Below, piece by piece: positions 1 through 64,000 of a stretch of DNA of 64,000 nucleotides. A program made the position numbers and the translations under genes. The notes under the pieces were generated by a model, which did not search any database, was not told where the DNA came from, and was given only the letters and a program-made list of their open reading frames with translations. The stretch is from an uncultured Lachnospiraceae bacterium. Its GTDB lineage: Bacteria; Bacillota; Clostridia; Lachnospirales; Lachnospiraceae. The stretch lies in assembly GCA_947648875.1 (NCBI GenBank), contig CANSPM010000001.1, positions 1 to 64,000 of the forward strand, read 5' to 3'. Position 1 is the first letter of the stretch, and each line of letters starts with the position of its first letter.

Positions 1-414
1 ATATGCAGTTGTTAATTGGGCATGGTCAAGTACCCACCATCATGCCAGAAGCCTCGATTTTCTTGTGTTTATATAGATATTTTCATGTAAAGGAGATGAT
101 GTGATATGAAAAATAATGGTAGTTGTATTCAAACGCGGAGGGTGACTTTAATTTAGCTCTCCGTAGAGCAATCTGACCGGGAAATAGAAGAAGATAGAGC
201 CGGATTGCTTGGAAGGAGTACAGGCGCAGTTGGAGAGTATAAAAGACCCCTGAAAAGGGCGGAATAATCTGTATGAGGGGCAGAAGAATTAGATGGGGTA
301 GAAATACAAAACAGAAAATTGTTGACGCATAAAGAGGTTATTGCCAATCCCTGAGTTCTGAAAGGGGGTTGTGCAATCACCTATTTCAATACAAAATTTG
401 AAAGGAGTATAAAT
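1..414. other. A+T-rich non-coding stretch
   Basis: No convincing gene is visible. A 16-codon frame (106-156, ATG to TAG) follows a good AAGGAG-type ribosome binding site, but its length gives no support for a real peptide. A small hairpin (GCTCT/AGAGC) lies just after it. The stretch ends with the AAAGGAG site of the Nudix gene. It may be the 3' part of an accessory segment that begins outside the window. Confidence 0.5.
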
Positions 415-879
415 ATGTCAAGGCAAATACGAACTTCTGCAAAAGCTGTTATAGTTCAAAATGGTAAATTGCTTGCAATAAAGTTGTCTGATGGCAAAGA
501 GGAGTGGTATATTTTGCCCGGCGGCGGTCAAGACGGTGAAGAAGTACTTCCTCAGACGGTTGAACGAGAAGTTAGAGAAGAAGCAGGAATAGAGATTAAA
601 TGCAAAGACTTACTTTTTGTTATAGAGGGGGTTCACGGTGAGAATTTTCATAGAATTGATTTAGTATTTTTATGTGATTATCTGGGAGAAGCGAAAAATG
701 CAAAAATTCATAGTGATACAAGTCAAATTGGATTTGACTGGTTGGATTTGTCTGTATTGAATAGATTACCATTATTTCCGTCAAAACTTCGCCGTCCAAT
801 AATGAATTTTTATGAGGGAAAAGAATACATAAAATATCTTGGAAATGAAGAAATAGGTGATCCGGAATGTTTAGAATAG
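415..879 (+). CDS. Nudix hydrolase
   Basis: A 154-residue single-domain Nudix protein, expected to hydrolyse a nucleoside diphosphate linked to another group; the substrate cannot be read from sequence. The Nudix box is complete at residues 37-59 (G-x5-E-x7-REVREEAGI), so all metal-binding glutamates are present. The ATG follows an AAAGGAG site at normal spacing. Its stop lies inside the next gene, the two overlapping by 13 bases, so they are probably translationally coupled. The pair is more A+T rich than the genes further downstream, which suggests an acquired segment. The family call is secure and the role unknown. Confidence 0.9.
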   Translation: MSRQIRTSAKAVIVQNGKLLAIKLSDGKEEWYILPGGGQDGEEVLPQTVEREVREEAGIEIKCKDLLFVIEGVHGENFHRIDLVFLCDYLGEAKNAKIHSDTSQIGFDWLDLSVLNRLPLFPSKLRRPIMNFYEGKEYIKYLGNEEIGDPECLE

Positions 880-1532
880 ATGAATATATTGATGAATTAA
901 TAGATACTTTAAAACATGCATTTGGTGAAAGACTTGTGTATATAGGACTGCAGGGCAGTTATCTTCGTAATGAAGAAACTAAAAACAGTGATATTGATAT
1001 TATGGCTGTGATGGATCGTCTTTTGGTTGAGGATTTGAAAACTTATCAAAAAGCACTTGTTTCAGTAGGAAATTTTGATAAGTCCTGTGGCTTTATTTGC
1101 GGCAAAGCGGATTTGGAGCATTGGAATCCGTTGGAAGTATGTCATTTGTTGCATACGACTAAAGATTATTACGGAGAATTAAAAAGTCTTGTTCCTGCAT
1201 ATACCATGGAGGATGAGAGAAATTATGTAAAATTCAGTTTGAATAATCTCTATCACGAAATATGCCACCGCTATATACATGCTGACAGAGAGTACAATGT
1301 TTCAAAGCTGCCAATAACCTGTAAATCAGTATTTTATATTATGCAACATTTGTATTATCTAAGCAGTGGTAAATTTATAGCAACAAAACGGGAATTGCTT
1401 GAATGTGTACAAGACCAGGATCGAACTGTTTTGGAATTGAGCATGTCATTGCAAAATAATATCCATTTTGATTTTGATAGCGCTTTTTCAGAGTTATTTG
1501 ACTGGTGCCATAGCGCATTACTAAAAATATAA
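867..1532 (+). CDS. Nucleotidyltransferase-domain protein
   Basis: A 221-residue protein with the Pol-beta-type nucleotidyltransferase signature near its N-terminus: GS at residues 30-31 and the metal-binding pair D42 and D44 in SDIDIM. Such proteins transfer a nucleotide to a small molecule, RNA or protein; antibiotic adenylyltransferases and minimal toxins share the fold. The remaining ~170 residues are helix-rich and not recognised. It starts inside the Nudix gene and is probably co-expressed with it. The acceptor substrate is unknown, and a resistance role should not be assumed. Confidence 0.8.
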   Translation: MFRIDEYIDELIDTLKHAFGERLVYIGLQGSYLRNEETKNSDIDIMAVMDRLLVEDLKTYQKALVSVGNFDKSCGFICGKADLEHWNPLEVCHLLHTTKDYYGELKSLVPAYTMEDERNYVKFSLNNLYHEICHRYIHADREYNVSKLPITCKSVFYIMQHLYYLSSGKFIATKRELLECVQDQDRTVLELSMSLQNNIHFDFDSAFSELFDWCHSALLKI

Positions 1533-1694
1533 CTAAGAGCGCCTGTTGATGCATATGAACAAAGCACTTTTCATGCAGACGGCAAGCGTTGTGTGACAGA
1601 ACAGACAACTGGAAACGATAATTGGAGTCATTTTATCACACGCGATTTGGACATACTGAGGAAGTTTGGCAGATTGGATTTTGATTTGTTCTAA
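1533..1694 (+). pseudogene. Open frame continuing after the nucleotidyltransferase stop
   Basis: After the TAA at 1530-1532 the same frame stays open for 53 codons to a TAA at 1692-1694 and has no usable start codon. The residues look protein-like (RDLDILRKFGRLDFDLF at the end) but match no family I know. It may be the eroded 3' end of a lost gene. The nucleotidyltransferase itself ends naturally, so a nonsense mutation in that gene is less likely. Confidence 0.25.
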
Positions 1695-1877
1695 TATTAA
1701 AGAAGATGTCCCAAATGCTGCAATTGTTTAGGATCAGGGACTCCCCAAACGTTTCATTACGGTTGAAGGAGCGCTCGTGTGTTTGTTGTGGACTTCATTC
1801 GATTGCCGTTGACAATCCGGAAAAAGTTGCTTATACTAAATACAGGAATATTCTGGCTGGAAAGGATGTAAAGTCTT

Positions 1878-2405
1878 ATGGGACTTAGTGTTATGGGAGT
1901 TGGCAGTATGCCCTATGGTATGAGTTACGGTATGAATGCCTCCGTCAGTGGAGCGGCAGGCAGTGCGGGTAGGGTACAGCGTATGCTCCCTGTGGGGGCG
2001 ACAGAGAGAGACCGGGGCGTCGAGGACAGCCGTGCGGCTAAGAGAGCGGGCAAGGTCGAGTGCCAGACCTGTAAGTCAAGAAAGTATAAAGACGGTTCCG
2101 ACGAGATGGTGAGTTTTAAGTCGGCGACGCATCTCTCGCCTCAGGCGGCGGGATCGGCGGTGATGGCCCATGAGCAGGAGCATGTCTCCAACGCCTACAA
2201 AAAGGCGTCGTTGAATGACGGCAAGGTATTGCAAGCCAGCGTACAGTTGCGTATGGGCGTATGCTCGGAGTGCGGGCGCAGTTATGTGGCGGGCGGCACC
2301 ACCAGCACCAAGATAAAGTATAATGAGGACAATCCATACGAGAAAAATGCCAAATCTCTTCAAGCGGAGGCCTTCAAGGGTAACAATGTAGACATAGCGG
2401 TGTAG
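1878..2405 (+). CDS. SprA-related putative metallopeptidase (HExxH)
   Basis: A 175-residue protein. After a Met/Gly/Ser-rich N-terminus (1-40) it has a paired-cysteine motif (C62, C65) followed by RKYKDGSD, then a helix with HEQEH at 98-102, and a second pair CSEC (129-132) before YVAGGTTST. This order (CxxC, RxYxDGS, HExxH, CxxCG, Y-GGTT) matches the SprA-related family better known from Proteobacteria. HExxH suggests zinc-dependent peptidase activity, and the cysteine pairs may bind another metal. No signal peptide is visible. A terminator follows immediately, so it is its own transcription unit. A peptidase role is inferred from the motif only. Confidence 0.7.
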   Translation: MGLSVMGVGSMPYGMSYGMNASVSGAAGSAGRVQRMLPVGATERDRGVEDSRAAKRAGKVECQTCKSRKYKDGSDEMVSFKSATHLSPQAAGSAVMAHEQEHVSNAYKKASLNDGKVLQASVQLRMGVCSECGRSYVAGGTTSTKIKYNEDNPYEKNAKSLQAEAFKGNNVDIAV

Positions 2406-2450
2406 CAGCAGTTGCCTTTGTCGAGTTTTCAGTCATAGTAACAAATCATG

Positions 2451-2488
2451 GCCTGTATGTGACGAATATGTTACATACAGGCTTTTTT
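2451..2488 (+). terminator. Intrinsic terminator after the SprA-like gene
   Basis: A 13-base-pair stem (GCCTGTATGTGAC with GTTACATACAGGC, one G-U pair), a 6-base loop and six T residues. Confidence 0.9.
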
Positions 2489-2541
2489 GAGTTAAATGTA
2501 TGAACAATTTCTAAATTTTCATTAAGATTTCCGCTTATTAC

Positions 2542-2570
2542 TTGTGGCAAAAAATGGAATATGCTAAAAT
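2542..2570 (+). promoter_or_regulatory. Promoter of the MotA/MotB-like pair
   Basis: TTGTGG (2542-2547), a 17-base spacer, and TAAAAT (2565-2570). It lies about 75 bases before the first gene, separating this unit from the preceding terminator. Confidence 0.6.
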
Positions 2571-2645
2571 CCATTTAACAGGGAAAAATAAGAAAAATGT
2601 TTTGTATACAGCCCTTCTGTATGGAGGGGGAATGGAGGAGAACCA

Positions 2646-3797
2646 ATGAAAAACAGAATGTATTATTTGCTTTTGCCGGTCTACCTGTTTGTGGTGGGCT
2701 TTGTGCTGATCGTAAACGGAGTGTTCACCGGACAGGTTACATCCGTCAGCAACCTGGTGATCAACCTGATGTTTCTGCTGCTGATCGGTATCCTGTTTTT
2801 GATTTCCTTTACCAGCTTTTTCCGATTAAACCGTATGACGGACAAACTGCTGGGAGAGGCGGACAAGATATACAAGGCCTATGACGGCGGCGATCATAAA
2901 CTGTGGGAGACTTACCGCGCCAAGAGCAAGGTTTTTGAAGACGACGTGTTGGACGAAGCATTTTACCGTTATCAGAAAAAGATGAACAGCTTTCAGACCA
3001 GGCACGGTCTTATGGGGCGCTGCGAGATTGAGGACTATCTCAATGAGGACATGCTGAACCAAGTGGGCATGAATTATTACAATTCCGCTATTTCCGGCAC
3101 TATGACGGGACTGGGCATTCTTGGTACATTTATCGGTTTGTCCATAGGCCTGGGTTCTTTTAATGGCAACGATATCTATACGATCTCGGACAATGTGGGG
3201 CCGTTGCTGGATGGCATGAAGGTGGCTTTCCACACCTCGGTTTACGGTATTTTGTTTTCCCTGGTATTCCAGTTTGCCTATCGCAGTCTGATGGCGGATG
3301 CCTATGACAAGTTACAGGAATTTTTGGCGGCTTTCCGGGAGTGCGTGGAACCTGCGGTACACAATACGGACGAGAATACTAAGGCCATGCTGGTTTATCA
3401 GGCCAATATGGCCAATTCCATGAAGCAGATGACGGAACTTTTGAAGGGAGAGGCAAGAGATCAGGCGGAGAGTTTGGACCGAATGGCACAGCGGTTCTCG
3501 GCCCGATTGGAAGAGACCTTGGGAGCCGATTTTGACAGACTGGGTTCGACCTTGCAAAAGGCGTGCAAGGCGCAGGAGAGTTATGCCGAAAATTACCGCA
3601 GTATGGCGGATACCACCAAGGAACTGCTGCTGGCTAACCGCGCGTTGCAGAAAGCGCTGGAGGAGACATTGGACAGACAGGAGTCCATGGCCCGGCAGCT
3701 TAAGGAGCAGGGGGAGCGGATCGACGCAACCTGCACCACCATCAATGAGGAACTCAGCAATCAGCTGTATGCCTATGCGGAGGCCCATGACATGTAG
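2646..3797 (+). CDS. MotA/TolQ/ExbB-like (ZorA-like) channel protein with coiled-coil tail
   Basis: A 383-residue membrane protein, read as the channel subunit of an ion-driven motor. Hydrophobic segments lie at about 7-30, 37-57, 145-165 and 190-215. The last two carry the Gly-rich TGLGILGTFIGLSIGL and HTSVYGILFSLVFQF patterns of the MotA/TolQ family. Residues ~215-383 form a long helical tail, the layout of ZorA of Zorya defence systems, though shorter. The start is chosen for the GGAGGAG site just upstream. Its partner follows after 37 bases. No flagellar, Tol or Ton genes and no ZorC, ZorD or ZorE lie nearby, so the job is uncertain: defence, envelope force transduction, or other. Confidence 0.75.
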   Translation: MKNRMYYLLLPVYLFVVGFVLIVNGVFTGQVTSVSNLVINLMFLLLIGILFLISFTSFFRLNRMTDKLLGEADKIYKAYDGGDHKLWETYRAKSKVFEDDVLDEAFYRYQKKMNSFQTRHGLMGRCEIEDYLNEDMLNQVGMNYYNSAISGTMTGLGILGTFIGLSIGLGSFNGNDIYTISDNVGPLLDGMKVAFHTSVYGILFSLVFQFAYRSLMADAYDKLQEFLAAFRECVEPAVHNTDENTKAMLVYQANMANSMKQMTELLKGEARDQAESLDRMAQRFSARLEETLGADFDRLGSTLQKACKAQESYAENYRSMADTTKELLLANRALQKALEETLDRQESMARQLKEQGERIDATCTTINEELSNQLYAYAEAHDM

Positions 3798-3834
3798 AGG
3801 GGACTCTTCTAACAAAGAAAGGGTGTGAGAGAAG

Positions 3835-4788
3835 TTGATAAGAAGATATCGAAAGAAAGAGGCATTTGAGGAGCCCAGCTACTGGCAGTCCTACTCGGAT
3901 ATGATGGCGGCTCTGCTGCTGATCTTTATCCTGATCATCGCCATTACACTGGCAATATATAAACAAAAGACAACGGATTTGGAGCAGACCCAGATAGAAC
4001 TCAACGCAGCGAAACAGAAGCTGGATATAGCCACAGAGGAGCTGGAACTGGCCAAGATAGATCTGGAAAATTATCGCAGTGAGATAGAGGCTTCCAAGCA
4101 TGATCTGGAAGATTCGCTGTTAAAACTCCAGGAGGCCTATGATGCGGCGGCTCTGACCAAAGAGCAGCTGGCGGCGGCTTATCTGGAGATTGACGAGGCC
4201 AGGGGGGAACTGGAATCCACCCGGAGCCAGCTACAGGATATCGTGGGAGTGAGGACGGATATTATCGGGCAGCTGCAATCCAGATTCAATAATTCCAGCA
4301 TGAAGGTGGACGCGCAGAATGGTTCCATCAGCTTCTCATCGGATGTCCTGTTCAAGTATGGCAGCGCCAACCTGACGGACGCCAGCAAGGAGACTTTGAC
4401 GGAGATCATCCCCATGTATCTGGATGTGCTGTTGCAGGATCAGTTCCGGGATTATATCGCGGAAATTATTATCGAAGGGCACACCGATACTTCCGGCAGC
4501 TATCAGCATAATATGGAACTGTCCTCGGAACGCGCCAGTTCGGTGGCCAGGTATATACTGGATTCCAGGAACGGTCTGAGCGAGGAAAAAGTCGGGCAGC
4601 TACAGTCCATGCTGACCATCAATGGCCGCTCCTACAGCAGTCCTATTTATGAGACAGGGACCGGGCAGATCGACATGGCGGCATCCCGGCGTGTGGAGAT
4701 TAAATTCCGTCTGAAAGAGGATGAACTGATTCAGAGAATTACGGAGATATTATCCCAGCAGACTCCGCCTGTCCAAAATCCACAGTAG
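3835..4788 (+). CDS. MotB/OmpA-domain (ZorB-like) motor partner
   Basis: A 317-residue protein with one membrane segment (about 21-42) preceded by SYSDMMAALLLIF. D22 in this motif matches the proton-carrying aspartate of MotB. A heptad-rich coiled coil fills about 45-140. An OmpA-like peptidoglycan-binding domain follows (about 170-300; IIIEGHTDTSG and the SSERASSVARYIL helix are clear). The start is TTG, supported by AGAAAGGG upstream and the absence of an in-frame ATG before the membrane segment. The domain order equals MotB/ZorB, making this the likely cell-wall-anchored stator subunit for the preceding gene. Confidence 0.8.
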   Translation: MIRRYRKKEAFEEPSYWQSYSDMMAALLLIFILIIAITLAIYKQKTTDLEQTQIELNAAKQKLDIATEELELAKIDLENYRSEIEASKHDLEDSLLKLQEAYDAAALTKEQLAAAYLEIDEARGELESTRSQLQDIVGVRTDIIGQLQSRFNNSSMKVDAQNGSISFSSDVLFKYGSANLTDASKETLTEIIPMYLDVLLQDQFRDYIAEIIIEGHTDTSGSYQHNMELSSERASSVARYILDSRNGLSEEKVGQLQSMLTINGRSYSSPIYETGTGQIDMAASRRVEIKFRLKEDELIQRITEILSQQTPPVQNPQ

Positions 4789-5206
4789 ACAATGGAGTAT
4801 GACCATATTTCCGACGAAAAGCGGCCGTATGGCCAAGTATACAATAAAGGGTAAGGGTTATATAGTAATAAAGGACACGCCTGTCATATATATTTTATGA
4901 CAGGCGCGGTAACAGTAAATATGACATTGCCATACATAAAGAAAGCAGAGTAGCAGGGCATCTGTGCAAACAATAAAAGTGACAGGGATGTATAGGAAAA
5001 CGTGTCAGAATGGATGAATAGTTCTGTCTCCATTGGTATTTACAGGACAGACAATTCAAACTGCAATGCAAACATGGAATAAATCCGGCTTAGTAATGGC
5101 AAGATTTTTACAGAACTTTGCACTGGGAAATTCTGAACCGAGTGGTGAAGTCGCGACGCGCGGCGATGAAGGAGATCGAAAGATCTCCACTGGGAGGGAA
5201 GCGTAA
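4789..5206. other. Intergenic stretch with two hairpins
   Basis: No gene is seen. A perfect 10-base-pair hairpin (CGCCTGTCAT with ATGACAGGCG, 4878-4906) has a T-rich loop but no T run after it, so it is a poor terminator. A second perfect hairpin (GGAGATC-GAAA-GATCTCC, 5171-5188) ends four bases before the GGGAGG ribosome binding site of the LUD gene and could affect its translation. Confidence 0.6.
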
Positions 5207-5845
5207 ATGGATGAAAACAGAGAGAAGAGAAATGAACTGCTGGCGGCCACAGTTATCAGGGGGCTGGAGAGCCGCAATATGAAAGGTTATTATGCCGCCA
5301 CCAAAGCGCAGGCTCTGCAAATGGCCCTGGAACTGATTCCGCAGGGCAGCAGTGTGGGCTGGGGCGGCTCCATGAGCATTCAGGAGATCGGTTTAAAGCA
5401 GGCTGTGACCGAAGGCAATTACTGTGTGTACAATCGTGATGTCGCCCAGACCCCAGAGGAAAAGCGCAGGATCGAACTGGCCATCTATGATGCGGATTAT
5501 TTTCTCACCAGCAGTAATGCGGTGACGGAGGATGGGATTCTGGTCAATATAGACGGCAATTCCAACAGAGTATCGGCCATTGCCTATGGTCCCAGGCATG
5601 TGCTTATGATCGTGGGCATGAACAAAATCTGCAAGGATGTGGACGCGGCTGTGTACCGGGCCCGGAATGAAGCAGCAACCTGTAATACACAGCGATTTCC
5701 CATTCAGACCCCCTGCAAGGTGACAGGGTCCTGTGCGGACTGCAAATCCCCTGACACAATCTGCTGTCAGTTTCTGACCACACGCTTTTCCAGACACGCG
5801 GGGAGGATTCAGGTGATCCTGGTGGGCGAAAATATCGGTTTTTAG
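5207..5845 (+). CDS. LUD-domain protein (LutC/YkgG-like)
   Basis: A 212-residue LUD (lactate utilisation, formerly DUF162) protein. The family pattern is clear: the helix QALQMALELIPQGSSVGWGGSMS (about 35-57), IYDADYFLTSSNAVTEDGILVNIDGNSNRV (about 95-125) and a C-terminal cysteine group (CNTQ, CKVTGSCADCKSPDTICC, about 163-188). The cysteines suggest a metal or Fe-S site. LutC in other bacteria works with LutA and LutB in lactate oxidation, but neither is nearby, and free-standing LUD proteins in Clostridia have no settled role. The ATG follows GGGAGG. It appears to be transcribed alone. Confidence 0.85.
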   Translation: MDENREKRNELLAATVIRGLESRNMKGYYAATKAQALQMALELIPQGSSVGWGGSMSIQEIGLKQAVTEGNYCVYNRDVAQTPEEKRRIELAIYDADYFLTSSNAVTEDGILVNIDGNSNRVSAIAYGPRHVLMIVGMNKICKDVDAAVYRARNEAATCNTQRFPIQTPCKVTGSCADCKSPDTICCQFLTTRFSRHAGRIQVILVGENIGF

Positions 5846-5987
5846 TTCGGTTCTTATTTATAACAACAGACACCTCCCGGAGTGTGGCATCTATTGTTCC
5901 GGATATCTTAATAATTTCTTTCGTTTTTCCTTTGGTCGGGCTTTAGAAAGGGCTGTTATGCTTAGTTCGACGGAAGGAGAATGCGCT

Positions 5988-7130
5988 ATGAATATCTTGA
6001 TTTTAACCGGAAAATTTGGTATGGGACATTGGAGCGCCGCCCAGTCTCTGCGGCAGCAACTACTGGGCAGTCATCCCGGGGCGTCGGTGGAAGTGGTGGA
6101 TTTCCCTGCCTATGCCCTGCCAAATTTTTCGGGTCTTCTGTATAAGTTTTTCAATCTGATGGTTACCCGCGGAAGACATATCTTCAATATGTATTACCGG
6201 ATTACAGGCAAGGGACACCCCGATGCCCATCCGCCTTTTGAGGGGATATTTTTGGAGCGACTGACACAGTTGCTCTCCACACAGTGTCCGGATGTGGTGA
6301 TTGCCACGCATCCATTGTGCGCGCAGTTGGCTTCCCGGCTAAAGGATAAGGCCAAAGGGAGTATACCGATTCACACAGAGGACGGAGGTCCGCTGCATTA
6401 TTTTCTGGTAACATGCGTCACGGATGTGAGTACACATCCGGAATGGATTAACCACAACACAGACTGTTATCTGGTGCCCAGCGGGGATATTCGCCGGAGT
6501 ATGGAGAAGGGGGGGGTAGATCCCGCGCTGATCTGTGTCACGGGCATCCCGGTCAGAGAGGAGTTCCGGCGTTTGAACGCCAGGGGCGAGGGCCAGGCAA
6601 TGCACAGTGACGACAGAAAGCGGGAATTGCTCATTATGGGAGGCGGGCTGGGACTGCTTCCAAAGGACAATGCCTTTTATGAGGCTTTAAACCGGATTCC
6701 CCACACCCACACCACTATTATCACAGGCCGCAACAAAAGGCTTTATAGGCGCCTGCGGGGCAGATGGGAGAATATTCAGGTGGAGGGTTATGTGGGGCAG
6801 GTGTGGGACTATATGGCAAAAGCGGATCTGATCGTGTCTAAACCCGGCGGTATCACCCTGTTTGAGGCAATCTTTGCCAGGGTTCCCATTCTATCCTGGC
6901 CCCCGACTCTGCAAAATGAACGCAGTAACGCCAGGTGGATGGTGGAAAAGGGGATTGGCTGGGTGGCCGGTTCGGAGAACTGTGCCGGAGAGATACAGGA
7001 AATTCTGCTGGATAAAGGGCGTTTATCATCCGCAGCCTACCGTATGGAATGCATCAGGAGACAGCTGCAGGCGGGAACATTGAACCGAATGATGGATACG
7101 GTGTACAGGGAAAGACGGATTACGGCTTGA
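5988..7130 (+). CDS. MGDG-synthase-type glycosyltransferase (UgtP-like)
   Basis: A 380-residue cytosolic or membrane-associated glycosyltransferase of the MGDG synthase / processive diacylglycerol glucosyltransferase family. Landmarks are the N-terminal GKFGMGHWSAAQSL loop, the family segment with HTEDGGPLH, and the C-terminal donor-binding GT28 region (MAKADLIVSKPGGITLFEA, then QNERSNARWM). It should transfer a sugar from a nucleotide donor to diacylglycerol or a related lipid. The start at 5988 is preferred over an in-frame ATG 30 bases upstream because GGAAGGAGAA sits just before it. The next gene, 71 bases on, is a flippase-like protein, suggesting a glycolipid unit. Confidence 0.85.
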   Translation: MNILILTGKFGMGHWSAAQSLRQQLLGSHPGASVEVVDFPAYALPNFSGLLYKFFNLMVTRGRHIFNMYYRITGKGHPDAHPPFEGIFLERLTQLLSTQCPDVVIATHPLCAQLASRLKDKAKGSIPIHTEDGGPLHYFLVTCVTDVSTHPEWINHNTDCYLVPSGDIRRSMEKGGVDPALICVTGIPVREEFRRLNARGEGQAMHSDDRKRELLIMGGGLGLLPKDNAFYEALNRIPHTHTTIITGRNKRLYRRLRGRWENIQVEGYVGQVWDYMAKADLIVSKPGGITLFEAIFARVPILSWPPTLQNERSNARWMVEKGIGWVAGSENCAGEIQEILLDKGRLSSAAYRMECIRRQLQAGTLNRMMDTVYRERRITA

Positions 7131-7201
7131 GGGCGGCGGCCCATGAGCGCATTGGCAGTTTGCACAGAGTTACGCTATGGTTATGCAGGAAAGAGGTAAG
7201 T

Positions 7202-8290
7202 ATGATACAGGGAAAGAAGAAAAATATGGGCGGAATATTCCTGGCGGTCATGATGATTATAACCGGGGCGATATTGTTACGGGGACAGTCCATGAGCCTG
7301 CTGTGGGAGAGTTTGAAGCAGGTTAAAATCCCCTGTCTTTTCGGCGGTTTAGTCCTGATGCTGGGCTATGTGGGTTGTGAGGCCATGTGTACTCGGCAGA
7401 TCATGAAGCGGCTGGGCCACAGGGTTCCCTATAGGCGGTGTCTCGGATACTCTTTTGTGGGATTTTATGTGAGTTCCATTACGCCATCTGCCACAGGCGG
7501 TCAGCCTGCGCAGATTTACTGTATGAGCCGGGACCAGATTCCTGCCGCTCATGGGGCTCTGAATATGATGCTGATCGCGGCCTGCTATCAGACCGCCACT
7601 CTGATCTGGGGCGGGGGCGTATGGCTGTTTTTCCCCAGAGCCGGAGAATTTCAGGGGAGTATGGGGCTGCTGCTGTTATACGGAGCGGGCATGATGGTTC
7701 TGCTCACTTTGGGAATGGGGGTGGTGATGTTTCTGCCCGGGGTATCCCGGCGGATCTGTCTTGGGATTTTGCGGCTTTTGGAGAGGTTTCACCTGCTGCG
7801 AGATCCGGCCGCCATGCGGGAAAAGCTGGAACGGCAGTTGACGGAGTATGCCCAAGGCGCTGCCTGCATAAAGGCGAATCCGGGATTGGCCCTACAGGTG
7901 CTGATTCTGTGCCTGGTTCAGTTGGGAATGCTGTTCTCCGTCCCCTGGACGGTGTATCTTGCGTTTGGACTACAGGGACATGGCTGGATTCAGATAGCCG
8001 GTCTTCAGGCGCTGCTTACTCTTGCGGTGAGCAATCTGCCTTTGCCAGGTGCCGTGGGACCGGCGGAGGGGGGATTTGTAGCCGCCTTTGTCACGGTGTT
8101 TGGGGCCGCCATGGTCACCCCGGCCATGCTGGTCTCCAGGGGGATCAGTTTTTATGCGTTCCTGCTCCTCAGTTTTCTGGTGTCCATGGCGGTGCATCTA
8201 CGGCTCAGGGGAAGAGGCGCTGTGCTGCACCGCAGAAATAGGAATTTAAAGAAGTGTCGAGTTTTAGGGCTGCTACAGGATAAGGTGTAG
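7202..8290 (+). CDS. Flippase-like integral membrane protein (UPF0104/AglD family)
   Basis: A 362-residue protein with about eight hydrophobic segments, matching the lysylphosphatidylglycerol-synthase membrane region family. The conserved loop FYVSSITPSATGGQPAQIY and the later segment LPLPGAVGPAEGGFVAAF are diagnostic. Members are suggested to move or present glycolipids or modified lipids. There is no C-terminal aminoacyl-transfer domain, so it is not MprF. The start at 7202 follows AAAGAGG; a longer frame would overlap the preceding gene. It probably shares a transcript with the glycosyltransferase, and its stop overlaps a terminator. Confidence 0.8.
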   Translation: MIQGKKKNMGGIFLAVMMIITGAILLRGQSMSLLWESLKQVKIPCLFGGLVLMLGYVGCEAMCTRQIMKRLGHRVPYRRCLGYSFVGFYVSSITPSATGGQPAQIYCMSRDQIPAAHGALNMMLIAACYQTATLIWGGGVWLFFPRAGEFQGSMGLLLLYGAGMMVLLTLGMGVVMFLPGVSRRICLGILRLLERFHLLRDPAAMREKLERQLTEYAQGAACIKANPGLALQVLILCLVQLGMLFSVPWTVYLAFGLQGHGWIQIAGLQALLTLAVSNLPLPGAVGPAEGGFVAAFVTVFGAAMVTPAMLVSRGISFYAFLLLSFLVSMAVHLRLRGRGAVLHRRNRNLKKCRVLGLLQDKV

Positions 8291-8302
8291 CAGCTTATTT
8301 TT
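8269..8302 (+). terminator. Terminator overlapping the flippase-like stop
   Basis: A perfect 9-base-pair stem (GCTGCTACA with TGTAGCAGC) and an 8-base loop, followed by TTATTTTT. The stop codon of the membrane protein lies within the stem. Confidence 0.85.
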
Positions 8303-8330
8303 GGGTAATAGCGGCTGCTTTCTTTTTTCC

Positions 8331-8359
8331 TGTACATAAATATCTTTTTCCTGTACAAT
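8331..8359 (+). promoter_or_regulatory. Promoter of the GTPase-nuclease fusion, inside a direct repeat
   Basis: TGTACA (8331-8336), 17 bases, TACAAT (8354-8359). A 13-base direct repeat TTTTTCCTGTACA occurs at 8324-8336 and 8345-8357, a 21-base period (two helical turns), so each copy overlaps one promoter box. This suggests a bound regulator. The leader to the start codon is about 140 bases. Confidence 0.5.
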
Positions 8360-8505
8360 GGATAAAGACGATCATATTGCGTCTTCCCGTACAGCGTGCT
8401 GATGAATGTCCGGATGCTTCAATCAGTGGGATACGCATGCCCCGGGTGGTGCTGCGGAAGGGGGACAGGCGGAACATAAATAGAGGACAAGGAGCGGCAA
8501 AGGGC

Positions 8506-11500
8506 ATGGAAGATAAGGTTTATACAAAACTGGTGGTGGGCATTCTGGCCCATGTGGATGCCGGAAAAACCACATTGGCGGAAGGAATTATGTATCTGAC
8601 CGGAGGAATCCGAAAGCTGGGCCGGGTGGACCACGGGAATGCCTTTCTGGATACCCATGCCCTGGAGAAAGCCAGAGGTATTACCATATTCTCAAAGCAG
8701 GCACAGATCAGTGTTGACTGTGGCGGTCAGACAAGGGAGATTACGTTGCTGGATACCCCGGGGCATGTGGATTTTTCCGCCGAGACTGAGCGCACGCTAC
8801 AGGTACTGGATGCCGCGATTCTCGTAATCAGCGGTGCGGACGGGGTGCAGGGACATGTGGAGACTCTGTGGAAGCTGCTTCGGCGCTATGGGGTTCCCAC
8901 CTATCTGTTTATCAATAAGATGGACCAGCCCGGGACGGACCCGCAGATACTGCTTGAGCAGCTGCGGGAGCAACTGGATGAGAACTGCGTGGATTTCAGT
9001 GCGGCGGATGCATTTCTGGGAGCGGATAACGGAGATATTTTGCTGCGGAGTCAATGGAAACCTGCTGAACAGGAAAAAACGGAGGGAAGTTCAAGGGGGC
9101 ACCATAGAGAGGCCGGGCCATTGTCGCGGGAGCAAAGAAACCAGGGAGATAGCAGGCAGTCGACGCAGGCTCTGAGGGGCCAGGGAGACATCGGCCGGAT
9201 GACATCGGACCAGGGTATGCCCGGAAACGTGGATGACTTCACCCGTGAGCAGTGGATGGAGAGAACCGCTCTGTGCAGTGAGGAAATGATGGAATCCTAT
9301 CTGGAGAAAGGAGCGTTGACTGTCCCGGACATTCGCGAGGCCATTCGCAGACGGCAGCTTTTCCCCTGTTATTTTGGCTCGGCTCTGAAACTCCAGGGGG
9401 TGGACGAATTGTTACAGGGCATTGCCCGCTACACCTATGAGCCTGCCTATGGGCAGGAACAGGCGGCCAGGGTGTATAAGATTGAGAGGGACACAAGCGG
9501 CAGCCGTCTGACCCATCTGAAAGTGACCGGGGGAGTCCTGAAGGTGAAAGGGTTGCTGGAGGGGGAGAAAATTGATCAGATTCGTATATATTCCGGGGCG
9601 GGATACAGGCTGGCAGAGGAAGCCCCGGCGGGATGTATCTGTGCCGTAACAGGGCTTGAAAAGACTTACAGCGGCCAGGGGCTGGGCGCTTCGGCAGACG
9701 GGGAAAAACCCAGTCTGGTACCGGTGCTCAGTTATCGGGTGGAACTGCCGGAAGGTTGCGATGTGCATAAAACGCTGAAAAACCTGTATCTGCTGGAAGA
9801 GGAGATTCCTGAGCTGCACATTTTGTGGCAGGAGGGCAGGAATCCCGGGGAGGGCGAGATTCACGCCCAGGTCATGGGACAGGTGCAGATCGAGATTTTG
9901 CAGGAATTGATTGCCGGGCGATTCGGCACGCAGGTGTCTTTTGGGGAGGGAAGCATTGTATACCGGGAGACGATTACGGGGCCGGTGGAGGGGGTAGGGC
10001 ACTTTGAGCCGCTGCGCCACTATGCGGAGGTGCATCTGTTGCTGGAACCGGGGGAGCCGGGCAGTGGTTTGGTGCTGCGGGCGGATTGCGGCGAGGATGA
10101 TCTGGACAGGAACTGGCAGCGGCTGGTGTTGACGCACTTGGAGGAAAAGGAACATAAGGGAGTTTTGACCAATTCAGTCATAACAGATATGCGGATTACA
10201 CTGATTGCCGGAAAAGCGCATTTGAAGCACACGGAGGGCGGGGATTTTCGACAGGCTACTTACCGGGCCCTGCGACAGGGACTGATGAAAGCGGAGAGTC
10301 GACTGTTGGAGCCCGTGTATTCCTACACGCTGGAACTGCCCACGGAGAATCTGGGACGGGCTATGAATGATATACAGAAAAGGAGCGGGTGTTTTGACGA
10401 TCCGGTGACTTCGGGAGAGCGCAGTATTCTCAGAGGTACAGCTCCTGCGGCCACATTAAACGGCTATCAGATGGAGGTAAGCGCCTACACCAGAGGCAGA
10501 GGCAGACTGTCCTGCCAGTTCCACGGCTATGCCCCCTGCCACAATGAGCAGGAGATTATTGAGAACTGTGGCTATAATCCCGATCACGATTTGGATAATC
10601 CCGCCGATTCGGTATTTTGTGCCCATGGGGCGGGTTTTATCGTACCCTGGCAGCAGGTGGAGGAGTATGCTCATGTGGACACGGCAGACAAGCTGCGTCG
10701 TATGCGGCCGGAAATATTTGGGCCGATTGCGGAGGGCGGCGGGGATTCTCGATTTTCCATCCGGGGAGAGGAAAGCGGTGATGTACCTGGGGGAAGTGCG
10801 GGAGCTTTTCAGGGCGCGGGGCAGCATCGCGGCGGGCGGGATGGCCGCGCGGCCCGGGAGGACCGTTTTATCAGTCAGGAGGAGATCGAGGAGATCTATC
10901 TGCGCACATATGGCACGAAGGCGCTGGACAAGAACCCCTGGAACAGGCCTGCGGCTTCCCACAGAAGCGCCTCTCCGGCCAGGGAGCCAGTCTACAGAGG
11001 CACGCCCGGGCAACGCCGGGAGCGGTATCTGTTGGTGGACGGCTACAACATTATTTTTGCCTGGGAGGATCTCCGGGACATGGCCCGGGATAATGTGGAG
11101 GGGGCCCGAACAAAGCTGATGGACATCCTCTGTAATTACCAGGGCTATATACAGGACACCTTGATTCTGGTGTACGACGCTTATAAGGTCAAAGGAAATC
11201 CCGGTACAGTACAGAAATATCACAATATCCATGTGGTCTATACCAGGGAGGCGGAGACTGCGGACCAGTACATTGAGAAGACCGTACACCGGATAGGGCG
11301 GAAATATCAGGTGACGGTGGCCACCTCCGACGCCCTGGAGCAGGTGATTATCTGGGGGCAGGGCGCGGCCCGCATGTCCGCGCAGGAACTGCGCCGGGAG
11401 GTGGAAAGCCACACTCGTCAGCGTCTGGCGGATTGGCAGGATCAACAGGAAGGAGGACGTTTTTTTGTCATGGAGGAGAAGCTGCGGCAGGTGGGGCTTC

Positions 11501-11517
11501 CGCCGGATTCGGAATAA
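8506..11517 (+). CDS. TetM-like ribosomal GTPase fused to Rae1/YacP-like NYN endonuclease
   Basis: A 1003-residue two-part protein. Residues 1-~740 form a translational GTPase of the TetM/TetO type: G1 AHVDAGKTTL, G3 DTPGHVDF, G4 NKMD, then domains II-V, with domain IV around GVLTNSVITDMRI and domain V around RGRGRLSCQFHGY. A hydrophilic insert fills about 183-245. After a Gly/Arg-rich linker (~740-835), residues ~838-985 form a NYN domain close to Rae1/YacP, with the acidic residues of LLVDGYNIIFAW, LVYDAYKVKG, ETADQYIEK and VATSDALEQ all present. Rae1 cuts mRNA in the ribosomal A site, so the fusion probably couples ribosome binding to mRNA cleavage. The start at 8506 follows AAGGAG. Tetracycline resistance is not implied. 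Confidence 0.9.
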   Translation: MEDKVYTKLVVGILAHVDAGKTTLAEGIMYLTGGIRKLGRVDHGNAFLDTHALEKARGITIFSKQAQISVDCGGQTREITLLDTPGHVDFSAETERTLQVLDAAILVISGADGVQGHVETLWKLLRRYGVPTYLFINKMDQPGTDPQILLEQLREQLDENCVDFSAADAFLGADNGDILLRSQWKPAEQEKTEGSSRGHHREAGPLSREQRNQGDSRQSTQALRGQGDIGRMTSDQGMPGNVDDFTREQWMERTALCSEEMMESYLEKGALTVPDIREAIRRRQLFPCYFGSALKLQGVDELLQGIARYTYEPAYGQEQAARVYKIERDTSGSRLTHLKVTGGVLKVKGLLEGEKIDQIRIYSGAGYRLAEEAPAGCICAVTGLEKTYSGQGLGASADGEKPSLVPVLSYRVELPEGCDVHKTLKNLYLLEEEIPELHILWQEGRNPGEGEIHAQVMGQVQIEILQELIAGRFGTQVSFGEGSIVYRETITGPVEGVGHFEPLRHYAEVHLLLEPGEPGSGLVLRADCGEDDLDRNWQRLVLTHLEEKEHKGVLTNSVITDMRITLIAGKAHLKHTEGGDFRQATYRALRQGLMKAESRLLEPVYSYTLELPTENLGRAMNDIQKRSGCFDDPVTSGERSILRGTAPAATLNGYQMEVSAYTRGRGRLSCQFHGYAPCHNEQEIIENCGYNPDHDLDNPADSVFCAHGAGFIVPWQQVEEYAHVDTADKLRRMRPEIFGPIAEGGGDSRFSIRGEESGDVPGGSAGAFQGAGQHRGGRDGRAAREDRFISQEEIEEIYLRTYGTKALDKNPWNRPAASHRSASPAREPVYRGTPGQRRERYLLVDGYNIIFAWEDLRDMARDNVEGARTKLMDILCNYQGYIQDTLILVYDAYKVKGNPGTVQKYHNIHVVYTREAETADQYIEKTVHRIGRKYQVTVATSDALEQVIIWGQGAARMSAQELRREVESHTRQRLADWQDQQEGGRFFVMEEKLRQVGLPPDSE

Positions 11518-11705
11518 GCGTCCGGCGGCCGGATGGAGTTTGAACCTATGGAAGATTGCGCACTTGCGGCAGTCCGTTGCGCCAGGTCGTATTTCGTCAT
11601 AAAAAGGTAGGATTTATGCATTGTTTATGAGGGAACACCGCTATATACTGAGAAAAAGCATTCCTGTGGTCGAAGAGCGGGCGGCGGGTAAAACAGGAGG
11701 TCATT

Positions 11706-12719
11706 ATGAAGAGAAAAGTGGCGATTGTGGGGTGTGGAGGGATAGCGCAGGTACATACCCGGGCCATTCAAGATCTGGAGGGTACGGAACTGTGCGCCTT
11801 TGTCGACTGTAGGTTAGAACGGGCGAAAAAACTTGCGGCCCAATACGGTGGGGCGGGGGCCGGGATATATGAGGGAATTGAGGAAATGTTGTCCGCCGGG
11901 AAACCGGATGTGGTACATATCTGCACGCCCCATTATCTTCATGTACCAATGGCGATTAAGGTGCTGGAGAGCGGCGGATCGGTCTTTATGGAGAAGCCTC
12001 CGGCTATTTCCAGGGAGCAGTTTGCACAGTTGGAAATAGCGGCAGAGGGTAGCACAGGGAAGCTGGGAGTGTGCTTTCAGAACAGGTATAACGCATCCAC
12101 AAAAAAAGTGGATGAACTGTTGCGGGAGGGCAGTCTGGGAGAAGTGAAAGGCGGCAGAGCCTTTGTCACCTGGAACCGGGGCGCGAATTATTATCAGGAC
12201 AGCGATTGGCGGGGAAGATGGGAGACGGAAGGCGGCGGCGCGCTGATCAACCAGTCCATTCATGCCCTGGACCTTTTGCTGCGATGGCTGGGGGAGCCGG
12301 ATGTGGTGGAGGCGTCCATGGGAAATCATCACCTGCGGGGGGTGTGTGAGGTGGAGGATGTGACGGAGGCTTTTCTGGGATTTCCGGGGGGAAAAAGAGC
12401 CTGCTTTTACGCCACCACGGCCTACGTGTCCGATGAACCGGTGCTGATAGAACTTGCCTGTGAGAACGGTAGTATCCGCCTGGAGGGGGAGCGGGTAACG
12501 GTGCGCTACTCCCGGGGCGAAGAGGCTGTTTTTCTGTTGAAAACAGGCTCTTCGGCGGGTAAATCTTACTGGGGATGTGGTCATGCGGCCTGCATTGGTG
12601 ACTTTTATCATAGTCTGGAATACGGGACTTCCTACGCGAATGATCTGGGGGCGGTGGCCAACACGCTGAGAGTCATGATGCGGATTTATGAAAGCGCGGG
12701 GAGAGGATCACTTTTTTGA
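11706..12719 (+). CDS. Gfo/Idh/MocA family oxidoreductase (first)
   Basis: A 337-residue NAD(P)-dependent dehydrogenase. The N-terminal Rossmann fold carries GCGGIAQVHTRAI, and the family motif appears as MEKPPA around residue 96. The C-terminal half is the alpha/beta dimerisation and substrate domain, with GGALINQSIHALDLL containing the usual catalytic-region histidine. Members oxidise or epimerise sugars and cyclitols. The ATG follows AGGAGG. It heads a three-gene set with a second family member and a TIM-barrel isomerase, as in inositol- or sugar-acid-type pathways; the substrate cannot be assigned. Confidence 0.88.
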   Translation: MKRKVAIVGCGGIAQVHTRAIQDLEGTELCAFVDCRLERAKKLAAQYGGAGAGIYEGIEEMLSAGKPDVVHICTPHYLHVPMAIKVLESGGSVFMEKPPAISREQFAQLEIAAEGSTGKLGVCFQNRYNASTKKVDELLREGSLGEVKGGRAFVTWNRGANYYQDSDWRGRWETEGGGALINQSIHALDLLLRWLGEPDVVEASMGNHHLRGVCEVEDVTEAFLGFPGGKRACFYATTAYVSDEPVLIELACENGSIRLEGERVTVRYSRGEEAVFLLKTGSSAGKSYWGCGHAACIGDFYHSLEYGTSYANDLGAVANTLRVMMRIYESAGRGSLF

Positions 12720-12952
12720 TGCCATTTGGCGGCGACTTTGGCATTCGGGTTGAAACGTCAATCAGGAGCATAAAACAGCATATTTCCAGTAAATACACGG
12801 GCCCGTATCCGGGGATCTGAATATGACTTTACAGGGGGCCGTGTCCGGGCATATGGAAACGGCTTTACGGGCCACGTCAGGCCGATTGAAAGCGGCCTCA
12901 AGGGGAACGTCATTTCGCTGGAAGGAGTATGCGGAACGCAAGGAGGAAAAAC

Positions 12953-14107
12953 ATGGAACAGGTCAGATTGGGAATTATCGGAATCGGTGGCATGGGAAGC
13001 AACCATGCCAGGAGCATTCTGGAGGGCAAAGTGCCAAAGATGCGGCTGACGGGGGTAGCCGATGTGAGGGAGGCCAGAAGAGAGTGGGCAAAAAAGGAGC
13101 TTCCTTCGGATGTGGCCGTCTACAGCGAGGGAAAGGAACTGATTGACAGCGGTGTGTGCGACGCCGTGCTGATCGCCACGCCCCACTATCAGCATCCGGA
13201 GTTGGTAATCTATGCTCTGGAGCACGGCCTGCACGCGATCAGCGAGAAGCCCGCGGGGGTCTACACCAAACAGGTCCGGGAGATGAACGAGGCGGCGGAG
13301 AAATCAGATAAGGTTTTTGCCATTATGTTTAACCAGAGAACCAACTGTGTCTACCGAAAAATGCACGATATGATCGCCGGCGGGGAACTGGGACAGATCA
13401 AGCGGGTGAACTGGATCATCACGGACTGGTACCGTACCCAGAGTTATTACGACGCGGCGGACTGGAAGGCCACCTGGGATGGGGAAGGCGGCGGCGTATT
13501 GCTGAACCAGTGCCCGCACCAACTGGATCTGATCCAGTGGCTGTGCGGCATGCCGGTGCGGGTACGGGCTTTCTGTCACGAGGCCAAATGGCATGACATA
13601 GAGGTGGAGGACGATGTGACAGCCTATCTGGAATATGAAAACGGGGCCACAGGCGTTTTCGTCACCACCACTGCCGATACGCCCGGCACCAACCGACTGG
13701 AGATCACTCTGGAAATGGGCAAGCTGGTGTGTGAGAACAATAAGCTCCTGCTGTATCGCCTGAGTGAAAACGAGAGAGTTTTCTGCAAAACCTCCCCGGA
13801 GGGATTCGCCCAGCCGAAATGTACGTTGGAGGAGGTGGAGACCGACGGGCAAAATGAACAACATGTGGGAGTACTGAAAGCGTTCGCGGGAAAAATTCTT
13901 CACGACACGCCCCTGGTGGCGGAGGGAACCGAGGGGATCCGCGGCTTAACCCTCTCCAACGCCATGCATCTGTCCAGTTGGCTGGACCGGATGGTGGAGA
14001 TACCCTTTGATGAGGAACTGTTTTTACAGGAACTGAACAAAAAACGGGCAACTTCCAGGAAAAAGACAGGCAGCGGCGTTGTGTTCGATACCACGGGAAC
14101 TTATTAA
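12953..14107 (+). CDS. Gfo/Idh/MocA family oxidoreductase (second)
   Basis: A 384-residue homologue of the preceding enzyme: Rossmann motif GIGGMGSNHARSI at the N-terminus, SEKPAG near residue 100, and GGVLLNQCPHQLDLIQWL in the substrate domain. The start at 12953 is chosen because AAGGAGG lies just before it; an ATG 24 bases upstream lacks a site. A 233-base gap separates it from the first enzyme. Two divergent family members side by side suggest successive oxidation and reduction at different carbons of one sugar, as in keto-sugar epimerisation routes. That is inference. Confidence 0.88.
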   Translation: MEQVRLGIIGIGGMGSNHARSILEGKVPKMRLTGVADVREARREWAKKELPSDVAVYSEGKELIDSGVCDAVLIATPHYQHPELVIYALEHGLHAISEKPAGVYTKQVREMNEAAEKSDKVFAIMFNQRTNCVYRKMHDMIAGGELGQIKRVNWIITDWYRTQSYYDAADWKATWDGEGGGVLLNQCPHQLDLIQWLCGMPVRVRAFCHEAKWHDIEVEDDVTAYLEYENGATGVFVTTTADTPGTNRLEITLEMGKLVCENNKLLLYRLSENERVFCKTSPEGFAQPKCTLEEVETDGQNEQHVGVLKAFAGKILHDTPLVAEGTEGIRGLTLSNAMHLSSWLDRMVEIPFDEELFLQELNKKRATSRKKTGSGVVFDTTGTY

Positions 14108-14264
14108 ACCCTTTGCGCCAGTAGCCGGACGGTAAAGTCTCGAAAGCGCGCGGAAGCAAATTTTATGAGAGCGTTTTCGAAGGAAGTTTGTCTCCCTTGG
14201 CGTACTGAAGAGACTTTCCCTTTTAGAGCCATTGGACAGCGATTCTTTTAAGAGGAGAAAATAT

Positions 14265-15110
14265 ATGTTTGATAATATCATTTTAACGGGATTCGCGGAC
14301 GAGATTGCCGCGTCTCTGGACACCCAGATGCAGGTGCTGGACAAATTACATATGAGCCACATTGAAATGCGGGGAGTGGACGGAAGAAACTTTGTGGAAT
14401 ATACAAAGGAGGAAGCCCGGGACATCAAAAAGCGCCTGGATGACAGGGGATTTGCTCTCTCGGCTGTCGGCTCTCCCATCGGAAAGATCGGGATTACAGA
14501 TGATTTCGCGCCCCACATGGAACTGTTTAAGCATACTGTGGAACTGGCCCATATTATGGGGACGCCCAATATCCGGATGTTCAGCTTCTATGTTCCCAGG
14601 GAGAAAGCGGAAAGCTATAAGGAGAAAGTGCTGGAGCAGCTGGGACAGTTTGCGGATTATGCCGTCGCCAATGAGGCTGTTCTGCTCCACGAGAATGAAA
14701 AGGGGATTTACGGGGAGATGGCGCAGAGCTGTCTGGATATCATGAAATGTTTTGCGGGGCCGCACTTTAAAGCCGTTTTTGATTTTGCCAATTTTGTGCA
14801 GGCAGGGCAGGACACCCTGGAAGCCTATGAGCAGCTGAAACCCTACATCGCTTACATCCACGTGAAGGATGCCCTTCTTCGGGACGGGAGCGTGGTTCCG
14901 GCGGGCCATGGGGACGGCAATGTCAGGGAGATTCTGGGCAAGTTGAAAGCCGGCGGCTACAGCGGATATCTTTCTCTGGAGCCCCATCTCTCGGAGTTTA
15001 CGGGCTTTTCTTCCCTGGAGAAGGAAGGCCAGATCGGCAGAAAACTGTCCGGGGAGGAAGCCTTTACCCTGGCGCATGACGCACTGTTAAAGATTCTGGA
15101 AGAATTATAG
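14265..15110 (+). CDS. Sugar phosphate isomerase/epimerase-like TIM-barrel protein
   Basis: A 281-residue protein of the xylose-isomerase-like TIM-barrel superfamily. Typical metal-site strands are visible: VLLHENEKGIYGE, FKAVFDFANFVQAG, YIHVKDALLRDG and YLSLEPHL, giving the Glu/Asp/His/Glu divalent-metal pattern. It probably isomerises or epimerises a keto-sugar or inositol-type compound made by the two upstream oxidoreductases. The start at 14265 follows AAGAGGAGAA; a TTG further upstream is less likely. It is last in the three-gene set, and a terminator lies about 145 bases downstream. Confidence 0.85.
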   Translation: MFDNIILTGFADEIAASLDTQMQVLDKLHMSHIEMRGVDGRNFVEYTKEEARDIKKRLDDRGFALSAVGSPIGKIGITDDFAPHMELFKHTVELAHIMGTPNIRMFSFYVPREKAESYKEKVLEQLGQFADYAVANEAVLLHENEKGIYGEMAQSCLDIMKCFAGPHFKAVFDFANFVQAGQDTLEAYEQLKPYIAYIHVKDALLRDGSVVPAGHGDGNVREILGKLKAGGYSGYLSLEPHLSEFTGFSSLEKEGQIGRKLSGEEAFTLAHDALLKILEEL

Positions 15111-15254
15111 GCATGACTCGTTATTTCTTTTTGAGGTACTGTGTACCTGCCGGAAATAGACTATAAGTCTGTTTCCGGCAGCAGGGTAGAAGATAAATCG
15201 GATAAATCGCCGCAACCACAAGGTTTGCGGTGATAAGGAAGTCATTTCGGATTA

Positions 15255-15295
15255 GGCGGTACAGCTCCTGTTACAAGGGCTGTACCGCCTTTTCT
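15255..15295 (+). terminator. Terminator downstream of the sugar operon
   Basis: A perfect 11-base-pair stem (GGCGGTACAGC with GCTGTACCGCC), a 13-base loop, then TTTTCT. Confidence 0.85.
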
Positions 15296-15605
15296 GGCGC
15301 TCTATGAGCGCAAATCTTACCTGTTTACCTTTTCCGGCGCACAGACTATGATTTTCTTGATAATTTCTTTGATGATTACCCGGCCAGCTCGTCAATACTT
15401 CAAACAGCACTGTAGCTGCCGTCCACCGGCAATTTGCCGATAAACGGATTGGTGGTGGAAGGGCCGCTGTGGCCTCTCCCATTGCTACCCAGCCGGGTTC
15501 ATTCTCTGTATTCGGTTTCATAGACGGTTTGTTTCCCATATTCTGTACCGCGCCGGATTCGCTTCCCATGCCCCTTTGACAGGGATATTCAGATATTGGA
15601 GCCTG

Positions 15606-15640
15606 CTCTTTTAGAGGAACATATCGTTCCTCTAAAAGAG
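15606..15640. repeat. Perfect 15-base-pair inverted repeat
   Basis: CTCTTTTAGAGGAAC and its exact complement flank a 5-base spacer. Neither side has a T run, so it is not a classic terminator. It lies in the gap between the sugar operon and the converging AraC gene. Confidence 0.7.
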
Positions 15641-15696
15641 ACGATCCGGATATCACGCTTGATACGGCGGAGCGGGAGACGGGTACGAACGGGAGA

Positions 15697-16665
15697 CTAC
15701 TGCCTTCTCACAGGTCGGACGAACTTCCAGAATCGCTCAGGGTCATGGTACAGATAGCCGATTCTTCCGGGAGTGGTGTCCAGACAATAGCCGGACTTTT
15801 CATAGGCAAAAGCATTCATTGCCTCTTCCACTTTGTTTTCCACACTACAGTTTTCCTGATCGTAATGAAACGGTCCGTGCTCAAACACGATGTACTCGCC
15901 CTCGGGGACTTCCATCATAAGCATCTGCGATGGCACTTCGCCCTGATAATCCAGGGGCAGGCGTACCCCATAGCACTCCGCAAGGGGAATGCCCCAGCTG
16001 CAAAGCCGGCCCCTGGGATCATTGAGATATCCAATGATCTGTCCGCTGCCACTGTTGCTCTCACTGCCGCCCAGATCGTCCAGCTTGCCTTTAATGCTGT
16101 CTAACAGGCCGCAGACGGTTTCACAGTCCTGGCCGGGAATCCGGCTCTGTTTCTGCCAGAAGTCCCAGTACCCGATGCTCTCATAGTTCCGGATGTGCAG
16201 GAACTTGTGGGCGGGAATGGTTACAAAATAAATCTTGATTTCTTTTGCGGATTGTATCATACCTGTCTCTCCTATTTCCAAAAAGTAGCGGTCAAAAGGG
16301 TGGATCTTGGTGCGGAGTACTACGGGCACAGGGTTTTTGCGGTATTCCATGGGGGTGATGCCGTAGGCGGCTTTGAAGGCCCGGGTAAAGGCTTCGTGGG
16401 AGGAAAAACCGTAGTCCACGGCGATTTCCAGAAAACTGCGGCGGCTGTCCCGCACTTCCCACAATGCGAAAGCCAGTCTGCGGAGCCGCAGGTAGTCCCG
16501 GAACTGCATGCCCGTTATCTCCCGGAACTTCCGGGTGACATGGTATTCGGAATATCCCAGCTGGCAGGAGAGAGCGCGCAGCGTCAGCGCATCGTCCTGA
16601 TGGCTCTTGATGCATCTGTCTATTTCGTCAATAATAATTTGAATCTGCTGCTGCCACTCGTACAC
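15697..16665 (-). CDS. AraC-family regulator with GyrI-like effector domain
   Basis: A 322-residue regulator. Residues 1-~110 contain two AraC-type helix-turn-helix units (LRALSCQLGYSEYHVTRKFREITG and FLEIAVDYGFSSHEAFTRAFKAAYGITP). Residues ~125-322 resemble the GyrI/small-molecule-binding domain found in multidrug-sensing regulators. The start is taken as GTG at 16665 because GGGAGG lies just upstream and the domain begins there; the frame remains open 56 codons further without support. It lies 139 bases after degV on the same strand and may share its transcript. The effector is unknown. Confidence 0.85.
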   Translation of the reverse strand: MYEWQQQIQIIIDEIDRCIKSHQDDALTLRALSCQLGYSEYHVTRKFREITGMQFRDYLRLRRLAFALWEVRDSRRSFLEIAVDYGFSSHEAFTRAFKAAYGITPMEYRKNPVPVVLRTKIHPFDRYFLEIGETGMIQSAKEIKIYFVTIPAHKFLHIRNYESIGYWDFWQKQSRIPGQDCETVCGLLDSIKGKLDDLGGSESNSGSGQIIGYLNDPRGRLCSWGIPLAECYGVRLPLDYQGEVPSQMLMMEVPEGEYIVFEHGPFHYDQENCSVENKVEEAMNAFAYEKSGYCLDTTPGRIGYLYHDPERFWKFVRPVRRQ

Positions 16666-16804
16666 TCGTCTGCCTCCCGTAGGAATCCTTTCTGTACTTT
16701 TTCCCTTTCCGACCGCTCTAAAGCCAGTATAAGGGTTCGGAGATATAAATATTTGATTCTGCTTGTGGTTCTGCTCCGGCGTTTTACTATCTGCTCCTGT
16801 GGAA

Positions 16805-17650
16805 TTATAACCGAGGAGATGCAGGCCTGTCAAATCCCAGCATAATTCCGCCGTTTTCGGCGTAGTAGCCGCATAGCCCCAGTGTGGGGGCTATGCGTAC
16901 ATCGGCGTTATCCCAGGTTTTGCGGATCAGGTCGGCCAGCTTTTCGGCGGCTTTTTCGTTGTTGTTATGCATGAGGCGGACCTTTCCGCCATAGAAGCCG
17001 GTCTCACTCATAATCTTTACCATCCGGGAGAGGGAGCCGTTTTCTCCATGGCATTTGTTAAGAATCTCCAATGTGCCCTGGGCGCTGGCCTGCCCCACCA
17101 CCCGGATGCCCAGAATTTCACAGATTTTGGCTACAGATGGGCTGACGCGGCCATTGTTTGCCAGGTTTCGAAGGGATTTCAGGCAGAAGAGAAGCCCTGT
17201 GCGATGGGCGTATTCCCGGATACCGTCAAGAATCTCCTTCTCACCAAGTCCTGAGCAGATCAGTTCCTGCAATTTCTCAATGAGCAACGCCATCTCGGGT
17301 CCTGCGGACAGAGAGTCGATAACATGCACATGGCGAAGAGGGTATTGTTCTTCATATTCTGCCTTGGCAGCTCTGGCGGCGGCGCAGCTACCCGACAGTC
17401 CGCTGGTAATTGTGACGCAGAAAACGACTTCGGCATCTTCAAAAGCATTCAGCCAATCCCCGATGCCGGGGCAGGCGGTGCCGGATTTCCCGCCGTGGGA
17501 AAGCGCCTCTTCCATCTGTGCCAGATCCAGATTGTCGTCGTCAGGAAAATCTCTGTCTCCCACCATAATGTGGAGTGGAGCGTAGGCAAAAGGGATGTTT
17601 TCGATGGAATGGATGTTGGATGCGGAATCCGTAACGATTTTATATTTCAT
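16805..17650 (-). CDS. DegV family fatty-acid-binding protein
   Basis: A 281-residue DegV protein. The N-terminal MKYKIVTDSASN, the TITSGLSGSCAAARAA loop and the C-terminal VRIAPTLGLCGYYAENGGIMLGF are family signatures. Characterised members (FakB) bind a fatty acid and present it to the kinase FakA, but no kinase gene is near, and many clostridial paralogues have unknown ligands. The start follows AAGGAGG. A strong promoter with a palindrome at the predicted transcription start lies upstream, and the divergent neighbour is a DUF1836 protein. Confidence 0.9.
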   Translation of the reverse strand: MKYKIVTDSASNIHSIENIPFAYAPLHIMVGDRDFPDDDNLDLAQMEEALSHGGKSGTACPGIGDWLNAFEDAEVVFCVTITSGLSGSCAAARAAKAEYEEQYPLRHVHVIDSLSAGPEMALLIEKLQELICSGLGEKEILDGIREYAHRTGLLFCLKSLRNLANNGRVSPSVAKICEILGIRVVGQASAQGTLEILNKCHGENGSLSRMVKIMSETGFYGGKVRLMHNNNEKAAEKLADLIRKTWDNADVRIAPTLGLCGYYAENGGIMLGFDRPASPRL

Positions 17651-17704
17651 GACAGCCTCCTTGATATAGTATAAATTACCCTTATAGCGGTTTTTAAATA
17701 GCTT

Positions 17705-17718
17705 GTTATGTACATAAC
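17705..17718. promoter_or_regulatory. 14-base palindromic operator candidate
   Basis: GTTATGTACATAAC is a perfect palindrome located just after the -10 box of the degV promoter, at the expected transcription start. The position is typical of a repressor site. Confidence 0.5.
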
Positions 17719-17719
17719 C

Positions 17720-17748
17720 AGATTATCAGTTATAAAGAAACCTGTCAA
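17720..17748 (-). promoter_or_regulatory. degV promoter
   Basis: On the minus strand: TTGACA (17748-17743), 17 bases, TAATCT (17725-17720). The -35 box is a perfect match. Confidence 0.75.
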
Positions 17749-18065
17749 GAGATATAAGAAAACTTTACTTGCAAAAAGGGAACGTTCATTGTATGCATCC
17801 CTTGCTAATACAAAGTATCTTATGTTAAAATTAGATTTGGAATTTGATTTTTCCACATGCAGATACCGATTCGCGTCCGATCATAAGGGCGGGCGTTTGG
17901 TCTGCGCCGGATGGCGTTTTTGGGAAGATGCCGGATACAGGGTTTCACATCCGAATACGGGCCGGGGCGCGGTATGGGGGGACAGCAGACGCTTGACAGC
18001 GCAGGGCGAATGTCAGCCAGTATGCAGGAGGCATATATCCGAATAAGGGGGAAGCAGTAGCAGAT
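17749..18065. other. Leader region before the DUF1836 gene
   Basis: No gene is supported. A plus-strand frame covers most of it but lacks a ribosome binding site and any family resemblance. The last bases carry the GGGGGAAG site of the next gene. Confidence 0.5.
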
Positions 18066-18551
18066 ATGACAAAAATCAGTGAATTTCATATGCCCAGGTA
18101 TCAGGAATTGCCTGATGTGGGCCTGTATTTGGAGCAGACCACTAAATATATCAACGGATATCTGGAGCCGCTGGGATGTATGGAGATTACCGCATCCATG
18201 ATCAGTAATTATGTAAAAAAGGGGTATGTGGCCAGCCCGGTGAGAAAGATGTATTACCGGGAACAAATCGCGCAGCTGTTTTTTATCGCCGTGGCCAAGA
18301 ATGTGTTTTCCATGGAGAATATCGGGAAGCTGTTTGTCATACAGAAAAAAACATATCCCACCCAGGTGGCATACAATTATTTCTGTCAGGAATTTGAGGA
18401 TAAGCTGTATGCGGTTTTTGGGCTTGCAAAACCAGTCGACTCTGCGGAGAACATAGGGATCGGGCCAAAAAAAATGCTGTACAGCGGTATTACCGCCATG
18501 GCGCATATCATCTATTTAAGTCATCAGTTTGAGACGATGAAGGAGTTTTGA
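18066..18551 (+). CDS. DUF1836 domain protein
   Basis: A 161-residue protein of the DUF1836 family, common in Clostridia and Bacilli. The MITASMISNYVKKGYV-like segment (ITASMISNYVKKGYVASP, about 40-57) and RKMYYREQIAQLFFI are characteristic and read like a winged or MerR-type helix-turn-helix, so a DNA-binding role is plausible but not shown. The ATG follows GGGGGAAG. It diverges from degV across a gap with a palindromic site and could be the regulator acting there; this is inference from position. Confidence 0.85.
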   Translation: MTKISEFHMPRYQELPDVGLYLEQTTKYINGYLEPLGCMEITASMISNYVKKGYVASPVRKMYYREQIAQLFFIAVAKNVFSMENIGKLFVIQKKTYPTQVAYNYFCQEFEDKLYAVFGLAKPVDSAENIGIGPKKMLYSGITAMAHIIYLSHQFETMKEF

Positions 18552-18634
18552 CTATAGATCCATAGTCCTGCAAACCCTTGGGAAAACGGCCGCCCGGCGG
18601 GAGAGCGCCAGATAGAAAGGTGTTGAAATATCAT

Positions 18635-18663
18635 TTGTGGTCAGTGGGAAAATATGTTATAAT
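18635..18663 (+). promoter_or_regulatory. Promoter of the beta-CASP hydrolase gene
   Basis: TTGTGG (18635-18640), 17 bases, TATAAT (18658-18663), about 55 bases before the start codon. Confidence 0.7.
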
Positions 18664-18718
18664 GAATGTGCGTTTAAGGTGCGAGATACATATAAGAAAG
18701 CGATAGGAGGACGGGACT

Positions 18719-20323
18719 ATGAAGCTGACATTTATAGGTGCGGACCATGAGGTAACGGGAAGTTGTCACTACCTGGAGGCGGGGGGCAAGCATATCCTGG
18801 TGGATTACGGCATGGAGCAGGGGGTGAATGTGTTCGAGAATGTTCCTCTGCCCGTGGATGAGGCGTTGATAGACTATGTGTTTCTGACCCATGCCCATAT
18901 CGACCACTCCGGTCTGTTGCCGCTTTTGTACGCCAAGGGTTTTCGGGGGCAGATCTTTATGACCCATGCCACGGCGGATCTGTGCAGCATCATGCTTCGT
19001 GACTGCGCTCATATACAGATGGCCGAGGCGGAGTGGAAGAACCGCAAGGCCAAAAGAAGTGCTTCTCAGCCAGCTATGGAGCCTTTGTATACAATGGAGG
19101 ATGCAGAGGGCTGCATCAAGCGTATTGTGCCCTGTAGTTATGACAAGGAGATCCGGGTGGCGGACAATATACGGATTCGTTTTACCGACATCGGGCATCT
19201 GCTGGGGTCCGCCAGTATTGAGGTATGGCTGACGGAGGATAACACGACCCGCAAGCTGGTGTTTTCAGGGGATATCGGCAACAAGGACCTGCCTTTGCTG
19301 CGGGACCCCCATCCCACCAGGGAGGCGGACTATGTGGTTATGGAGTCCACCTACGGAGACCGATATCACGACAAGAACAGGCTGGACTATGTATCCGCGC
19401 TGGCCCAGATTTTGCAGGAAACCTTTGATAAAGGCGGCAATGTGGTCATTCCCTCTTTTGCAGTGGGGCGTACCCAGGAACTGCTCTATTTTCTGCGCAA
19501 GGTCAAGGTGGGCCGACTGGTGAAGGGGCATGAGGACTTCCCGGTGTATGTGGACAGTCCCCTGGCGGTGGAAGCCACCAATATTTTTCAGGAAAACCGC
19601 ATGGAATGCTTTGACGGCGAGGCGCTGGAATACGTGAGGGAGGGAATCAATCCCATTTCTTTTGCGGGACTGCGCCTGTCCATCACCAGTGACGAATCCA
19701 TTGCCATCAATTTCGACACAACTCCCAAGGTGATTATCTCCGCCTCCGGCATGTGCGAGGCAGGGCGTATCCGGCATCATTTAAAACACAATCTCTGGAG
19801 ACCGGAGTCCACAGTTCTCTTTGTGGGCTATCAGGCTGTGGGAACATTGGGCCGGGCGATTGTGGAAGGAGCCAGAGAGGTGAAACTTTTTGGGGAACCC
19901 ATTGAGGTGCGGGCTTCCATCAAAAAGCTGGTGGGCATGAGCGGTCATGCGGACAAGGACGGGTTGCTTGACTGGGTGAGCGGTTTTGAGGAGAAGCCTA
20001 AAAAAGTTTTCGTGGTTCACGGCGAGGACAGTGTGTGCATGAACTTTGTGGAATGCCTGAAAGTGGAGCATGGTCAGCGGGCTTATGCTCCTTACAGCGG
20101 CACGGAGTTTGATCTGATTGCCAATAAATTTACCTATGAGGCGGAGCCTGTGCCCGTCAGGAAGAGAACTACAGTGGCCACCGGCGTATTTGCCCGTCTG
20201 GTAGCCGCAGGGCAGCGCCTGGCGGCGATGATCGCCAAGTGCGACGGCTGGGCCAACAAGGATCTGGCAAAGTTCGCGGATCAGGTCAATTCACTGTGCG
20301 ACAAGTGGGAGCGGAACATCTGA
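18719..20323 (+). CDS. Beta-CASP metallo-beta-lactamase-fold RNase-like protein
   Basis: A 534-residue metallohydrolase of the RNA-processing beta-CASP group (TTHA0252/YsfJ-like). Zinc motifs are complete: THAHIDHSG (about 59-67), GHLLGSASIEVWL, FSGDIGNKDLP, then the beta-CASP insertion with MESTYGDRYH and, later, SASGMCEAGRIRHHLKHNL and MSGHADKDGLL. Such proteins act as endo- or exoribonucleases, or in some cases have no known substrate. A C-terminal extension of ~70 residues follows the core. The start follows AGGAGG. It has its own promoter. Confidence 0.88.
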   Translation: MKLTFIGADHEVTGSCHYLEAGGKHILVDYGMEQGVNVFENVPLPVDEALIDYVFLTHAHIDHSGLLPLLYAKGFRGQIFMTHATADLCSIMLRDCAHIQMAEAEWKNRKAKRSASQPAMEPLYTMEDAEGCIKRIVPCSYDKEIRVADNIRIRFTDIGHLLGSASIEVWLTEDNTTRKLVFSGDIGNKDLPLLRDPHPTREADYVVMESTYGDRYHDKNRLDYVSALAQILQETFDKGGNVVIPSFAVGRTQELLYFLRKVKVGRLVKGHEDFPVYVDSPLAVEATNIFQENRMECFDGEALEYVREGINPISFAGLRLSITSDESIAINFDTTPKVIISASGMCEAGRIRHHLKHNLWRPESTVLFVGYQAVGTLGRAIVEGAREVKLFGEPIEVRASIKKLVGMSGHADKDGLLDWVSGFEEKPKKVFVVHGEDSVCMNFVECLKVEHGQRAYAPYSGTEFDLIANKFTYEAEPVPVRKRTTVATGVFARLVAAGQRLAAMIAKCDGWANKDLAKFADQVNSLCDKWERNI

Positions 20324-20437
20324 CAGGGGAATTTACACGGATGTTCAGCAAAATATTGCAGGTCCGCCGTTAAAGAGGAACATGGAAGTCAGAGCTAAAA
20401 GGGGGAGAAAGCGCTCCCCGTCGGGAGGACGAAGCCA

Positions 20438-20938
20438 TTGAATATTATTGTAGCGGTAGACCGGAACTGGGCCATTGGCAACAAGGGGGATCTGCTGGTA
20501 CGCATCCCCAACGATCATAAACATTTTCGGGAAGAAACCACGGGCAAGGTGGTGGTGCTGGGGCGCAGGACCCTGGCGACCTTTCCCCAGGGGCTGCCTC
20601 TGAAGAATCGTACCAATATCATACTCACCCGCGACACCGGGTATCAGGTAAAGGATGCTCTCGTTGCGCATTCTGTGGAGCAACTGATGGAGATGCTGGG
20701 GGAGTACGACAGCCGGGACGTGTACGTCATCGGCGGCGAAAGCGTGTATCGGCAGCTGCTGCCCTACTGCGATGTGGCCCATGTGACCGGAATTGACCAC
20801 GCCTATGAAGCGGATGCCTTTTTCCCCAATCTGGATATGGACCCGGAATGGGAAATCACGGCGGACAGCGATGAGCAGACCTATTTTGACATTGCTTATC
20901 AGTTTCTGCGCTATGAGCGCAGGGGCAGGGCGGATTAG
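20438..20938 (+). CDS. folA: Dihydrofolate reductase
   Basis: A 166-residue dihydrofolate reductase, reducing dihydrofolate to tetrahydrofolate with NADPH. It begins MNIIVAVDRNWAIGNKGDLL, has the active-site acidic residue in RIPNDHKHF, the NADPH-binding VVLGRRT and VYVIGGESVYRQLLP, and is of normal length. The start is TTG at 20438, preceded by GGGAGGA; no better in-frame start exists. No thymidylate synthase gene is in the window. A GGGGAG/CTCCCC hairpin lies just upstream of the ribosome binding site. Confidence 0.92.
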   Translation: MNIIVAVDRNWAIGNKGDLLVRIPNDHKHFREETTGKVVVLGRRTLATFPQGLPLKNRTNIILTRDTGYQVKDALVAHSVEQLMEMLGEYDSRDVYVIGGESVYRQLLPYCDVAHVTGIDHAYEADAFFPNLDMDPEWEITADSDEQTYFDIAYQFLRYERRGRAD

Positions 20939-21351
20939 CAACAGAAAGAGCACACCATTCGGCAATGAATTTTCAGGATGAAATGAAACGAGTATTTTTG
21001 CGACTTGCCGCCGGAGAGGTGACACCGGCAGAATGGCATAGCCTATTATTTTCACGCCCAGGGGCGCCCGGTGAAATGCTCGGATTCTTATGAGAAAAAG
21101 CCCGGGATAAGGATTTGCGAAAACAACGGAAAGCCATGGAAGCGTATCACGGGTCCGGGGCTGCGGCCGTGCATAATGAGGAGTGCATGAGAAAATACTT
21201 TCGGGAATGGCCTTTTGCATATAACCACAAGGGGGCTCCCTGGCGGTGCTTTATTATAATGCGGAGTTTTTTGCCAAAACAGAAAGGATTGCTGACTCGG
21301 AGGAACGCGGTATCTGCGGCCGGAGATGAGGCGGCCAGGAGGGAGCAAGTT
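20939..21351. other. Intergenic stretch before the DUF4272 gene
   Basis: No gene is supported. The frame of the next gene is open for about 80 codons upstream, but these residues are compositionally odd and lack a ribosome binding site. Short G+C-rich inverted repeats (for example GCCGCCGG/CCGGCAG near 21010) have no T run. Confidence 0.5.
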
Positions 21352-22608
21352 ATGGGGATGTTGGACTATTTTACCAGAAAACAAAAGAACAGGCGGGTTG
21401 AGAAATCCTGCCTGGCGTTCTGCCCGGAGAGCGATCCCATTGCGATCATAGACAGGATCGAGAACATGTTTGGAGGAAGCGGCGGCAGCAGCAGGACTAA
21501 CAACTATACTTTACAAAACGGCGATATGAAGATTTTCCTGGCCGCCTGTGGCGCGTCGGAGACAAATGCCAACGGCACTTATGCCAAAGAGCAGCTCAAC
21601 GGGGTACAGGGCTTTGTCTACAAGATTCAGACATCCCAAATAGAGGTGAAACGCAATCTTTTTTATCACCTGCGCCAGTGCAAGGCGCTTCTTCGGATCG
21701 ACTACGGCTATGACGGCGCAGGTGCAAAGGAATCCGCAGATAAGGAGCGGGAAATCCGCTCGCTTATTTTGCAGGTGACCGGGATGTTGCGGGGGATTGT
21801 CACCTTCGGGGACGGAACCGCCTTTCTGGACGGTAAGGGACAGCTGATTCTGGATCGCAAGGGCAATACGGAACTGGATTATTATATGCCCTCTGAGGTG
21901 CTTCCGGGGGCGGACTGGGGGAAGGACATGCCTTCGGAGTGCCGGGAGCGGAGAGACCGGTCCATGGCCTGGCTGAAGGAGCGACACATATATGTGACTC
22001 CGTGGCTGCCCCTGTTGTCTCAAACGGAAAAGGACGGTCCCGCCCGGACGGTGAGGGAGATTTGCGGTCGGGCGGGTGCTCTGCTGGCGGTCTCTCTGTA
22101 TTCCGAATGCCGCCTGGGAGAGGGGATGGACTATGGACAGGCCAGTGCGTTTATTGCGCCGGTTATGAGTCGGTTTGAGGTGGAGAAGTATCTTTCTCCC
22201 AAAGAGAAAGCCTATCTGGATAACCCGGATTCCACACGGGAAGAACAGATTCCCTGGTCCTGGCAGTATGAGAATCTACTGGTGACGGAATGGGCACTGG
22301 GACTGATCCCGGAGCTTCCTTATCCCGGTGCAATCTGCGATGTGCCAGGGACGGTTCGGGCGCTGCGGGATTTTGACTCCCTGGACGCCATGGAGCAGGG
22401 GGCGTCTTTGCGTTCCTACAGGGAACTGCTGGACGCCGCAGATCTGATCTACCGCCTGGACTGGGCCTGCGTGGATGCCAGAGTGATGGGCATGCCGGCT
22501 CCCGGCGGGCTGAATGCCGGTGTGGTTGTGGAAAGGCATCACGCCCTGTTTTGGCTGGCGGGGGTGGATTCGCGCTGCGCCTGGGATGACGTGGACTTGT
22601 CTACTTAA
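21352..22608 (+). CDS. DUF4272 domain protein
   Basis: A 418-residue soluble protein whose C-terminal half matches DUF4272: REICGRAGALLAVSLYSE, LSPKEKAYLDNP, WQYENLLVTEWALGLIPELPYPGAICDV and the terminal WACVDARVMGMP with VVVERHHALFWL. The N-terminal ~190 residues (MGMLDYFTRKQKNRR onward) are probably a second domain seen in longer members. No catalytic motif stands out and no function is known to me. The start at 21352 is set by AGGAGGGAG upstream. The two neighbours give no functional hint. Confidence 0.8.
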   Translation: MGMLDYFTRKQKNRRVEKSCLAFCPESDPIAIIDRIENMFGGSGGSSRTNNYTLQNGDMKIFLAACGASETNANGTYAKEQLNGVQGFVYKIQTSQIEVKRNLFYHLRQCKALLRIDYGYDGAGAKESADKEREIRSLILQVTGMLRGIVTFGDGTAFLDGKGQLILDRKGNTELDYYMPSEVLPGADWGKDMPSECRERRDRSMAWLKERHIYVTPWLPLLSQTEKDGPARTVREICGRAGALLAVSLYSECRLGEGMDYGQASAFIAPVMSRFEVEKYLSPKEKAYLDNPDSTREEQIPWSWQYENLLVTEWALGLIPELPYPGAICDVPGTVRALRDFDSLDAMEQGASLRSYRELLDAADLIYRLDWACVDARVMGMPAPGGLNAGVVVERHHALFWLAGVDSRCAWDDVDLST

Positions 22609-22658
22609 GCCATGCCGCTACAATCCCCTCCGGAGCCTGTAGTCTTCCGAATTTGAAT

Positions 22659-22687
22659 TTGACAAATAAACCGGGGAAATGTATACT
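22659..22687 (+). promoter_or_regulatory. ilvE promoter
   Basis: TTGACA (22659-22664), 17 bases, TATACT (22682-22687). An ATACT/AGTAT inverted pair overlaps the -10 box (22683-22696). The leader to the start codon is ~155 bases. I see no leucine- or valine-rich leader peptide and no T-box. Confidence 0.75.
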
Positions 22688-22850
22688 ATACAGTATGCAA
22701 ATTACTGGAGCGGCATATCGTACTGTGACAGAAAACGCAGTATGTCGGCCTGTGTCTATGCGCAAAAGCGGACGAGAATCGGGGGCATGGATAACCGGGG
22801 AGGACATATGCCCGCCCCACATACAGGTGCAGGAAAGGATGAGGGTAGTG

Positions 22851-23879
22851 ATGGAGAAGAAGAACATTGACTGGAGCAATTTAGGCTTTGGATATGTACA
22901 GACAGACTATCGGTATGTGTCCAATTTCACCGGAGGGGCATGGGATGAGGGGGCGTTGACGCAGGATTCCAATATTGTGCTGAACGAGTGCGCCGGAGTA
23001 TTGCAGTATGCCCAGACGATCTTTGAGGGTCTTAAGGCATACACCACGGAGGACGGCCATATTGTGACTTTTCGCCCGGATCTGAATGCGGAGCGTATGA
23101 TGGATTCGGCGGCCAGGTTAGAGATGCCGGTATTTCCCAAGGAGAGGTTTATAGATGCCGTGAATCAGGTGGTAGCGGCCAACGAAGCCTTTGTTCCTCC
23201 CTATGGCAGCGGCGCGACCCTGTATCTGCGCCCTTATATGTTTGGCATGAATTCCGTAATCGGTGTAAAACCTGCGGACGAATATCAGTTCAGACTTTTC
23301 TGTACCCCCGTAGGCCCATATTTTAAAGGAGGAGTAAAACCCCTGACCATCCGTGTCAGCGATTTTGACAGAGCGGCTCCCAATGGCACAGGTCATATCA
23401 AGGCCGGCCTTAACTACGCCATGAGTCTGCATGCAATCGTATCGGCCCATCATGAGGGGTATGATGAGAATATGTACTTAGATCCGGGGACCCGCACCAA
23501 AGTGGAGGAGACAGGAGGCGCCAATTTCCTGTTTGTAACCAGAGACAACAAGGTGGTAACGCCCAAGTCCAACAGCATTTTGCCATCCATCACCCGCCGT
23601 TCCCTGGTACATGTGGCGCGGGAATATCTGGGTCTGGAAGTGGAGGAGAGGGAAGTGCTGCTTGCGGAAGTGCAGGATTTTGCGGAGTGCGGCCTGTGCG
23701 GTACGGCGGCGGTTATCTCCCCTGTGGGTAAGATCGTAGATCATGGAAAAGAGATCTGCCTGCCCAGCGGTATGAGCGAGATGGGGCCTGTCACCCGGAA
23801 GTTGTATGATACCCTGACTGGCATCCAGATGGGGCGTATTCAGGCTCCCGAAGGATGGATTCATGTTGTCAAACAATAG
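22851..23879 (+). CDS. ilvE: Branched-chain amino acid aminotransferase
   Basis: A 342-residue class IV PLP aminotransferase that interconverts leucine, isoleucine and valine with their 2-oxo acids. Landmarks: NECAGVLQYAQTIFEGLKAY, LYLRPYMFG, the PLP lysine K184 in GHIKAGLNYA, and the phosphate-binding VEETGGANFLF and ECGLCGTAAVISPV. Length is typical of the eukaryote-like subgroup. The start at 22851 is chosen for family fit (MEKKNIDWSNLGFGY) and the purine-rich site upstream; the frame is open 66 codons earlier. It has its own promoter and terminator. Confidence 0.93.
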   Translation: MEKKNIDWSNLGFGYVQTDYRYVSNFTGGAWDEGALTQDSNIVLNECAGVLQYAQTIFEGLKAYTTEDGHIVTFRPDLNAERMMDSAARLEMPVFPKERFIDAVNQVVAANEAFVPPYGSGATLYLRPYMFGMNSVIGVKPADEYQFRLFCTPVGPYFKGGVKPLTIRVSDFDRAAPNGTGHIKAGLNYAMSLHAIVSAHHEGYDENMYLDPGTRTKVEETGGANFLFVTRDNKVVTPKSNSILPSITRRSLVHVAREYLGLEVEEREVLLAEVQDFAECGLCGTAAVISPVGKIVDHGKEICLPSGMSEMGPVTRKLYDTLTGIQMGRIQAPEGWIHVVKQ

Positions 23880-23925
23880 GATTCGCGCCAAAGCTCTCTT
23901 GCCATAAATATTGTCAGACATAATG

Positions 23926-23969
23926 CGTCCGGTCCTCGAGGAAAACCTTTCGGATCGGACGTTTGTTTT
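23926..23969 (+). terminator. ilvE terminator
   Basis: A 10-base-pair stem (CGTCCGGTCC with GGATCGGACG, one G-U pair), then TTTGTTTT. Confidence 0.85.
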
Positions 23970-23981
23970 CCATTCCCGGGT

Positions 23982-24010
23982 TTGTACTGAACAATGTGGG
24001 ACAATATAAG
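23982..24010 (+). promoter_or_regulatory. Promoter of the parvulin lipoprotein gene
   Basis: TTGTAC (23982-23987), 17 bases, TATAAG (24005-24010). Confidence 0.55.
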
Positions 24011-24068
24011 CTGTGGAGGATAGTAAATCCATCCGTTTGTGAGTATAGTAGCGGGGTATACAGTGAAA

Positions 24069-25142
24069 ATGAATAAAAAGCGCAGAAAAAAGAAATACAG
24101 GATAATATGGGGGGGCCTGTTGGCGGCTTTAGCCTTATCCTTCACCGGCTGCAACCTTAAAGGGGACCTCTCCCGGGTGGTGTTTACCACTGGTTTTGAC
24201 AAGGACGAGGTGTTTCGCATCGGGAGGAGTACTTGTACACTTCCGGAGTTTATGGTATATCTGGTCAACACCCAGAATCAATATGAGAATGTATATGGAG
24301 AACAGATCTGGAGCGTGGAGGCAGAGGGTGTGACGCTGGAGGACAATGTGAAAGATACGGTGCTGGCCAAACTGGCCCAGATCAAGACAATGTATCTGAT
24401 GGCAAAAGAGCGGGGCGTGGAACTGGATGAGGGGGAAAAACAGCGGGTTACGGCGGTGGCGCAGGCATATTACAATTCCCTGTCAGAACAGGAGCGACAG
24501 GCTATGGGAGCGGATTTGGAACTCATCCGGCAGCTGTATACAGAGTATGCCATGGCGGAGAAGGTGTACAATCAGATCATTGAGGGAATTAACCCGGAAA
24601 TAAGCGACGATGAGGCGCGCACCATCACGGTGGAACATTTATTGATCCGTACCTATACCATGGATGGCACAGGCAAACGTATCAATTATTCGGAGAGTAC
24701 GAAGCGGGAGTGTTATGAGCAGATTCTACAGCTGCGGGAACAGGCGGTGAACGGAACGGAAGATTTTGCGGAACTGGCGGCAAAATACAGCGAAGACGGG
24801 AATCTGCGGTATTCCTTCCGAAAAGGTGAGACGGACCCGGTTCTGGAAGAGGTGGCATTTAAATTGGAAAACGGGGAGATCAGCGATGTGGTGGAATCGA
24901 AGGAAGGCTATCACCTGATCCGCTGTGTCAGTACCTTTGACAGGGAAGAGACTGATGCCAATAAACTGAAAATAGTGGAAGAGAGGCGGGGACAGGTATT
25001 TGGCGGGGAGTACGATGCCTTTGTGGAGACTCTTCCGCGTAGCATGAACGAGGAATTATGGCAAGAGATTGCGCTGGTTCACGACCGGAAAGTAAATACG
25101 GATGACTTCTTTGCCGTGTTTGAACAAATGTCGAATCCCTGA
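24069..25142 (+). CDS. Parvulin-type peptidyl-prolyl isomerase, probable lipoprotein (PrsA-like)
   Basis: A 357-residue exported foldase. The N-terminus is strongly basic (MNKKRRKKKYR), followed by a hydrophobic stretch ending LSFTGC, a slightly non-standard lipobox with the cysteine at about residue 28. Residues ~60-190 form a SurA/PrsA-like helical chaperone region. A rotamase domain spans about 195-300 (ITVEHLLIRTY, FAELAAKYSED, GEISDVVESKEGYHLIRCV). It should assist folding of secreted proteins outside the membrane. The start could be GTG at 24063 or ATG at 24069. A strong terminator follows. Confidence 0.82.
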   Translation: MNKKRRKKKYRIIWGGLLAALALSFTGCNLKGDLSRVVFTTGFDKDEVFRIGRSTCTLPEFMVYLVNTQNQYENVYGEQIWSVEAEGVTLEDNVKDTVLAKLAQIKTMYLMAKERGVELDEGEKQRVTAVAQAYYNSLSEQERQAMGADLELIRQLYTEYAMAEKVYNQIIEGINPEISDDEARTITVEHLLIRTYTMDGTGKRINYSESTKRECYEQILQLREQAVNGTEDFAELAAKYSEDGNLRYSFRKGETDPVLEEVAFKLENGEISDVVESKEGYHLIRCVSTFDREETDANKLKIVEERRGQVFGGEYDAFVETLPRSMNEELWQEIALVHDRKVNTDDFFAVFEQMSNP

Positions 25143-25218
25143 TTATTTGTGTCGTATTCGGATATGTGGAGCTTAATTTACTTTCCGCAATATAAGTTAA
25201 TGAAAATTTTAGAATTGT

Positions 25219-25257
25219 AAAAAGTGCCTGGAAAAGCCCTATTTCCGGCACTTTTTT
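25219..25257 (+). terminator. Terminator of the parvulin gene
   Basis: The stem AAAAAGTGCC-T-GGAAA pairs with TTTCC-GGCACTTTTT, and six T residues end it. The A/T-rich base makes it potentially active on both strands. Confidence 0.88.
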
Positions 25258-25265
25258 GCAAATTG

Positions 25266-25292
25266 TTAGCACTCCTGTGAAATGAGTGCTAA
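25266..25292 (+). promoter_or_regulatory. CIRCE element (HrcA operator)
   Basis: TTAGCACTC-N9-GAGTGCTAA, a perfect match to the CIRCE consensus. It lies just upstream of the htpG -35 box, so HrcA should repress htpG until heat or protein-folding stress. Confidence 0.95.
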
Positions 25293-25299
25293 TTTTGTG

Positions 25300-25328
25300 T
25301 TGACATTTGAGGACAAGAGTTTTAAACT
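25300..25328 (+). promoter_or_regulatory. htpG promoter
   Basis: TTGACA (25300-25305), 17 bases, TAAACT (25323-25328). It starts 8 bases after the CIRCE element. The leader is about 105 bases. Confidence 0.7.
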
Positions 25329-25439
25329 TATCAATAGCGGCAGAAAGTCTTTTGAGAAAAGTGCGTGGGAGCGCATCATTTCAAAGAGATTTCTGCAAAA
25401 TACAGTGTATAAAATGAACAAGAAAAGGATGTGGTAAGT

Positions 25440-27623
25440 ATGGCAGCAAAAAACGGAAGTTTGTCAATCAACAGTGAAAACATTTTCCCAATTATCAAGA
25501 AGTGGTTGTACAATGACCACGATATTTTTTACAGGGAACTGATCTCCAATGGGTGTGATGCCATCACCAAGCTCAAGAAGCTGGATATGATGGGGGAGTA
25601 TACTCTGCCGGATGATTACAAGGCCAGGATTGACGTAGTGGTGGACCCGGAGAGCAAGACATTGACCTTTACGGACAACGGTCTGGGTATGACCGCCGAC
25701 GAGGTGGAGGAGTATATCAATCAGATTGCTTTTTCCGGGGCAACGGATTTCATTGAAAAGTATAAGGATAAGAGCAACGCAGATCAGATTATTGGACATT
25801 TCGGACTGGGCTTTTATTCGGCTTTCATGGTAGCCGACGAGGTGCATATCGACACCCTGTCCTATCAGGAGGGCGCGGTGGCGGTACACTGGGAGTGCGA
25901 TGGCGGCACAGAGTTTTCCATGGAGGACGGTCAGCGGAAGGAAGTGGGCACCACAGTCACCCTGTTCCTCAGCGATGGATGTCTGGAATTTTGTAATGAG
26001 TATAAGGCGCGTGAGGTGTTGAAGAAGTATTGTTCTTTCATGCCTACGGAGATTTATCTGTCCAAGGCGAATACCCAGGAGACGCAGATCATTAAGGCGG
26101 ATGAAAAGCTCGAGGATGATGTGGTGTTGGAGGAAATTCACCCGGAGGTGAAGGAGCCCAAGGAAGGCGAGGAGCCGGAAGAACCCGGTGAGGAAAAATT
26201 AAAGATCAAAAAGCGTCCGGAATTGATCAATGAGACTGTACCACTGTGGACCAAACACCCCAATGACTGCACCAGAGAGGAATATCTGGCATTTTACCGC
26301 AAGGTGTTCCAGGATTACAAGGAACCTTTGTTCTGGGTACACCTGAATATGGATTATCCGTTCAATTTGAAGGGTATCCTGTATTTCCCCAAGATCAATA
26401 TGGAGTACGAGTCCATCGAGGGAACCATCAAGCTGTACAACAATCAGGTGTTTATCGCGGACAATATCAAAGAGGTTATTCCGGAATTTCTGATGCTGCT
26501 CAAGGGCGTCATAGACTGCCCGGACCTGCCTCTGAACGTATCCAGAAGCGCATTGCAAAATGATGGGTTTGTGAAGAAGATTTCTGAGTTTATCAGCAAA
26601 AAAGTGGCTGACAAACTTTCCGGTATGTGCAAGACGGAGAAGGAGGAATACGAGAAATACTGGGATGATATCAGTCCCTTTATCAAATTCGGATGCCTGC
26701 GGGACGACAAGTTCTGTGAGAAGATGAACGATTATATCCTGTTTAAGAATCTGGATGGCAAATATCTGACTCTGCCGGAGTGCTTGGAGGTTAAGCCAAT
26801 GGATGCCGACGAGACCGACGGGGATTCCAAAGAGACAACAAAGGCGGCGGAAGGCGAAGCGGCGAAGACCGACAATGTTGAGAACGAGGGCGACGAGGCG
26901 AAGGAGTCCGGCAGTGCCGTGGACGAGAACGGCGAGACTGTGGAAGCGGAGATTGTGGCGGAGGAATCCCAGGAGGGCGATGTAGAGGACGAAGCCGAAG
27001 AGGAGAAAAAGGAGAAGATCATCTACTATGTGACAGACGAGCAGCAACAGAGCCAGTATGTCAATATGTTTAAAGAGGCCAAGATGGACGCGGTGATTCT
27101 GACGCACAACATTGATCAGCCTTTCGTCTCCCAGCTGGAGTCCAAAAATGAAGGAGTTAAATTCCTGCGCATTGACGCGGATTTGACCGATACGTTTAAG
27201 GCCGAGACTTCCAAGGAAGCCGAGAAAGAGATGGAGGAACAGGCGCAGGCCATTGCCGCCATCATGAAGAAGGCTTTGCATAATGATAAAATTACGGTCA
27301 AGGTGGAGAAACTTAAGAACAAAACGATTTCTTCCGTGATCACCCTCTCCGAAGAGAGCAGGCGTATGCAGGACATGATGAAGATGTATTCCATGAACGG
27401 CATGGATATGGGAGGCTTTGGCGCGGAAGGTGAGACTCTGGTGCTGAATGCCAATCACCCGCTGGTACAATATGTGGTGGACCATCAGGACGGCGAGAAT
27501 GTGGAGATGATCTGTGAGCAATTGTATGATCTGGCCAGGATACAGCACGCGCCGCTGGCGTCTGAGGCCATGGCTAAATTCATTGCCAGGAGCAATGATA
27601 TTATGATGATGTTGGCAAAATAA
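25440..27623 (+). CDS. htpG: Hsp90-type chaperone HtpG with extra acidic segments
   Basis: A 727-residue Hsp90 chaperone, about 100 residues longer than E. coli HtpG. The GHKL ATPase domain is intact (RELISNGCDAITKL, DNGLGMTADEV, GHFGLGFYSAFMVAD, TTVTLFLSDG). Two unusual segments are visible: a Glu/Lys/Pro-rich linker between the N and middle domains (about 230-260), where eukaryotic Hsp90 has its charged linker, and a strongly acidic Glu/Asp/Ala-rich insert (about 451-523) before the C-terminal part. The ATG at 25440 is preferred over a GTG three codons earlier. Expression is probably under HrcA through the upstream CIRCE. Confidence 0.95.
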   Translation: MAAKNGSLSINSENIFPIIKKWLYNDHDIFYRELISNGCDAITKLKKLDMMGEYTLPDDYKARIDVVVDPESKTLTFTDNGLGMTADEVEEYINQIAFSGATDFIEKYKDKSNADQIIGHFGLGFYSAFMVADEVHIDTLSYQEGAVAVHWECDGGTEFSMEDGQRKEVGTTVTLFLSDGCLEFCNEYKAREVLKKYCSFMPTEIYLSKANTQETQIIKADEKLEDDVVLEEIHPEVKEPKEGEEPEEPGEEKLKIKKRPELINETVPLWTKHPNDCTREEYLAFYRKVFQDYKEPLFWVHLNMDYPFNLKGILYFPKINMEYESIEGTIKLYNNQVFIADNIKEVIPEFLMLLKGVIDCPDLPLNVSRSALQNDGFVKKISEFISKKVADKLSGMCKTEKEEYEKYWDDISPFIKFGCLRDDKFCEKMNDYILFKNLDGKYLTLPECLEVKPMDADETDGDSKETTKAAEGEAAKTDNVENEGDEAKESGSAVDENGETVEAEIVAEESQEGDVEDEAEEEKKEKIIYYVTDEQQQSQYVNMFKEAKMDAVILTHNIDQPFVSQLESKNEGVKFLRIDADLTDTFKAETSKEAEKEMEEQAQAIAAIMKKALHNDKITVKVEKLKNKTISSVITLSEESRRMQDMMKMYSMNGMDMGGFGAEGETLVLNANHPLVQYVVDHQDGENVEMICEQLYDLARIQHAPLASEAMAKFIARSNDIMMMLAK

Positions 27624-27639
27624 TTACAGGAGAGAATAG

Positions 27640-27667
27640 ACGGCATGGCCCTGGGGCTATGCCGTTT
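27640..27667 (+). terminator. htpG terminator
   Basis: An 11-base-pair stem (ACGGCATGGCC with GGCTATGCCGT, one G-U pair), loop CTGG, followed by TTTCTCTGTTT. Confidence 0.75.
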
Positions 27668-27808
27668 CTCTGTTTCCTGACTTAGGAATCTTTTCAGAGC
27701 GGGGACCGGATCGGGAGTGTTTACATTTTTAATCTATTTTATATGGATTTAAGGGGGTATTTATGTTATGATTTAAAATACGGCTACGGAAGGATAGAGG
27801 AACATACC

Positions 27809-29974
27809 ATGGAAGAATTGCGTTTTATCATACAGTACATCAAAAGACACAAATGGCATTACTTTGCCGGTATCATCACCCTGTTTGTGGTGGACTTTGC
27901 CAATCTGTACATACCCAGGATCACCGGCACGGTCACGGACGGACTGACCGACCATACCCTGGACTGGGACGGCGTGAAAAGCTGCCTGCTGGGTCTGCTC
28001 CTGCTGGGGCTGACTCTGGCAGTGGGGCGCTTTCTATGGAGATATTTTCTGTTTGGCTCTGCCAGAAAAATTGAAAAAGAATTGCGTGACGATCTGTTCG
28101 CTCACCTGGAAAAAATGAGCGTGGACTATTTCAATGAAAATAAGACAGGTGATCTGATGACCCGTTTTACCAGCGATCTGAATGCCATTCGCATGGCGAT
28201 TGGCATGGCGGTAATCTCCGCTTTTGACGCCACTGTTATGACGGTTATGGTCATCGGACAGATGATGGTGTATGTGAATGTGAGGCTGACGCTGCTGGCG
28301 CTGATTCCCATGGTGGTAATCTGCGGCGGTACGATTTATTATGGTAAAATGATACATTCCCGGTACATGGAACGCCAGGAGGCGGTGTCTGATCTGACGG
28401 ATTACGTGCAGGAGAGTTTTTCAGGCATCCGGGTCATCAAGGCCTTTGTGCGGGAACAGGCGCAGCTGCAAGCTTTTACAAAGGCCAATGAGAGGACCAG
28501 AGAGAAGAATTTAAACCTGGTGCGGCTACAGGCTGTGGTTATGCCGCTGCTGGAAGTGTTCATCGGTATCAGCAGTCTGGTGACTCTGATCTATGGCGGT
28601 TACCTGGCGATCCTGGGGGAGATTACCCTGGGGCGTTTCGTGGCGTTCCATCAATATGTGAATATGCTGGTATGGCCTATGCTGGCCTGTGGCGATGCCA
28701 TTAATACCTTTGCCCAGGGCGGCGCTTCCATCAAGCGGGTGAGCGCTGTCATGAAGGAGGAGCCGGGGGTGAGAGACTTGCAGTTTGAGGAACTCCAATA
28801 TGAAGAACTGGCGCCCGGGGCACAACCTGCCGAAGGAGGACAGTCTGTTAAGACCCGGGGAGGCGGAAACAGTGGGGGCAACCGGCAAGGCCCGGGCCAT
28901 GTTTCGGGGAGAAAGGGCAAAAAGACATCCGCTTATCAGGAAAAGGAAGGCGCGGACAGAGGAAAGTCTGCGGCCCGGGCCAAGAGTCGCCTGGAAGCGG
29001 TCTGCCTGGAAGGGGAGAGAGAGCGGGAAAAGCAGTCGCCCCTGACCGGGCAGATTACCTTTTCTCATCTGACCTACACTCACAAAGGGGCGCTTCAACC
29101 GGATTTGCGGGATATCTGTCTGGAAGTTCCGGCAGGTACGACCCTGGCGGTGATCGGACGCACCGGCAGCGGCAAATCCACGCTGGTCAATCTAATGCTG
29201 CATTTATATAATACGGAGCGGGGAATGATTCTGCTGGACGGCAGGGACATCAATGCCATTCCTTTAAAGGAGCTCCGGCGGCAGATTGCCTATGTGCCCC
29301 AGGATAATTTCCTGTTTTCCGATACATTGAAGGCCAACATAGCTTTTGGGGTAGAGGGGCAGGATCTGGAGAAGATAGTGGCCGCCACGAAGGCCGCCTG
29401 CATCCATGACAGTATCATGGAGTTCCCTGATCAATATGACACTGTGGTGGGAGAGCGGGGGGTGACTCTCTCCGGCGGACAGAAGCAGCGCAGTTCCATT
29501 GCCAGAGCGTTGATGAAGGATGCCCCCATACTGATTCTGGACGACGCGCTGTCTGCGGTGGACACGGATACGGAGGAAAAACTGCTGCGAAACCTGCGGG
29601 AGAACCGACAGGGGAAAACCACCATATTAATTGCCCACAGGATATCCACAATTCAACATGCGGACGTGATTCTGGTGCTGGATGAGGGCCGGGCTGCGGA
29701 GGTGGGTGACCATGCAGGGTTAATGGAGCAGAAAGGCATTTACTACGAGATGTTTGAGAAGCAGCAGTTGGAGGCCGCTATGGGTGAGCAGAGGGCTGCG
29801 CTGCACAGAGAGTATGGAGACGAATCCTCCCAGGGAGAGACGGGGCAGGAAACAGACCGGGCATCCCGGCCGCCCCAGGGAGAGACGGGGCAGGAAACAG
29901 ACCGGGCATCCCGGCCGCCCCAGGAGGAAACAGCGCCGAAACCGGATTTGGCACCGGGAAAGGAGGCGGAGTAA
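27809..29974 (+). CDS. ABC exporter half, degenerate-site subunit (BmrC-like)
   Basis: A 721-residue half transporter: six membrane segments (about 15-310), then an ATPase domain with Walker A GRTGSGKST, Q-loop, signature LSGGQKQR and Walker B LILDD. The residue after Walker B is Asp instead of the catalytic Glu, the hallmark of the degenerate site in heterodimeric exporters such as BmrCD and TM287/288. A low-complexity charged insert (about 330-415) separates the two domains. The C-terminus carries a 15-residue tandem repeat (GETGQETDRASRPPQ twice). The start at 27809 follows AGAGG. The partner gene begins one base after its stop. Confidence 0.88.
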   Translation: MEELRFIIQYIKRHKWHYFAGIITLFVVDFANLYIPRITGTVTDGLTDHTLDWDGVKSCLLGLLLLGLTLAVGRFLWRYFLFGSARKIEKELRDDLFAHLEKMSVDYFNENKTGDLMTRFTSDLNAIRMAIGMAVISAFDATVMTVMVIGQMMVYVNVRLTLLALIPMVVICGGTIYYGKMIHSRYMERQEAVSDLTDYVQESFSGIRVIKAFVREQAQLQAFTKANERTREKNLNLVRLQAVVMPLLEVFIGISSLVTLIYGGYLAILGEITLGRFVAFHQYVNMLVWPMLACGDAINTFAQGGASIKRVSAVMKEEPGVRDLQFEELQYEELAPGAQPAEGGQSVKTRGGGNSGGNRQGPGHVSGRKGKKTSAYQEKEGADRGKSAARAKSRLEAVCLEGEREREKQSPLTGQITFSHLTYTHKGALQPDLRDICLEVPAGTTLAVIGRTGSGKSTLVNLMLHLYNTERGMILLDGRDINAIPLKELRRQIAYVPQDNFLFSDTLKANIAFGVEGQDLEKIVAATKAACIHDSIMEFPDQYDTVVGERGVTLSGGQKQRSSIARALMKDAPILILDDALSAVDTDTEEKLLRNLRENRQGKTTILIAHRISTIQHADVILVLDEGRAAEVGDHAGLMEQKGIYYEMFEKQQLEAAMGEQRAALHREYGDESSQGETGQETDRASRPPQGETGQETDRASRPPQEETAPKPDLAPGKEAE
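29831..29920 (+). repeat. 45-base tandem duplication in the 3' end of the exporter gene
   Basis: Two adjacent, nearly identical 45-base units encode GETGQETDRASRPPQ twice in the C-terminal tail. The period keeps the reading frame. Confidence 0.85.
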
Positions 29975-29975
29975 A

Positions 29976-31967
29976 ATGCGCAGATTATTGACCTACCTTA
30001 AGCCTCACAAGTGGACCATGACCATTGCCACAATCCTGGTACTGTTTATCATTGTGGTGGAACTGTATCGCCCCATCATTATTGGCGATGCCATTGACAA
30101 CTATATCAACGGGTATTACCGTCCCTTTCAGGTGACGGCCCAGGGGGCAGAAGGGGCTGTACCCTACGGGGATATTTGGCTGGTGAACCGGCAGGCCGGT
30201 GAGCCCTCTGCGGAGCAGGATTCCTCTTCATATTATCAATTGTTTCTCTATGAGGATCGTTATTACATGGCGGAAGGATTGACTGCCGCCGAGAGCGAGG
30301 CCCTGACTGAGGGCAGTCCTCAACTGATACAGACCTATGTGGATCAGGGAGCCCCCTGTCTGAACAGGGAGCAGCTGAAAGCGCTGCGGCGTTATGATTT
30401 TACAGGGATTCTCTCTGCTGCGGGGCTGTATTTGCTGATGATGGCACTGGGTTTTGTGCTGAACGCGGCGGATACCTGGATGCTCCAGAAGATGGGGCAG
30501 AATATCATTTTTCGAATGAGGGAGCAGGTTTTTACTCATATCCACAGCCTGTCTCTGAGCTTTTTTAACACCACGCCAGTAGGCAAGCTGGTGACCCGCG
30601 TGAGCAACGATACCGAAGCCGTGAATGAGATGTTTACCACGATCCTGGTGCGGCTCTTCAAAAATGTGGTGAAAATCCTGGGATACGCGGTGGTGATGCT
30701 GTCTATCAGTGTGCGTATGACGCTGGTATCTTTCGTGCTGCTTCCGGCGGTGGGAGTGCTGACTTTTGTGTTTCGGTTTTACTCCCGTAAAGCTTACAAG
30801 ATTACGCGAAACAAGATTACCGAACTGAATACTTTTCTCTCCGAACATATTTCCGGTATGAGATTGATTCAGGTATTTGTTCGGGAGAAGGAAAAGTATG
30901 AGGAATTTGAGACGAAATCCAGGGAATTGTTCAGGGCCAACTGGCGGGAGGTCATGACCTTTGCCATCTTCCGCCCCAGTATTTATTTTCTATCTATCAT
31001 AGCCATGGTGATTGTGATTGGGACCGGAAGCTACTCGGTGCTGGGAGGCACTCTGTCTTTAGGCACACTGTTTATTTTCATCACCTATATCAGTTCTTTC
31101 TTTGAGCCGATTCAGGAACTGGCGGAGCAGTTTGGCACACTACAGTCCTCCCTGGCTTCTGCGGAGAAGGTTTTCTCCATATTGGATGAAGTGCCGCAGA
31201 TCGTGAATCCTCCCCGGCCCATAGAGGTGAATATCCGGGGGAGCATTGAATTCAGGCATGTGTGGTTTGCCTATGAGAGAGAGGACTATATTTTAAAAGA
31301 TGTTAGTTTTGTGATTCGTCCCGGGGAGAAGGTGGCCTTTGTGGGCGCAACCGGCGCGGGCAAGACCTCCATACTGAATTTGATCGGCAGATATTTTGAT
31401 ATACAGAAAGGCGAGATTCTGATAGACGGCGTTAATATTAAGGAGATCGACAAGACCCTGCTGCGCAGGGCCATAGGCCAGGTACAGCAGGATGTGTTTC
31501 TCTTTACAGGTGATATCAAGAGCAATATCTCTCTGGACAACGAGGATATCAGCCGGGAAGATGTGATTCGCGCGGCCCGGACAGTTCACGCGGACACATT
31601 TATTGAGAGAATGCCCGGTACCTATGACGCGCCGGTGACGGAGCGGGGCAGCACACTGTCCGCAGGACAGCGGCAGTTGATCTCCTTTGCGCGTACCCTG
31701 GCCTATGAACCCCGGATTCTGGTGCTGGACGAGGCTACGGCGAATATAGACACGGAGACGGAGAGCCTGATCACCCAGGCCCTGTCCGCGTTGATGAAAG
31801 ACCGTACTACCATTATGGTGGCGCACAGGTTGTCCACTATCCAGCATGCGGACAAAATCATTGTACTGCATCATGGACGCATTCGGGAGTCCGGCAGTCA
31901 TCAGGAACTGTTGACGCAGAATGGACTGTACAAGAAGCTGTATGACCTGCAGCTGGTGCAGGAATAG
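29976..31967 (+). CDS. ABC exporter half, catalytic subunit (BmrD-like)
   Basis: A 663-residue half transporter, the partner of the preceding gene. It has six membrane segments, with an external insert of about 100 residues between the first and second. In the ATPase domain, Walker A is GATGAGKTS, the signature is the variant LSAGQRQ, and Walker B LVLDEATANID keeps the catalytic Glu. Together the two subunits make one consensus and one degenerate ATP site. The start at 29976 follows AAAGGAGG; a frame extending 74 codons upstream would overlap the first gene. The substrate may be a drug, lipid or peptide. Confidence 0.9.
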   Translation: MRRLLTYLKPHKWTMTIATILVLFIIVVELYRPIIIGDAIDNYINGYYRPFQVTAQGAEGAVPYGDIWLVNRQAGEPSAEQDSSSYYQLFLYEDRYYMAEGLTAAESEALTEGSPQLIQTYVDQGAPCLNREQLKALRRYDFTGILSAAGLYLLMMALGFVLNAADTWMLQKMGQNIIFRMREQVFTHIHSLSLSFFNTTPVGKLVTRVSNDTEAVNEMFTTILVRLFKNVVKILGYAVVMLSISVRMTLVSFVLLPAVGVLTFVFRFYSRKAYKITRNKITELNTFLSEHISGMRLIQVFVREKEKYEEFETKSRELFRANWREVMTFAIFRPSIYFLSIIAMVIVIGTGSYSVLGGTLSLGTLFIFITYISSFFEPIQELAEQFGTLQSSLASAEKVFSILDEVPQIVNPPRPIEVNIRGSIEFRHVWFAYEREDYILKDVSFVIRPGEKVAFVGATGAGKTSILNLIGRYFDIQKGEILIDGVNIKEIDKTLLRRAIGQVQQDVFLFTGDIKSNISLDNEDISREDVIRAARTVHADTFIERMPGTYDAPVTERGSTLSAGQRQLISFARTLAYEPRILVLDEATANIDTETESLITQALSALMKDRTTIMVAHRLSTIQHADKIIVLHHGRIRESGSHQELLTQNGLYKKLYDLQLVQE

Positions 31968-31999
31968 AAATCATATGGACTGCTACGGGAAGGAAACAG

Positions 32000-32038
32000 A
32001 GGGTATATGAATTTGGGGAGACGGAATTCATATACCCT
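32000..32038 (+). terminator. Long hairpin after the exporter operon
   Basis: A perfect 14-base-pair stem (AGGGTATATGAATT with AATTCATATACCCT) with an 11-base loop. The T run is weak (GTATTTATG), so termination may be partial. A repeat-element copy follows directly. Confidence 0.6.
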
Positions 32039-32076
32039 GTATTTATGACAATCGAATCCTTGCAGAGCGCGAATTT
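32039..32076 (+). repeat. Post-terminator repeat element, copy A
   Basis: It contains TTTATGACAAT followed by GAATCCTTGCAGAGCGCG and AATTT, related to three other copies in this window (44041, 58971 and 63483). It lies directly after the exporter-operon hairpin and points in the direction of that operon. Confidence 0.7.
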
Positions 32077-32264
32077 CGTGCATTTTCTGTGGATATTGTC
32101 CGTTGTATTCATTAGCTGGTGGGCGGATAGCTGGTGTTCGTAGAGCCGGTTGCTGCCTCCGGTATTCATCCATGCCCAATTTGTTCTTGTAGATAAGGCG
32201 GGGAAAATAAGTTAATATAGGAAAGGAAACAGACAGATTACAGGAAAAGGCTGGTAATTATCAT

Positions 32265-33107
32265 ATGATAGAGCGCATTGTAGACTATTTTAATTTGGAT
32301 CAGATCTGCCAATCGGGGCAGTGTTTCCGCATGCATGCGGAGGGAGAGAACCGCTACAGCGTTATAGCCGGGAAGCATTATCTGGAACTGGAACAGCAGG
32401 GGCGGAGATGCTATTTCGACTGTGATGAGGCGGCGTTTGAGAACTTTTGGAAAGACTATTTTGATCTGGGTACGGATTACGGCTCATATACAGGCAGGGT
32501 GGCCGGGACAGACAGTTATCTGAGGGATGCGGCGGCGTTTGGCGCGGGGATCAGGATTTTGCGGCAGGATCTGTGGGAGATGATAGTCTCTTTTCTGATT
32601 TCCCAGCAGAATCATATCACGCGGATACGCAGATGCATTGATAATATCTGCACAGGGTACGGAGAAATATTGGAGAACGGCCATGGAAAGGCATACCATG
32701 CATTCCCCACTCCCCAGGCTCTGGCAGTCCTCCCGGAGGACGCGCTGATGGCCTGTAATCTCGGCTACCGCAGCAAGTATGTTGTGCGTGCCGCCAGAAG
32801 TGTGGCAGGAGGGGAATGCAGCCTGGCGACGATTCGCGGGCTTTCCTATCCGGAGGCCAAAGAGAAGCTGTTACAGCTGTACGGCGTGGGTGAAAAGGTG
32901 GCGGACTGTATCTGCCTGTATGGGCTGCACCATCTGGAGGCATTCCCTGTGGATACGCACATCCGGCAGGCCATGGAGGCTCACTATAAGGAAGGATTTC
33001 CCATGGAACGCTATGCGGGCTGTCAGGGGGTGTTACAGCAGTACATATTCTATTATGAATTGGCCGGAAACACACTGCATCAGGGAAAGAGGGCAAAAAC
33101 TTCTTGA
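32265..33107 (+). CDS. 8-oxoguanine DNA glycosylase (OGG1-like)
   Basis: A 280-residue helix-hairpin-helix glycosylase. The N-terminal FNLDQICQSGQCFRM matches OGG1-type enzymes. The catalytic region LYGVGEKVADCICLYGLHHLEAFPVDTHI holds the lysine nucleophile (in GEKVAD) and the conserved aspartate (in PVDTH). It should excise 8-oxoguanine and possibly alkylated bases, with lyase activity. SFLISQQNHITRIRRCID is the substrate-pocket helix. The ATG at 32265 has a weak ribosome binding site. A second base-excision enzyme, Nth, lies 1.2 kb downstream with a MerR gene between. Confidence 0.88.
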   Translation: MIERIVDYFNLDQICQSGQCFRMHAEGENRYSVIAGKHYLELEQQGRRCYFDCDEAAFENFWKDYFDLGTDYGSYTGRVAGTDSYLRDAAAFGAGIRILRQDLWEMIVSFLISQQNHITRIRRCIDNICTGYGEILENGHGKAYHAFPTPQALAVLPEDALMACNLGYRSKYVVRAARSVAGGECSLATIRGLSYPEAKEKLLQLYGVGEKVADCICLYGLHHLEAFPVDTHIRQAMEAHYKEGFPMERYAGCQGVLQQYIFYYELAGNTLHQGKRAKTS

Positions 33108-33164
33108 CTGTAAACCTGGTTTATACTTTATGATGGGAAAAACAGGATACAGGGAGGTGGCTAT

Positions 33165-33998
33165 ATGACCATAAAAGAGGCAGAGGAGCGGACTGGTTTA
33201 TCCCGTTCCAATATACGATTTTATGAGAAGGAGGGACTGATCAGCCCCGGTCGCAATGCGGGTAACCGTTACAGAGACTACGTGGAGAGGGATATAGGGG
33301 ATTTACAAAAAATCGCTTACCTGCGCACGTTGGGTATTTCCGTCAAGGATATCCGCAAAGTTGTGGGCGGACAGGCAAGTTTATACGAGGTGATTCAGGG
33401 ACAGATTCCCCTGTTGGAGCGGCAGATATCCGAACTGCAAAATGCCAGGCGGATGTGTGAAGTGCTACTGGCGCAGGGGCCGATAGAATACGAGGAGCTG
33501 GAGATAAACAGATATATAGATGATCCGAAAAAATACTGGCGGGAAAACCGGAGAATTTTAGGAATGGATTCTATCAACTTTATCTTCATATGTGGAGGAA
33601 AAACAGTCTGGGCTTTTATTACGGCGGCATGTCTTCTGATTGCACTGGGCGCTCTGGGGTGGCTGCCTGACAAGATACCGATTCAGTGGAGCGGCGGCGA
33701 GGCTGTATCCTTTGCGAACAAATGGACAATCCTGGCATATCCTGTGGCCTGTGGGGTTATCCGTTTTATGCTGCGCCCCGCCATTGGTACATGGGTCAGA
33801 GGGAATACTTTATATGGCAGTTTGGTTACGGATTATGTGTTGAATTGCCTTTGCTTTGTCGCTCTGTCGGTGGAGATATTTATGATTCTTTTTGTGAGGG
33901 GATTTGTTCGACGGATCACAGGGATTCTTCTTGTGGAGATCCTGATGCTGGCAGGTTTTTTATGGATTGCAAGAAGAAAACTGCCCACAGGACTGTAG
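33165..33998 (+). CDS. MerR-type regulator fused to a DUF1648/SdpI-like membrane domain
   Basis: A 277-residue protein. Residues 1-~70 are a MerR winged helix (MTIKEAEERTGLSRSNIRFYEKEGLI, then YLRTLGISVKDIRKVV), followed by a coiled-coil helix (~75-110). Residues ~145-277 hold four membrane segments, including the DUF1648-type motif WLPDKIPIQWSGGEAV between the first two. It is therefore a DNA-binding protein anchored in the membrane, possibly sensing membrane state or an antimicrobial. SdpI, the immunity and sensor protein of B. subtilis, has a related membrane domain. The ATG follows GGGAGG. The target promoter is unknown. Confidence 0.82.
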   Translation: MTIKEAEERTGLSRSNIRFYEKEGLISPGRNAGNRYRDYVERDIGDLQKIAYLRTLGISVKDIRKVVGGQASLYEVIQGQIPLLERQISELQNARRMCEVLLAQGPIEYEELEINRYIDDPKKYWRENRRILGMDSINFIFICGGKTVWAFITAACLLIALGALGWLPDKIPIQWSGGEAVSFANKWTILAYPVACGVIRFMLRPAIGTWVRGNTLYGSLVTDYVLNCLCFVALSVEIFMILFVRGFVRRITGILLVEILMLAGFLWIARRKLPTGL

Positions 33999-34309
33999 GG
34001 AGGGGCATTTCTTACGAGTGCCAGTGGCTATGTGGAAGAAATATTTCCAAAATATGATTTTTCTTGACATTTGTATGTTGACCATGCAAAATAAACTTGT
34101 GTTGATAACCATGCAATATACAGCATGATGGCGATTTTGTAGTGTCCGTATGGCAAATGTCGCAATAATGAATCATATATGCGGCGCAGGAAAGAAAAAC
34201 GAATGGTTTGTGGTACATCAGGATTTACGCAAGTGCGTGATGGAACTGTAATGCGGCGGAAAAGGTGAGGCGTCAGGGCATCTATACATAGGGAGAGGCA
34301 GGAAAACAT
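33999..34309. other. Intergenic region between the MerR gene and nth
   Basis: No gene is seen. It holds the predicted nth promoter (34064-34092) and two direct copies of ACCATGCAA-A-TA (from 34081 and 34108) downstream of the -35 box, possible binding sites for the neighbouring MerR-type protein. Confidence 0.5.
34064..34092 (+). promoter_or_regulatory. Probable nth promoter
   Basis: TTGACA (34064-34069), 17 bases, CAAAAT (34087-34092). The leader is long, about 210 bases. Confidence 0.5.
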
Positions 34310-34945
34310 ATGACAAAGAAACAGCGTGCGCTTATCATTATAGAAAAACTGAAAGAAGAATACCCCCAGGCGGACTGTTCCCTGGACTACGATCAGGCGT
34401 GGAAGTTGTTGGTCAGCGTGCGGCTGGCGGCACAGTGTACAGACGCCAGAGTGAATGTGGTGGTGGAAAAGCTGTATGAGAAATTTCCGGATGTGGATGC
34501 ACTGGCCCGGGCTCCGGTGGAAGAGATTGAAAGAATTGTGCATCCCTGCGGTCTGGGCAACAGCAAGTCCAGGGATATCAGCGCCTGCATGAAGGTGTTG
34601 CGGGATGAATACGGCGGCAAGGTGCCCGAAGATTTTGACAAGCTGCTGGCTCTGCCGGGAGTGGGAAGAAAGAGTGCCAATCTGATTATGGGGGATGTGT
34701 TTGGCAAGCCTGCCATTGTAACAGACACACATTGTATTCGATTGGTAAATCGCATGGGTCTGGTGGATGGCATCAAGGAGCCTGCGAAAGTGGAAAGGGA
34801 ATTGTGGAAGATCATACCGCCCCAGGAGGGCAACGATTTCTGCCACAGATTGGTGAACCATGGCCGGGAGATCTGCACTGCCCGCACCAGACCTTACTGC
34901 GATAAATGCTGTCTGCGGGATATCTGCAAACAAGTGGGGGTATAG
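34310..34945 (+). CDS. nth: Endonuclease III
   Basis: A 211-residue base-excision DNA glycosylase/AP lyase acting on oxidised pyrimidines. The helix-hairpin-helix LPGVGRKSANLIM carries the catalytic lysine, and VTDTHCIRLVNRMG carries the conserved aspartate. The C-terminal [4Fe-4S] ligands are present but spaced C-x7-C-x2-C-x5-C, one residue more than the usual first interval. The ATG is preceded by GGGAGAGG. It is independent of the OGG1-like gene but in the same repair neighbourhood. Confidence 0.95.
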   Translation: MTKKQRALIIIEKLKEEYPQADCSLDYDQAWKLLVSVRLAAQCTDARVNVVVEKLYEKFPDVDALARAPVEEIERIVHPCGLGNSKSRDISACMKVLRDEYGGKVPEDFDKLLALPGVGRKSANLIMGDVFGKPAIVTDTHCIRLVNRMGLVDGIKEPAKVERELWKIIPPQEGNDFCHRLVNHGREICTARTRPYCDKCCLRDICKQVGV

Positions 34946-35112
34946 CGCATTCTAACGTTTTCCATAGAGGCTATGGAATATTGACCATATTTAAGACAGG
35001 AGGCGGCAAATGTCCATCCGGGCCATAGGCGGATTTGCACATGGCATACTGACCATCCTAGACGATTGCGAAATCCCGTCGTTTGCCAGGCTGTCCTACA
35101 GGGCTGGTTTTT

Positions 35113-35178
35113 AGCGCCTTCATTTGCGGGCTATGCCGGAAAACTATCCGGCATAGCCCGCAAATGAAGGTGCTTTTT
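35113..35178 (+). terminator. Very long intrinsic terminator
   Basis: A 28-base-pair stem with a single G-U pair and a 6-base loop (35141-35146), followed by TTTTT. It is unusually long for a terminator and lies about 170 bases after nth. Confidence 0.85.
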
Positions 35179-35358
35179 ATCTTTTGGCAATCAGCTGTAG
35201 GTCTGATTTTTGTTTAGAGAGGTGCAAGCCTTCACAATCTGTATTTTTCAGGAATTAGTCATCTATCTTTCTGGCGACGCGCCGCAGAGTCCGAAATGTT
35301 TTCCGTATTGCGGGTATGATCTCATGTATAACTAAAGCAATAAAAGGAGAAAAATGTG

Positions 35359-35451
35359 ATGAAAAACATTGACAAATTCTTGGATATGCAATATCATGTT
35401 TATATAACGCACAAGCAAAATTTGATATTTTTTTATAAATTGAACTTGTGA
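35359..35451 (+). CDS. Possible 30-residue peptide
   Basis: ATG to TGA with AAAGGAG at good spacing; it starts MKNIDKFLDMQYHVYITHKQ and resembles no family I know. A promoter-like TTGACA/TATCAT pair lies inside the frame, so the sequence may act mainly as regulatory DNA. Weak support. Confidence 0.3.
   Translation: MKNIDKFLDMQYHVYITHKQNLIFFYKLNL
35369..35397 (+). promoter_or_regulatory. Promoter-like site 1 before the BlaI-like gene
   Basis: TTGACA (35369-35374), 17 bases, TATCAT (35392-35397). Confidence 0.45.
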
Positions 35452-35474
35452 AAAAGTAGGCAATCTACTATAGT
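35446..35474 (+). promoter_or_regulatory. Promoter-like site 2 with palindromic -10 region
   Basis: TTGTGA (35446-35451), 17 bases, TATAGT (35469-35474). The -10 lies in the palindrome ACTATAGT, which could be an autoregulatory site. Confidence 0.55.
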
Positions 35475-35513
35475 GTTTTATTGAATGAAACATAATGTAA
35501 GGGAGAGTTTATC

Positions 35514-35912
35514 ATGAAGTTGAATCCACGCGAACTGGAAGTTCTGAAAATCTTACACGCAACGGAGCAGCCGCTTACATCCACCCAGATTGTCAGAGCC
35601 GGTGAGGAACTGACGCAGAGCACCGTTCAGGCAGTATTGCGCAAGCTGATGGCCAACGGTATGATAGAGGTTCAGGGAGTGACCCATAGTGGCAATGTGC
35701 TCAGTAGGACATTCGGCGCTACGGAAAAGTCCAAGGAAATCCTGACTCAAAGGTTTTTGGACTCCTATAAGAATTATAAGAACATTATCAGTATCAGAAT
35801 GGCCATTGAGGGCATGTTGGATATGGAAGAAGACGAAGCGAAAAGGGAAGAGGATATCAGGGCAATAGAGAAGGTGGTTGCCGAATTAAAAGGGTTGATA
35901 AAGAAGAAATAA
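35514..35912 (+). CDS. BlaI/MecI-like winged-helix regulator
   Basis: A 132-residue protein with an N-terminal winged helix of BlaI/MecI type (MKLNPRELEVLKILHATEQPLTS, QSTVQAVLRKLMANGMIEV) and a helical C-terminal part rich in Glu and Lys that probably dimerises. No BlaR-type sensor or beta-lactamase lies nearby, so it is an orphan of this family. The ATG follows AAGGGAGAG. Transcription is probably monocistronic, with a terminator 21 bases after the stop. Confidence 0.78.
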   Translation: MKLNPRELEVLKILHATEQPLTSTQIVRAGEELTQSTVQAVLRKLMANGMIEVQGVTHSGNVLSRTFGATEKSKEILTQRFLDSYKNYKNIISIRMAIEGMLDMEEDEAKREEDIRAIEKVVAELKGLIKKK

Positions 35913-35932
35913 AGATTAGTGAACATATGAAG

Positions 35933-35958
35933 CAGCAGGGATTTCCCCTGCTGTTTTT
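35933..35958 (+). terminator. Terminator of the BlaI-like gene
   Basis: A perfect 8-base-pair stem (CAGCAGGG with CCCTGCTG), a 5-base loop and five T residues. Confidence 0.85.
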
Positions 35959-36029
35959 GCGTGGGCGCATCTGTTTCTACAGATTAGCAGAATCAATATT
36001 TGCTCTGTCGAGGAATATATATAGCGGAG

Positions 36030-36411
36030 ATGCGTAAAGATGTAGGACATGCGCCTCTTATGGTTATAAGCTGCGGCGTTATCATCGAAAATGACAAAGG
36101 GGAGATACTGCTTCAAAAGCGGCGTGATAATGGAACTCGGGCGCTTCTTGGGGGGGCTATGGATATTGGAAAGAAATCAAATCTGCCGGAGGACATTCAT
36201 AAATATGATAAACGGGTCATTACGGATTGGACGAAAGAGGTCCGGCCAGTCATTATTGATTGATTCCTGCGGCTTTGCTGTCAGTGGAGTTGCGTTAAGT
36301 GATATTATTTGCGATGCACCTGCTTCCCATGTACTCAGGATAACCGGGAATAATGCAGGAGTGGGAGATGCACGAACTGACATAGTTGTGGATTTTTTCG
36401 ATTATCCATAG
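36030..36411 (+). pseudogene. Truncated Nudix hydrolase remnant
   Basis: The first ~50 codons (MRKDVGHAPLMVISCGVIIEN, then GEILLQKRRDNG and GGAMDIG) are the N-terminus of a Nudix hydrolase up to the start of the Nudix box. The REVREE part is then missing and unrelated residues lead to a stop at 36261-36263. In another frame, from about 36262 to 36411, a coherent stretch (CGFAVSGVALSDIICDAP to IVVDFFDYP) looks like the eroded end of a different gene. The locus appears to be the scar of a deletion. Confidence 0.65.
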
Positions 36412-36521
36412 TAAAATAGAATCAAAAGAAACAAGGATGGAAATTTGTTTGCCCGGTATGCCGGAAGGGAGAAGGGTGGATTTTACATTTAGCCTGTACA
36501 AATTAAAGGAAGTGAATAGCT

Positions 36522-37142
36522 ATGAGAACTTACAAAATAGATAACTATATTGCCCAAAGTAGTGATAGCGGTGAACAGTATATAACAAGATTTGGCGGAC
36601 AGCCGGATTGGATTGCCGCCCCCCAATGGCCGGTTAGCCTTCCGTGGGGGAATCGTCCGTTAAAATTTATAGGACAGATACGATTAAATGACTTTTACAG
36701 GGAATTGAAAGATATAACTTTAGCATACATCTTTATGACACAACCGGAAGATAAGACGGACTCGTTTTTTGACCCGGATATAATGTATCCTGATGAGGGG
36801 GAGAATGCCATCATTATTCAACCCAATGGAAAAATTCCGGAATATATTCATGTAGAGAATCTTTTTGTTGGCCCGACAGTAGATCATGAATCGATATGGA
36901 TGCCCCATACGACGGAATGTGAAGAAATAGCTGCCATGGAATTTAAGAAATTAGATATAGATAAATTTTGTGGTATTCCCGCTTTTTTCGGGGATAGTGC
37001 AGTTGAGCCTAATAATATGCTATTAATGCAACTCCATACAAATTGGTTGCCATTTTATATAAACGGCGGAGGCGCGCCAACAATGTTTACATTTCTCAAT
37101 GACAAGAAAGACGGGGGCTTTATCTTAATGGAAGATATGTAA
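36522..37142 (+). CDS. DUF1963 (YwqG-like) protein
   Basis: A 206-residue protein matching the DUF1963/YwqG family: RFGGQPDWIAAPQWPV near the N-terminus, PLKFIGQIRL, and the C-terminal LLMQLHTNWLPFYINGGGAPTMF ending in FILMEDM. The family is common in bacteria and has no established biochemical role that I can name. The ATG is preceded by AAAGGAAG. A+T content is higher than in the flanking core genes, in line with the mosaic nature of 36-38 kb. Confidence 0.78.
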   Translation: MRTYKIDNYIAQSSDSGEQYITRFGGQPDWIAAPQWPVSLPWGNRPLKFIGQIRLNDFYRELKDITLAYIFMTQPEDKTDSFFDPDIMYPDEGENAIIIQPNGKIPEYIHVENLFVGPTVDHESIWMPHTTECEEIAAMEFKKLDIDKFCGIPAFFGDSAVEPNNMLLMQLHTNWLPFYINGGGAPTMFTFLNDKKDGGFILMEDM

Positions 37143-37622
37143 TACATACACTTTCCCACGCCCTGCGGGGGCCGTGTTTCCGCTGTCGCCGCCTAAATAT
37201 TCTTTGCAATATGTGCTATGAACCAGAAAATAGCAAAAAAGGAAGAACTTTGATGCTGGGAGATTTATATTATCATGGCGCATTACAAACATAGAATTCA
37301 TTAAGTGATTTCAAAGCAGGAGAAATATTTATGGAGAGAAAAGGCAAGAAGTTTTCATGCTACGGGTGTTATCAAAAATATGCAATCATGGTAGAGCGGC
37401 CCGCGTTCATTGGCACATAAGCAGAGATGCGAATCGCAAAAATTATTTGAAAGACACTTGTATATGATAAATCGCATACAAGTCGGGGACAAAATGTCCC
37501 AAATATGGGGTTAAGGTTTACCAAAACAGCAATAGCAGCGTTCCTTTTAAGTTTGCGGAAGAGTTCCGCAGGATTGCCGAGTACATAATTTCTGTATCTG
37601 AAACAACAGGAGGATGTGATTT
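37143..37622. other. Degenerate intergenic stretch
   Basis: No intact gene. Short protein-like pieces in different frames (for example GRTLMLGDLYYHGALQT near 37240-37290 and KFAEEFRRIAEYI near 37545-37590) suggest decayed coding sequence. The last bases hold the ACAGGAGG site of the acetyltransferase. Confidence 0.45.
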
Positions 37623-38399
37623 ATGATCACCAAAGAGATACTACATATTGCGATGGAACAGTCTGCCGAGGACATCAACTGTAAAACGGAAGACTTTATG
37701 AAAAACCAGAATGTAATTGTTCCATTCCGTCTGGGGGAAAAAGCAAGGAAATATCTGAAAGAGCCGATTATAGCAAATTTCGTTTCTTATGGGAACAATG
37801 TGGTTGTTTCGGTTACGGAGGATGTCAGGGAAATGGTGACGGAGTATGTAGACAAATATGCTTTTTATCACCTTTTTGAAACACCCAATATGCATTGGTT
37901 GAGCAACAGGTTGGCAGGGAATGGATATAATATCTGTTTTATGGCAGAATATTTTCTTCCGGATCTAAATAATCTTCGTCCTCTCTCCTGTGATTATGAG
38001 CTGCGTGTTCTTGAACAGCGCGATTTTAATCAGCTGTATCTGCCAGAATGGAGCAATGCGCTTTGCGAGAATAGAAAACAGTTGGATATACTCGGTGTTG
38101 GGGCCTATGAAAACGAGAAGTTAATCGGGCTTGCCGGTTGTTCTGCCGATTGCGAAAAAATGTGGCAGATTGGGGTGGATGTGCTGCCGGAATATAGAAA
38201 AAACGGAATTGCTTCCGCGCTTACCAGCAGGCTGGCCCATGAAATACTGGAGAGAGGGAAAGTTCCGTTCTATTGCGCCGCATGGTCAAATATCCGTTCT
38301 GTAAGAAATGCTGTAAAAAGCGGTTTTATTCCCGCTTGGGTGGAGATGACAATAAAGCCGACAGCCATGGTGAATGAGATGAACGGAGAAGCGAAATGA
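37623..38399 (+). CDS. GNAT family N-acetyltransferase
   Basis: A 258-residue protein whose C-terminal half is a GNAT domain. Motif A reads VDVLPEYRKNGIASALTSRL, giving the R-x-x-G-I-A acetyl-CoA loop, followed by the PFYCAAWSNIRSVRNAVKSGF region. The N-terminal ~125 residues form an extra domain, as in some two-part GNAT proteins. The acceptor substrate is unknown. The start follows AGGAGG. It may be co-transcribed with the M3 peptidase 156 bases downstream, but a small inverted repeat lies between. Confidence 0.8.
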   Translation: MITKEILHIAMEQSAEDINCKTEDFMKNQNVIVPFRLGEKARKYLKEPIIANFVSYGNNVVVSVTEDVREMVTEYVDKYAFYHLFETPNMHWLSNRLAGNGYNICFMAEYFLPDLNNLRPLSCDYELRVLEQRDFNQLYLPEWSNALCENRKQLDILGVGAYENEKLIGLAGCSADCEKMWQIGVDVLPEYRKNGIASALTSRLAHEILERGKVPFYCAAWSNIRSVRNAVKSGFIPAWVEMTIKPTAMVNEMNGEAK

Positions 38400-38555
38400 G
38401 AACTGGTTCAAAATAAGAACCGGCACGGGAAACCCGGGCGGATTTCATCTTGCCGGCGCTTCGGTTGTTATGGGCACAGCACAAAAGCCGACGGCGCGCG
38501 GAATTGGACCAACTACGGTAATCAAATGATTTTCGCGCATACAAGAGGGGACGAC

Positions 38556-40079
38556 ATGAAATTTTCAACATGGAAATATACAAGACCGGATTACGCGGAG
38601 GTAAGAGAAAGAATAAACAGCTGTAAAGAAAGGATGGGGAACGCCGCATCCTATGAGATGTTTCGGGAGGCCTGGCTGGATGTAAAGAAAGCAATTGAAT
38701 ACGCGGACTTTCAGGCGGAAATTATCTATATACGTCATCTGTGCGGAATAGATTATCAATATAGTCTGGCGGAGATCGAGATCCAGAACAGGGAGGAACC
38801 CTTATTGTACGCGCTTCGGGATGAATGCAATATAATGGCGGCTGGCTCACAATACCGTAATGAATTGGAACAGGAATTTGGAAAACAGACTTTTGCATGT
38901 ATGCATTATAACCCGGCTAAGGAAAATCCTGACAGTATGAGACTACAGTCAGAAGAGTCGGCGTTGAAATTACAGTATAGAAAGCTGATGGTGCAGGAAA
39001 AACGGGATGATGAAGCGCTGTTTCAAGTGTTTCGAAAACTCATTGAAACGCGCCGCGAACTTGCGGAAACCCTGGGATATCGTAACTATATTGAACTGGG
39101 ATATCATCTTCGGGACCGGCGGGACTATGGGACAAATGAACTGACAGATTTCAGGGAGCAAATTCTAAAATGTGTTACGCCTGCAATATCGGATATAAAG
39201 GCCAGGGGAATAGAATGGAATCGTTTTCCTGCCGTTGCCGCAAACGGAAGGGAATTGTTTTCGGCCATTGTCACTATGTTTAAGGATTTGTCAGAAGAAG
39301 CCGGAAGCTATATCGAAGAGATGGCGCATAAGGAACTGTATGACCTGGAAAGAAGAACCAACAAACGCGCTAATCTGTTTTCCTGCTGTATGCTGCCATA
39401 TGAGAAGCTGCCTTTTATTATTGGTAATTATACCGGCGACGGACTGGAAACAGGTTATGCGGTCCATGAGTTTGGCCATGGATTTGCCTTTTATACCGCG
39501 GCGAGAAAGCAGTTGTTATATGAATTTCATCGTTCTTCTCCGTCCGTGAATGAAATACATTCCAAGACAATGGAACATTTTATGTATCCCTATTTGCAAA
39601 TGTTTGTGGGAGAATATCAAAAAGAGTACATACGGAATCACTTGCTTCTTCAACTGGAAAACCTTACATATCGCTGTGCAATAGATGAATTTGAACATTT
39701 AATGTATGACAGGAATCTCTCAAGAGTGCAGCTTTGCGAACTGTGGGCAAATATTGCGGGCAGGTATATGCCCTGGAACAGAATATCTGCGGAGGAGGTA
39801 CAACAGGGAATATGCTGGCCGCGCCAGACCCATCTTGTAGAAAGTCCATTTTATTATATAGAATATAATATTGCGCAGGCGAGTACCTATGAGTTTTATT
39901 TGAAGATGAAAAGAAACTACCGGCGGGCCTGGTCAGACTATTTAACGCTGTGCGGCGAAGGGGGCAGCAGATCATACCTGGAATTGCTGGAAAGCGCTCA
40001 TTTATCCAATCCGTTTGTTGGAAATACAATAGAGGAGATCTGCCGACCGGTTATTGACGAATTGCATAGTCTCCTATAA
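38556..40079 (+). CDS. M3 family oligoendopeptidase (PepF-like)
   Basis: A 507-residue zinc metallopeptidase of the thimet/oligoendopeptidase F group. The zinc motif HEFGH lies near residue 305 (AVHEFGHGFAFY), with the downstream glutamate ligand in the SPSVNEIHSKTMEHFM helix. It should cleave short peptides in the cytosol. It is somewhat shorter than PepF (about 600) at the N-terminus but has a complete catalytic part, including CWPRQTHLVESPFYYIEYNIAQ near the end. The start at 38556 is chosen for the GAGGGGAC site. Confidence 0.9.
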   Translation: MKFSTWKYTRPDYAEVRERINSCKERMGNAASYEMFREAWLDVKKAIEYADFQAEIIYIRHLCGIDYQYSLAEIEIQNREEPLLYALRDECNIMAAGSQYRNELEQEFGKQTFACMHYNPAKENPDSMRLQSEESALKLQYRKLMVQEKRDDEALFQVFRKLIETRRELAETLGYRNYIELGYHLRDRRDYGTNELTDFREQILKCVTPAISDIKARGIEWNRFPAVAANGRELFSAIVTMFKDLSEEAGSYIEEMAHKELYDLERRTNKRANLFSCCMLPYEKLPFIIGNYTGDGLETGYAVHEFGHGFAFYTAARKQLLYEFHRSSPSVNEIHSKTMEHFMYPYLQMFVGEYQKEYIRNHLLLQLENLTYRCAIDEFEHLMYDRNLSRVQLCELWANIAGRYMPWNRISAEEVQQGICWPRQTHLVESPFYYIEYNIAQASTYEFYLKMKRNYRRAWSDYLTLCGEGGSRSYLELLESAHLSNPFVGNTIEEICRPVIDELHSLL

Positions 40080-40338
40080 TATCGCCCGTCATAATGATGG
40101 GGGACTGTAGAAAAAAAGAAAAGGGGACTTGATGAAACATGCGTTCTGCTATATAATAATTTCAGTGGGGTGCATGTTTTGACATTTCCATGTTGAAGCT
40201 ATGACCGGATATAGTGGAGTTTTTGCCTAGAATTATGTAGAAATTGGCATATGGGATTTTACAGGAAAAACAGACAGGGATTTTGATTGCGGTTAAAACA
40301 GTTTAAGACGGTATAAAGGAACCGAGTGGAGCGGTAAA

Positions 40339-41316
40339 ATGCCTAGAACATATAATGATTATATTGATTATTTAAATGAAACAATTTGTATTCCCGCTGT
40401 TCAGCGATATGAAGCAATTGATTTGTTTGCGGGCTGCGGGGGATTGTCTCTTGGTTTTGAAGCTGCCGGGATCAAAACCATGGGATATGAAATGGTAGGA
40501 GACTGCTGTGATTCGTACAAAAAAAATTTAAAATCAGAGTGTAATCAAAAAGTGATAGACGAAAACACAGAATTTCCTGCCGCAGATATAATTATTGGCG
40601 GACCACCCTGCCAGCCGTTTAGCAGACGGGGAAAGCAGAAGGGAAAGAATGATACAAGGAATGGTTTCCCGGCTTTTATAGAGGCGGTACGGCGGGTACA
40701 ACCCAGATTGTGGCTATGTGAAAATGTAAAAGGACTACCTGAACAAAATATAGAGTATTTTCAAGCTGTTGTTGAACAATTAAAAGGCTTGGGTTATAAG
40801 GTGGAACATCGAATCTTTCAGTTAGTACAGTATGATGTCCCTCAGAACAGAGAAAGATTAGTAATTGTAGGACATAGGGGGAGATTCGTTTTTCCACAGC
40901 CAAATGACTATATAGTCACTGCCGGGGAGGCACTGGGCAGCATGGCATCAGAAATCCCAGAGAATGCGGCGTTTTTGACGCCTTCCATGGATGCGTATAT
41001 TGCGAAGTATGAAGCAGCGTCAAAATGTAGGAATCCCAGAGATTTGCATCTCGACAGACCTGCGCGGACTTTAACATGTCGAAATCTTGCAGGGTCTACA
41101 AGCGATATGCATAGGATCAAGCTCCCTGATGGACGCAGAAGGCGGATTACAGTTCGTGAGGCGGCCCGCCTGCAAGGGTTTCCAGATTGGTTTGAATTTG
41201 TAGGGACAGAGGAAAGCCAATATACGCAGATCGGAAATGCAGTTCCCCCCATTTTTGCCTATAAATTGGCGAAAGCAGTTATTGATTGCTTGCAAGGAGG
41301 AAAAGATGGAATATAA
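40339..41316 (+). CDS. DNA (cytosine-5-)-methyltransferase
   Basis: A 325-residue m5C methyltransferase. Motif I AIDLFAGCGGLSLGFE, motif IV GGPPCQPFSRRG with catalytic C91, motif VI ENVKGL, motif VIII QNRERLVIVG, a short target-recognition region (about 205-265), motif IX RLTVREAARLQGFP-like (RRITVREAARLQGFPDWF) and motif X QIGNAVPP are all visible, so it should be active. Its gene overlaps the downstream endonuclease gene by 11 bases. The small recognition region suggests a short target; the sequence cannot be predicted by eye. It is the modification half of a type II system. Confidence 0.93.
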   Translation: MPRTYNDYIDYLNETICIPAVQRYEAIDLFAGCGGLSLGFEAAGIKTMGYEMVGDCCDSYKKNLKSECNQKVIDENTEFPAADIIIGGPPCQPFSRRGKQKGKNDTRNGFPAFIEAVRRVQPRLWLCENVKGLPEQNIEYFQAVVEQLKGLGYKVEHRIFQLVQYDVPQNRERLVIVGHRGRFVFPQPNDYIVTAGEALGSMASEIPENAAFLTPSMDAYIAKYEAASKCRNPRDLHLDRPARTLTCRNLAGSTSDMHRIKLPDGRRRRITVREAARLQGFPDWFEFVGTEESQYTQIGNAVPPIFAYKLAKAVIDCLQGGKDGI

Positions 41317-42346
41317 TCAACTGCCTGTAATTCACTATCCGACATTTAATAAAAAACCCGAAAAGGTTCAGAAACTGATTAGACAATCCTTACAGATTAT
41401 AGAAGCGCTTGGGGTTCCCATAGATGATTTGACAGAAAGACAAAAGGAAAAAATGGCTATGGCATTTTTGGCGGTGGGAGATGTAAAAACATCGGCTGGA
41501 TGGAAGAAAATTAAGGACTCCAATCATGCGTATTCATTGACCACCCGTGGAATTATTGCCTATGAGAACCAATACTTTGGGGAAAATATCAGCAGCGGTT
41601 CTTATGACGATATAAAGAGAAAAGATTTGGCCAGGTTGCTTTTAGCTTTAATAGTAGTCAATTCTAAACCTGGTTCCAATACAAGCAACCCTACAAGAGG
41701 GTATAAGGTTAGTAACGTATACTCGCGGATTATAAAGAATTATGGGCAGGCAGATTGGTTTGCGCAAGTGGAAGCATTTAATAAAATGCATCCTACTTAT
41801 CTGGAAAGAATATCCGCTAAAAGGGATATTCCCAAGTTGGCCGTACTTACACCGGATGGCAGAGAAATCCATCTAAAAGATGGGGAACATAATGCTATCC
41901 AAAAGCAGATTATAGAGGAATTGCTTCCACGCTTTGGGTATGGGGCGACTCTACTATACTGTGGTGATGCCGATAACAAATATGGTGTAGTTTATGAAAA
42001 AGAAAAATTGTCGGAACTGGGCTTTATGGATTTGAGGCAAAGTGTCTTACCGGATGTGATTGCGTATTCCGATGCAAAGGACTGGATCTATCTTATAGAG
42101 GCATACCATACGTCCAATCCGATTACGAAAGCAAGGAAGCTGGAACTTCAGCGTATATTGGGTGAGAATGCAAAAAAAGCCATTTTCATTACGGCATTTG
42201 AAAATAATTTTGTATATCGTAATTGCATGGAAGAACTGGCATGGGAAACGGAGGTTTGGATAGCGACGGAGCCGGATCATATGATACACAGAAACGGTTT
42301 TCGATTTATGGGGCCATATGTTGAGGGAGTGCAGAACGAAAAGTGA
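41306..42346 (+). CDS. BsuBI/PstI-type restriction endonuclease
   Basis: A 346-residue type II endonuclease of the BsuBI/PstI family. The N-terminal helical region (about 15-160) is followed by the catalytic domain with LPDVIAYSDAKDWIYLIEAYHTSNPITKARKLEL and the C-terminal AWETEVWIATEPDHMIHRNGFRFMGPY signature. Family prototypes cut CTGCAG and pair with adenine methyltransferases; here the partner is a cytosine-5 enzyme, so the target may differ. The start at 41306 follows AAGGAGGAAAAG inside the methyltransferase gene, implying coupled translation with methyltransferase first. Confidence 0.88.
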   Translation: MEYNQLPVIHYPTFNKKPEKVQKLIRQSLQIIEALGVPIDDLTERQKEKMAMAFLAVGDVKTSAGWKKIKDSNHAYSLTTRGIIAYENQYFGENISSGSYDDIKRKDLARLLLALIVVNSKPGSNTSNPTRGYKVSNVYSRIIKNYGQADWFAQVEAFNKMHPTYLERISAKRDIPKLAVLTPDGREIHLKDGEHNAIQKQIIEELLPRFGYGATLLYCGDADNKYGVVYEKEKLSELGFMDLRQSVLPDVIAYSDAKDWIYLIEAYHTSNPITKARKLELQRILGENAKKAIFITAFENNFVYRNCMEELAWETEVWIATEPDHMIHRNGFRFMGPYVEGVQNEK

Positions 42347-42457
42347 TTCCTATATGTTACATTTTACGGAAATCCTTTCAAAATGCCCGGATACGGAAGC
42401 AGGAAGGTCTAAAAGCCCATATAACAGGAAATTGGTTTAGAAAGGATAATTATCGCC

Positions 42458-43468
42458 GTGAGGGAATTAATGTGTACAATGGCACCGGGACTGGAAGAGA
42501 TCGCAAAAGAAGAGTTGGCGGAGAAATTAAATAGTCCCAATATAACGGAAACCGGCAGAGGCAAGGTTTTCTTTCACGGAAAATATCACTTGGAAGAATT
42601 CTGTAGGCTGTCCTGTGTGGATAATATATATATGGTGGTATCCCGCATGTTCGTGGGAACACGGAAGCAGGATTTGGAGCAGTTATATGATCATATAAAA
42701 AAATTGGATTTTTCGGAGGCAAAACGGTTTTTAGGCATTCAGGATAAGCCGGAAATAATTGTGAGCGCAAGTAAGAGAGGAAAACAAACCTATTCGCGTT
42801 TTGATCTGTCAGCCTATGTTACGGATCTCCTGGTGAGTACTGGGAAATTTGTGGCAGGTGATATCGGCAAACACAATTTTCCCATACGAGTTGACGTGGA
42901 TATAAATACATGCATCCTTTCTGTTCAATTGACAACGGCGGATTTCAGATTTCGGGGCAGTAATTATGGATATATGCCAGGAGGAATACGTCCCACCATT
43001 GCGGCCGCGTTGATCCGAGTAAGCAAACCTGATAAAGCGGATGTTTTTTATGATCCCTTTTGCGGAGCGGGTACAATTCCCAGAGAACGTGCCCGCATCC
43101 AAAACCGGCGTATATTGGCCAGTGATATAAATCCCGATGCCGTTGTGTGCACAAAGAACAATTTACCGGGGAACATAAAAGTTTTTCAGTGTGATGCCCG
43201 CAATATGAAAGTAAAAGACAACAGCATAGATGTCATTGTTTCCAATATCCCCTGGGGGAAGCAAATTGAGGTGGAAAGTATTGCGGAACTGTATACGGAT
43301 TTTTTTCACGAAGCGGGAAGGGTCTTGAAAGATAAGGGACGCATTGTAATTCTTACGGACAGAGAAGAAATCGTAGAATGCGCGGAGAAAAGAGGATTTC
43401 GCATCTCCCGAAAAGCTGTGGTCAGCCTCCACGGCCTTTTGGCGGGAGTATATTTTATTCAAAAATAA
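42458..43468 (+). CDS. THUMP-domain RNA methyltransferase (TrmN/RlmL-like)
   Basis: A 336-residue S-adenosylmethionine-dependent RNA methyltransferase. An N-terminal ferredoxin-like/THUMP region (about 1-150) precedes the methylase domain with PGGIRPTIAAALIRVS, motif I DPFCGAGTIPRERA, DINPDAV and catalytic motif NIPWG (an N-I/P-P-W/Y type motif as in m2G enzymes). It probably methylates guanosine N2 in tRNA or rRNA. The start is GTG at 42458, preceded by AAAGGAT. It follows the restriction genes but is a housekeeping-type protein, and it keeps their higher A+T content. Confidence 0.82.
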   Translation: MRELMCTMAPGLEEIAKEELAEKLNSPNITETGRGKVFFHGKYHLEEFCRLSCVDNIYMVVSRMFVGTRKQDLEQLYDHIKKLDFSEAKRFLGIQDKPEIIVSASKRGKQTYSRFDLSAYVTDLLVSTGKFVAGDIGKHNFPIRVDVDINTCILSVQLTTADFRFRGSNYGYMPGGIRPTIAAALIRVSKPDKADVFYDPFCGAGTIPRERARIQNRRILASDINPDAVVCTKNNLPGNIKVFQCDARNMKVKDNSIDVIVSNIPWGKQIEVESIAELYTDFFHEAGRVLKDKGRIVILTDREEIVECAEKRGFRISRKAVVSLHGLLAGVYFIQK

Positions 43469-43538
43469 CTATATTTGTTTTTTCTACTGGTTTATGGACC
43501 GCTTATACGATAAAATGGTTCTGAAAAGAGGTGATGAT

Positions 43539-43598
43539 ATGGTGGAGAACTTTTGGGGATTCAGTCATAAAGTAGGAACCTATGCCCATGCAGAATAG
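43539..43598 (+). CDS. Possible 19-residue peptide
   Basis: ATG to TAG (MVENFWGFSHKVGTYAHAE) with AGAGGTGAT as ribosome binding site. It is too short to judge from one sequence and may be a gene remnant. Confidence 0.2.
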   Translation: MVENFWGFSHKVGTYAHAE

Positions 43599-43685
43599 TG
43601 GTTATATAGACTTCTGCGTGGGCTGCTAAAGCTATATAATCTGCTGTTTCTGCACTTATTTATCAAATAAATAAGGAGTGGGAAA

Positions 43686-43955
43686 ATGAAGTACAGGAAT
43701 GCAGCAGAGATTTTGCCTTCCGGACTGCTACGGGAGATTCAGTGTTATGTTGAAGGGGAACTTTTATATATTCCCAGGTGCGAATCAAAGCAGGAATGGG
43801 GGGCAATCAGTGGATCAAAACAGTTTTACCTGGACAGAAACGGTCGGATCAGAGAACTGTTTGACAGTGGTATGACGCTGGAGGAACTGGCGCAACAATT
43901 CGGGTTATCCAGCAGCACAATCAAAAAGATCATATATCAAAAGAAAAATATGTAA
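43686..43955 (+). CDS. CD3324 family protein (small helix-turn-helix)
   Basis: An 89-residue protein that begins MKYRNAAEILPSGLLREIQCY and has YVEGELLYIP, both characteristic of the clostridial CD3324 family. The C-terminal third is a clear helix-turn-helix (GMTLEELAQQFGLSSSTIKKII), so it is probably a DNA-binding regulator. Its targets are unknown. The ATG follows AAGGAG. A terminator follows directly, so it stands alone. Confidence 0.85.
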   Translation: MKYRNAAEILPSGLLREIQCYVEGELLYIPRCESKQEWGAISGSKQFYLDRNGRIRELFDSGMTLEELAQQFGLSSSTIKKIIYQKKNM

Positions 43956-43962
43956 TATTGTT

Positions 43963-44002
43963 TCTTCCGGAATTATATATAAGTGATTCCGGGAGATTTT
44001 TT
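43963..44002 (+). terminator. Terminator of the CD3324-type gene
   Basis: An 11-base-pair stem around TTCCGGAAT/ATTCCGGGA (one G-U pair), a 12-base loop and six T residues. Confidence 0.8.
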
Positions 44003-44040
44003 GTGTGCCATAATAAATTTTGCAGCGCTTATATCTTGTT

Positions 44041-44076
44041 GTATCCGATGACGGAATCCTCGCAGAGCGCGGATTT
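44041..44076 (+). repeat. Post-terminator repeat element, copy B
   Basis: It contains CCGATGACGG followed by AATCCTCGCAGAGCGCGG and ATTT. It is the same core as copies A, C and D, 39 bases after the CD3324-gene terminator and in the direction of that gene. Confidence 0.7.
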
Positions 44077-44206
44077 GGACGATATTAAATAATATAGTCA
44101 CGGCAGCAGCACGCAAAACGACTATAGTTGTTTTGCGGACTGGAAATACTTTGCCTTATACGGTATAGTTTTTGCAAGTCCCAATAAATGGATGCGGAGA
44201 GAGACC

Positions 44207-44971
44207 ATGAGAGTAAATGATATAAAGAAATATAGAAAAAAAGACATCTATTCATACAGTTTTGGTCCATTTCCCACATTCGAACTGTTGCACACTAAGC
44301 CGGAGATCACAGAGAGCGTCCTGGTGCATTCGGACGCGACGGAGGAGATTCGGGATAAATTGAAGCAGGAATGCGGAAAAACAGGCGTAAAGATTATATA
44401 CAGCGACAGGACTGTCGAAAAAGTGCGCGACAAAGACAATTGCATCATCGTCGGCGTTTTCAAAAAGTATAGTTCTATTTTGGAGCATAATGAAAATCAT
44501 GTGGTGCTGGTAAATCCAAGTGACGCAGGAAATCTGGGGACGATTATCAGAAGCTGTGTGGGGTTTGGCATTACGAATCTGGCAGTTATCGAACCGGCAG
44601 TGGATATTTTTCATCCCAAGGTAATCAGAGCATCCATGGGTGCCATATTTAAAATGAAGATTGCGTGTTTTCCCTATTTTCACATGTATGATCAGAAGTA
44701 TGGAGAGGAGAGGGAGAACTACCCCTTTATGCTAAAGGGAGAGTATCCGCTGGGATCTTTTAAGCATCCGGAGAACAGAGCTTTTTCACTGATTTTCGGA
44801 AACGAGGCAAGGGGATTGGACGCAGCTTTTCGTGGACTTGGAAAAAGTGTGGTCATTCCACATACCCAATCCATTGACTCACTCAATTTGTCTCTGGCAA
44901 CAGGAATCGGCATTTATGAGTTCTGTGTTAAAAGGCAATGGGAAGCAGAGGAGGAAGTCATACACCGGTAA
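44207..44971 (+). CDS. TrmH/SpoU family RNA 2'-O-methyltransferase
   Basis: A 254-residue SPOUT methyltransferase. The three family motifs are present: NPSDAGNLGTIIRSCVGFG (motif 1), IFGNEARGLD (motif 2) and IPHTQSIDSLNLSLATGIGIYEF (motif 3), which form the knotted AdoMet site. It should methylate a ribose 2'-OH in tRNA or rRNA. The N-terminal ~75 residues are a short substrate-binding domain. The start at 44207 follows GGAGAG; an ATG five codons earlier is less well placed. Confidence 0.9.
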   Translation: MRVNDIKKYRKKDIYSYSFGPFPTFELLHTKPEITESVLVHSDATEEIRDKLKQECGKTGVKIIYSDRTVEKVRDKDNCIIVGVFKKYSSILEHNENHVVLVNPSDAGNLGTIIRSCVGFGITNLAVIEPAVDIFHPKVIRASMGAIFKMKIACFPYFHMYDQKYGEERENYPFMLKGEYPLGSFKHPENRAFSLIFGNEARGLDAAFRGLGKSVVIPHTQSIDSLNLSLATGIGIYEFCVKRQWEAEEEVIHR

Positions 44972-45139
44972 GGGGACAGAGGATGTTCGGAGAAAGACAG
45001 GCAGACCTCGCAGAGCCGGTTTGTGCGTGGGGAAAAAAGAATAAAAAGTACAAATCCCCATAGATAATATTGGCGGTCTATGGTACAATGAATGAAGCTC
45101 TACTGAACAATAACAATAAAAAGTAAAGGAGCAAATAGC

Positions 45140-47698
45140 ATGAATATCATTGTGATCGGAGGCGTTGCCGCAGGCACAAAAACCGCCGCAAAACTGATGC
45201 GCCAGGACCGCAGCGCAAAGGTTACGGTGTACACCAAAAGCAGGGAGATCTCCTATGCCGGTTGTGGTCTGCCCTACTATGTGGGGGGAAGTATTGAGAC
45301 GAGAGAAGCATTGATTGTAAATACGCCGGAAAAGTATGCCAGGCTGACCGGCGTGGAAGTGCGAACGGAGATGGAGGCTGTGGGCATAGACGCTGCATCT
45401 AAAACGGTCATCTTTGCGGACGGCGAAAGGGTTTCTTACGATAGGCTGGTCATTGCCACAGGCGCCGTTCCTTTTGTACCCGACGTGGCAGGCGTCGGCT
45501 TGCCGGGGGTATTTACCATGCGCACTCCCGATGATGCCATCGGACTTCGCTCCTATATGGATGACCACCGCTGCCGCAGCGCCGTGGTGGTGGGCGGAGG
45601 ATTTATCGGTCTGGAGATCGCGGAGAATCTGTTGTCCCAAGGGCTGAAAGTCACTGTGGTAGATATGGCTGACCAGGTTATGCCCAATTTGTTTGACGCA
45701 GATATGGCCACATATATCCGCCGTCAGTTACAGGCCAGAGGCATCCGCATTGTCACTGCGGCCGCTCTGGAAGAAGTGCTGGGGGGTGAGAAGGCCGAGG
45801 GAATCCGCACCAGTGTGGGTGTCTTTGAGGGAGACTTGGTGGTGCTGGCCATCGGTGTTCGGCCGGCAACAGGGTTCTTGGCGGAGTCGGGGCTGGAAAT
45901 GAACCGGGGAGCCATCGTGGTAGATGACCGTCAAAGGACAAATTTGGAGGACGTCTATGCCGTGGGTGACTGCGCCCAGGTGTATAACCGAGTTACCGGA
46001 AAAGGCCAGTGGTCCGCCATGGGCTCCACCGCTAACATTACCGGGCGTTGTCTTGCCAGGAATCTCACTGGGGAGGACGCTGTCTACGGCGGCTGTCTGG
46101 GCACCGGAGTGGTGAAGCTGGCAGGGGACCTGAATGCCGGTCGCACCGGACTGACCGAGATACAGGCAAAGGAGGCGGGCTATGATGTGATCACCGTTAC
46201 CTGCGTCACGGATGATAAGGCGCATTATTACTCCGACGCGTCCACCTTTGTCACCAAGCTGATTGCCGACGGAAATACCCATAAGCTGCTGGGGATTCAG
46301 GTGTTGGGCGCCGGAGCCGTGGACAAAATGGTGGACATTGCCGTCACCGGCATTGCCATGGGCGCGGCGGTAGAGGATTTTGACACGCTGGACTTTGCCT
46401 ATGCACCTCCATTCTCCACCGCCATCCATCCCTTTGTGCAGGCGTGCTATATATTGGAGAACAAGATGTCGGGGGCCTTTGAGACTTTTACTCCCGCCGA
46501 GTATGCCTCGGGCGCGGCCAGGAGTTATCGCGTTATTGACGCCCATCCTGCGGCCGCCATTCCCGGCGCAAAATGGATTGATCTGGGCAAGGTCACCGCG
46601 CCCCTGGAGGGGATCGGGACGGAGGAGAAGCTGTTGCTGGTATGCGCCAGAGGAAAGCGTGGTTATTTCCTGCAAAACAGGCTGAAAGCGCTGGGCTATA
46701 CCAACACCCGTGTACTGGAGGGCGGCGCTTTTGTAAACCAGGTCAAAGTACAGTTTGCGGGCGACGTTCTGCCTCCCGAGGAGATTAAACGTGTCAAGGC
46801 ATTGGGCTGCCTACAGGATAAGCGTTATCCGGATGTTTTCAATGTCCGTGTCATTACCCGAAACGGTAAGATCACCGCAGAGGAGCATCGGACCATTGCC
46901 GAGGCCTCGGAGCGTTTCGGAGCGGGAACAGTCACCATGACCACGCGCCTGACGCTGGAGATACAGGGGGTTAAGCATGAGAATATACAGCCGCTGATTG
47001 ACTTCCTGGGCGAACATGGATTGAGTACCGGCGGCACAGGTTCGCTGGTGCGTCCGGTGGTCTCCTGCAAGGGCACCACCTGCCAATATGGTCTGATCGA
47101 CACTTTTGGTTTATCCGAAAAACTGCATGAGAGGTTTTATGTGGGTTATCACGGGGTGACACTGCCGCATAAGTTTAAGATTGCCGTGGGGGGCTGCCCG
47201 AACAACTGCGTGAAACCGGACTTGAATGATCTGGGAATCGTTGGACAGCGCATTCCCATGACAGACTTTTCCAAATGCCACGGCTGCGCGAAATGTCAGG
47301 TTGCGGAGAACTGTCCCGTGAAGGTGGCCAAAGTGGAAGGGGGAAAACTTTTCATTGACCCGGAGGTCTGCAACAACTGTGGGCGCTGTAAGGGAAAATG
47401 TCCTTTCGGCGCGCTGGAGGAGTACAGGGAGGGCTATAAGGTCTATATCGGCGGTCGTTGGGGCAAGAAGGTCGCTCACGGTATTCCCCTTACCAGGATT
47501 TTTGAAAGTGAGGAGGAGGTGCTGGAGGTGGTGGAGAAGGCTATTCTCCTGTTCCGTGACGAAGGAATCTCGGGTGAGCGGTTTGCAGATACCGTGGAGC
47601 GTCTGGGCTTTGATTATGTGAACGGAAAACTCCTTTCCGACACGATTGACAAGGCGGCAGTTTTGCTAAAGCAGGTGAAAGGCGGCGCAACCTGCTGA
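45140..47698 (+). CDS. CoA-disulfide-reductase / rhodanese / sulfite-reductase fusion
   Basis: An 852-residue redox protein in three parts. Residues 1-~445: a CoA-disulfide-reductase-like flavoprotein (FAD motif IIVIGGVAAGTKTA, redox cysteine C42 in SYAGCGLPYY, NAD motif VVVGGGFIGLEIAENL, and CGVGDCA-type YAVGDCAQ). About 460-545: a rhodanese-like domain with a cysteine in LLLVCARGKRGY. About 565-780: a siroheme/[4Fe-4S] half of a sulfite/nitrite-reductase type protein (CKGTTC near 643 and GGCPNNC near 684), followed by two ferredoxin clusters (CHGCAKC and CNNCGRCKGKCP). It probably moves electrons from NAD(P)H to a sulfur or nitrogen oxyanion. A siroheme pathway gene lies downstream. The ATG follows AAGGAG. 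Confidence 0.88.
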   Translation: MNIIVIGGVAAGTKTAAKLMRQDRSAKVTVYTKSREISYAGCGLPYYVGGSIETREALIVNTPEKYARLTGVEVRTEMEAVGIDAASKTVIFADGERVSYDRLVIATGAVPFVPDVAGVGLPGVFTMRTPDDAIGLRSYMDDHRCRSAVVVGGGFIGLEIAENLLSQGLKVTVVDMADQVMPNLFDADMATYIRRQLQARGIRIVTAAALEEVLGGEKAEGIRTSVGVFEGDLVVLAIGVRPATGFLAESGLEMNRGAIVVDDRQRTNLEDVYAVGDCAQVYNRVTGKGQWSAMGSTANITGRCLARNLTGEDAVYGGCLGTGVVKLAGDLNAGRTGLTEIQAKEAGYDVITVTCVTDDKAHYYSDASTFVTKLIADGNTHKLLGIQVLGAGAVDKMVDIAVTGIAMGAAVEDFDTLDFAYAPPFSTAIHPFVQACYILENKMSGAFETFTPAEYASGAARSYRVIDAHPAAAIPGAKWIDLGKVTAPLEGIGTEEKLLLVCARGKRGYFLQNRLKALGYTNTRVLEGGAFVNQVKVQFAGDVLPPEEIKRVKALGCLQDKRYPDVFNVRVITRNGKITAEEHRTIAEASERFGAGTVTMTTRLTLEIQGVKHENIQPLIDFLGEHGLSTGGTGSLVRPVVSCKGTTCQYGLIDTFGLSEKLHERFYVGYHGVTLPHKFKIAVGGCPNNCVKPDLNDLGIVGQRIPMTDFSKCHGCAKCQVAENCPVKVAKVEGGKLFIDPEVCNNCGRCKGKCPFGALEEYREGYKVYIGGRWGKKVAHGIPLTRIFESEEEVLEVVEKAILLFRDEGISGERFADTVERLGFDYVNGKLLSDTIDKAAVLLKQVKGGATC

Positions 47699-48092
47699 CC
47701 GGGTTTTCCCATATGCAGGTGTCAGCGCATGGGAGGGGGCAGACAATTCATTAGATCTTTTGGAGAAGGAGTATATTGGAGGGGCGATATGGCGGAAGTC
47801 ATGTCGCCTCTCCTATAATAAGCATTTTCCATGCTAAATTTGACAAAATGACACAGCTTTGCTATAATCTAACCACTGAGACTGATCTGCCGGATCGCAT
47901 AAGACGATGAAGGGCTTTGAAACGATTTCTCTTTTTGTTTGATGAAGGGGAATTTATGCTCTTTGGTCATTGCGGTCTTATTTATTTGCTAAAAGCGCAG
48001 TTTATGATAGATATCTAAATCCAGCCGGATATGGATCGCCAGCTCCGGGGCTTAGAGAGCAGTGGGACATTCTGTCAGGGAAGGATGCACTC
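47699..48092. other. Intergenic region with hairpin and strong promoter
   Basis: No gene. A hairpin (GGAGGGGCGA with TCGCCTCTCC, 47778-47813) without a T run follows the reductase gene. A near-perfect promoter is at 47840-47868. The ~220-base leader to the binding-protein gene shows no cobalamin-riboswitch box or other class that I can recognise. Confidence 0.6.
47840..47868 (+). promoter_or_regulatory. Consensus promoter of the importer/siroheme operon
   Basis: TTGACA (47840-47845), 17 bases, TATAAT (47863-47868): both boxes match consensus exactly. Confidence 0.9.
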
Positions 48093-49043
48093 ATGAAAAA
48101 AATCTTTTGTCTGTTTTTGCTATATTGTATGCTATGTCTGGCCGCGTGCGGCAGCGGGACTGCCGCGCAGCCGCCCGTGGAGACGGACCCGGAGACGGCA
48201 GTGACCTTTATGGACGATCTGGGCCGTCAGGTGACGGTGCGTCATCCCCAGAGGGTGGTTTGTCTGATCGGGAGTTTTGCGGATATCTGGTATCTGGCCG
48301 GAGGGGCAGAGCAACTTGTGGCGGCAACGGATGCTGCCTGGACGTATTTTGATCTGCCACTGGGTGAGGAGGTGATCCGCCTGGGGGGCACTAAACAGCT
48401 GAACATGGAGCAACTGATCGCCTGTGATCCGGATCTGGTCCTGGCGAGCTGCGGAACCGACCGGAATATGGAACTGGAATCTGCCTTTGATGAGATGGGG
48501 ATCAATGCGGCGTATTTTTCTGTCAATACATTTGAGGATTACATGCGGATGCTGAAAATTTGTACGGACATCACAGGACACGTCGAAAACTATGAGATTT
48601 ACGGCGCTGCCGTCCGGGCACAGGTAGAAAAGGCCCTTGGGAGAGTGGATGGCTCGCATCCCAGTGTTTTGTATATCCGGGCTACCGCAAGCACCTGTAA
48701 GGTCAAAAACAGTGAGGACAGTGTGCTGGGAGAGATGCTTGCGGCTATGGGATGTGAGAATATTGCGGACAGAGAGGACAGCCTTTTGGAGCAACTCAGC
48801 ATGGAAAAGATTCTGGAGAGCGACCCGGAATATATCTTTGTGGTGCTACAGAGCGCGGACCCGGCAAAGGCCCGGGAAGTCTTGGAGACCACACTCCTGC
48901 GAAATCCCGCATGGACTTCTCTCACGGCCATAGAGGCGGGGCGCTATTATGTGATGGATCAAAAACTCTATAATCTGAAACCAAATGAACGATGGGGGGA
49001 AGCCTATGAGCAGCTTGCGGATATTCTATACCCGGCACAGTGA
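48093..49043 (+). CDS. Metal-chelate ABC importer binding lipoprotein (BtuF/FhuD-like)
   Basis: A 316-residue lipoprotein with the lipobox LAAC (cysteine near residue 18) after a short hydrophobic signal. The mature part is a class III (helical backbone) binding protein: FMDDLGRQVTVRHPQRVVCLIGS at its start, MEQLIACDPDLVLASCG in the first lobe, and a C-terminal lobe ending with PNERWGEAYEQLADILYP. Such proteins bind cobalamin, heme or ferric siderophores; the ligand is not deducible. The start at 48093 follows GGAAGGA. The permease gene overlaps its end by 38 bases, so all three importer genes form one operon. Confidence 0.85.
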   Translation: MKKIFCLFLLYCMLCLAACGSGTAAQPPVETDPETAVTFMDDLGRQVTVRHPQRVVCLIGSFADIWYLAGGAEQLVAATDAAWTYFDLPLGEEVIRLGGTKQLNMEQLIACDPDLVLASCGTDRNMELESAFDEMGINAAYFSVNTFEDYMRMLKICTDITGHVENYEIYGAAVRAQVEKALGRVDGSHPSVLYIRATASTCKVKNSEDSVLGEMLAAMGCENIADREDSLLEQLSMEKILESDPEYIFVVLQSADPAKAREVLETTLLRNPAWTSLTAIEAGRYYVMDQKLYNLKPNERWGEAYEQLADILYPAQ

Positions 49044-50019
49044 CAGGATTTTCTGGGCCGGGCTGTGCGCCCTGACGCTGGTGGCGGCGGTGCTCAGTCT
49101 GGGCATCGGCTCGGTGGAGCTTAAGCCCGGGGAGGTGTTTGACGCGCTGACCGGGCGGGATACCGATTCAACCGCCGCCAGAATCGTGCTCTACAGTCGA
49201 TTGCCCCGCACCTGCGCGGCGATGCTGGCGGGGGCTGCGTTGGCAGTTTCCGGCGCGATTATTCAGACGGTGCTGGACAATCCTCTCGCGTCCCCCAGCG
49301 TCATCGGCGTCAATTCCGGCGCCGGGCTTGCGGTGGCTTTGGTATGTGCCGCCGCGCCGTCTGCGCAGCAGTATACGCCTTTTGCGGCCTTTGGCGGAGC
49401 GTTGGCCGGGGTTTTTCTGGTGGCTGGGTTGTCCCGGCATGCAGGCGCTTCCCGTATGACGGTAATCCTTGCGGGGGTTGCCATTTCGGCGCTGTTTGGG
49501 GCCGGAATTGATATGGCGGTTACGCTGGTGCCGGACGCTCTGGGAGGTGTCACGGATTTTCGAATAGGCGGCTTTACGGGTGTCACCATGGCGCGGCTTG
49601 CCCCGGCCGCCGGTCTGATTGCAGTCAGCCTGGGGGCCACGCTGTCGCTCTCTCAGCAGATGGAAATCCTTGCGCTGGGCAGTGATACTGCGCAAAGCCT
49701 GGGGCTTTCCGTGGGGCCTGTACGATTTATCCTGCTGGTTCTGGCGGCAGCCCTGGCGGGGGCCACAGTGAGTTTTTGCGGCCTGATGGGCTTTGTGGGA
49801 CTGATTGTACCCCACACTATGAGACGGCTGCGGGGAGACGGAAGCCTTTCGCTGCTTCTCTCTTCCGTCCTGGGGGGCGCTTTCTTTGTGGCGGTAAGTG
49901 ATCTGCTGGCGAGAGTGCTGTTTTCCCCCTTTGAACTGCCTGTGGGGATTCTATTGGCATTTGCGGGGGCGCCTTTTTTCTTAGGACTTCTTTTTAGGCA
50001 GAGAGGGGGAAGCGTATGA
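49006..50019 (+). CDS. FecCD-type ABC importer permease
   Basis: A 337-residue membrane protein with about nine or ten hydrophobic segments, of the BtuC/FecCD family. Motifs include LYSRLPRTCAAMLAGAALAVSGAIIQ, NPLASPSVIGVNSGAG and, near the end, GLMGFVGLIVPHTMRRL, the loop that contacts the ATPase. The start at 49006 follows GGGGGGAAG within the binding-protein gene. Its stop overlaps the ATPase start by four bases (ATGA). It is the translocation pore of the chelate importer. Confidence 0.92.
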   Translation: MSSLRIFYTRHSDRIFWAGLCALTLVAAVLSLGIGSVELKPGEVFDALTGRDTDSTAARIVLYSRLPRTCAAMLAGAALAVSGAIIQTVLDNPLASPSVIGVNSGAGLAVALVCAAAPSAQQYTPFAAFGGALAGVFLVAGLSRHAGASRMTVILAGVAISALFGAGIDMAVTLVPDALGGVTDFRIGGFTGVTMARLAPAAGLIAVSLGATLSLSQQMEILALGSDTAQSLGLSVGPVRFILLVLAAALAGATVSFCGLMGFVGLIVPHTMRRLRGDGSLSLLLSSVLGGAFFVAVSDLLARVLFSPFELPVGILLAFAGAPFFLGLLFRQRGGSV

Positions 50020-50816
50020 TCCGGCTGAACCGGTTATGCGCCGGGTATTTTGGAAAACCCGTCATACGGGAAATCACTATGGAATTTCTACCGGGGAAGG
50101 TTACCGTGCTGTTAGGCCCCAATGGCAGTGGAAAGTCCACAGTGCTGAAAGCGGCGCTGGGACTGCTGCCGCGCATGGGCGGTGAAATTCTGTATGACGG
50201 CGTGGATATACGGCAGCTGAAACCCAGACAGATTGCTCAAAAAGCGGCATTGTTGGTCCAGAGTCGAAACATTCCCTCCATCCAGGCACTGCGGCTGGTG
50301 CTACACGGGCGTTTTCCGTATTTGACATATCCCAGACACTATAGCGGGAAGGACTATGCCATCGCCCATGACGCCATGGAGGCCACGGGGAGCAGACAGC
50401 ATGAAAACGCTAAAGTAGGTCAACTCAGCGGAGGCCAGCGCCAGGGGGTGTATCTGGCCATGGCGTTGGCCCAGGACACGCAGACCGTTTTTATGGATGA
50501 ACCCACCACCTATCTGGATATCCGCCGCCAGTTTCAAACCATGGAGACCGCGCGTTCCCTTGCCGGGGAGGGGAAAGCGGTGGTGCTGATATTGCATGAT
50601 ATCTGCCTGGCTCTGCGGGAGGCGGACCGAATTGCGGTGTTTCAGGAGGGCAGGCTATTGTGCCTGGATCAGCCGGAGGCTGTCTGTAAAAGCGGGATTT
50701 TGGAGCAGGTATTTCAGGTGGGGGTATACAGCGCCCAAACTCCTCACGGTACACAGTATTACTGCGTTCCGGGGCAGTATCCTGCGCAGGGTTCTTATGA
50801 ATGTCCAAATGCCTGA
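50016..50816 (+). CDS. ABC importer ATPase (BtuD/FecE-like)
   Basis: A 266-residue ATPase energising the preceding permease. Walker A GPNGSGKST, signature LSGGQRQGVYLAMALAQ, Walker B TVFMDEPTTYLDI and the switch histidine in LILHDICLALR are all present, so it should be active. It starts with an ATGA overlap with the permease stop. The siroheme gene begins 166 bases further on the same strand and is probably read from the same promoter. Confidence 0.92.
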   Translation: MIRLNRLCAGYFGKPVIREITMEFLPGKVTVLLGPNGSGKSTVLKAALGLLPRMGGEILYDGVDIRQLKPRQIAQKAALLVQSRNIPSIQALRLVLHGRFPYLTYPRHYSGKDYAIAHDAMEATGSRQHENAKVGQLSGGQRQGVYLAMALAQDTQTVFMDEPTTYLDIRRQFQTMETARSLAGEGKAVVLILHDICLALREADRIAVFQEGRLLCLDQPEAVCKSGILEQVFQVGVYSAQTPHGTQYYCVPGQYPAQGSYECPNA

Positions 50817-50982
50817 GACAGCGGAACGCAGTTGCCCAATTACAGGCGAGAATGTTGGTCCTGTTTCGGGTGGTTGTCAATTGGTGTCTGATTCTCTCTG
50901 GCCGATGCGGACTGGGATGTTTTACCGCATGTTCTTTGCCTGCTGCTACAGGGGAGAGGACAAGGATAACAAGGAGGGAGAA

Positions 50983-53187
50983 ATGCCGTATTTTCCTATA
51001 TTTATTGACTTAAAAAACAAACCGGTTTTGATTGTGGGCGGCGGCACTGTGGCGCTCCGCAAGCTGCAAAAGCTGCTGCCCTACGGAGGGCGGCTCACAG
51101 TGGTTGCCCCGCACATTTTGCCCCAGTTGGCGCTGATTCCCGGTGTGAATCTACAGAGGCACAGTTTCGGCGTGTCCGATCTGCGCCCGCGTCCTGCGCT
51201 GGTCATTGCCGCTACAGATGACAGGGAGACGAATCATTGTATCTCCCTACTCTGCAAAAAGCGTCATATTCCGGTAAACGCGGCGGACGACCCGGCGCTG
51301 TGCAGTTTTCTGTTTCCTGCCTTGGTGCGGCAGGGTGATTTTTCGGCGGGAATCTGTACCGGCGGCGCAAGTCCTGCGGCGGCGGCATATTTCAAAGAGC
51401 GGCTGCGGGAACTGCTGCCGGAAGGACTGGACGGTATTCTGAACTGGCTGGCATCCATACGCCCGGTTCTGAAAACCGCCATACCGGAGCAGCATAACAG
51501 GGCGGATATATTTCGAAGACTGTTTGATGCCTGCATGGCCAAGGGCGGACCTCTGACGCGGGAGGAGGCGGAACGTTATATGGACGGCGAACTCCGGGAC
51601 GGTGTTGTAACCCAGGGCAGTGCTGCGCCCCAGGGCAGTGTTGCGGCGTGTAAAAGTGTTGCGTTTAAGGGCAGCGTCGCCCTGGTGGGAGCGGGGTGCG
51701 GTAAGGCGGATCTGATTACGCTGCGGGGACTGCGGCTGCTACAGCAGTGCCAGGCCGTGGTGTATGACGATTTGATTGATCCGGCGTTGCTGGAGTCGGT
51801 TCCAGAGTCCGCGCTGCGGCTCTACATGGGAAAGCGCAGTGGAACACATGCCGCGTCGCAGACGCAGATCAATCAAAAACTTATCGAGCTGGCTCGCTCC
51901 GGCCTTCGGGTGGTGCGTCTGAAAGGCGGTGACCCCTACCTGTTCGGACGGGGAGGAGAGGAGATGCTGGCGCTGCGGGCCGCCGGAATCCCCTGTCAGG
52001 AGGTTCCGGGGGTTCCTTCCGCCATCGGCATAGCGGCGGAGGCGGGTATCCCCGTGACTCACCGGGGAGTAAGTCGTGGTGTATATATTGTCACGGCCCA
52101 TACTGCCGACACACCGGATGGTCTGCCGGAGGATTTTGACGCATTGGCAAAGCTGTCGGGCACGCTGGTATTTTTGATGGGGCTGGAGCGGCTGTCCGCC
52201 ATTGTGGCCCGGCTGATAGCGGCAGGGAAAGACAAAAACACGCCCGGGGCGGTGATCTCTGGCGGCAACGCGCCAAACCCTGTCCGGGTCAGAGCGCCGT
52301 TGTTTCAGTTGGAACAGGCCGCAAAAAGTGCCGGCGTTTCCCCACCGGCCATCATATTGGTGGGTGATGTGGCGGCTATGGATTTGTCCGAGTCCGTCGG
52401 TCCTCTTGGGGGGCGAAAAATTGGCGTAACAGGCACCCGGGAGGTGGCGGAGAAGCAACTGACCGCGTTTCGGGCGTTGGGGGCGGAGGCGTTGTGGGTG
52501 TTGCGTCTGAATGTGGAAGAGCTGCCGATGGAACTGGACTGGCGGAGTATGGGAGAGAGACCGGGCTGGATTGTTTTTACCAGTGCCAACGGAGTCAGGA
52601 CATTTTTTGAGCGCATGGAAGGGGAAAGCGTAGATATGTCTCTCCTGGAGAAATGGAAATTTGCGGTTATTGGCGCCGCCACCGGCGCAGCGCTGGAACG
52701 GTATGGGATCCAGGCGGATCTGTGCCCCGAAACTTTTACAAGCGAGGCATTGGCGGTGGAGATCGCCGCTGCGGCAAAACCCGGAGATCGAATCATGCTG
52801 CTCCGTTCGGCGATGGCCTCTTCAAAGTTGTCTGAGGTGCTGCGTGGGGAGGGGTTCGCGGTGGAAGATCTATCAATTTATGATGTAAAGAAGGAAGTTT
52901 ACGGCGATGCGCTTCCCACGCTGGATTATCTCACTTTTTCCAGCGCAGGCGGTGTGAAGCTGTTTTTTGAGCAGTATGGGGAAATCCCTGCGGGAACCCG
53001 CTGCGTCTGCATCGGCGGTGTGACCGCCCAGGCCCTCTCACAGTATGTGGATAAGCCGTTTTTGCTCTCCCGGCTTATTTCTGCGGAGGGAGTGGTCGAG
53101 ACGGTATTGCGTGATCAGAGAGAGCAGGGGCGTTCCCTTCAAGTTTGCTTTTCGGAAGATATCTCTTTAGAAGACAATAATTCATAA
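50983..53187 (+). CDS. Three-domain siroheme synthesis enzyme: SirC - SUMT - HemD
   Basis: A 734-residue fusion. Residues 1-~205 are precorrin-2 dehydrogenase/ferrochelatase-like (YFPIFIDLKNKPVLIVGGGTVA). About 229-470 are uroporphyrinogen-III C-methyltransferase (VALVGAGCGKADLITLRGL, VVRLKGGDPYLFGRGGEE, VPGVPSAIG, ITHRGVSRG-like VTHRGVSRG). About 474-734 are uroporphyrinogen-III synthase (IGVTGTREVAEKQL, VFTSANGVRTFF, TFSSAGGVKLFF). It could carry hydroxymethylbilane through to siroheme or sirohydrochlorin. A linker at ~205-230 is a 6-residue repeat (TQGSAA, PQGSVA, ACKSVA, FKGSVA). The start at 50983 follows AAGGAGGGAG. The last ~16 codons overlap the opposing rloB gene, so the native C-terminus may have been altered. 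Confidence 0.92.
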   Translation: MPYFPIFIDLKNKPVLIVGGGTVALRKLQKLLPYGGRLTVVAPHILPQLALIPGVNLQRHSFGVSDLRPRPALVIAATDDRETNHCISLLCKKRHIPVNAADDPALCSFLFPALVRQGDFSAGICTGGASPAAAAYFKERLRELLPEGLDGILNWLASIRPVLKTAIPEQHNRADIFRRLFDACMAKGGPLTREEAERYMDGELRDGVVTQGSAAPQGSVAACKSVAFKGSVALVGAGCGKADLITLRGLRLLQQCQAVVYDDLIDPALLESVPESALRLYMGKRSGTHAASQTQINQKLIELARSGLRVVRLKGGDPYLFGRGGEEMLALRAAGIPCQEVPGVPSAIGIAAEAGIPVTHRGVSRGVYIVTAHTADTPDGLPEDFDALAKLSGTLVFLMGLERLSAIVARLIAAGKDKNTPGAVISGGNAPNPVRVRAPLFQLEQAAKSAGVSPPAIILVGDVAAMDLSESVGPLGGRKIGVTGTREVAEKQLTAFRALGAEALWVLRLNVEELPMELDWRSMGERPGWIVFTSANGVRTFFERMEGESVDMSLLEKWKFAVIGAATGAALERYGIQADLCPETFTSEALAVEIAAAAKPGDRIMLLRSAMASSKLSEVLRGEGFAVEDLSIYDVKKEVYGDALPTLDYLTFSSAGGVKLFFEQYGEIPAGTRCVCIGGVTAQALSQYVDKPFLLSRLISAEGVVETVLRDQREQGRSLQVCFSEDISLEDNNS

Positions 53188-53906
53188 AATTTGGAGACTA
53201 ATTTATATATATGGCTTCCCAGTTCCTGAGGCCAGCGCTCCGTAGGATTAGTATGTAATGATTTGGCACGTTTAACAGCAAGGGACACATTTTCCACAGT
53301 ATAATCGTCCGGATTGGGAATTTTATGGCCGTTGCCGCCCATAGTAATTCCCAGATCACTCATTTTTGTGCGGAAATAGCTGTCTCCCACTCTGTTTGCG
53401 TGCTCCATATCCTCTTCACATACTTCAAAATGATGTAAATAGAGCCAAAACTCAAAAAATGGGTTGGTTACGGCGTATTGTATTCCTTTTGCCGTACATT
53501 GCTGTAGAACGGTTTTAAATTCATTTATCTTATTGGCTGCAATATGATCGTCTACATCAATCACAACCCAAAATTCATCTTCCAAATGTTTGTCAAATTC
53601 ATATATATGGTTATTTTCTTTTTTAAAGGTTTCCAACCTTTCCAAAACATATTGCGGGCTGGATTTGTTTTGCTCATCCCATTGGGCCTGAGTTCGTTCA
53701 GAAGCGGGAATTTTTAAGAAGTTTTTTCTGGCGGACACAAGGCATATTTGGCTGGAAATGTCTGAAAAAACTTTTTCTGACAGTATTTGAAAATATTTTT
53801 CTTCTGTCACAGGTCCCTCGCAGGAAAAAAATATAATCTTGGAACTGCGGGGACGCTTCTCTCGTAAAGGCTGTGGAATCATGGGCATTCTGGTAGATAA
53901 GTTCAT
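53139..53906 (-). CDS. rloB: RloB-like protein (TOPRIM-type nuclease candidate)
   Basis: A 255-residue RloB family protein. FFSCEGPVTEEKYF supplies the conserved glutamate (E30), and FWVVIDVDDH supplies the acidic cluster D117/D119/D120: the glutamate-then-DxD layout of a TOPRIM metal site. NPFFEFWLYLHH is a further family signature. RloB proteins accompany the RloA ATPase, and related ATPase/TOPRIM pairs (AbiL, PARIS) protect against phages. It overlaps rloA by four bases and, tail to tail, the siroheme gene by 49 bases. A+T richness points to transfer. Confidence 0.85.
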   Translation of the reverse strand: MNLSTRMPMIPQPLREKRPRSSKIIFFSCEGPVTEEKYFQILSEKVFSDISSQICLVSARKNFLKIPASERTQAQWDEQNKSSPQYVLERLETFKKENNHIYEFDKHLEDEFWVVIDVDDHIAANKINEFKTVLQQCTAKGIQYAVTNPFFEFWLYLHHFEVCEEDMEHANRVGDSYFRTKMSDLGITMGGNGHKIPNPDDYTVENVSLAVKRAKSLHTNPTERWPQELGSHIYKLVSKFYELLSSKEISSEKQT

Positions 53907-55243
53907 CTGCTATAATCCCCCTTTATTACAGGAACAGCTCCAAAACGTCCTGCCAGGTAGCTTTTGATATTTGAGTACCCATCGACAGTGTCAGAGGGCA
54001 GCATATAATCTGAAAACGGTTTTAAATAGCTTTCTCCTGAGTTGTTTTTTTCAATAAACCATATTTCATCCTGGGTCAGATCCTCTAAGCTGATCAGATT
54101 GACGTCATGTGCCGTAAAGATCAGCTGGTTCCGATGCTCTTTTGCAATGAAATCATTTATAAATGTTTTGGTCAGTTTCGTGTGCAGACAACGGTCTATT
54201 TCATCAATAAAAAACACAGATGATTTTGCGGTAAGGCCAAAAAGGATGGGAAGCAAATCCAACAGTCTCTGCGTTCCGTCAGATTCCTCATCCTTGTGAA
54301 AGGAGAAAGTTTTGCCAGCCAGTGAATGTTCCAAAATCATTTCGCATAACATGGGCTCTCCGTGCTCTTCGTTAAAAATGAACAGACGGCCATTGATATT
54401 TACCAATCCCTCTCGTTTTTGTAATATATCGTCTATGATCTCCTGAGGAATGTCCATATCAATCAACAGCTTATTTAATTGTACTTTTTTGGTATGCGCA
54501 AAAATTTTGTTAATGCCTGTATCATAGTTCACTAATTTGGACGATAAAAATCTGGCGAAGTTCTCATTCTGCATTAATCGCATCTCAAGCATATGCACTT
54601 GAGAGGAAGGGAAAATGATTTGGATGTTATAGAACCATTCCATTATACTCTCAGCCATGGAAAAACCGTTTTCTGATAACTTATAAAGAAATAACTGGTT
54701 GCGCTGATTCTTTTTTATAGTTTCTTTGAGCAACTCGGCCAGGCGTCTTTTTTGGCTGTTTTTTTTGCCCAAGTACTGTGAAAGTTCTATGGAGGTTAAG
54801 TCTTCATCGGTGGTCAATCTTTGAAAAACTGGCCTGAAAGTGGTTTTTCCCAAGACCATTAACCATTCCTCCACGACTCTATAATCATCCAGTGTAAACC
54901 CATATTCGTAAACATTTTCATTGTGGTAAAACATAAATTGAAAAGTACTGTTCTTTCCAATGTCTGAAAAATCTCCCTTAAATTGCGGAACTCCAGTTCT
55001 GGTTCCGCTTTTTTGGGCTTCTACAATATAGTCTCTGGCAAAATCAAGAGATTGGATAAAATTTGATTTTCCCGAGGCATTCGGACCTAACAGAGCACCG
55101 CGACGCAATATTTTCCAAGGCCCCTGTACCGTGTCAAGTGTAACAAGATAATTCTGATTAAGGCCTTGGGTGGTTGGAAACATACTGTATTCTATTGGAT
55201 GCGCAATTGACTTATAATTCGTTACAATATATTTTAGAAGCAT
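53903..55243 (-). CDS. rloA: RloA-like AAA ATPase
   Basis: A 446-residue ATPase of the AAA_15/RloA (AbiEii/AbiLi-like) group. The N-terminal beta-strand MLLKYIVTNYKSI and Walker A LLGPNASGKS (53-60) open the SMC/Rad50-like head. The middle is helical, and the second half brings EESDGTQRLLDLLP (signature-like), Walker B VFFIDEIDRCLH (near 345) and FTAHDVNLI. It probably senses phage infection and releases or activates RloB. It has its own promoter and the AGGAGG site of an independent cassette. Confidence 0.88.
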   Translation of the reverse strand: MLLKYIVTNYKSIAHPIEYSMFPTTQGLNQNYLVTLDTVQGPWKILRRGALLGPNASGKSNFIQSLDFARDYIVEAQKSGTRTGVPQFKGDFSDIGKNSTFQFMFYHNENVYEYGFTLDDYRVVEEWLMVLGKTTFRPVFQRLTTDEDLTSIELSQYLGKKNSQKRRLAELLKETIKKNQRNQLFLYKLSENGFSMAESIMEWFYNIQIIFPSSQVHMLEMRLMQNENFARFLSSKLVNYDTGINKIFAHTKKVQLNKLLIDMDIPQEIIDDILQKREGLVNINGRLFIFNEEHGEPMLCEMILEHSLAGKTFSFHKDEESDGTQRLLDLLPILFGLTAKSSVFFIDEIDRCLHTKLTKTFINDFIAKEHRNQLIFTAHDVNLISLEDLTQDEIWFIEKNNSGESYLKPFSDYMLPSDTVDGYSNIKSYLAGRFGAVPVIKGDYSR

Positions 55244-55340
55244 AATAATACCTCCTGATTAAAGGGTTTCCATCACCGCACCATTTCATACTGCAGGCTT
55301 TGGCCGTAGAGGAACCTGAAAAGCAATTTCTGTCTTCTGT

Positions 55341-55369
55341 ATTGTAGCATACAGTTAATACTACAGCAA
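55341..55369 (-). promoter_or_regulatory. rloAB promoter
   Basis: On the minus strand: TTGCTG (55369-55364), 17 bases, TACAAT (55346-55341), about 100 bases before the rloA start. Confidence 0.6.
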
Positions 55370-55414
55370 CTATTACTTATCCAAATGCCTCTATCCCGAT
55401 GAGGCGCCATTTTA

Positions 55415-56314
55415 TCAGAATCCCGGCGGTTCCGCCCCGTTTTTTCTGTACTGCGACGGCGTCATATGCATATACCTGCGGAAGGTGCGGTTGTAGTAGC
55501 TGATATTGTTAAATCCTGTCCTCATGGCGATATGGCTGATCTCCAGGTCTGTTTCGCGCAGTAGTTCCATGCTCATGCCAATGCGGTAAAAGTTGATATA
55601 TTCCACAGGGGACATACGGGTCATGGATTTAAAGAATCGGCACAGATGCCCCTGGCTGATATGAAATTCGGCGGACAGATCGTCCAGGGAAATAGGGCGG
55701 TCATAGTTTATGCGGATATATTCGATCATGTCTTTCACAAGGCTCACACGGTAATCGGAGGAATCCTTGACGCTTTTTTCCATTTTTGGAGCATGGCTAT
55801 AGCAGAGATGCCACAGTTCCAGGAGCCTTGCCTTGATCAGCAGTTCGTAACCGAAGTCTTCGTGGAGAAAGAGTTTACGGATCTCACAGAGCAGACCATA
55901 TGCCCGGGCCTGCCAGCCGTTGTCTGTAGCGGTAAGGATGGGAAAAACCATATCCCGGTTTAGCACCGGATCAATATACTGCTGCCGGATGGCATCGCTG
56001 ACGGGGCCCGACAGCAGGTATGGATGGAAGACCAGGGCAAAAAAAGAGAAAGGTTTTCCGATCTCGCAGGTCACCAGGTGGAGTTGATTGGAGGGAATAA
56101 AAATCACATTGCCCTGGCTGATCCTTGTATATTCGCCGTTTAAACGGAGACTGGCGGCCCCCGCAGTGACCACCAGGATTTCCATCTCTTCATGCCAGTG
56201 GCAGTGTATGCGCTCCGACCTATCCGCATTCGACACCACATCATAGATTGTCAGCGGAAACAGCATATTGCCGTGGGCTGTCTGTTCTTTTAACATTAAG
56301 AATTGTTGTTCCAT
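55415..56314 (-). CDS. AraC-family regulator with cupin sensor domain
   Basis: A 299-residue regulator. Residues ~15-150 are a cupin-type sugar-binding domain (HCHWHEEMEILVVTAG, ISQGNVIFIPSNQLH). Residues ~195-295 hold two AraC helix-turn-helix units (ISLDDLSAEFHISQGHLCRFFKSMT and ISHIAMRTGFNNISYYNRTFRRYMHMTPSQYR). It is divergent from the GH31 gene and is the likely sugar-responsive activator of it. The start at 56314 follows GGGAGA; an upstream start 13 codons earlier lacks a site. Confidence 0.88.
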   Translation of the reverse strand: MEQQFLMLKEQTAHGNMLFPLTIYDVVSNADRSERIHCHWHEEMEILVVTAGAASLRLNGEYTRISQGNVIFIPSNQLHLVTCEIGKPFSFFALVFHPYLLSGPVSDAIRQQYIDPVLNRDMVFPILTATDNGWQARAYGLLCEIRKLFLHEDFGYELLIKARLLELWHLCYSHAPKMEKSVKDSSDYRVSLVKDMIEYIRINYDRPISLDDLSAEFHISQGHLCRFFKSMTRMSPVEYINFYRIGMSMELLRETDLEISHIAMRTGFNNISYYNRTFRRYMHMTPSQYRKNGAEPPGF

Positions 56315-56927
56315 TTTTCTCCCTGATCCGGACAGACCGGAATCAATCTGCACGCCATGCTTTGCACCAAATTAAGTAACTTCTTTACATCTTCTGTATC
56401 TTGCGCATATCACGCACCGGTTTTGAGGCGCGTCTAAATATCCCTGCAAGTGAAGGAAAAACATCAAAAATAAAAGGCTGAATATCAAAATAGTGTTAGC
56501 GCATATCAAATAAATTATAGATTGTTGCGGCAAAAATCATTATAATACAAATATAACAAATAAAAAGGCAAAGCGCAACCCCTGGGGTGTCCTGCTGGTC
56601 ATAGCTTGATCAGGAAGCGCTGCTTTTTAGCCTCTGCCCAATAAACAGCATTAGACGCGTGCAGTATTCAGTCGAACGAGAACTTGTAGAGGCAGAAAAA
56701 GTGGTTGATTCAAGGCGTATTATATCGGCAGATATGTTGGCTGCTTAAAGTCAGGCCGACGGCTGAATGCTGTCAGAAGAATTACGAAACAGAGGCAGGC
56801 CTATGGCAGAAGAACGGCAGAACAGTGGTAGGTCGATGGCATAAGAATGACAGTTAAATGCCAAAATGGCAGCGGATAAACGGCGGGACAATAGCAGGCT
56901 TGGGGACGCAGAAACGGAGGGTATAAG
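56315..56927. other. Divergent control region with structured leader and 33-base repeats
   Basis: No gene. It carries a TATAAT (56541-56546) with a weak -35, as expected for an AraC-activated promoter of the GH31 gene. The transcript would start with a folded segment (56572-56621: AGCGC...GCGCT enclosing two small hairpins) followed by GCTTTTT, like an attenuator. Degenerate 33-base repeats lie at about 56765-56860. Confidence 0.5.
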
Positions 56928-58919
56928 ATGAGGTTTACGGAAGTAGAAAACGGTTTGTTGGTAAGGCGCCGGAATGAGCGTCTGCTGATTGAGGCCTGGG
57001 GCACCAACGCCCTGCGAGTGAGGGCTACACAGTATGAGGAATTTACCGGCAGGGATTGGGCGCTGGAGGAGCCGGTAAGCCCGCATAAGCTACAGGTGAA
57101 GGTGTCAGTCCGGGGAGAGGAAGCTCTTGTGGAAAACGGAAGACTCAAAGCGCGGGTCAACTCGGCGGGGGTGCTGTTCTTTTACAGGGACGGAAAGCCC
57201 ATACTCAGCGAGTATCAGAGAGACTACGCAGGCACGGAAAGCGGGGAAAGCAGATGCCTTAAGATTGTCAGCAGGGACTATAAGGCCATTGTGGGCGGGG
57301 ATTATGCTTTGACAGTGCGTTTCGAGAGTCAAGACGGGGAGAAAATCTTTGGTATGGGACAGTACCAACAGCCCTATTTGGATCTGAAAGGCTGCACACT
57401 GGAACTGGCGCAGCGCAACTCCCAGATCTCCATTCCCTTTGCGGTATCCAGTCTGGGATATGGTTTTCTGTGGAATCATCCCGGAGTGGGCAGGGCCACT
57501 TTCGGCAAAAATTATACGGAGTGGACAGCCCAGGCCGCCAAGGAGATGGACTACTGGATCACGGCGGATGACAATCCAGCCAGGATCATCGAAAACTATA
57601 CGGAAGTAACCGGCAGAGCTCCCATGCTGCCAGAAGGGCTGCTGGGCCTGTGGCAGTGTAAACTGCGCTATCGCACCCAGGAGGAAGTGCTCTCCGTAGC
57701 CAGAAAATATCAAGAATTGGGCATTTCTCTGGATGTAATTGTCATAGACTTTTTCCATTGGACCAGACAGGGCGACTGGAAATTTGACCCGGAGTACTGG
57801 CCCGACCCCAGGGGCATGTGTGACGAGCTTCACGCCATGGGAACCAAAGTGGCGGTTTCCGTGTGGCCCTCTGTGGACAAAAAAAGCGAGAACTTTCAGG
57901 AGATGCAGGAATTGGGCTACCTGATCCGCACGGAGCGGGGAAGTAACCAGACCTATGATTTTCAGGGGGACTGTCTGGAGATTGATGTGACCAGCCAGGA
58001 GGCCAGGGAGTATCTGTGGGAGAAGTGCCGCAAGAACTATTATGACTATGGCATAGACATGTTCTGGCTGGACAATTCGGAGCCGGATTATGGCGTGTAT
58101 GATTACGACAATTACCGTTACGCGCTGGGGACGGCGCTGGAGGTCAGTAATCTGTACCCCAAGCTGTACACCAGGGCCTTCTATGATGGGATCAGGGCGG
58201 CGGGGCATGAGAAGGATATTTTGAGCCTGGTGCGATGCGGTTGGGCGGGCAGTCAGAAGTATGCAGCGCTGCTTTGGTCAGGGGACGTGCCCAGCACTTT
58301 TGCCTCCCTGCGGGACCAACTCAGTGCCGGACTGAATATGGGACTTGCGGGAATCCCCTGGTGGACTACAGATATCGGAGGCTTTATGACGGACGATGTG
58401 TCTGACCCGGCTTTCCATGAACTGCTGTTGCGCTGGTATGAGTTTGCTGTATTCTCCCCGATTTTGCGGATGCACGGAGACCGCGGCCCTCACAATATTC
58501 CGCCCCTGTCTGACAGAGAGTGGGGGGGTGGGCATTTGTATACGGGGCAGCCTAATGAACTCTGGAGCTATGGGGAAGAGGCATTTCAGATCATGCGGGA
58601 CCAACTGAATCTCAGACTTTCTTTAAAGCCCTATATAGCAGGGCTTATGGAGGAGGCCAGCCGGACGGGGGCGCCTCTGCTGCGTACCATGTTTTTTGAG
58701 TTCCCGGAGGATGCCCGTTGCTGGGATTTGGATGATCAGTATATGTTTGGAGATAAATACTTGGTGGCTCCCGTTCTGGAGGCAGGCATGACGCGGCGGT
58801 CGGTGTATCTGCCCGCAGGAAGCTGGCGGGATATGGCGGACGGGAAGGAGTATGCGGGAGGGCAGATGTTGATCTGCGAAACCCCCATTGAGCGGATTCC
58901 GGTGTTTGAGAGGGTTTAA
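56928..58919 (+). CDS. Glycoside hydrolase family 31 (alpha-xylosidase/alpha-glucosidase)
   Basis: A 663-residue GH31 enzyme. An N-terminal beta domain is followed by the catalytic barrel. The nucleophile is D382 in DMFWLDNSEPDYG and the acid/base D453 in LLWSGDVPSTF, both in the correct context; RMHGDRGPH and DLDDQYMFGDKYLVAPV are further signatures. It is somewhat shorter than YicI (about 770). The absence of a signal peptide points to cytosolic action on imported alpha-linked oligosaccharides. The start follows GGAGGG. Control by the divergent AraC regulator is likely. Alpha-xyloside or alpha-glucoside specificity cannot be told apart by eye. Confidence 0.92.
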   Translation: MRFTEVENGLLVRRRNERLLIEAWGTNALRVRATQYEEFTGRDWALEEPVSPHKLQVKVSVRGEEALVENGRLKARVNSAGVLFFYRDGKPILSEYQRDYAGTESGESRCLKIVSRDYKAIVGGDYALTVRFESQDGEKIFGMGQYQQPYLDLKGCTLELAQRNSQISIPFAVSSLGYGFLWNHPGVGRATFGKNYTEWTAQAAKEMDYWITADDNPARIIENYTEVTGRAPMLPEGLLGLWQCKLRYRTQEEVLSVARKYQELGISLDVIVIDFFHWTRQGDWKFDPEYWPDPRGMCDELHAMGTKVAVSVWPSVDKKSENFQEMQELGYLIRTERGSNQTYDFQGDCLEIDVTSQEAREYLWEKCRKNYYDYGIDMFWLDNSEPDYGVYDYDNYRYALGTALEVSNLYPKLYTRAFYDGIRAAGHEKDILSLVRCGWAGSQKYAALLWSGDVPSTFASLRDQLSAGLNMGLAGIPWWTTDIGGFMTDDVSDPAFHELLLRWYEFAVFSPILRMHGDRGPHNIPPLSDREWGGGHLYTGQPNELWSYGEEAFQIMRDQLNLRLSLKPYIAGLMEEASRTGAPLLRTMFFEFPEDARCWDLDDQYMFGDKYLVAPVLEAGMTRRSVYLPAGSWRDMADGKEYAGGQMLICETPIERIPVFERV

Positions 58920-58970
58920 GCGGAAAAAATTCTGGCGGAGTACAAAAAGTTGCGAGATAGGCGGCAACGA

Positions 58971-59005
58971 TAGAATCCACGCTTTGCGAGAAAATTGTCA
59001 TAAAC
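58971..59005 (-). repeat. Post-terminator repeat element, copy D
   Basis: On the minus strand it reads TTTATGACAAT, then CTCGCAAAGCGTGGATTC, matching copies A-C. It directly follows the terminator that ends the minus-strand sortase-substrate gene, so it again lies gene-terminator-repeat in order. Confidence 0.65.
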
Positions 59006-59040
59006 AAAAGGCTCCCTGCTGTCTGGCAGGGAGCCTTTTT
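59006..59040. terminator. Bidirectional terminator between GH31 and the sortase-substrate gene
   Basis: A perfect 14-base-pair stem (AAAAGGCTCCCTGC with GCAGGGAGCCTTTT) and a 6-base loop, with T runs on both strands. It serves the two converging genes. Confidence 0.92.
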
Positions 59041-59099
59041 AGTTGCTGCCCAAGAGAGAAACAACTAAAACCATAGGCTATGAGTTTGAAAAGTTGTTA

Positions 59100-59756
59100 T
59101 TAGTTAAAAAACTTCCTGGCAGCGACAACGGCGCCTACGCCTGCAACAACAGCGGTTGCGGCGGCGAAAGGAACGGCATTGGTATCGCCGGTCTTAGGAG
59201 CCTTGACAGGAACTTTGTCCAGGGAAACAAAGATTACGGGGGACAGGGAAGAGAAAGTTACGGTAACCTTGCCGTTTTCTACCTTGTCAGGTACGATCTG
59301 CTCCCACTGACCGTCCGCCTTTAAATGCAGAACAATAATGTTCTGGCCAGCCATGACATTGGTCAGGTTAAAGGGAATGGTAACCTTGCTGAAGGTGGTG
59401 GGCAACTTTACATCTATCATCTGTAAAACGGTTCCGTTGTTGGCAACTGCCCATGAAGCGGCGGCAATGGCAGCTTCGGAAGTGGCGGGAAGCGCTTCGA
59501 TGGTCAGGGACGTATTACTTGTCTCAACGCCGTCAATGATGATATTGCTCCATACTTTAACACTGTCAACAGTGGAATGGCCATTGGTGTTTACCGCAGT
59601 GGAAGAACCGGCGGTGGGGGTAGATGTAGATGTGGTCTGGCTCTTATTGCCGCTGGGAGTGGTAGTACCGGTTGTCTGACTGGGAGCCGCAAAAGCCATC
59701 ATACTCATACTGCATGCCATAACCCCGGCACACAGTAACGCAAAAAATTTTTTCAT
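59100..59756 (-). CDS. Secreted protein with PKTG-type sortase signal
   Basis: A 218-residue surface protein. It has a signal peptide (MKKFFALLCAGVMACSMSMMAFA), a Ser/Thr-rich spacer (~25-60) and a compact beta-rich domain (~65-180). The C-terminal sorting signal is APKTGD, a hydrophobic stretch and RKFFN. The APKTG motif resembles the (S/N/P)PxTG targets of clostridial class B sortases, and a class B sortase gene lies just upstream in the same operon, so it is probably the cognate substrate fixed to peptidoglycan. The folded domain is not recognised. Confidence 0.82.
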   Translation of the reverse strand: MKKFFALLCAGVMACSMSMMAFAAPSQTTGTTTPSGNKSQTTSTSTPTAGSSTAVNTNGHSTVDSVKVWSNIIIDGVETSNTSLTIEALPATSEAAIAAASWAVANNGTVLQMIDVKLPTTFSKVTIPFNLTNVMAGQNIIVLHLKADGQWEQIVPDKVENGKVTVTFSSLSPVIFVSLDKVPVKAPKTGDTNAVPFAAATAVVAGVGAVVAARKFFN

Positions 59757-59804
59757 GATTGAAATCCTCCTTATTCTTTTATATCCTATGGTTATGTATA
59801 TTAA

Positions 59805-60653
59805 CTATTCGTTAATATCAGAAATAAGTATGTCGTTTACCAGCACGGCCTGTACCAGATATCGTTTCTCGGACTGGTTGCCCACACAGGTAGACAGGGT
59901 GATCAGGCGGTCTTCCGAAGTGACTTCTACCTGATCGTCCAATACTGCGGACATGCTTCGAATATTAAATATCTCCGACAGATATCCGGAGCGTCCCTCC
60001 AAAGTGGCATAATCGAACGAGTACAGCAGGTGACGGTCATCGTAGCTGTAAGCGGCAAATATCCGGTATCTCAGTACTCTGTCCGGAGTGTAGATATATA
60101 CATAGGGATGATCCGGCAGGAAGATCTCATCCTCATAGTTGTGCAGATCGTGGAACATTGATCCGTCTTTCATATTGTGGCCATATATCACAGTATTAAA
60201 ATCTGAAAAATCCTTGTTATTTTCCATTTCAGTATATATACATCCCGGATATCCTTTAGAGCCGTCCAGATTATAATTCAGGTAATAAGAATCATCCGAC
60301 GGATGCTGCAACACAGGGTAGTCAATCCGGGTATCGGGAATGGAGATCCAGGCGTATATGTCCGCACAGGTATCTTCCTGTAGCGCGGCGAAATCTACAG
60401 TGCGGAAAATGGCCTCATCCTCGGGAAGTTCCGGCATTGGAGTGGCTGTTGCCACAGGTGGTGCCGTGGATGCCGCAGATGGGGCCGGTGAAGGCAGGGG
60501 GAGTCCCGTCATAGATGCCTGTAGGGACTCATACATTGCTTCTTTTTCACTGGCATTTTTGTAATATTTAAGAATGAAAGCGATCGCCAACACCATAATT
60601 ACCAGACAGACACCGGTTATTATGAGATAGATTACGGAGTTATTTTTCTTCAT
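59805..60653 (-). CDS. srtB: Class B sortase
   Basis: A 282-residue membrane-anchored transpeptidase: one N-terminal membrane segment (about 7-29), a Pro/Ser/Ala-rich stalk (~50-75) and the sortase domain. The catalytic residues are H159 (YGHNMKDGSMF), C256 (TLSTC) and R264 (EKRYLVQAV), the TLSTC-x7-R pattern of class B. It should cleave the PKTG-type signal of the next gene's product and attach it to the cell wall. It begins two bases after the LCP gene ends. Confidence 0.92.
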   Translation of the reverse strand: MKKNNSVIYLIITGVCLVIMVLAIAFILKYYKNASEKEAMYESLQASMTGLPLPSPAPSAASTAPPVATATPMPELPEDEAIFRTVDFAALQEDTCADIYAWISIPDTRIDYPVLQHPSDDSYYLNYNLDGSKGYPGCIYTEMENNKDFSDFNTVIYGHNMKDGSMFHDLHNYEDEIFLPDHPYVYIYTPDRVLRYRIFAAYSYDDRHLLYSFDYATLEGRSGYLSEIFNIRSMSAVLDDQVEVTSEDRLITLSTCVGNQSEKRYLVQAVLVNDILISDINE

Positions 60654-60655
60654 AA

Positions 60656-61699
60656 TTATATTCCCTCTATTTCTGTATAGAACACATCTATTATAATTTG
60701 TTTTAATGCATCCTGATCTACATAGAATTCATCAAATTCTCCAGAGGTATCTGTAACACCGGGCAGAGTGATCAGGTCATCCTCTGAGAAGGTGTATTTG
60801 ACGGCCTCGCTTGCCAGATACATAACCTCGTCGACCGTGAGGTTCGTGACCATTGACGGAGCGGCGGCAGTGAAAAGTTTCACGGGGAGCGTAATATCCT
60901 TGGCAAATTCCTGTTTTGCTTTTTCCACATAGGCCAGGAGATACTGTTTCTGTCTGCCAAGGCGCATTCTGGCGCTCTCCGGCACATCCTCATCCCGGTA
61001 ACGGATGTACGCGTAGGCAAGGCGCCCGTCCAGGTGGACGATTTCTCCCGGAGTAAACGAAAAATACTCCGATGTGAAATCGTCCAGAATGGAGACATCC
61101 ACACCGCCTATAGTATCATTGAGTATGTAGATTGCGGGCAGATTGATGGCACAGTATCCATGAATAGGCAGTTCATACATCAGGTGGGAAACTGCCTTGA
61201 CCTGGTTTTCGGCACTTCCCTCCCTGCCGTCCCCATATCCGTGGGCCAGGTTTACCTGTGCCTGGACAGTACCGAGAAAAAGGTTGTCCTGATCATACAT
61301 GTCCACATCCGTCATAGTATTTCGATCAATGGCAATAACGGACATTCTCTGGGTATCGGGGTTCAGCACAAGCAGAAAGAGAGCGTCTGCCTGACCGGAA
61401 TTCCATCCTTGTTGCTGCTCACTGAGCACATGATCCACATCAATTCCCATACACAGAAAAGAGAGAATGTTTTCATTGTAAGCATAGACCTTTCCCTGAT
61501 AGCGAATCCAGTCTTCCTCCCATTCCCCATATGGCGGCGTCTGATCCGTTTCAGAAAAAATGAGAGGCATTTCGGTAGACGCGTTCTTTAACAAATTAGA
61601 TTTTCCCAATTGCGTTATAATGAAAAAAGCCAAAAAGCCAGCTAATGCCAGGGCCAATAAAATGGAAAATGTCCATAAAATAATTTTTTTTATCTTCAT
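60656..61699 (-). CDS. LytR-CpsA-Psr (LCP) family protein
   Basis: A 347-residue membrane protein: one N-terminal membrane segment (about 7-30), then an extracellular LCP domain (about 70-270) with VIAIDRNTMTDV, INLAHGYG-like VNLAHGYGDG, YCAINLPAIYILNDTIGGVDV and YAYIRYRDEDVPESARMRLGRQKQYL. LCP enzymes transfer polyprenyl-linked glycopolymers such as teichoic acid to peptidoglycan. Grouping with a sortase and its substrate suggests a cell-wall decoration unit. The start at 61699 is by fit to the membrane segment; the ribosome binding site is weak. Confidence 0.88.
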   Translation of the reverse strand: MKIKKIILWTFSILLALALAGFLAFFIITQLGKSNLLKNASTEMPLIFSETDQTPPYGEWEEDWIRYQGKVYAYNENILSFLCMGIDVDHVLSEQQQGWNSGQADALFLLVLNPDTQRMSVIAIDRNTMTDVDMYDQDNLFLGTVQAQVNLAHGYGDGREGSAENQVKAVSHLMYELPIHGYCAINLPAIYILNDTIGGVDVSILDDFTSEYFSFTPGEIVHLDGRLAYAYIRYRDEDVPESARMRLGRQKQYLLAYVEKAKQEFAKDITLPVKLFTAAAPSMVTNLTVDEVMYLASEAVKYTFSEDDLITLPGVTDTSGEFDEFYVDQDALKQIIIDVFYTEIEGI

Positions 61700-61802
61700 T
61701 ATTATAGTCTTTCTATTTGCAAAACACTTTAAGTATTCCCGGAATACAGACCACTCAAATAACAGCAAAAATTAAGGAACAGGATGTAGCAACTATTTTG
61801 CT

Positions 61803-61831
61803 ATAATACCACCGGACTTACGAATAGTCAA
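61803..61831 (-). promoter_or_regulatory. Promoter of the LCP-sortase-substrate operon
   Basis: On the minus strand: TTGACT (61831-61826), 17 bases, TATTAT (61808-61803). Confidence 0.7.
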
Positions 61832-61882
61832 CGAATTAAGGAAAAATTAACTGGTAAAACACATAAAGACTGTATTTTACAA

Positions 61883-61911
61883 TAGATTATATATGCCGTT
61901 CATGCTATAAT
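61883..61911 (+). promoter_or_regulatory. Probable MATE gene promoter
   Basis: TATAAT (61906-61911) with a weak -35 TAGATT (61883-61888) and a 17-base spacer. Confidence 0.5.
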
Positions 61912-61969
61912 TATTACTTCAATGTGTTCCGATGTTTAATATTTTCAGAATTGAGAGAAGGGGAGTATT

Positions 61970-63400
61970 ATGTCAGAAGAAAAAATATCCTGGTCGTCTT
62001 TCCTGAAACTGATGATGACCATTGCGCTCCCGGTGGCGTTACAGAATCTGTTGTCTACCACCGCCGGGATGGTGGATACGATTATGATCGGCAGTATGGG
62101 AGAATTGGCGGTGGCAGCGGTGGGAATCTGTTCTCAGATCAGTTCCCTGTTTTTTTCCTGCTATTGGGGCTTTGCGGGGGGAGCCATGCTGTTTTTTGCC
62201 CAGTATTGGGGAGCTAAAAACGAGAGGGGGATTAATCAGACCTTCGGTGTGACGTTTCTCTTTATGACTGTCGTAGGGGCGGCGTTTTCCGTTATGGCCA
62301 TCACCAATCCGGAGTTTATGCTGGGAATCTATACGGATAAAGAGCATATCATACAGATGGGAGCGCCCTACATCCGTATTGTGGGTTTTGCATACCCGCT
62401 ACAGGTGTTTGCCGTTCTGGTAAGTTTTTTCATGCGTGCCACGGAGCGGGTGAAGGCACCCCTGTTCTGTTCCATAGCCTCACTGGCAGTGAATTTCGTG
62501 ATGAACTTCGTGCTTATATATGGGCGCTTTGGCGCACCCAGGATGGGGGTGGCAGGGGCCGCCGTGGGGACGCTGGCCTCGGGGATCGTAAATCTTCTCC
62601 TGTTGGTGATCTTTCTGCTGGTCTCTAAGTGTGAGATACGACTACGCCTGCGGGAAATGTTTGGTTTTCAGAAGGAATTTTTTGGATCTTATCTGTCTAA
62701 ATGTCTTCCCATATTAGCCAATGAGATGCTTTATGGCGTAGGGCAGATGATTATCAATATTGTAATAGGACACCAGGATGAGTCGGCCATTGCGGCTATG
62801 GCGGCATTTCGCGTCTGTGAGGGATTTGTGTACGCTTTCTTCGGCGGACTGTCCAATGCGGCCAGCGTAATCATCGGCAAGGAGGTTGGCTCCGGAAATC
62901 TGCCCAGAGCCTATAATTACTGTCGCAAGTCTTCCCTGTTCTGCCCCATGGTTACCTTTGGCGTGGTGGGTATTATCACATTGTTTAATCGCCCGATTCT
63001 GGGGCTTTTCGGATTGGGAGACATGGCTTTGGAATATGGAAAATATATGCTGCTGATCTATCTGGTATTTGGTACCATACGAACCTGCAACTATATTATG
63101 AACGAATCCTATCGGGCTGGCGGCGAGGCAGTATTCGGTACAGTGCTGGAGGTGGGCTGCCTGTTTATCATCAGCGTGCCGGCCACCTGGATTGCGGGCA
63201 TGGTGTTAAAACTCCCTTTTCTGGCAGTGTTCGCCTTTGTGTATACGGACGAGATTATCAGGCTGCTGGTGGAGACCAGGTATACGGCCTCCGGCAGGTG
63301 GGTGAAGCCTGTGACAGAGCTGGGAAGAGGGGCCTTGCCTCAATTTCAGGAGTGGCTTAGGGGAAGGCGGAAAGCCGCCGGGAGGCTTCGCCGGAGCTGA
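61970..63400 (+). CDS. MATE family efflux transporter
   Basis: A 476-residue integral membrane protein with about twelve hydrophobic segments in two related halves, of the MATE (NorM/DinF-like) family. LMMTIALPVALQNLLSTTAGMVDTIMIGSMGELAVAAVGI opens the first half and FLGSYL-like FFGSYLSKCLPILANEMLYGVGQ opens the second. It should export a drug or metabolite using a cation gradient. The ATG follows AAGGGGAG. Divergent from the LCP operon and closed by a strong terminator. Confidence 0.93.
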   Translation: MSEEKISWSSFLKLMMTIALPVALQNLLSTTAGMVDTIMIGSMGELAVAAVGICSQISSLFFSCYWGFAGGAMLFFAQYWGAKNERGINQTFGVTFLFMTVVGAAFSVMAITNPEFMLGIYTDKEHIIQMGAPYIRIVGFAYPLQVFAVLVSFFMRATERVKAPLFCSIASLAVNFVMNFVLIYGRFGAPRMGVAGAAVGTLASGIVNLLLLVIFLLVSKCEIRLRLREMFGFQKEFFGSYLSKCLPILANEMLYGVGQMIINIVIGHQDESAIAAMAAFRVCEGFVYAFFGGLSNAASVIIGKEVGSGNLPRAYNYCRKSSLFCPMVTFGVVGIITLFNRPILGLFGLGDMALEYGKYMLLIYLVFGTIRTCNYIMNESYRAGGEAVFGTVLEVGCLFIISVPATWIAGMVLKLPFLAVFAFVYTDEIIRLLVETRYTASGRWVKPVTELGRGALPQFQEWLRGRRKAAGRLRRS

Positions 63401-63440
63401 CAGGATTGAGATCAGGGGGCGGACAGTATAGGTAAAAAAT

Positions 63441-63486
63441 AGGAACTCTGACAGCATGCAAAAAAGCACTGTCAGAGTTCCTTTAT
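63441..63486. terminator. Bidirectional terminator after the MATE gene
   Basis: A perfect 14-base-pair stem (AGGAACTCTGACAG with CTGTCAGAGTTCCT) and a 14-base loop. It is followed by TTTATTT on the plus strand and ATTTTTTACC on the minus strand, serving both converging genes. Confidence 0.9.
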
Positions 63487-63520
63487 TTATGATAATAGAA
63501 TCCTCGCAGAGCGAGGATTC
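63483..63520 (+). repeat. Post-terminator repeat element, copy C
   Basis: TTTATGATAAT followed by GAATCCTCGC-AGA-GCGAGGATTC, here a perfect 10-base-pair inverted repeat. It begins at the last base of the MATE terminator and is the most symmetric of the four copies. Confidence 0.75.
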
Positions 63521-63541
63521 CATGGTTTATCCGTGCAGGGA

Positions 63542-64000
63542 TTATTTTACCGTAACAGAAGTGATGTGGGGGTTGACGCCGTTGTACCAGTACAGGAAGC
63601 CCTCCATATCCACGGTCTGACCGATCTCCAGAGCCTTAACAGCCTGGTAAACTTCCGTGTCGGCACCGCACAGATAGGATTCTACAGTGAAGGTGTATGT
63701 ATTGCCGTTTAAGGAGACGTTGAAGTACAAATCACTGCCTTCTTCGCCGGAGCCGTCCCAGTTGTACATGAAAGCGGAGCCGTTGCCTGCATCCTCTACG
63801 GTCATACCCTTGAAACTCACGAACTCGTTCTGATGCTTGATCAGGTCGTCCGTGCCCAGCAGAGAGGTCACGTCCCGGGCGGAAGCCACATAATTGCCTT
63901 CCATGATCTCAAAGGTTGCGTCAATGATCTCCACCTCGCCGGACCACTCGGCCTTGTAGCCTGTCACCTTGATTTTGGTGCCAGTGGTCAGTTTGGCGTA
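63542..64000 (-). CDS. Unknown protein, C-terminal part (cut by window edge)
   Basis: The frame is open from the window edge to TAA at 63542, giving 152 residues of the C-terminus. Residues near the edge (TGTKIKVTGYKAEWSGEVEI) and later (SFKGMTVEDAGNGSAFMYNW, TVDMEGFLYWYNGVNPHITSV) suggest two beta-barrel, OB-like units. A similar style is seen in exported clostridial lipoproteins, but I do not recognise the family. The start lies outside the window. Confidence 0.7.
   Translation of the reverse strand, partial: YAKLTTGTKIKVTGYKAEWSGEVEIIDATFEIMEGNYVASARDVTSLLGTDDLIKHQNEFVSFKGMTVEDAGNGSAFMYNWDGSGEEGSDLYFNVSLNGNTYTFTVESYLCGADTEVYQAVKALEIGQTVDMEGFLYWYNGVNPHITSVTVK

Follow-up and report, generated by a model that had tools for sequence, protein, structure and literature searches.

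A probable Rae1 orthologue fused to an EF-G/Tet-family GTPase in Lachnospiraceae

The locus considered here raises the question of whether a gene that automatic annotation would file under tetracycline resistance is a resistance gene at all, or whether it encodes the cell's own Rae1 endonuclease joined to a ribosomal GTPase. In the window (the whole stretch of DNA that was analysed, 64 000 nucleotides), a single open frame on the + strand runs from an ATG at 8506, with AAGGAG 11 nt upstream, to a stop codon ending at 11517, and encodes 1003 amino acids. The protein starts with a full EF-G/Tet-type GTPase, followed by a linker of about 105 amino acids and by an NYN_YacP (Rae1) domain. The first-pass annotation had described one frame with a complete EF-G/TetM-type GTPase and an NYN domain; this was borne out by NCBIfam, by an AlphaFold2 model and by the Pfam matches (GTP_EFTU, residues 10–309, E 4.8e-48; EFG_IV, 483–597; EFG_C, 599–681; NYN_YacP, 842–982, E 5.9e-48). 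It had also warned that the family name would hide the fusion, and rightly so, since a fused homologue from Agathobacter rectalis is annotated as a 'TetM/TetW/TetO/TetS family tetracycline resistance ribosomal protection protein'. The features of the gene are as follows.

8506..11517, + strand: whole gene, 1003 aa, EF-G/Tet-type translational GTPase fused to a Rae1/YacP NYN endonuclease domain
8533..9432, + strand: G domain, residues 10–309 (Pfam GTP_EFTU; G1 AHVDAGKTT, G2 RGITI, G3 DTPGH, G4 NKMD)
9028..9240, + strand: low-complexity insertion in the G domain, residues ~175–245 (from segment length relative to relatives and low pLDDT)
9460..9951, + strand: domains II and III, residues ~319–482 (NCBIfam tet_protect/EF-G matches; AlphaFold2 model)
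9952..10296, + strand: domain IV, residues 483–597 (Pfam EFG_IV), with the tip motif GKAHLKHTEGGDF at 569–581
10300..10548, + strand: domain V, residues 599–681 (Pfam EFG_C)
10549..10710, + strand: C-terminal extension of the GTPase, residues 682–735, with SVFCxHGAGFxVxW at 702–715 (from conservation, the model and the ends of unfused relatives)
10711..11028, + strand: low-complexity linker, residues 736–841, predicted to be disordered except for the motif helix
10870..10917, + strand: conserved linker motif ISQEEIEEIYLRTYGT, residues 789–804, predicted helix at 791–802, in fused proteins only
11029..11451, + strand: NYN_YacP (Rae1) domain, residues 842–982 (Pfam), with acidic residues D845, D891, D920 and D942
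11446..11514, + strand: degenerate C-terminal tail, residues ~981–1003, where separate Rae1s have a conserved R-R end

The architecture is not new: Tet-NYN fusions with the same domain architecture were noted in ten Clostridiales species by Atkinson 2015 (PMC4342817), where they are read as resistance genes, possibly with an RNase-based action, a role that was guessed and that differs from our reading. Replacement of Rae1, the linker motif and the change in the tail were not found in the passages of that paper that were consulted; relative to these, the genome distribution, the single clade, the constraint on the NYN domain, the linker motif, the tail relaxation and the coexisting Tet genes are added here.

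The N-terminal part belongs to the EF-G/EF2 family of translational GTPases, as motifs G1 to G4 and domains II–V are all present. The four G motifs are invariant or near-invariant among 80 aligned proteins. Domains II and III gave no Pfam match at E 0.001 and are covered by NCBIfam matches that span the region (e.g. tet_protect over 246–675), and the best structural match of the AlphaFold2 model aligns to EF-G over residues 3–694; a TetM chain is absent among the best 50 structural matches listed, which has no bearing on the fold. The nearest solved sequences are those of EF-G (219 bits) and TetM (217 bits), a practical tie, so that the earlier label 'TetM-like' is loose. Neither is the protein an ordinary elongation factor G. 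It scores 263 bits against a cut-off of 659 with the EF-G equivalog TIGR00484, and it differs from EF-G by its H-x-K-H-T-E-G-G tip, G-domain insert, C-terminal extension, linker and nuclease. The segment aligned to residues 160–261 is 102 aa long in the window protein, whereas its median length over 80 rows is 27 aa, and pLDDT is under 50 at residues 182–240 of the model. The C-terminal extension is predicted to form a beta-hairpin between helices, and the 20 unfused GTPases that were read end right behind it, i.e. where the linker starts. At the tip of domain IV, H572, K574, H575 and T576 are each found in all 80 aligned proteins.

The C-terminal domain scored 163 bits with NYN_YacP (curated cut-off 24.6), which places it in the Rae1/YacP family. 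D845 is present in 146 of 147 fused relatives, the remaining one having an unread X, and D891, D920 and D942 are present in 147 of 147; all four are found in 48 of 48 separate Rae1s, in agreement with the earlier claim that the NYN domain has all the acidic residues expected of Rae1/YacP. From the NYN/PIN fold, we take these aspartates to be those of the catalytic site. The only solved chains matching the domain are two entries of YacP (Rae1), PDB 5MQ8 and 5MQ9, whose records name the protein YacP and which are presumably B. subtilis Rae1. They share the four aspartates and a region matching GQGA-x-R-x-SA-x-EL in the fused domain, and the fused NYN follows separate Rae1 at most of the conserved core positions. 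The solved protein is a separate one (a 181-residue PDB chain) with a C-terminal R-R tail, whereas here the domain stands behind a GTPase and the tail is degenerate. In five close pairs, dN/dS was 0.009–0.036 for the NYN core, 0.055–0.103 for the G domain, 0.029–0.070 for the linker motif, 0.09–0.17 for linker residues 807–838 and 0.50–1.42 for linker residues 736–785 (four of the five pairs, the fifth being undefined), all of them rough ratios because dS was near 1 or saturated. The strongest purifying selection among the regions measured thus acts on the NYN core.

The Rae1 tail is relaxed in the fused forms, as judged from the alignment of fused and separate Rae1s: R170 is found in 98% of separate versus 46% of fused Rae1s and R171 in 81% versus 2%, the alignment being weakest at this very tail. 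The window protein has G997-L998 at these two positions, which does not alone bar it from Rae1 membership because the R-R tail is a feature found here and not a published criterion. R171 aligns with R166 of B. subtilis Rae1. R166P is described among the rae1 suppressor alleles that were read as loss of function (PMC6613710); the harm could, however, stem simply from breakage of a helix.

The linker varies in length from 76 to 148 residues among the 126 fused proteins measured, and in the AlphaFold2 model its pLDDT is under 50 at 738–789 and 803–835. Between these stretches lies the conserved motif. A stricter initial pattern matched 64 of 151 rows; a wider one, drawn up post hoc from the misses, matched 126 of 151 rows (121 of 145 distinct linkers) versus a mean of 0.48 and a maximum of 3 in shuffled sequences, the shuffles being a test of chance and not of the choice of pattern. 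The 25 rows missed include divergent forms such as EEIDQIL. A second AlphaFold model, that of a Roseburia inulinivorans homologue (L099, alignment A4; mean pLDDT 86.1), also has a helix at the motif (residues 685–696), albeit with a low local pLDDT (~49–68) and from an alignment most of whose rows are common to both models. The motif is thus probably helical, on the strength of the two models.

We then come to the genomes. The fusion is present in 99 of the 245 genomes of the order and the unfused GTPase in 26 (hand count), while 101 (also counted by hand, with G252 and G257 included) have NYN_YacP but no clear GTPase of this subfamily. Rae1/YacP is usually single: 226 genomes have NYN_YacP, and 221 of them show one match. 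In all 26 genomes with an unfused GTPase, Rae1 has a frame of its own, 171–226 aa long. Of the 99 genomes with the fusion, only two (G149 and G167) retain an intact separate Rae1 as well; another (G085) has a 41-bit Rae1 remnant with an internal stop codon and yet another (G056) a fragment of 26 residues and 27 bits. Such near-absence of separate Rae1 is what one would expect were the fused domain to do the work of Rae1, and it suggests that the fusion is a built-in mRNA-cutting tool on ribosomes and not a tetracycline-resistance gene. All sampled fused rows fall on one side of one branch of the GTPase tree (SH-aLRT 99 and 98 in two trees, both quick, made without bootstrap, with long-branch warnings and rooted on one long row). 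The fusion seems to have arisen once, which makes the tail relaxation a single evolutionary event, and it has been kept across many genera. Rae1 is described as an A-site mRNA endonuclease (PMC6613710, PMC12320835), and we consider it probable that the fusion is the cell's Rae1 orthologue, a ribosome-associated mRNA endonuclease tethered to a ribosome-binding GTPase of the EF-G/Tet family.

The 26 of 26 genomes of the order had suggested a strict partnership in which the GTPase always needs Rae1. This was dropped, as 5 of 11 genomes with the unfused GTPase at the class level have no NYN_YacP at all; by the same count, the GTPase also serves a function independent of Rae1. In four of these five genomes (L236–L239; G308 was left out), the stretches read around the GTPase contained no NYN remnant.

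How such a protein might work can be outlined. We infer ribosome binding, a GTP-driven order of events, cutting in the A site, binding partners for the linker motif and the tail, and a trigger. With GTP bound, the GTPase part would dock at the EF-G site of the ribosome, and domain IV would enter the decoding region and so pick paused ribosomes with an empty or blocked A site. The Rae1 domain would ride on the flexible tether of about 100 residues with its one conserved, probably helical, docking motif; it would cut the codon in the A site and leave a truncated complex for rescue by tmRNA-SmpB. The A site has room for only one of domain IV and Rae1 at a time, so Rae1 would most likely act once GTP has been hydrolysed and domain IV withdrawn, or else on an adjacent ribosome. 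The competition of the two domains for one A site counts against this mechanism; so do the separate occurrence of the GTPase and of Rae1 and the coexistence of the fusion with an intact separate Rae1 in two genomes. More tentatively, the protein may be a one-protein ribosome clearer, whose GTPase would probe the paused A site, whose linker helix would replace the docking tail of Rae1 and whose own endonuclease would cut for tmRNA rescue, a possibility that we hold to fall somewhat short of even. If so, Lachnospiraceae and many other Clostridia would have a self-delivering version of bacterial no-go decay that is gated by GTP.

An unlikely alternative to a Rae1 orthologue whose two parts act together is that the fusion has two independent jobs: the GTPase would be an EF-G-like accessory factor (in recycling, back-translocation or rescue), Rae1 would cut as usual, and the fusion would only set their ratio or place. 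The existence of Rae1 without the GTPase, and of the unfused GTPase without Rae1, is compatible with this, as is the long and mostly disordered tether; the conserved linker motif and the fact that fused forms have lost the old tail of Rae1, however, point to mechanical coupling, and the retention of the fusion across so many genera also speaks against it.

Some nucleases of tRNA and rRNA have NYN or PIN domains, and the domain here could in principle cut rRNA or tRNA, in maturation or in damage control on the ribosome, instead of mRNA. A proposed role in rRNA/tRNA maturation is cited, and a test for RNase activity on rRNA suggested, in passages of Atkinson 2015 (PMC4342817). Against this stand the solved-chain matches, which are to YacP (Rae1) alone, the agreement of the fused NYN with the core of separate Rae1, and the described activity of Rae1 on mRNA in the A site; we regard a stable-RNA substrate as improbable.

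There remains the tetracycline-type ribosomal protection protein, with the RNase domain adding to resistance, as proposed in Atkinson 2015 (PMC4342817). Tet(M)/Tet(O)-type proteins share with the fusion the EF-G-like domains I–V in the same order and fold and a C-terminal extension (which differs between the two by inspection of alignments), and the general Tet model tet_protect is the best overall NCBIfam match. Its score is, however, only 364 bits versus a cut-off of 775, and that of the TetM/W model 233 versus 1100; the NYN domain is an extra. In the alignment to TetM, the conserved tip motif stands where TetM has the YYSP of loop III, with AHLK at those positions, a difference that is weak and not decisive since TetM tolerates S508A/P509A/V510A (PMC4750697). 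A true Tet(M/W/O/S) gene lies alongside the fusion in 5 of 10 fused genomes tested, and the other five, that of the window included, have none above the cut-off, so that the fusion could still serve there; these ten genomes were chosen mostly for extra hits and do not give a rate. Drug-stalled ribosomes, which the first-pass annotation had offered as one trigger, are left unsupported by the scores, the different tip, the coexisting Tet genes and the want of a conserved neighbourhood, and on the same grounds a resistance role is the least probable of the three alternatives, with the best NCBIfam match, the fold, the homologue's annotation and the five genomes without a Tet gene above the cut-off in its favour.

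A natural Rae1 with its own ribosome GTPase, and with much of the tail of free Rae1 lost, makes it directly testable by which route Rae1 reaches the A site and how it chooses its ribosomes. The reading would also correct an automatic 'tetracycline resistance' label on a gene that looks like part of the housekeeping set of common gut bacteria. Left as it is, the label could lead to overcounting of resistance genes in gut metagenomes.

The surroundings of the gene were also analysed. Clustering of the genes that flank the locus in 80 relatives revealed no conserved neighbourhood: the largest cluster covered 13 of 80 loci, in mixed positions, so that gene context gives no function and an operon partner was rejected. 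A drug-inducible leader was likewise rejected, as no Rfam family reached the gathering threshold in 5000–16 000. Searches of plasmid and phage sequences gave NYN matches in 23 and 13 records, respectively, none of which reached 60% identity. Among the 15 plasmid matches listed, two (H1 and H2, in records of 252 and 518 kb) are annotated as GTPases, 11 as NYN/Rae1 and 2 have no annotation. The phage matches listed carry no annotation; in the one examined, the fusion adjoins rsmH-like and glutamyl-tRNA-synthetase-like frames (named from their translations), which makes that record look like bacterial DNA, and plasmid or phage carriage was rejected. Upstream of the gene lie one promoter-like site (8331–8359) and one terminator-like stem (8267–8296); promoter-like counts in the scanned region equalled those in shuffles (2 versus 2.0) and terminator-like ones were slightly higher (4 versus 2.5). 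In the genome of the window, SmpB and tmRNA adjoin each other.

The gene at 8506–11517 (+), coding for 1003 amino acids, carries an EF-G/Tet-type GTPase and a Rae1-like NYN_YacP domain in one open frame, which confirms the fusion described in the first-pass annotation. The architecture is not new, since it is already published in Atkinson 2015 (PMC4342817; consulted sections); no further paper on it was found in the open-licence literature, a scope outside which the key Rae1 papers lie. The present study adds that the fused protein is the Rae1 of its lineage, that the linker carries a motif and that the C-terminal tail has changed.

The window's genome contains a single NYN_YacP domain, namely the fused one. 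In an order-level survey of 245 genomes (≥90% completeness requested), NYN_YacP was found in 226, with one match in 221 of these. The GTPase subfamily, detected with a profile of domains IV–V plus the C-terminal extension (≥194 bits, counted by hand), is present in 127 genomes: 99 fused, 26 unfused and 2 contig-end cases (G117, G252). Fusion was scored from an open frame of 848–1077 aa or from a frame common to the GTPase and NYN matches, and it is inferred from frame length where no NYN row was among the matches listed; G135 is counted as fused although it is split over two frames. A separate NYN frame (171–226 aa) occurs in all 26 genomes with an unfused GTPase; the sequence was examined for 20 of these GTPase copies, and two of the remaining six (in G059 and G199) have short frames of 454 and 472 aa. 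Among the 99 fused genomes, an intact separate Rae1 accompanies the fusion in G149 and G167. The fusion-carrying genome G085 has a separate-Rae1 remnant (contig C6, 18274–18513; 41 bits) with an internal stop codon, likely a snapshot of replacement, and the fused genome G056 has a 26-residue NYN fragment. In G257 (contig C1, 1213034–1213444), NYN shares a 931-aa frame with a GTPase region reaching only ∼30 bits against the subfamily profile; this is either a strongly diverged fusion or NYN with a different partner.

At class level the subfamily, fused and unfused together, was found in 84 of 196 genomes. Eleven were judged unfused, 6 with a separate Rae1 and 5 without NYN_YacP; the latter indicate that the GTPase can work without Rae1. 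Four unfused GTPases from genomes lacking an NYN_YacP match (L236–L239, in G350, G454, G336 and G311) appear to represent a free-standing EF-G/Tet paralogue.

The sampled fused GTPases probably descend from one fusion event. In two GTPase trees, all fused rows lie on one side of a single branch (61 rows, SH-aLRT 99; 60 rows including divergent sequences, SH-aLRT 98), with 20 unfused rows across the branch; both were quick searches on thinned rows, with no bootstrap and with long-branch warnings. When rooted on L160, a distant unfused GTPase, the fused rows form a clade whose closest unfused row is L141. The NYN tree, with few columns and long branches, requires at least four changes, yet no starred branch contradicts a single origin. 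Several family codes occur within the fused clade, which suggests between-family transfer.

Across 80 aligned full-length proteins the GTPase motifs vary little or not at all; this sample is favourable to conservation, as it comprises the window's protein and those of 79 of its 80 best-matching loci (L049, split over two frames, was omitted). The acidic NYN residues, whose loss in homologues had been named as one observation that would overturn the earlier reading, proved conserved: after addition of divergent relatives and removal of duplicate, short and repeat rows, D891, D920 and D942 are aspartate in 147/147 fused domains and D845 in 146 (the remaining one is X), and all four are aspartate in 48/48 separate Rae1 domains. 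In five close pairs, where dS is close to saturation and the ranking of regions therefore counts more than the values, dN/dS was 0.009–0.036 for the NYN core, 0.029–0.070 for the linker motif, 0.055–0.103 for the G domain, 0.082–0.102 for domains II–V plus extension, 0.09–0.17 for linker 807–838, 0.11–0.33 for the C-terminal tail and 0.50–1.42 for linker 736–785 (four pairs; the fifth is undefined). The G domain contains a low-complexity insertion (9028–9240); in the window this segment runs to 102 aa, whereas five close relatives have 47–60 aa there and the median over the 80 rows is 27 aa.

Two features appear to mark the coupling of GTPase and Rae1. The first is a motif, E-[IL]-x-x-I-F-x-R-T-[YF]-G, in the linker, which spans 76–148 residues (median 100.5; 126 measured of 132 rows). 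It matches 126 of 151 rows (121/145 once repeat rows are removed), whereas 50 shuffles gave 0.48 matches on average and never more than 3. It is absent from 20 unfused GTPases, which stop within about 15 residues past the extension; L160 ends ∼30 residues past it. In separate Rae1s the NYN domain mostly begins within 30 residues of the frame start, so most have no room for the motif.

The second putative mark is relaxation of the tail, compared between 47 separate and 126 fused sequences after removal of truncated, repeat and short rows. Conservation falls from 79% in separate Rae1 to 6% in fused proteins at K149, from 91% to 13% at D159, from 98% to 46% at R170 and from 81% to 2% at R171; N152, L154 and E167 are partly retained. 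Each family group represented by at least three fused rows shows the relaxation at K149, D159 and R170. By alignment, R170–R171 correspond to R165–R166 of Bacillus subtilis Rae1, and R166P is among the rae1 alleles that suppress an efp mutant and that the authors took to be loss of function (PMC6613710, in the part available). The tail may thus be a docking element in free Rae1 that becomes dispensable once the GTPase docks.

The binding sites of Tet-type proteins and EF-G overlap and extend to the A site (PMC8161019, retrieved portion), and the window's genome has adjoining tmRNA and smpB genes. On these grounds we propose that the GTPase part would dock on paused ribosomes, after which the tether would deliver Rae1 and the mRNA would be cleaved. 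The A site cannot hold domain IV and Rae1 at once; therefore they would act sequentially or Rae1 would act on a neighbouring ribosome, for either of which a 100-residue tether should be long enough. The earlier interpretation holds in part: a self-delivering mRNA cutter, as it suggested, is the best reading, while drug-stalled ribosomes as its trigger found no support.

The fused gene is probably not a TETRACYCLINE-resistance gene. The window protein and three unfused relatives score far under the Tet cut-offs. The domain IV tip reads GxxHxKHTxGGDF in 138 of 145 distinct fused sequences (143/150 rows) and 16 of 20 unfused ones, whereas TetM carries YYSP; TetM tolerates loop changes provided that the loop conformation stays (PMC4750697, excerpt), so Tet activity may still exist despite the different sequence. 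Tet(M/W/O/S) proteins exceed the cut-off in 7 of 14 genomes tested (the window's and thirteen chosen, most for extra GTPase-profile matches). Among the ten fused genomes tested, five have one (G254, G267, G216, G281 and G258) and none was found above the cut-off in the other five (the window's, G108, G071, G098 and G138). No conserved neighbouring genes were found around the fused gene. In Agathobacter rectalis the fused homologue (NZ_CP143948.1, 24767–27568) bears the label of a tetracycline resistance protein; the 252-kb record that holds it is listed as a plasmid. Another fused gene lies in a 'Bacteriophage sp.' record from human stool (MT835514.1, 13867–21292), between rsmH-like and glutamyl-tRNA-synthetase-like frames; this looks like bacterial DNA labelled phage by mistake.
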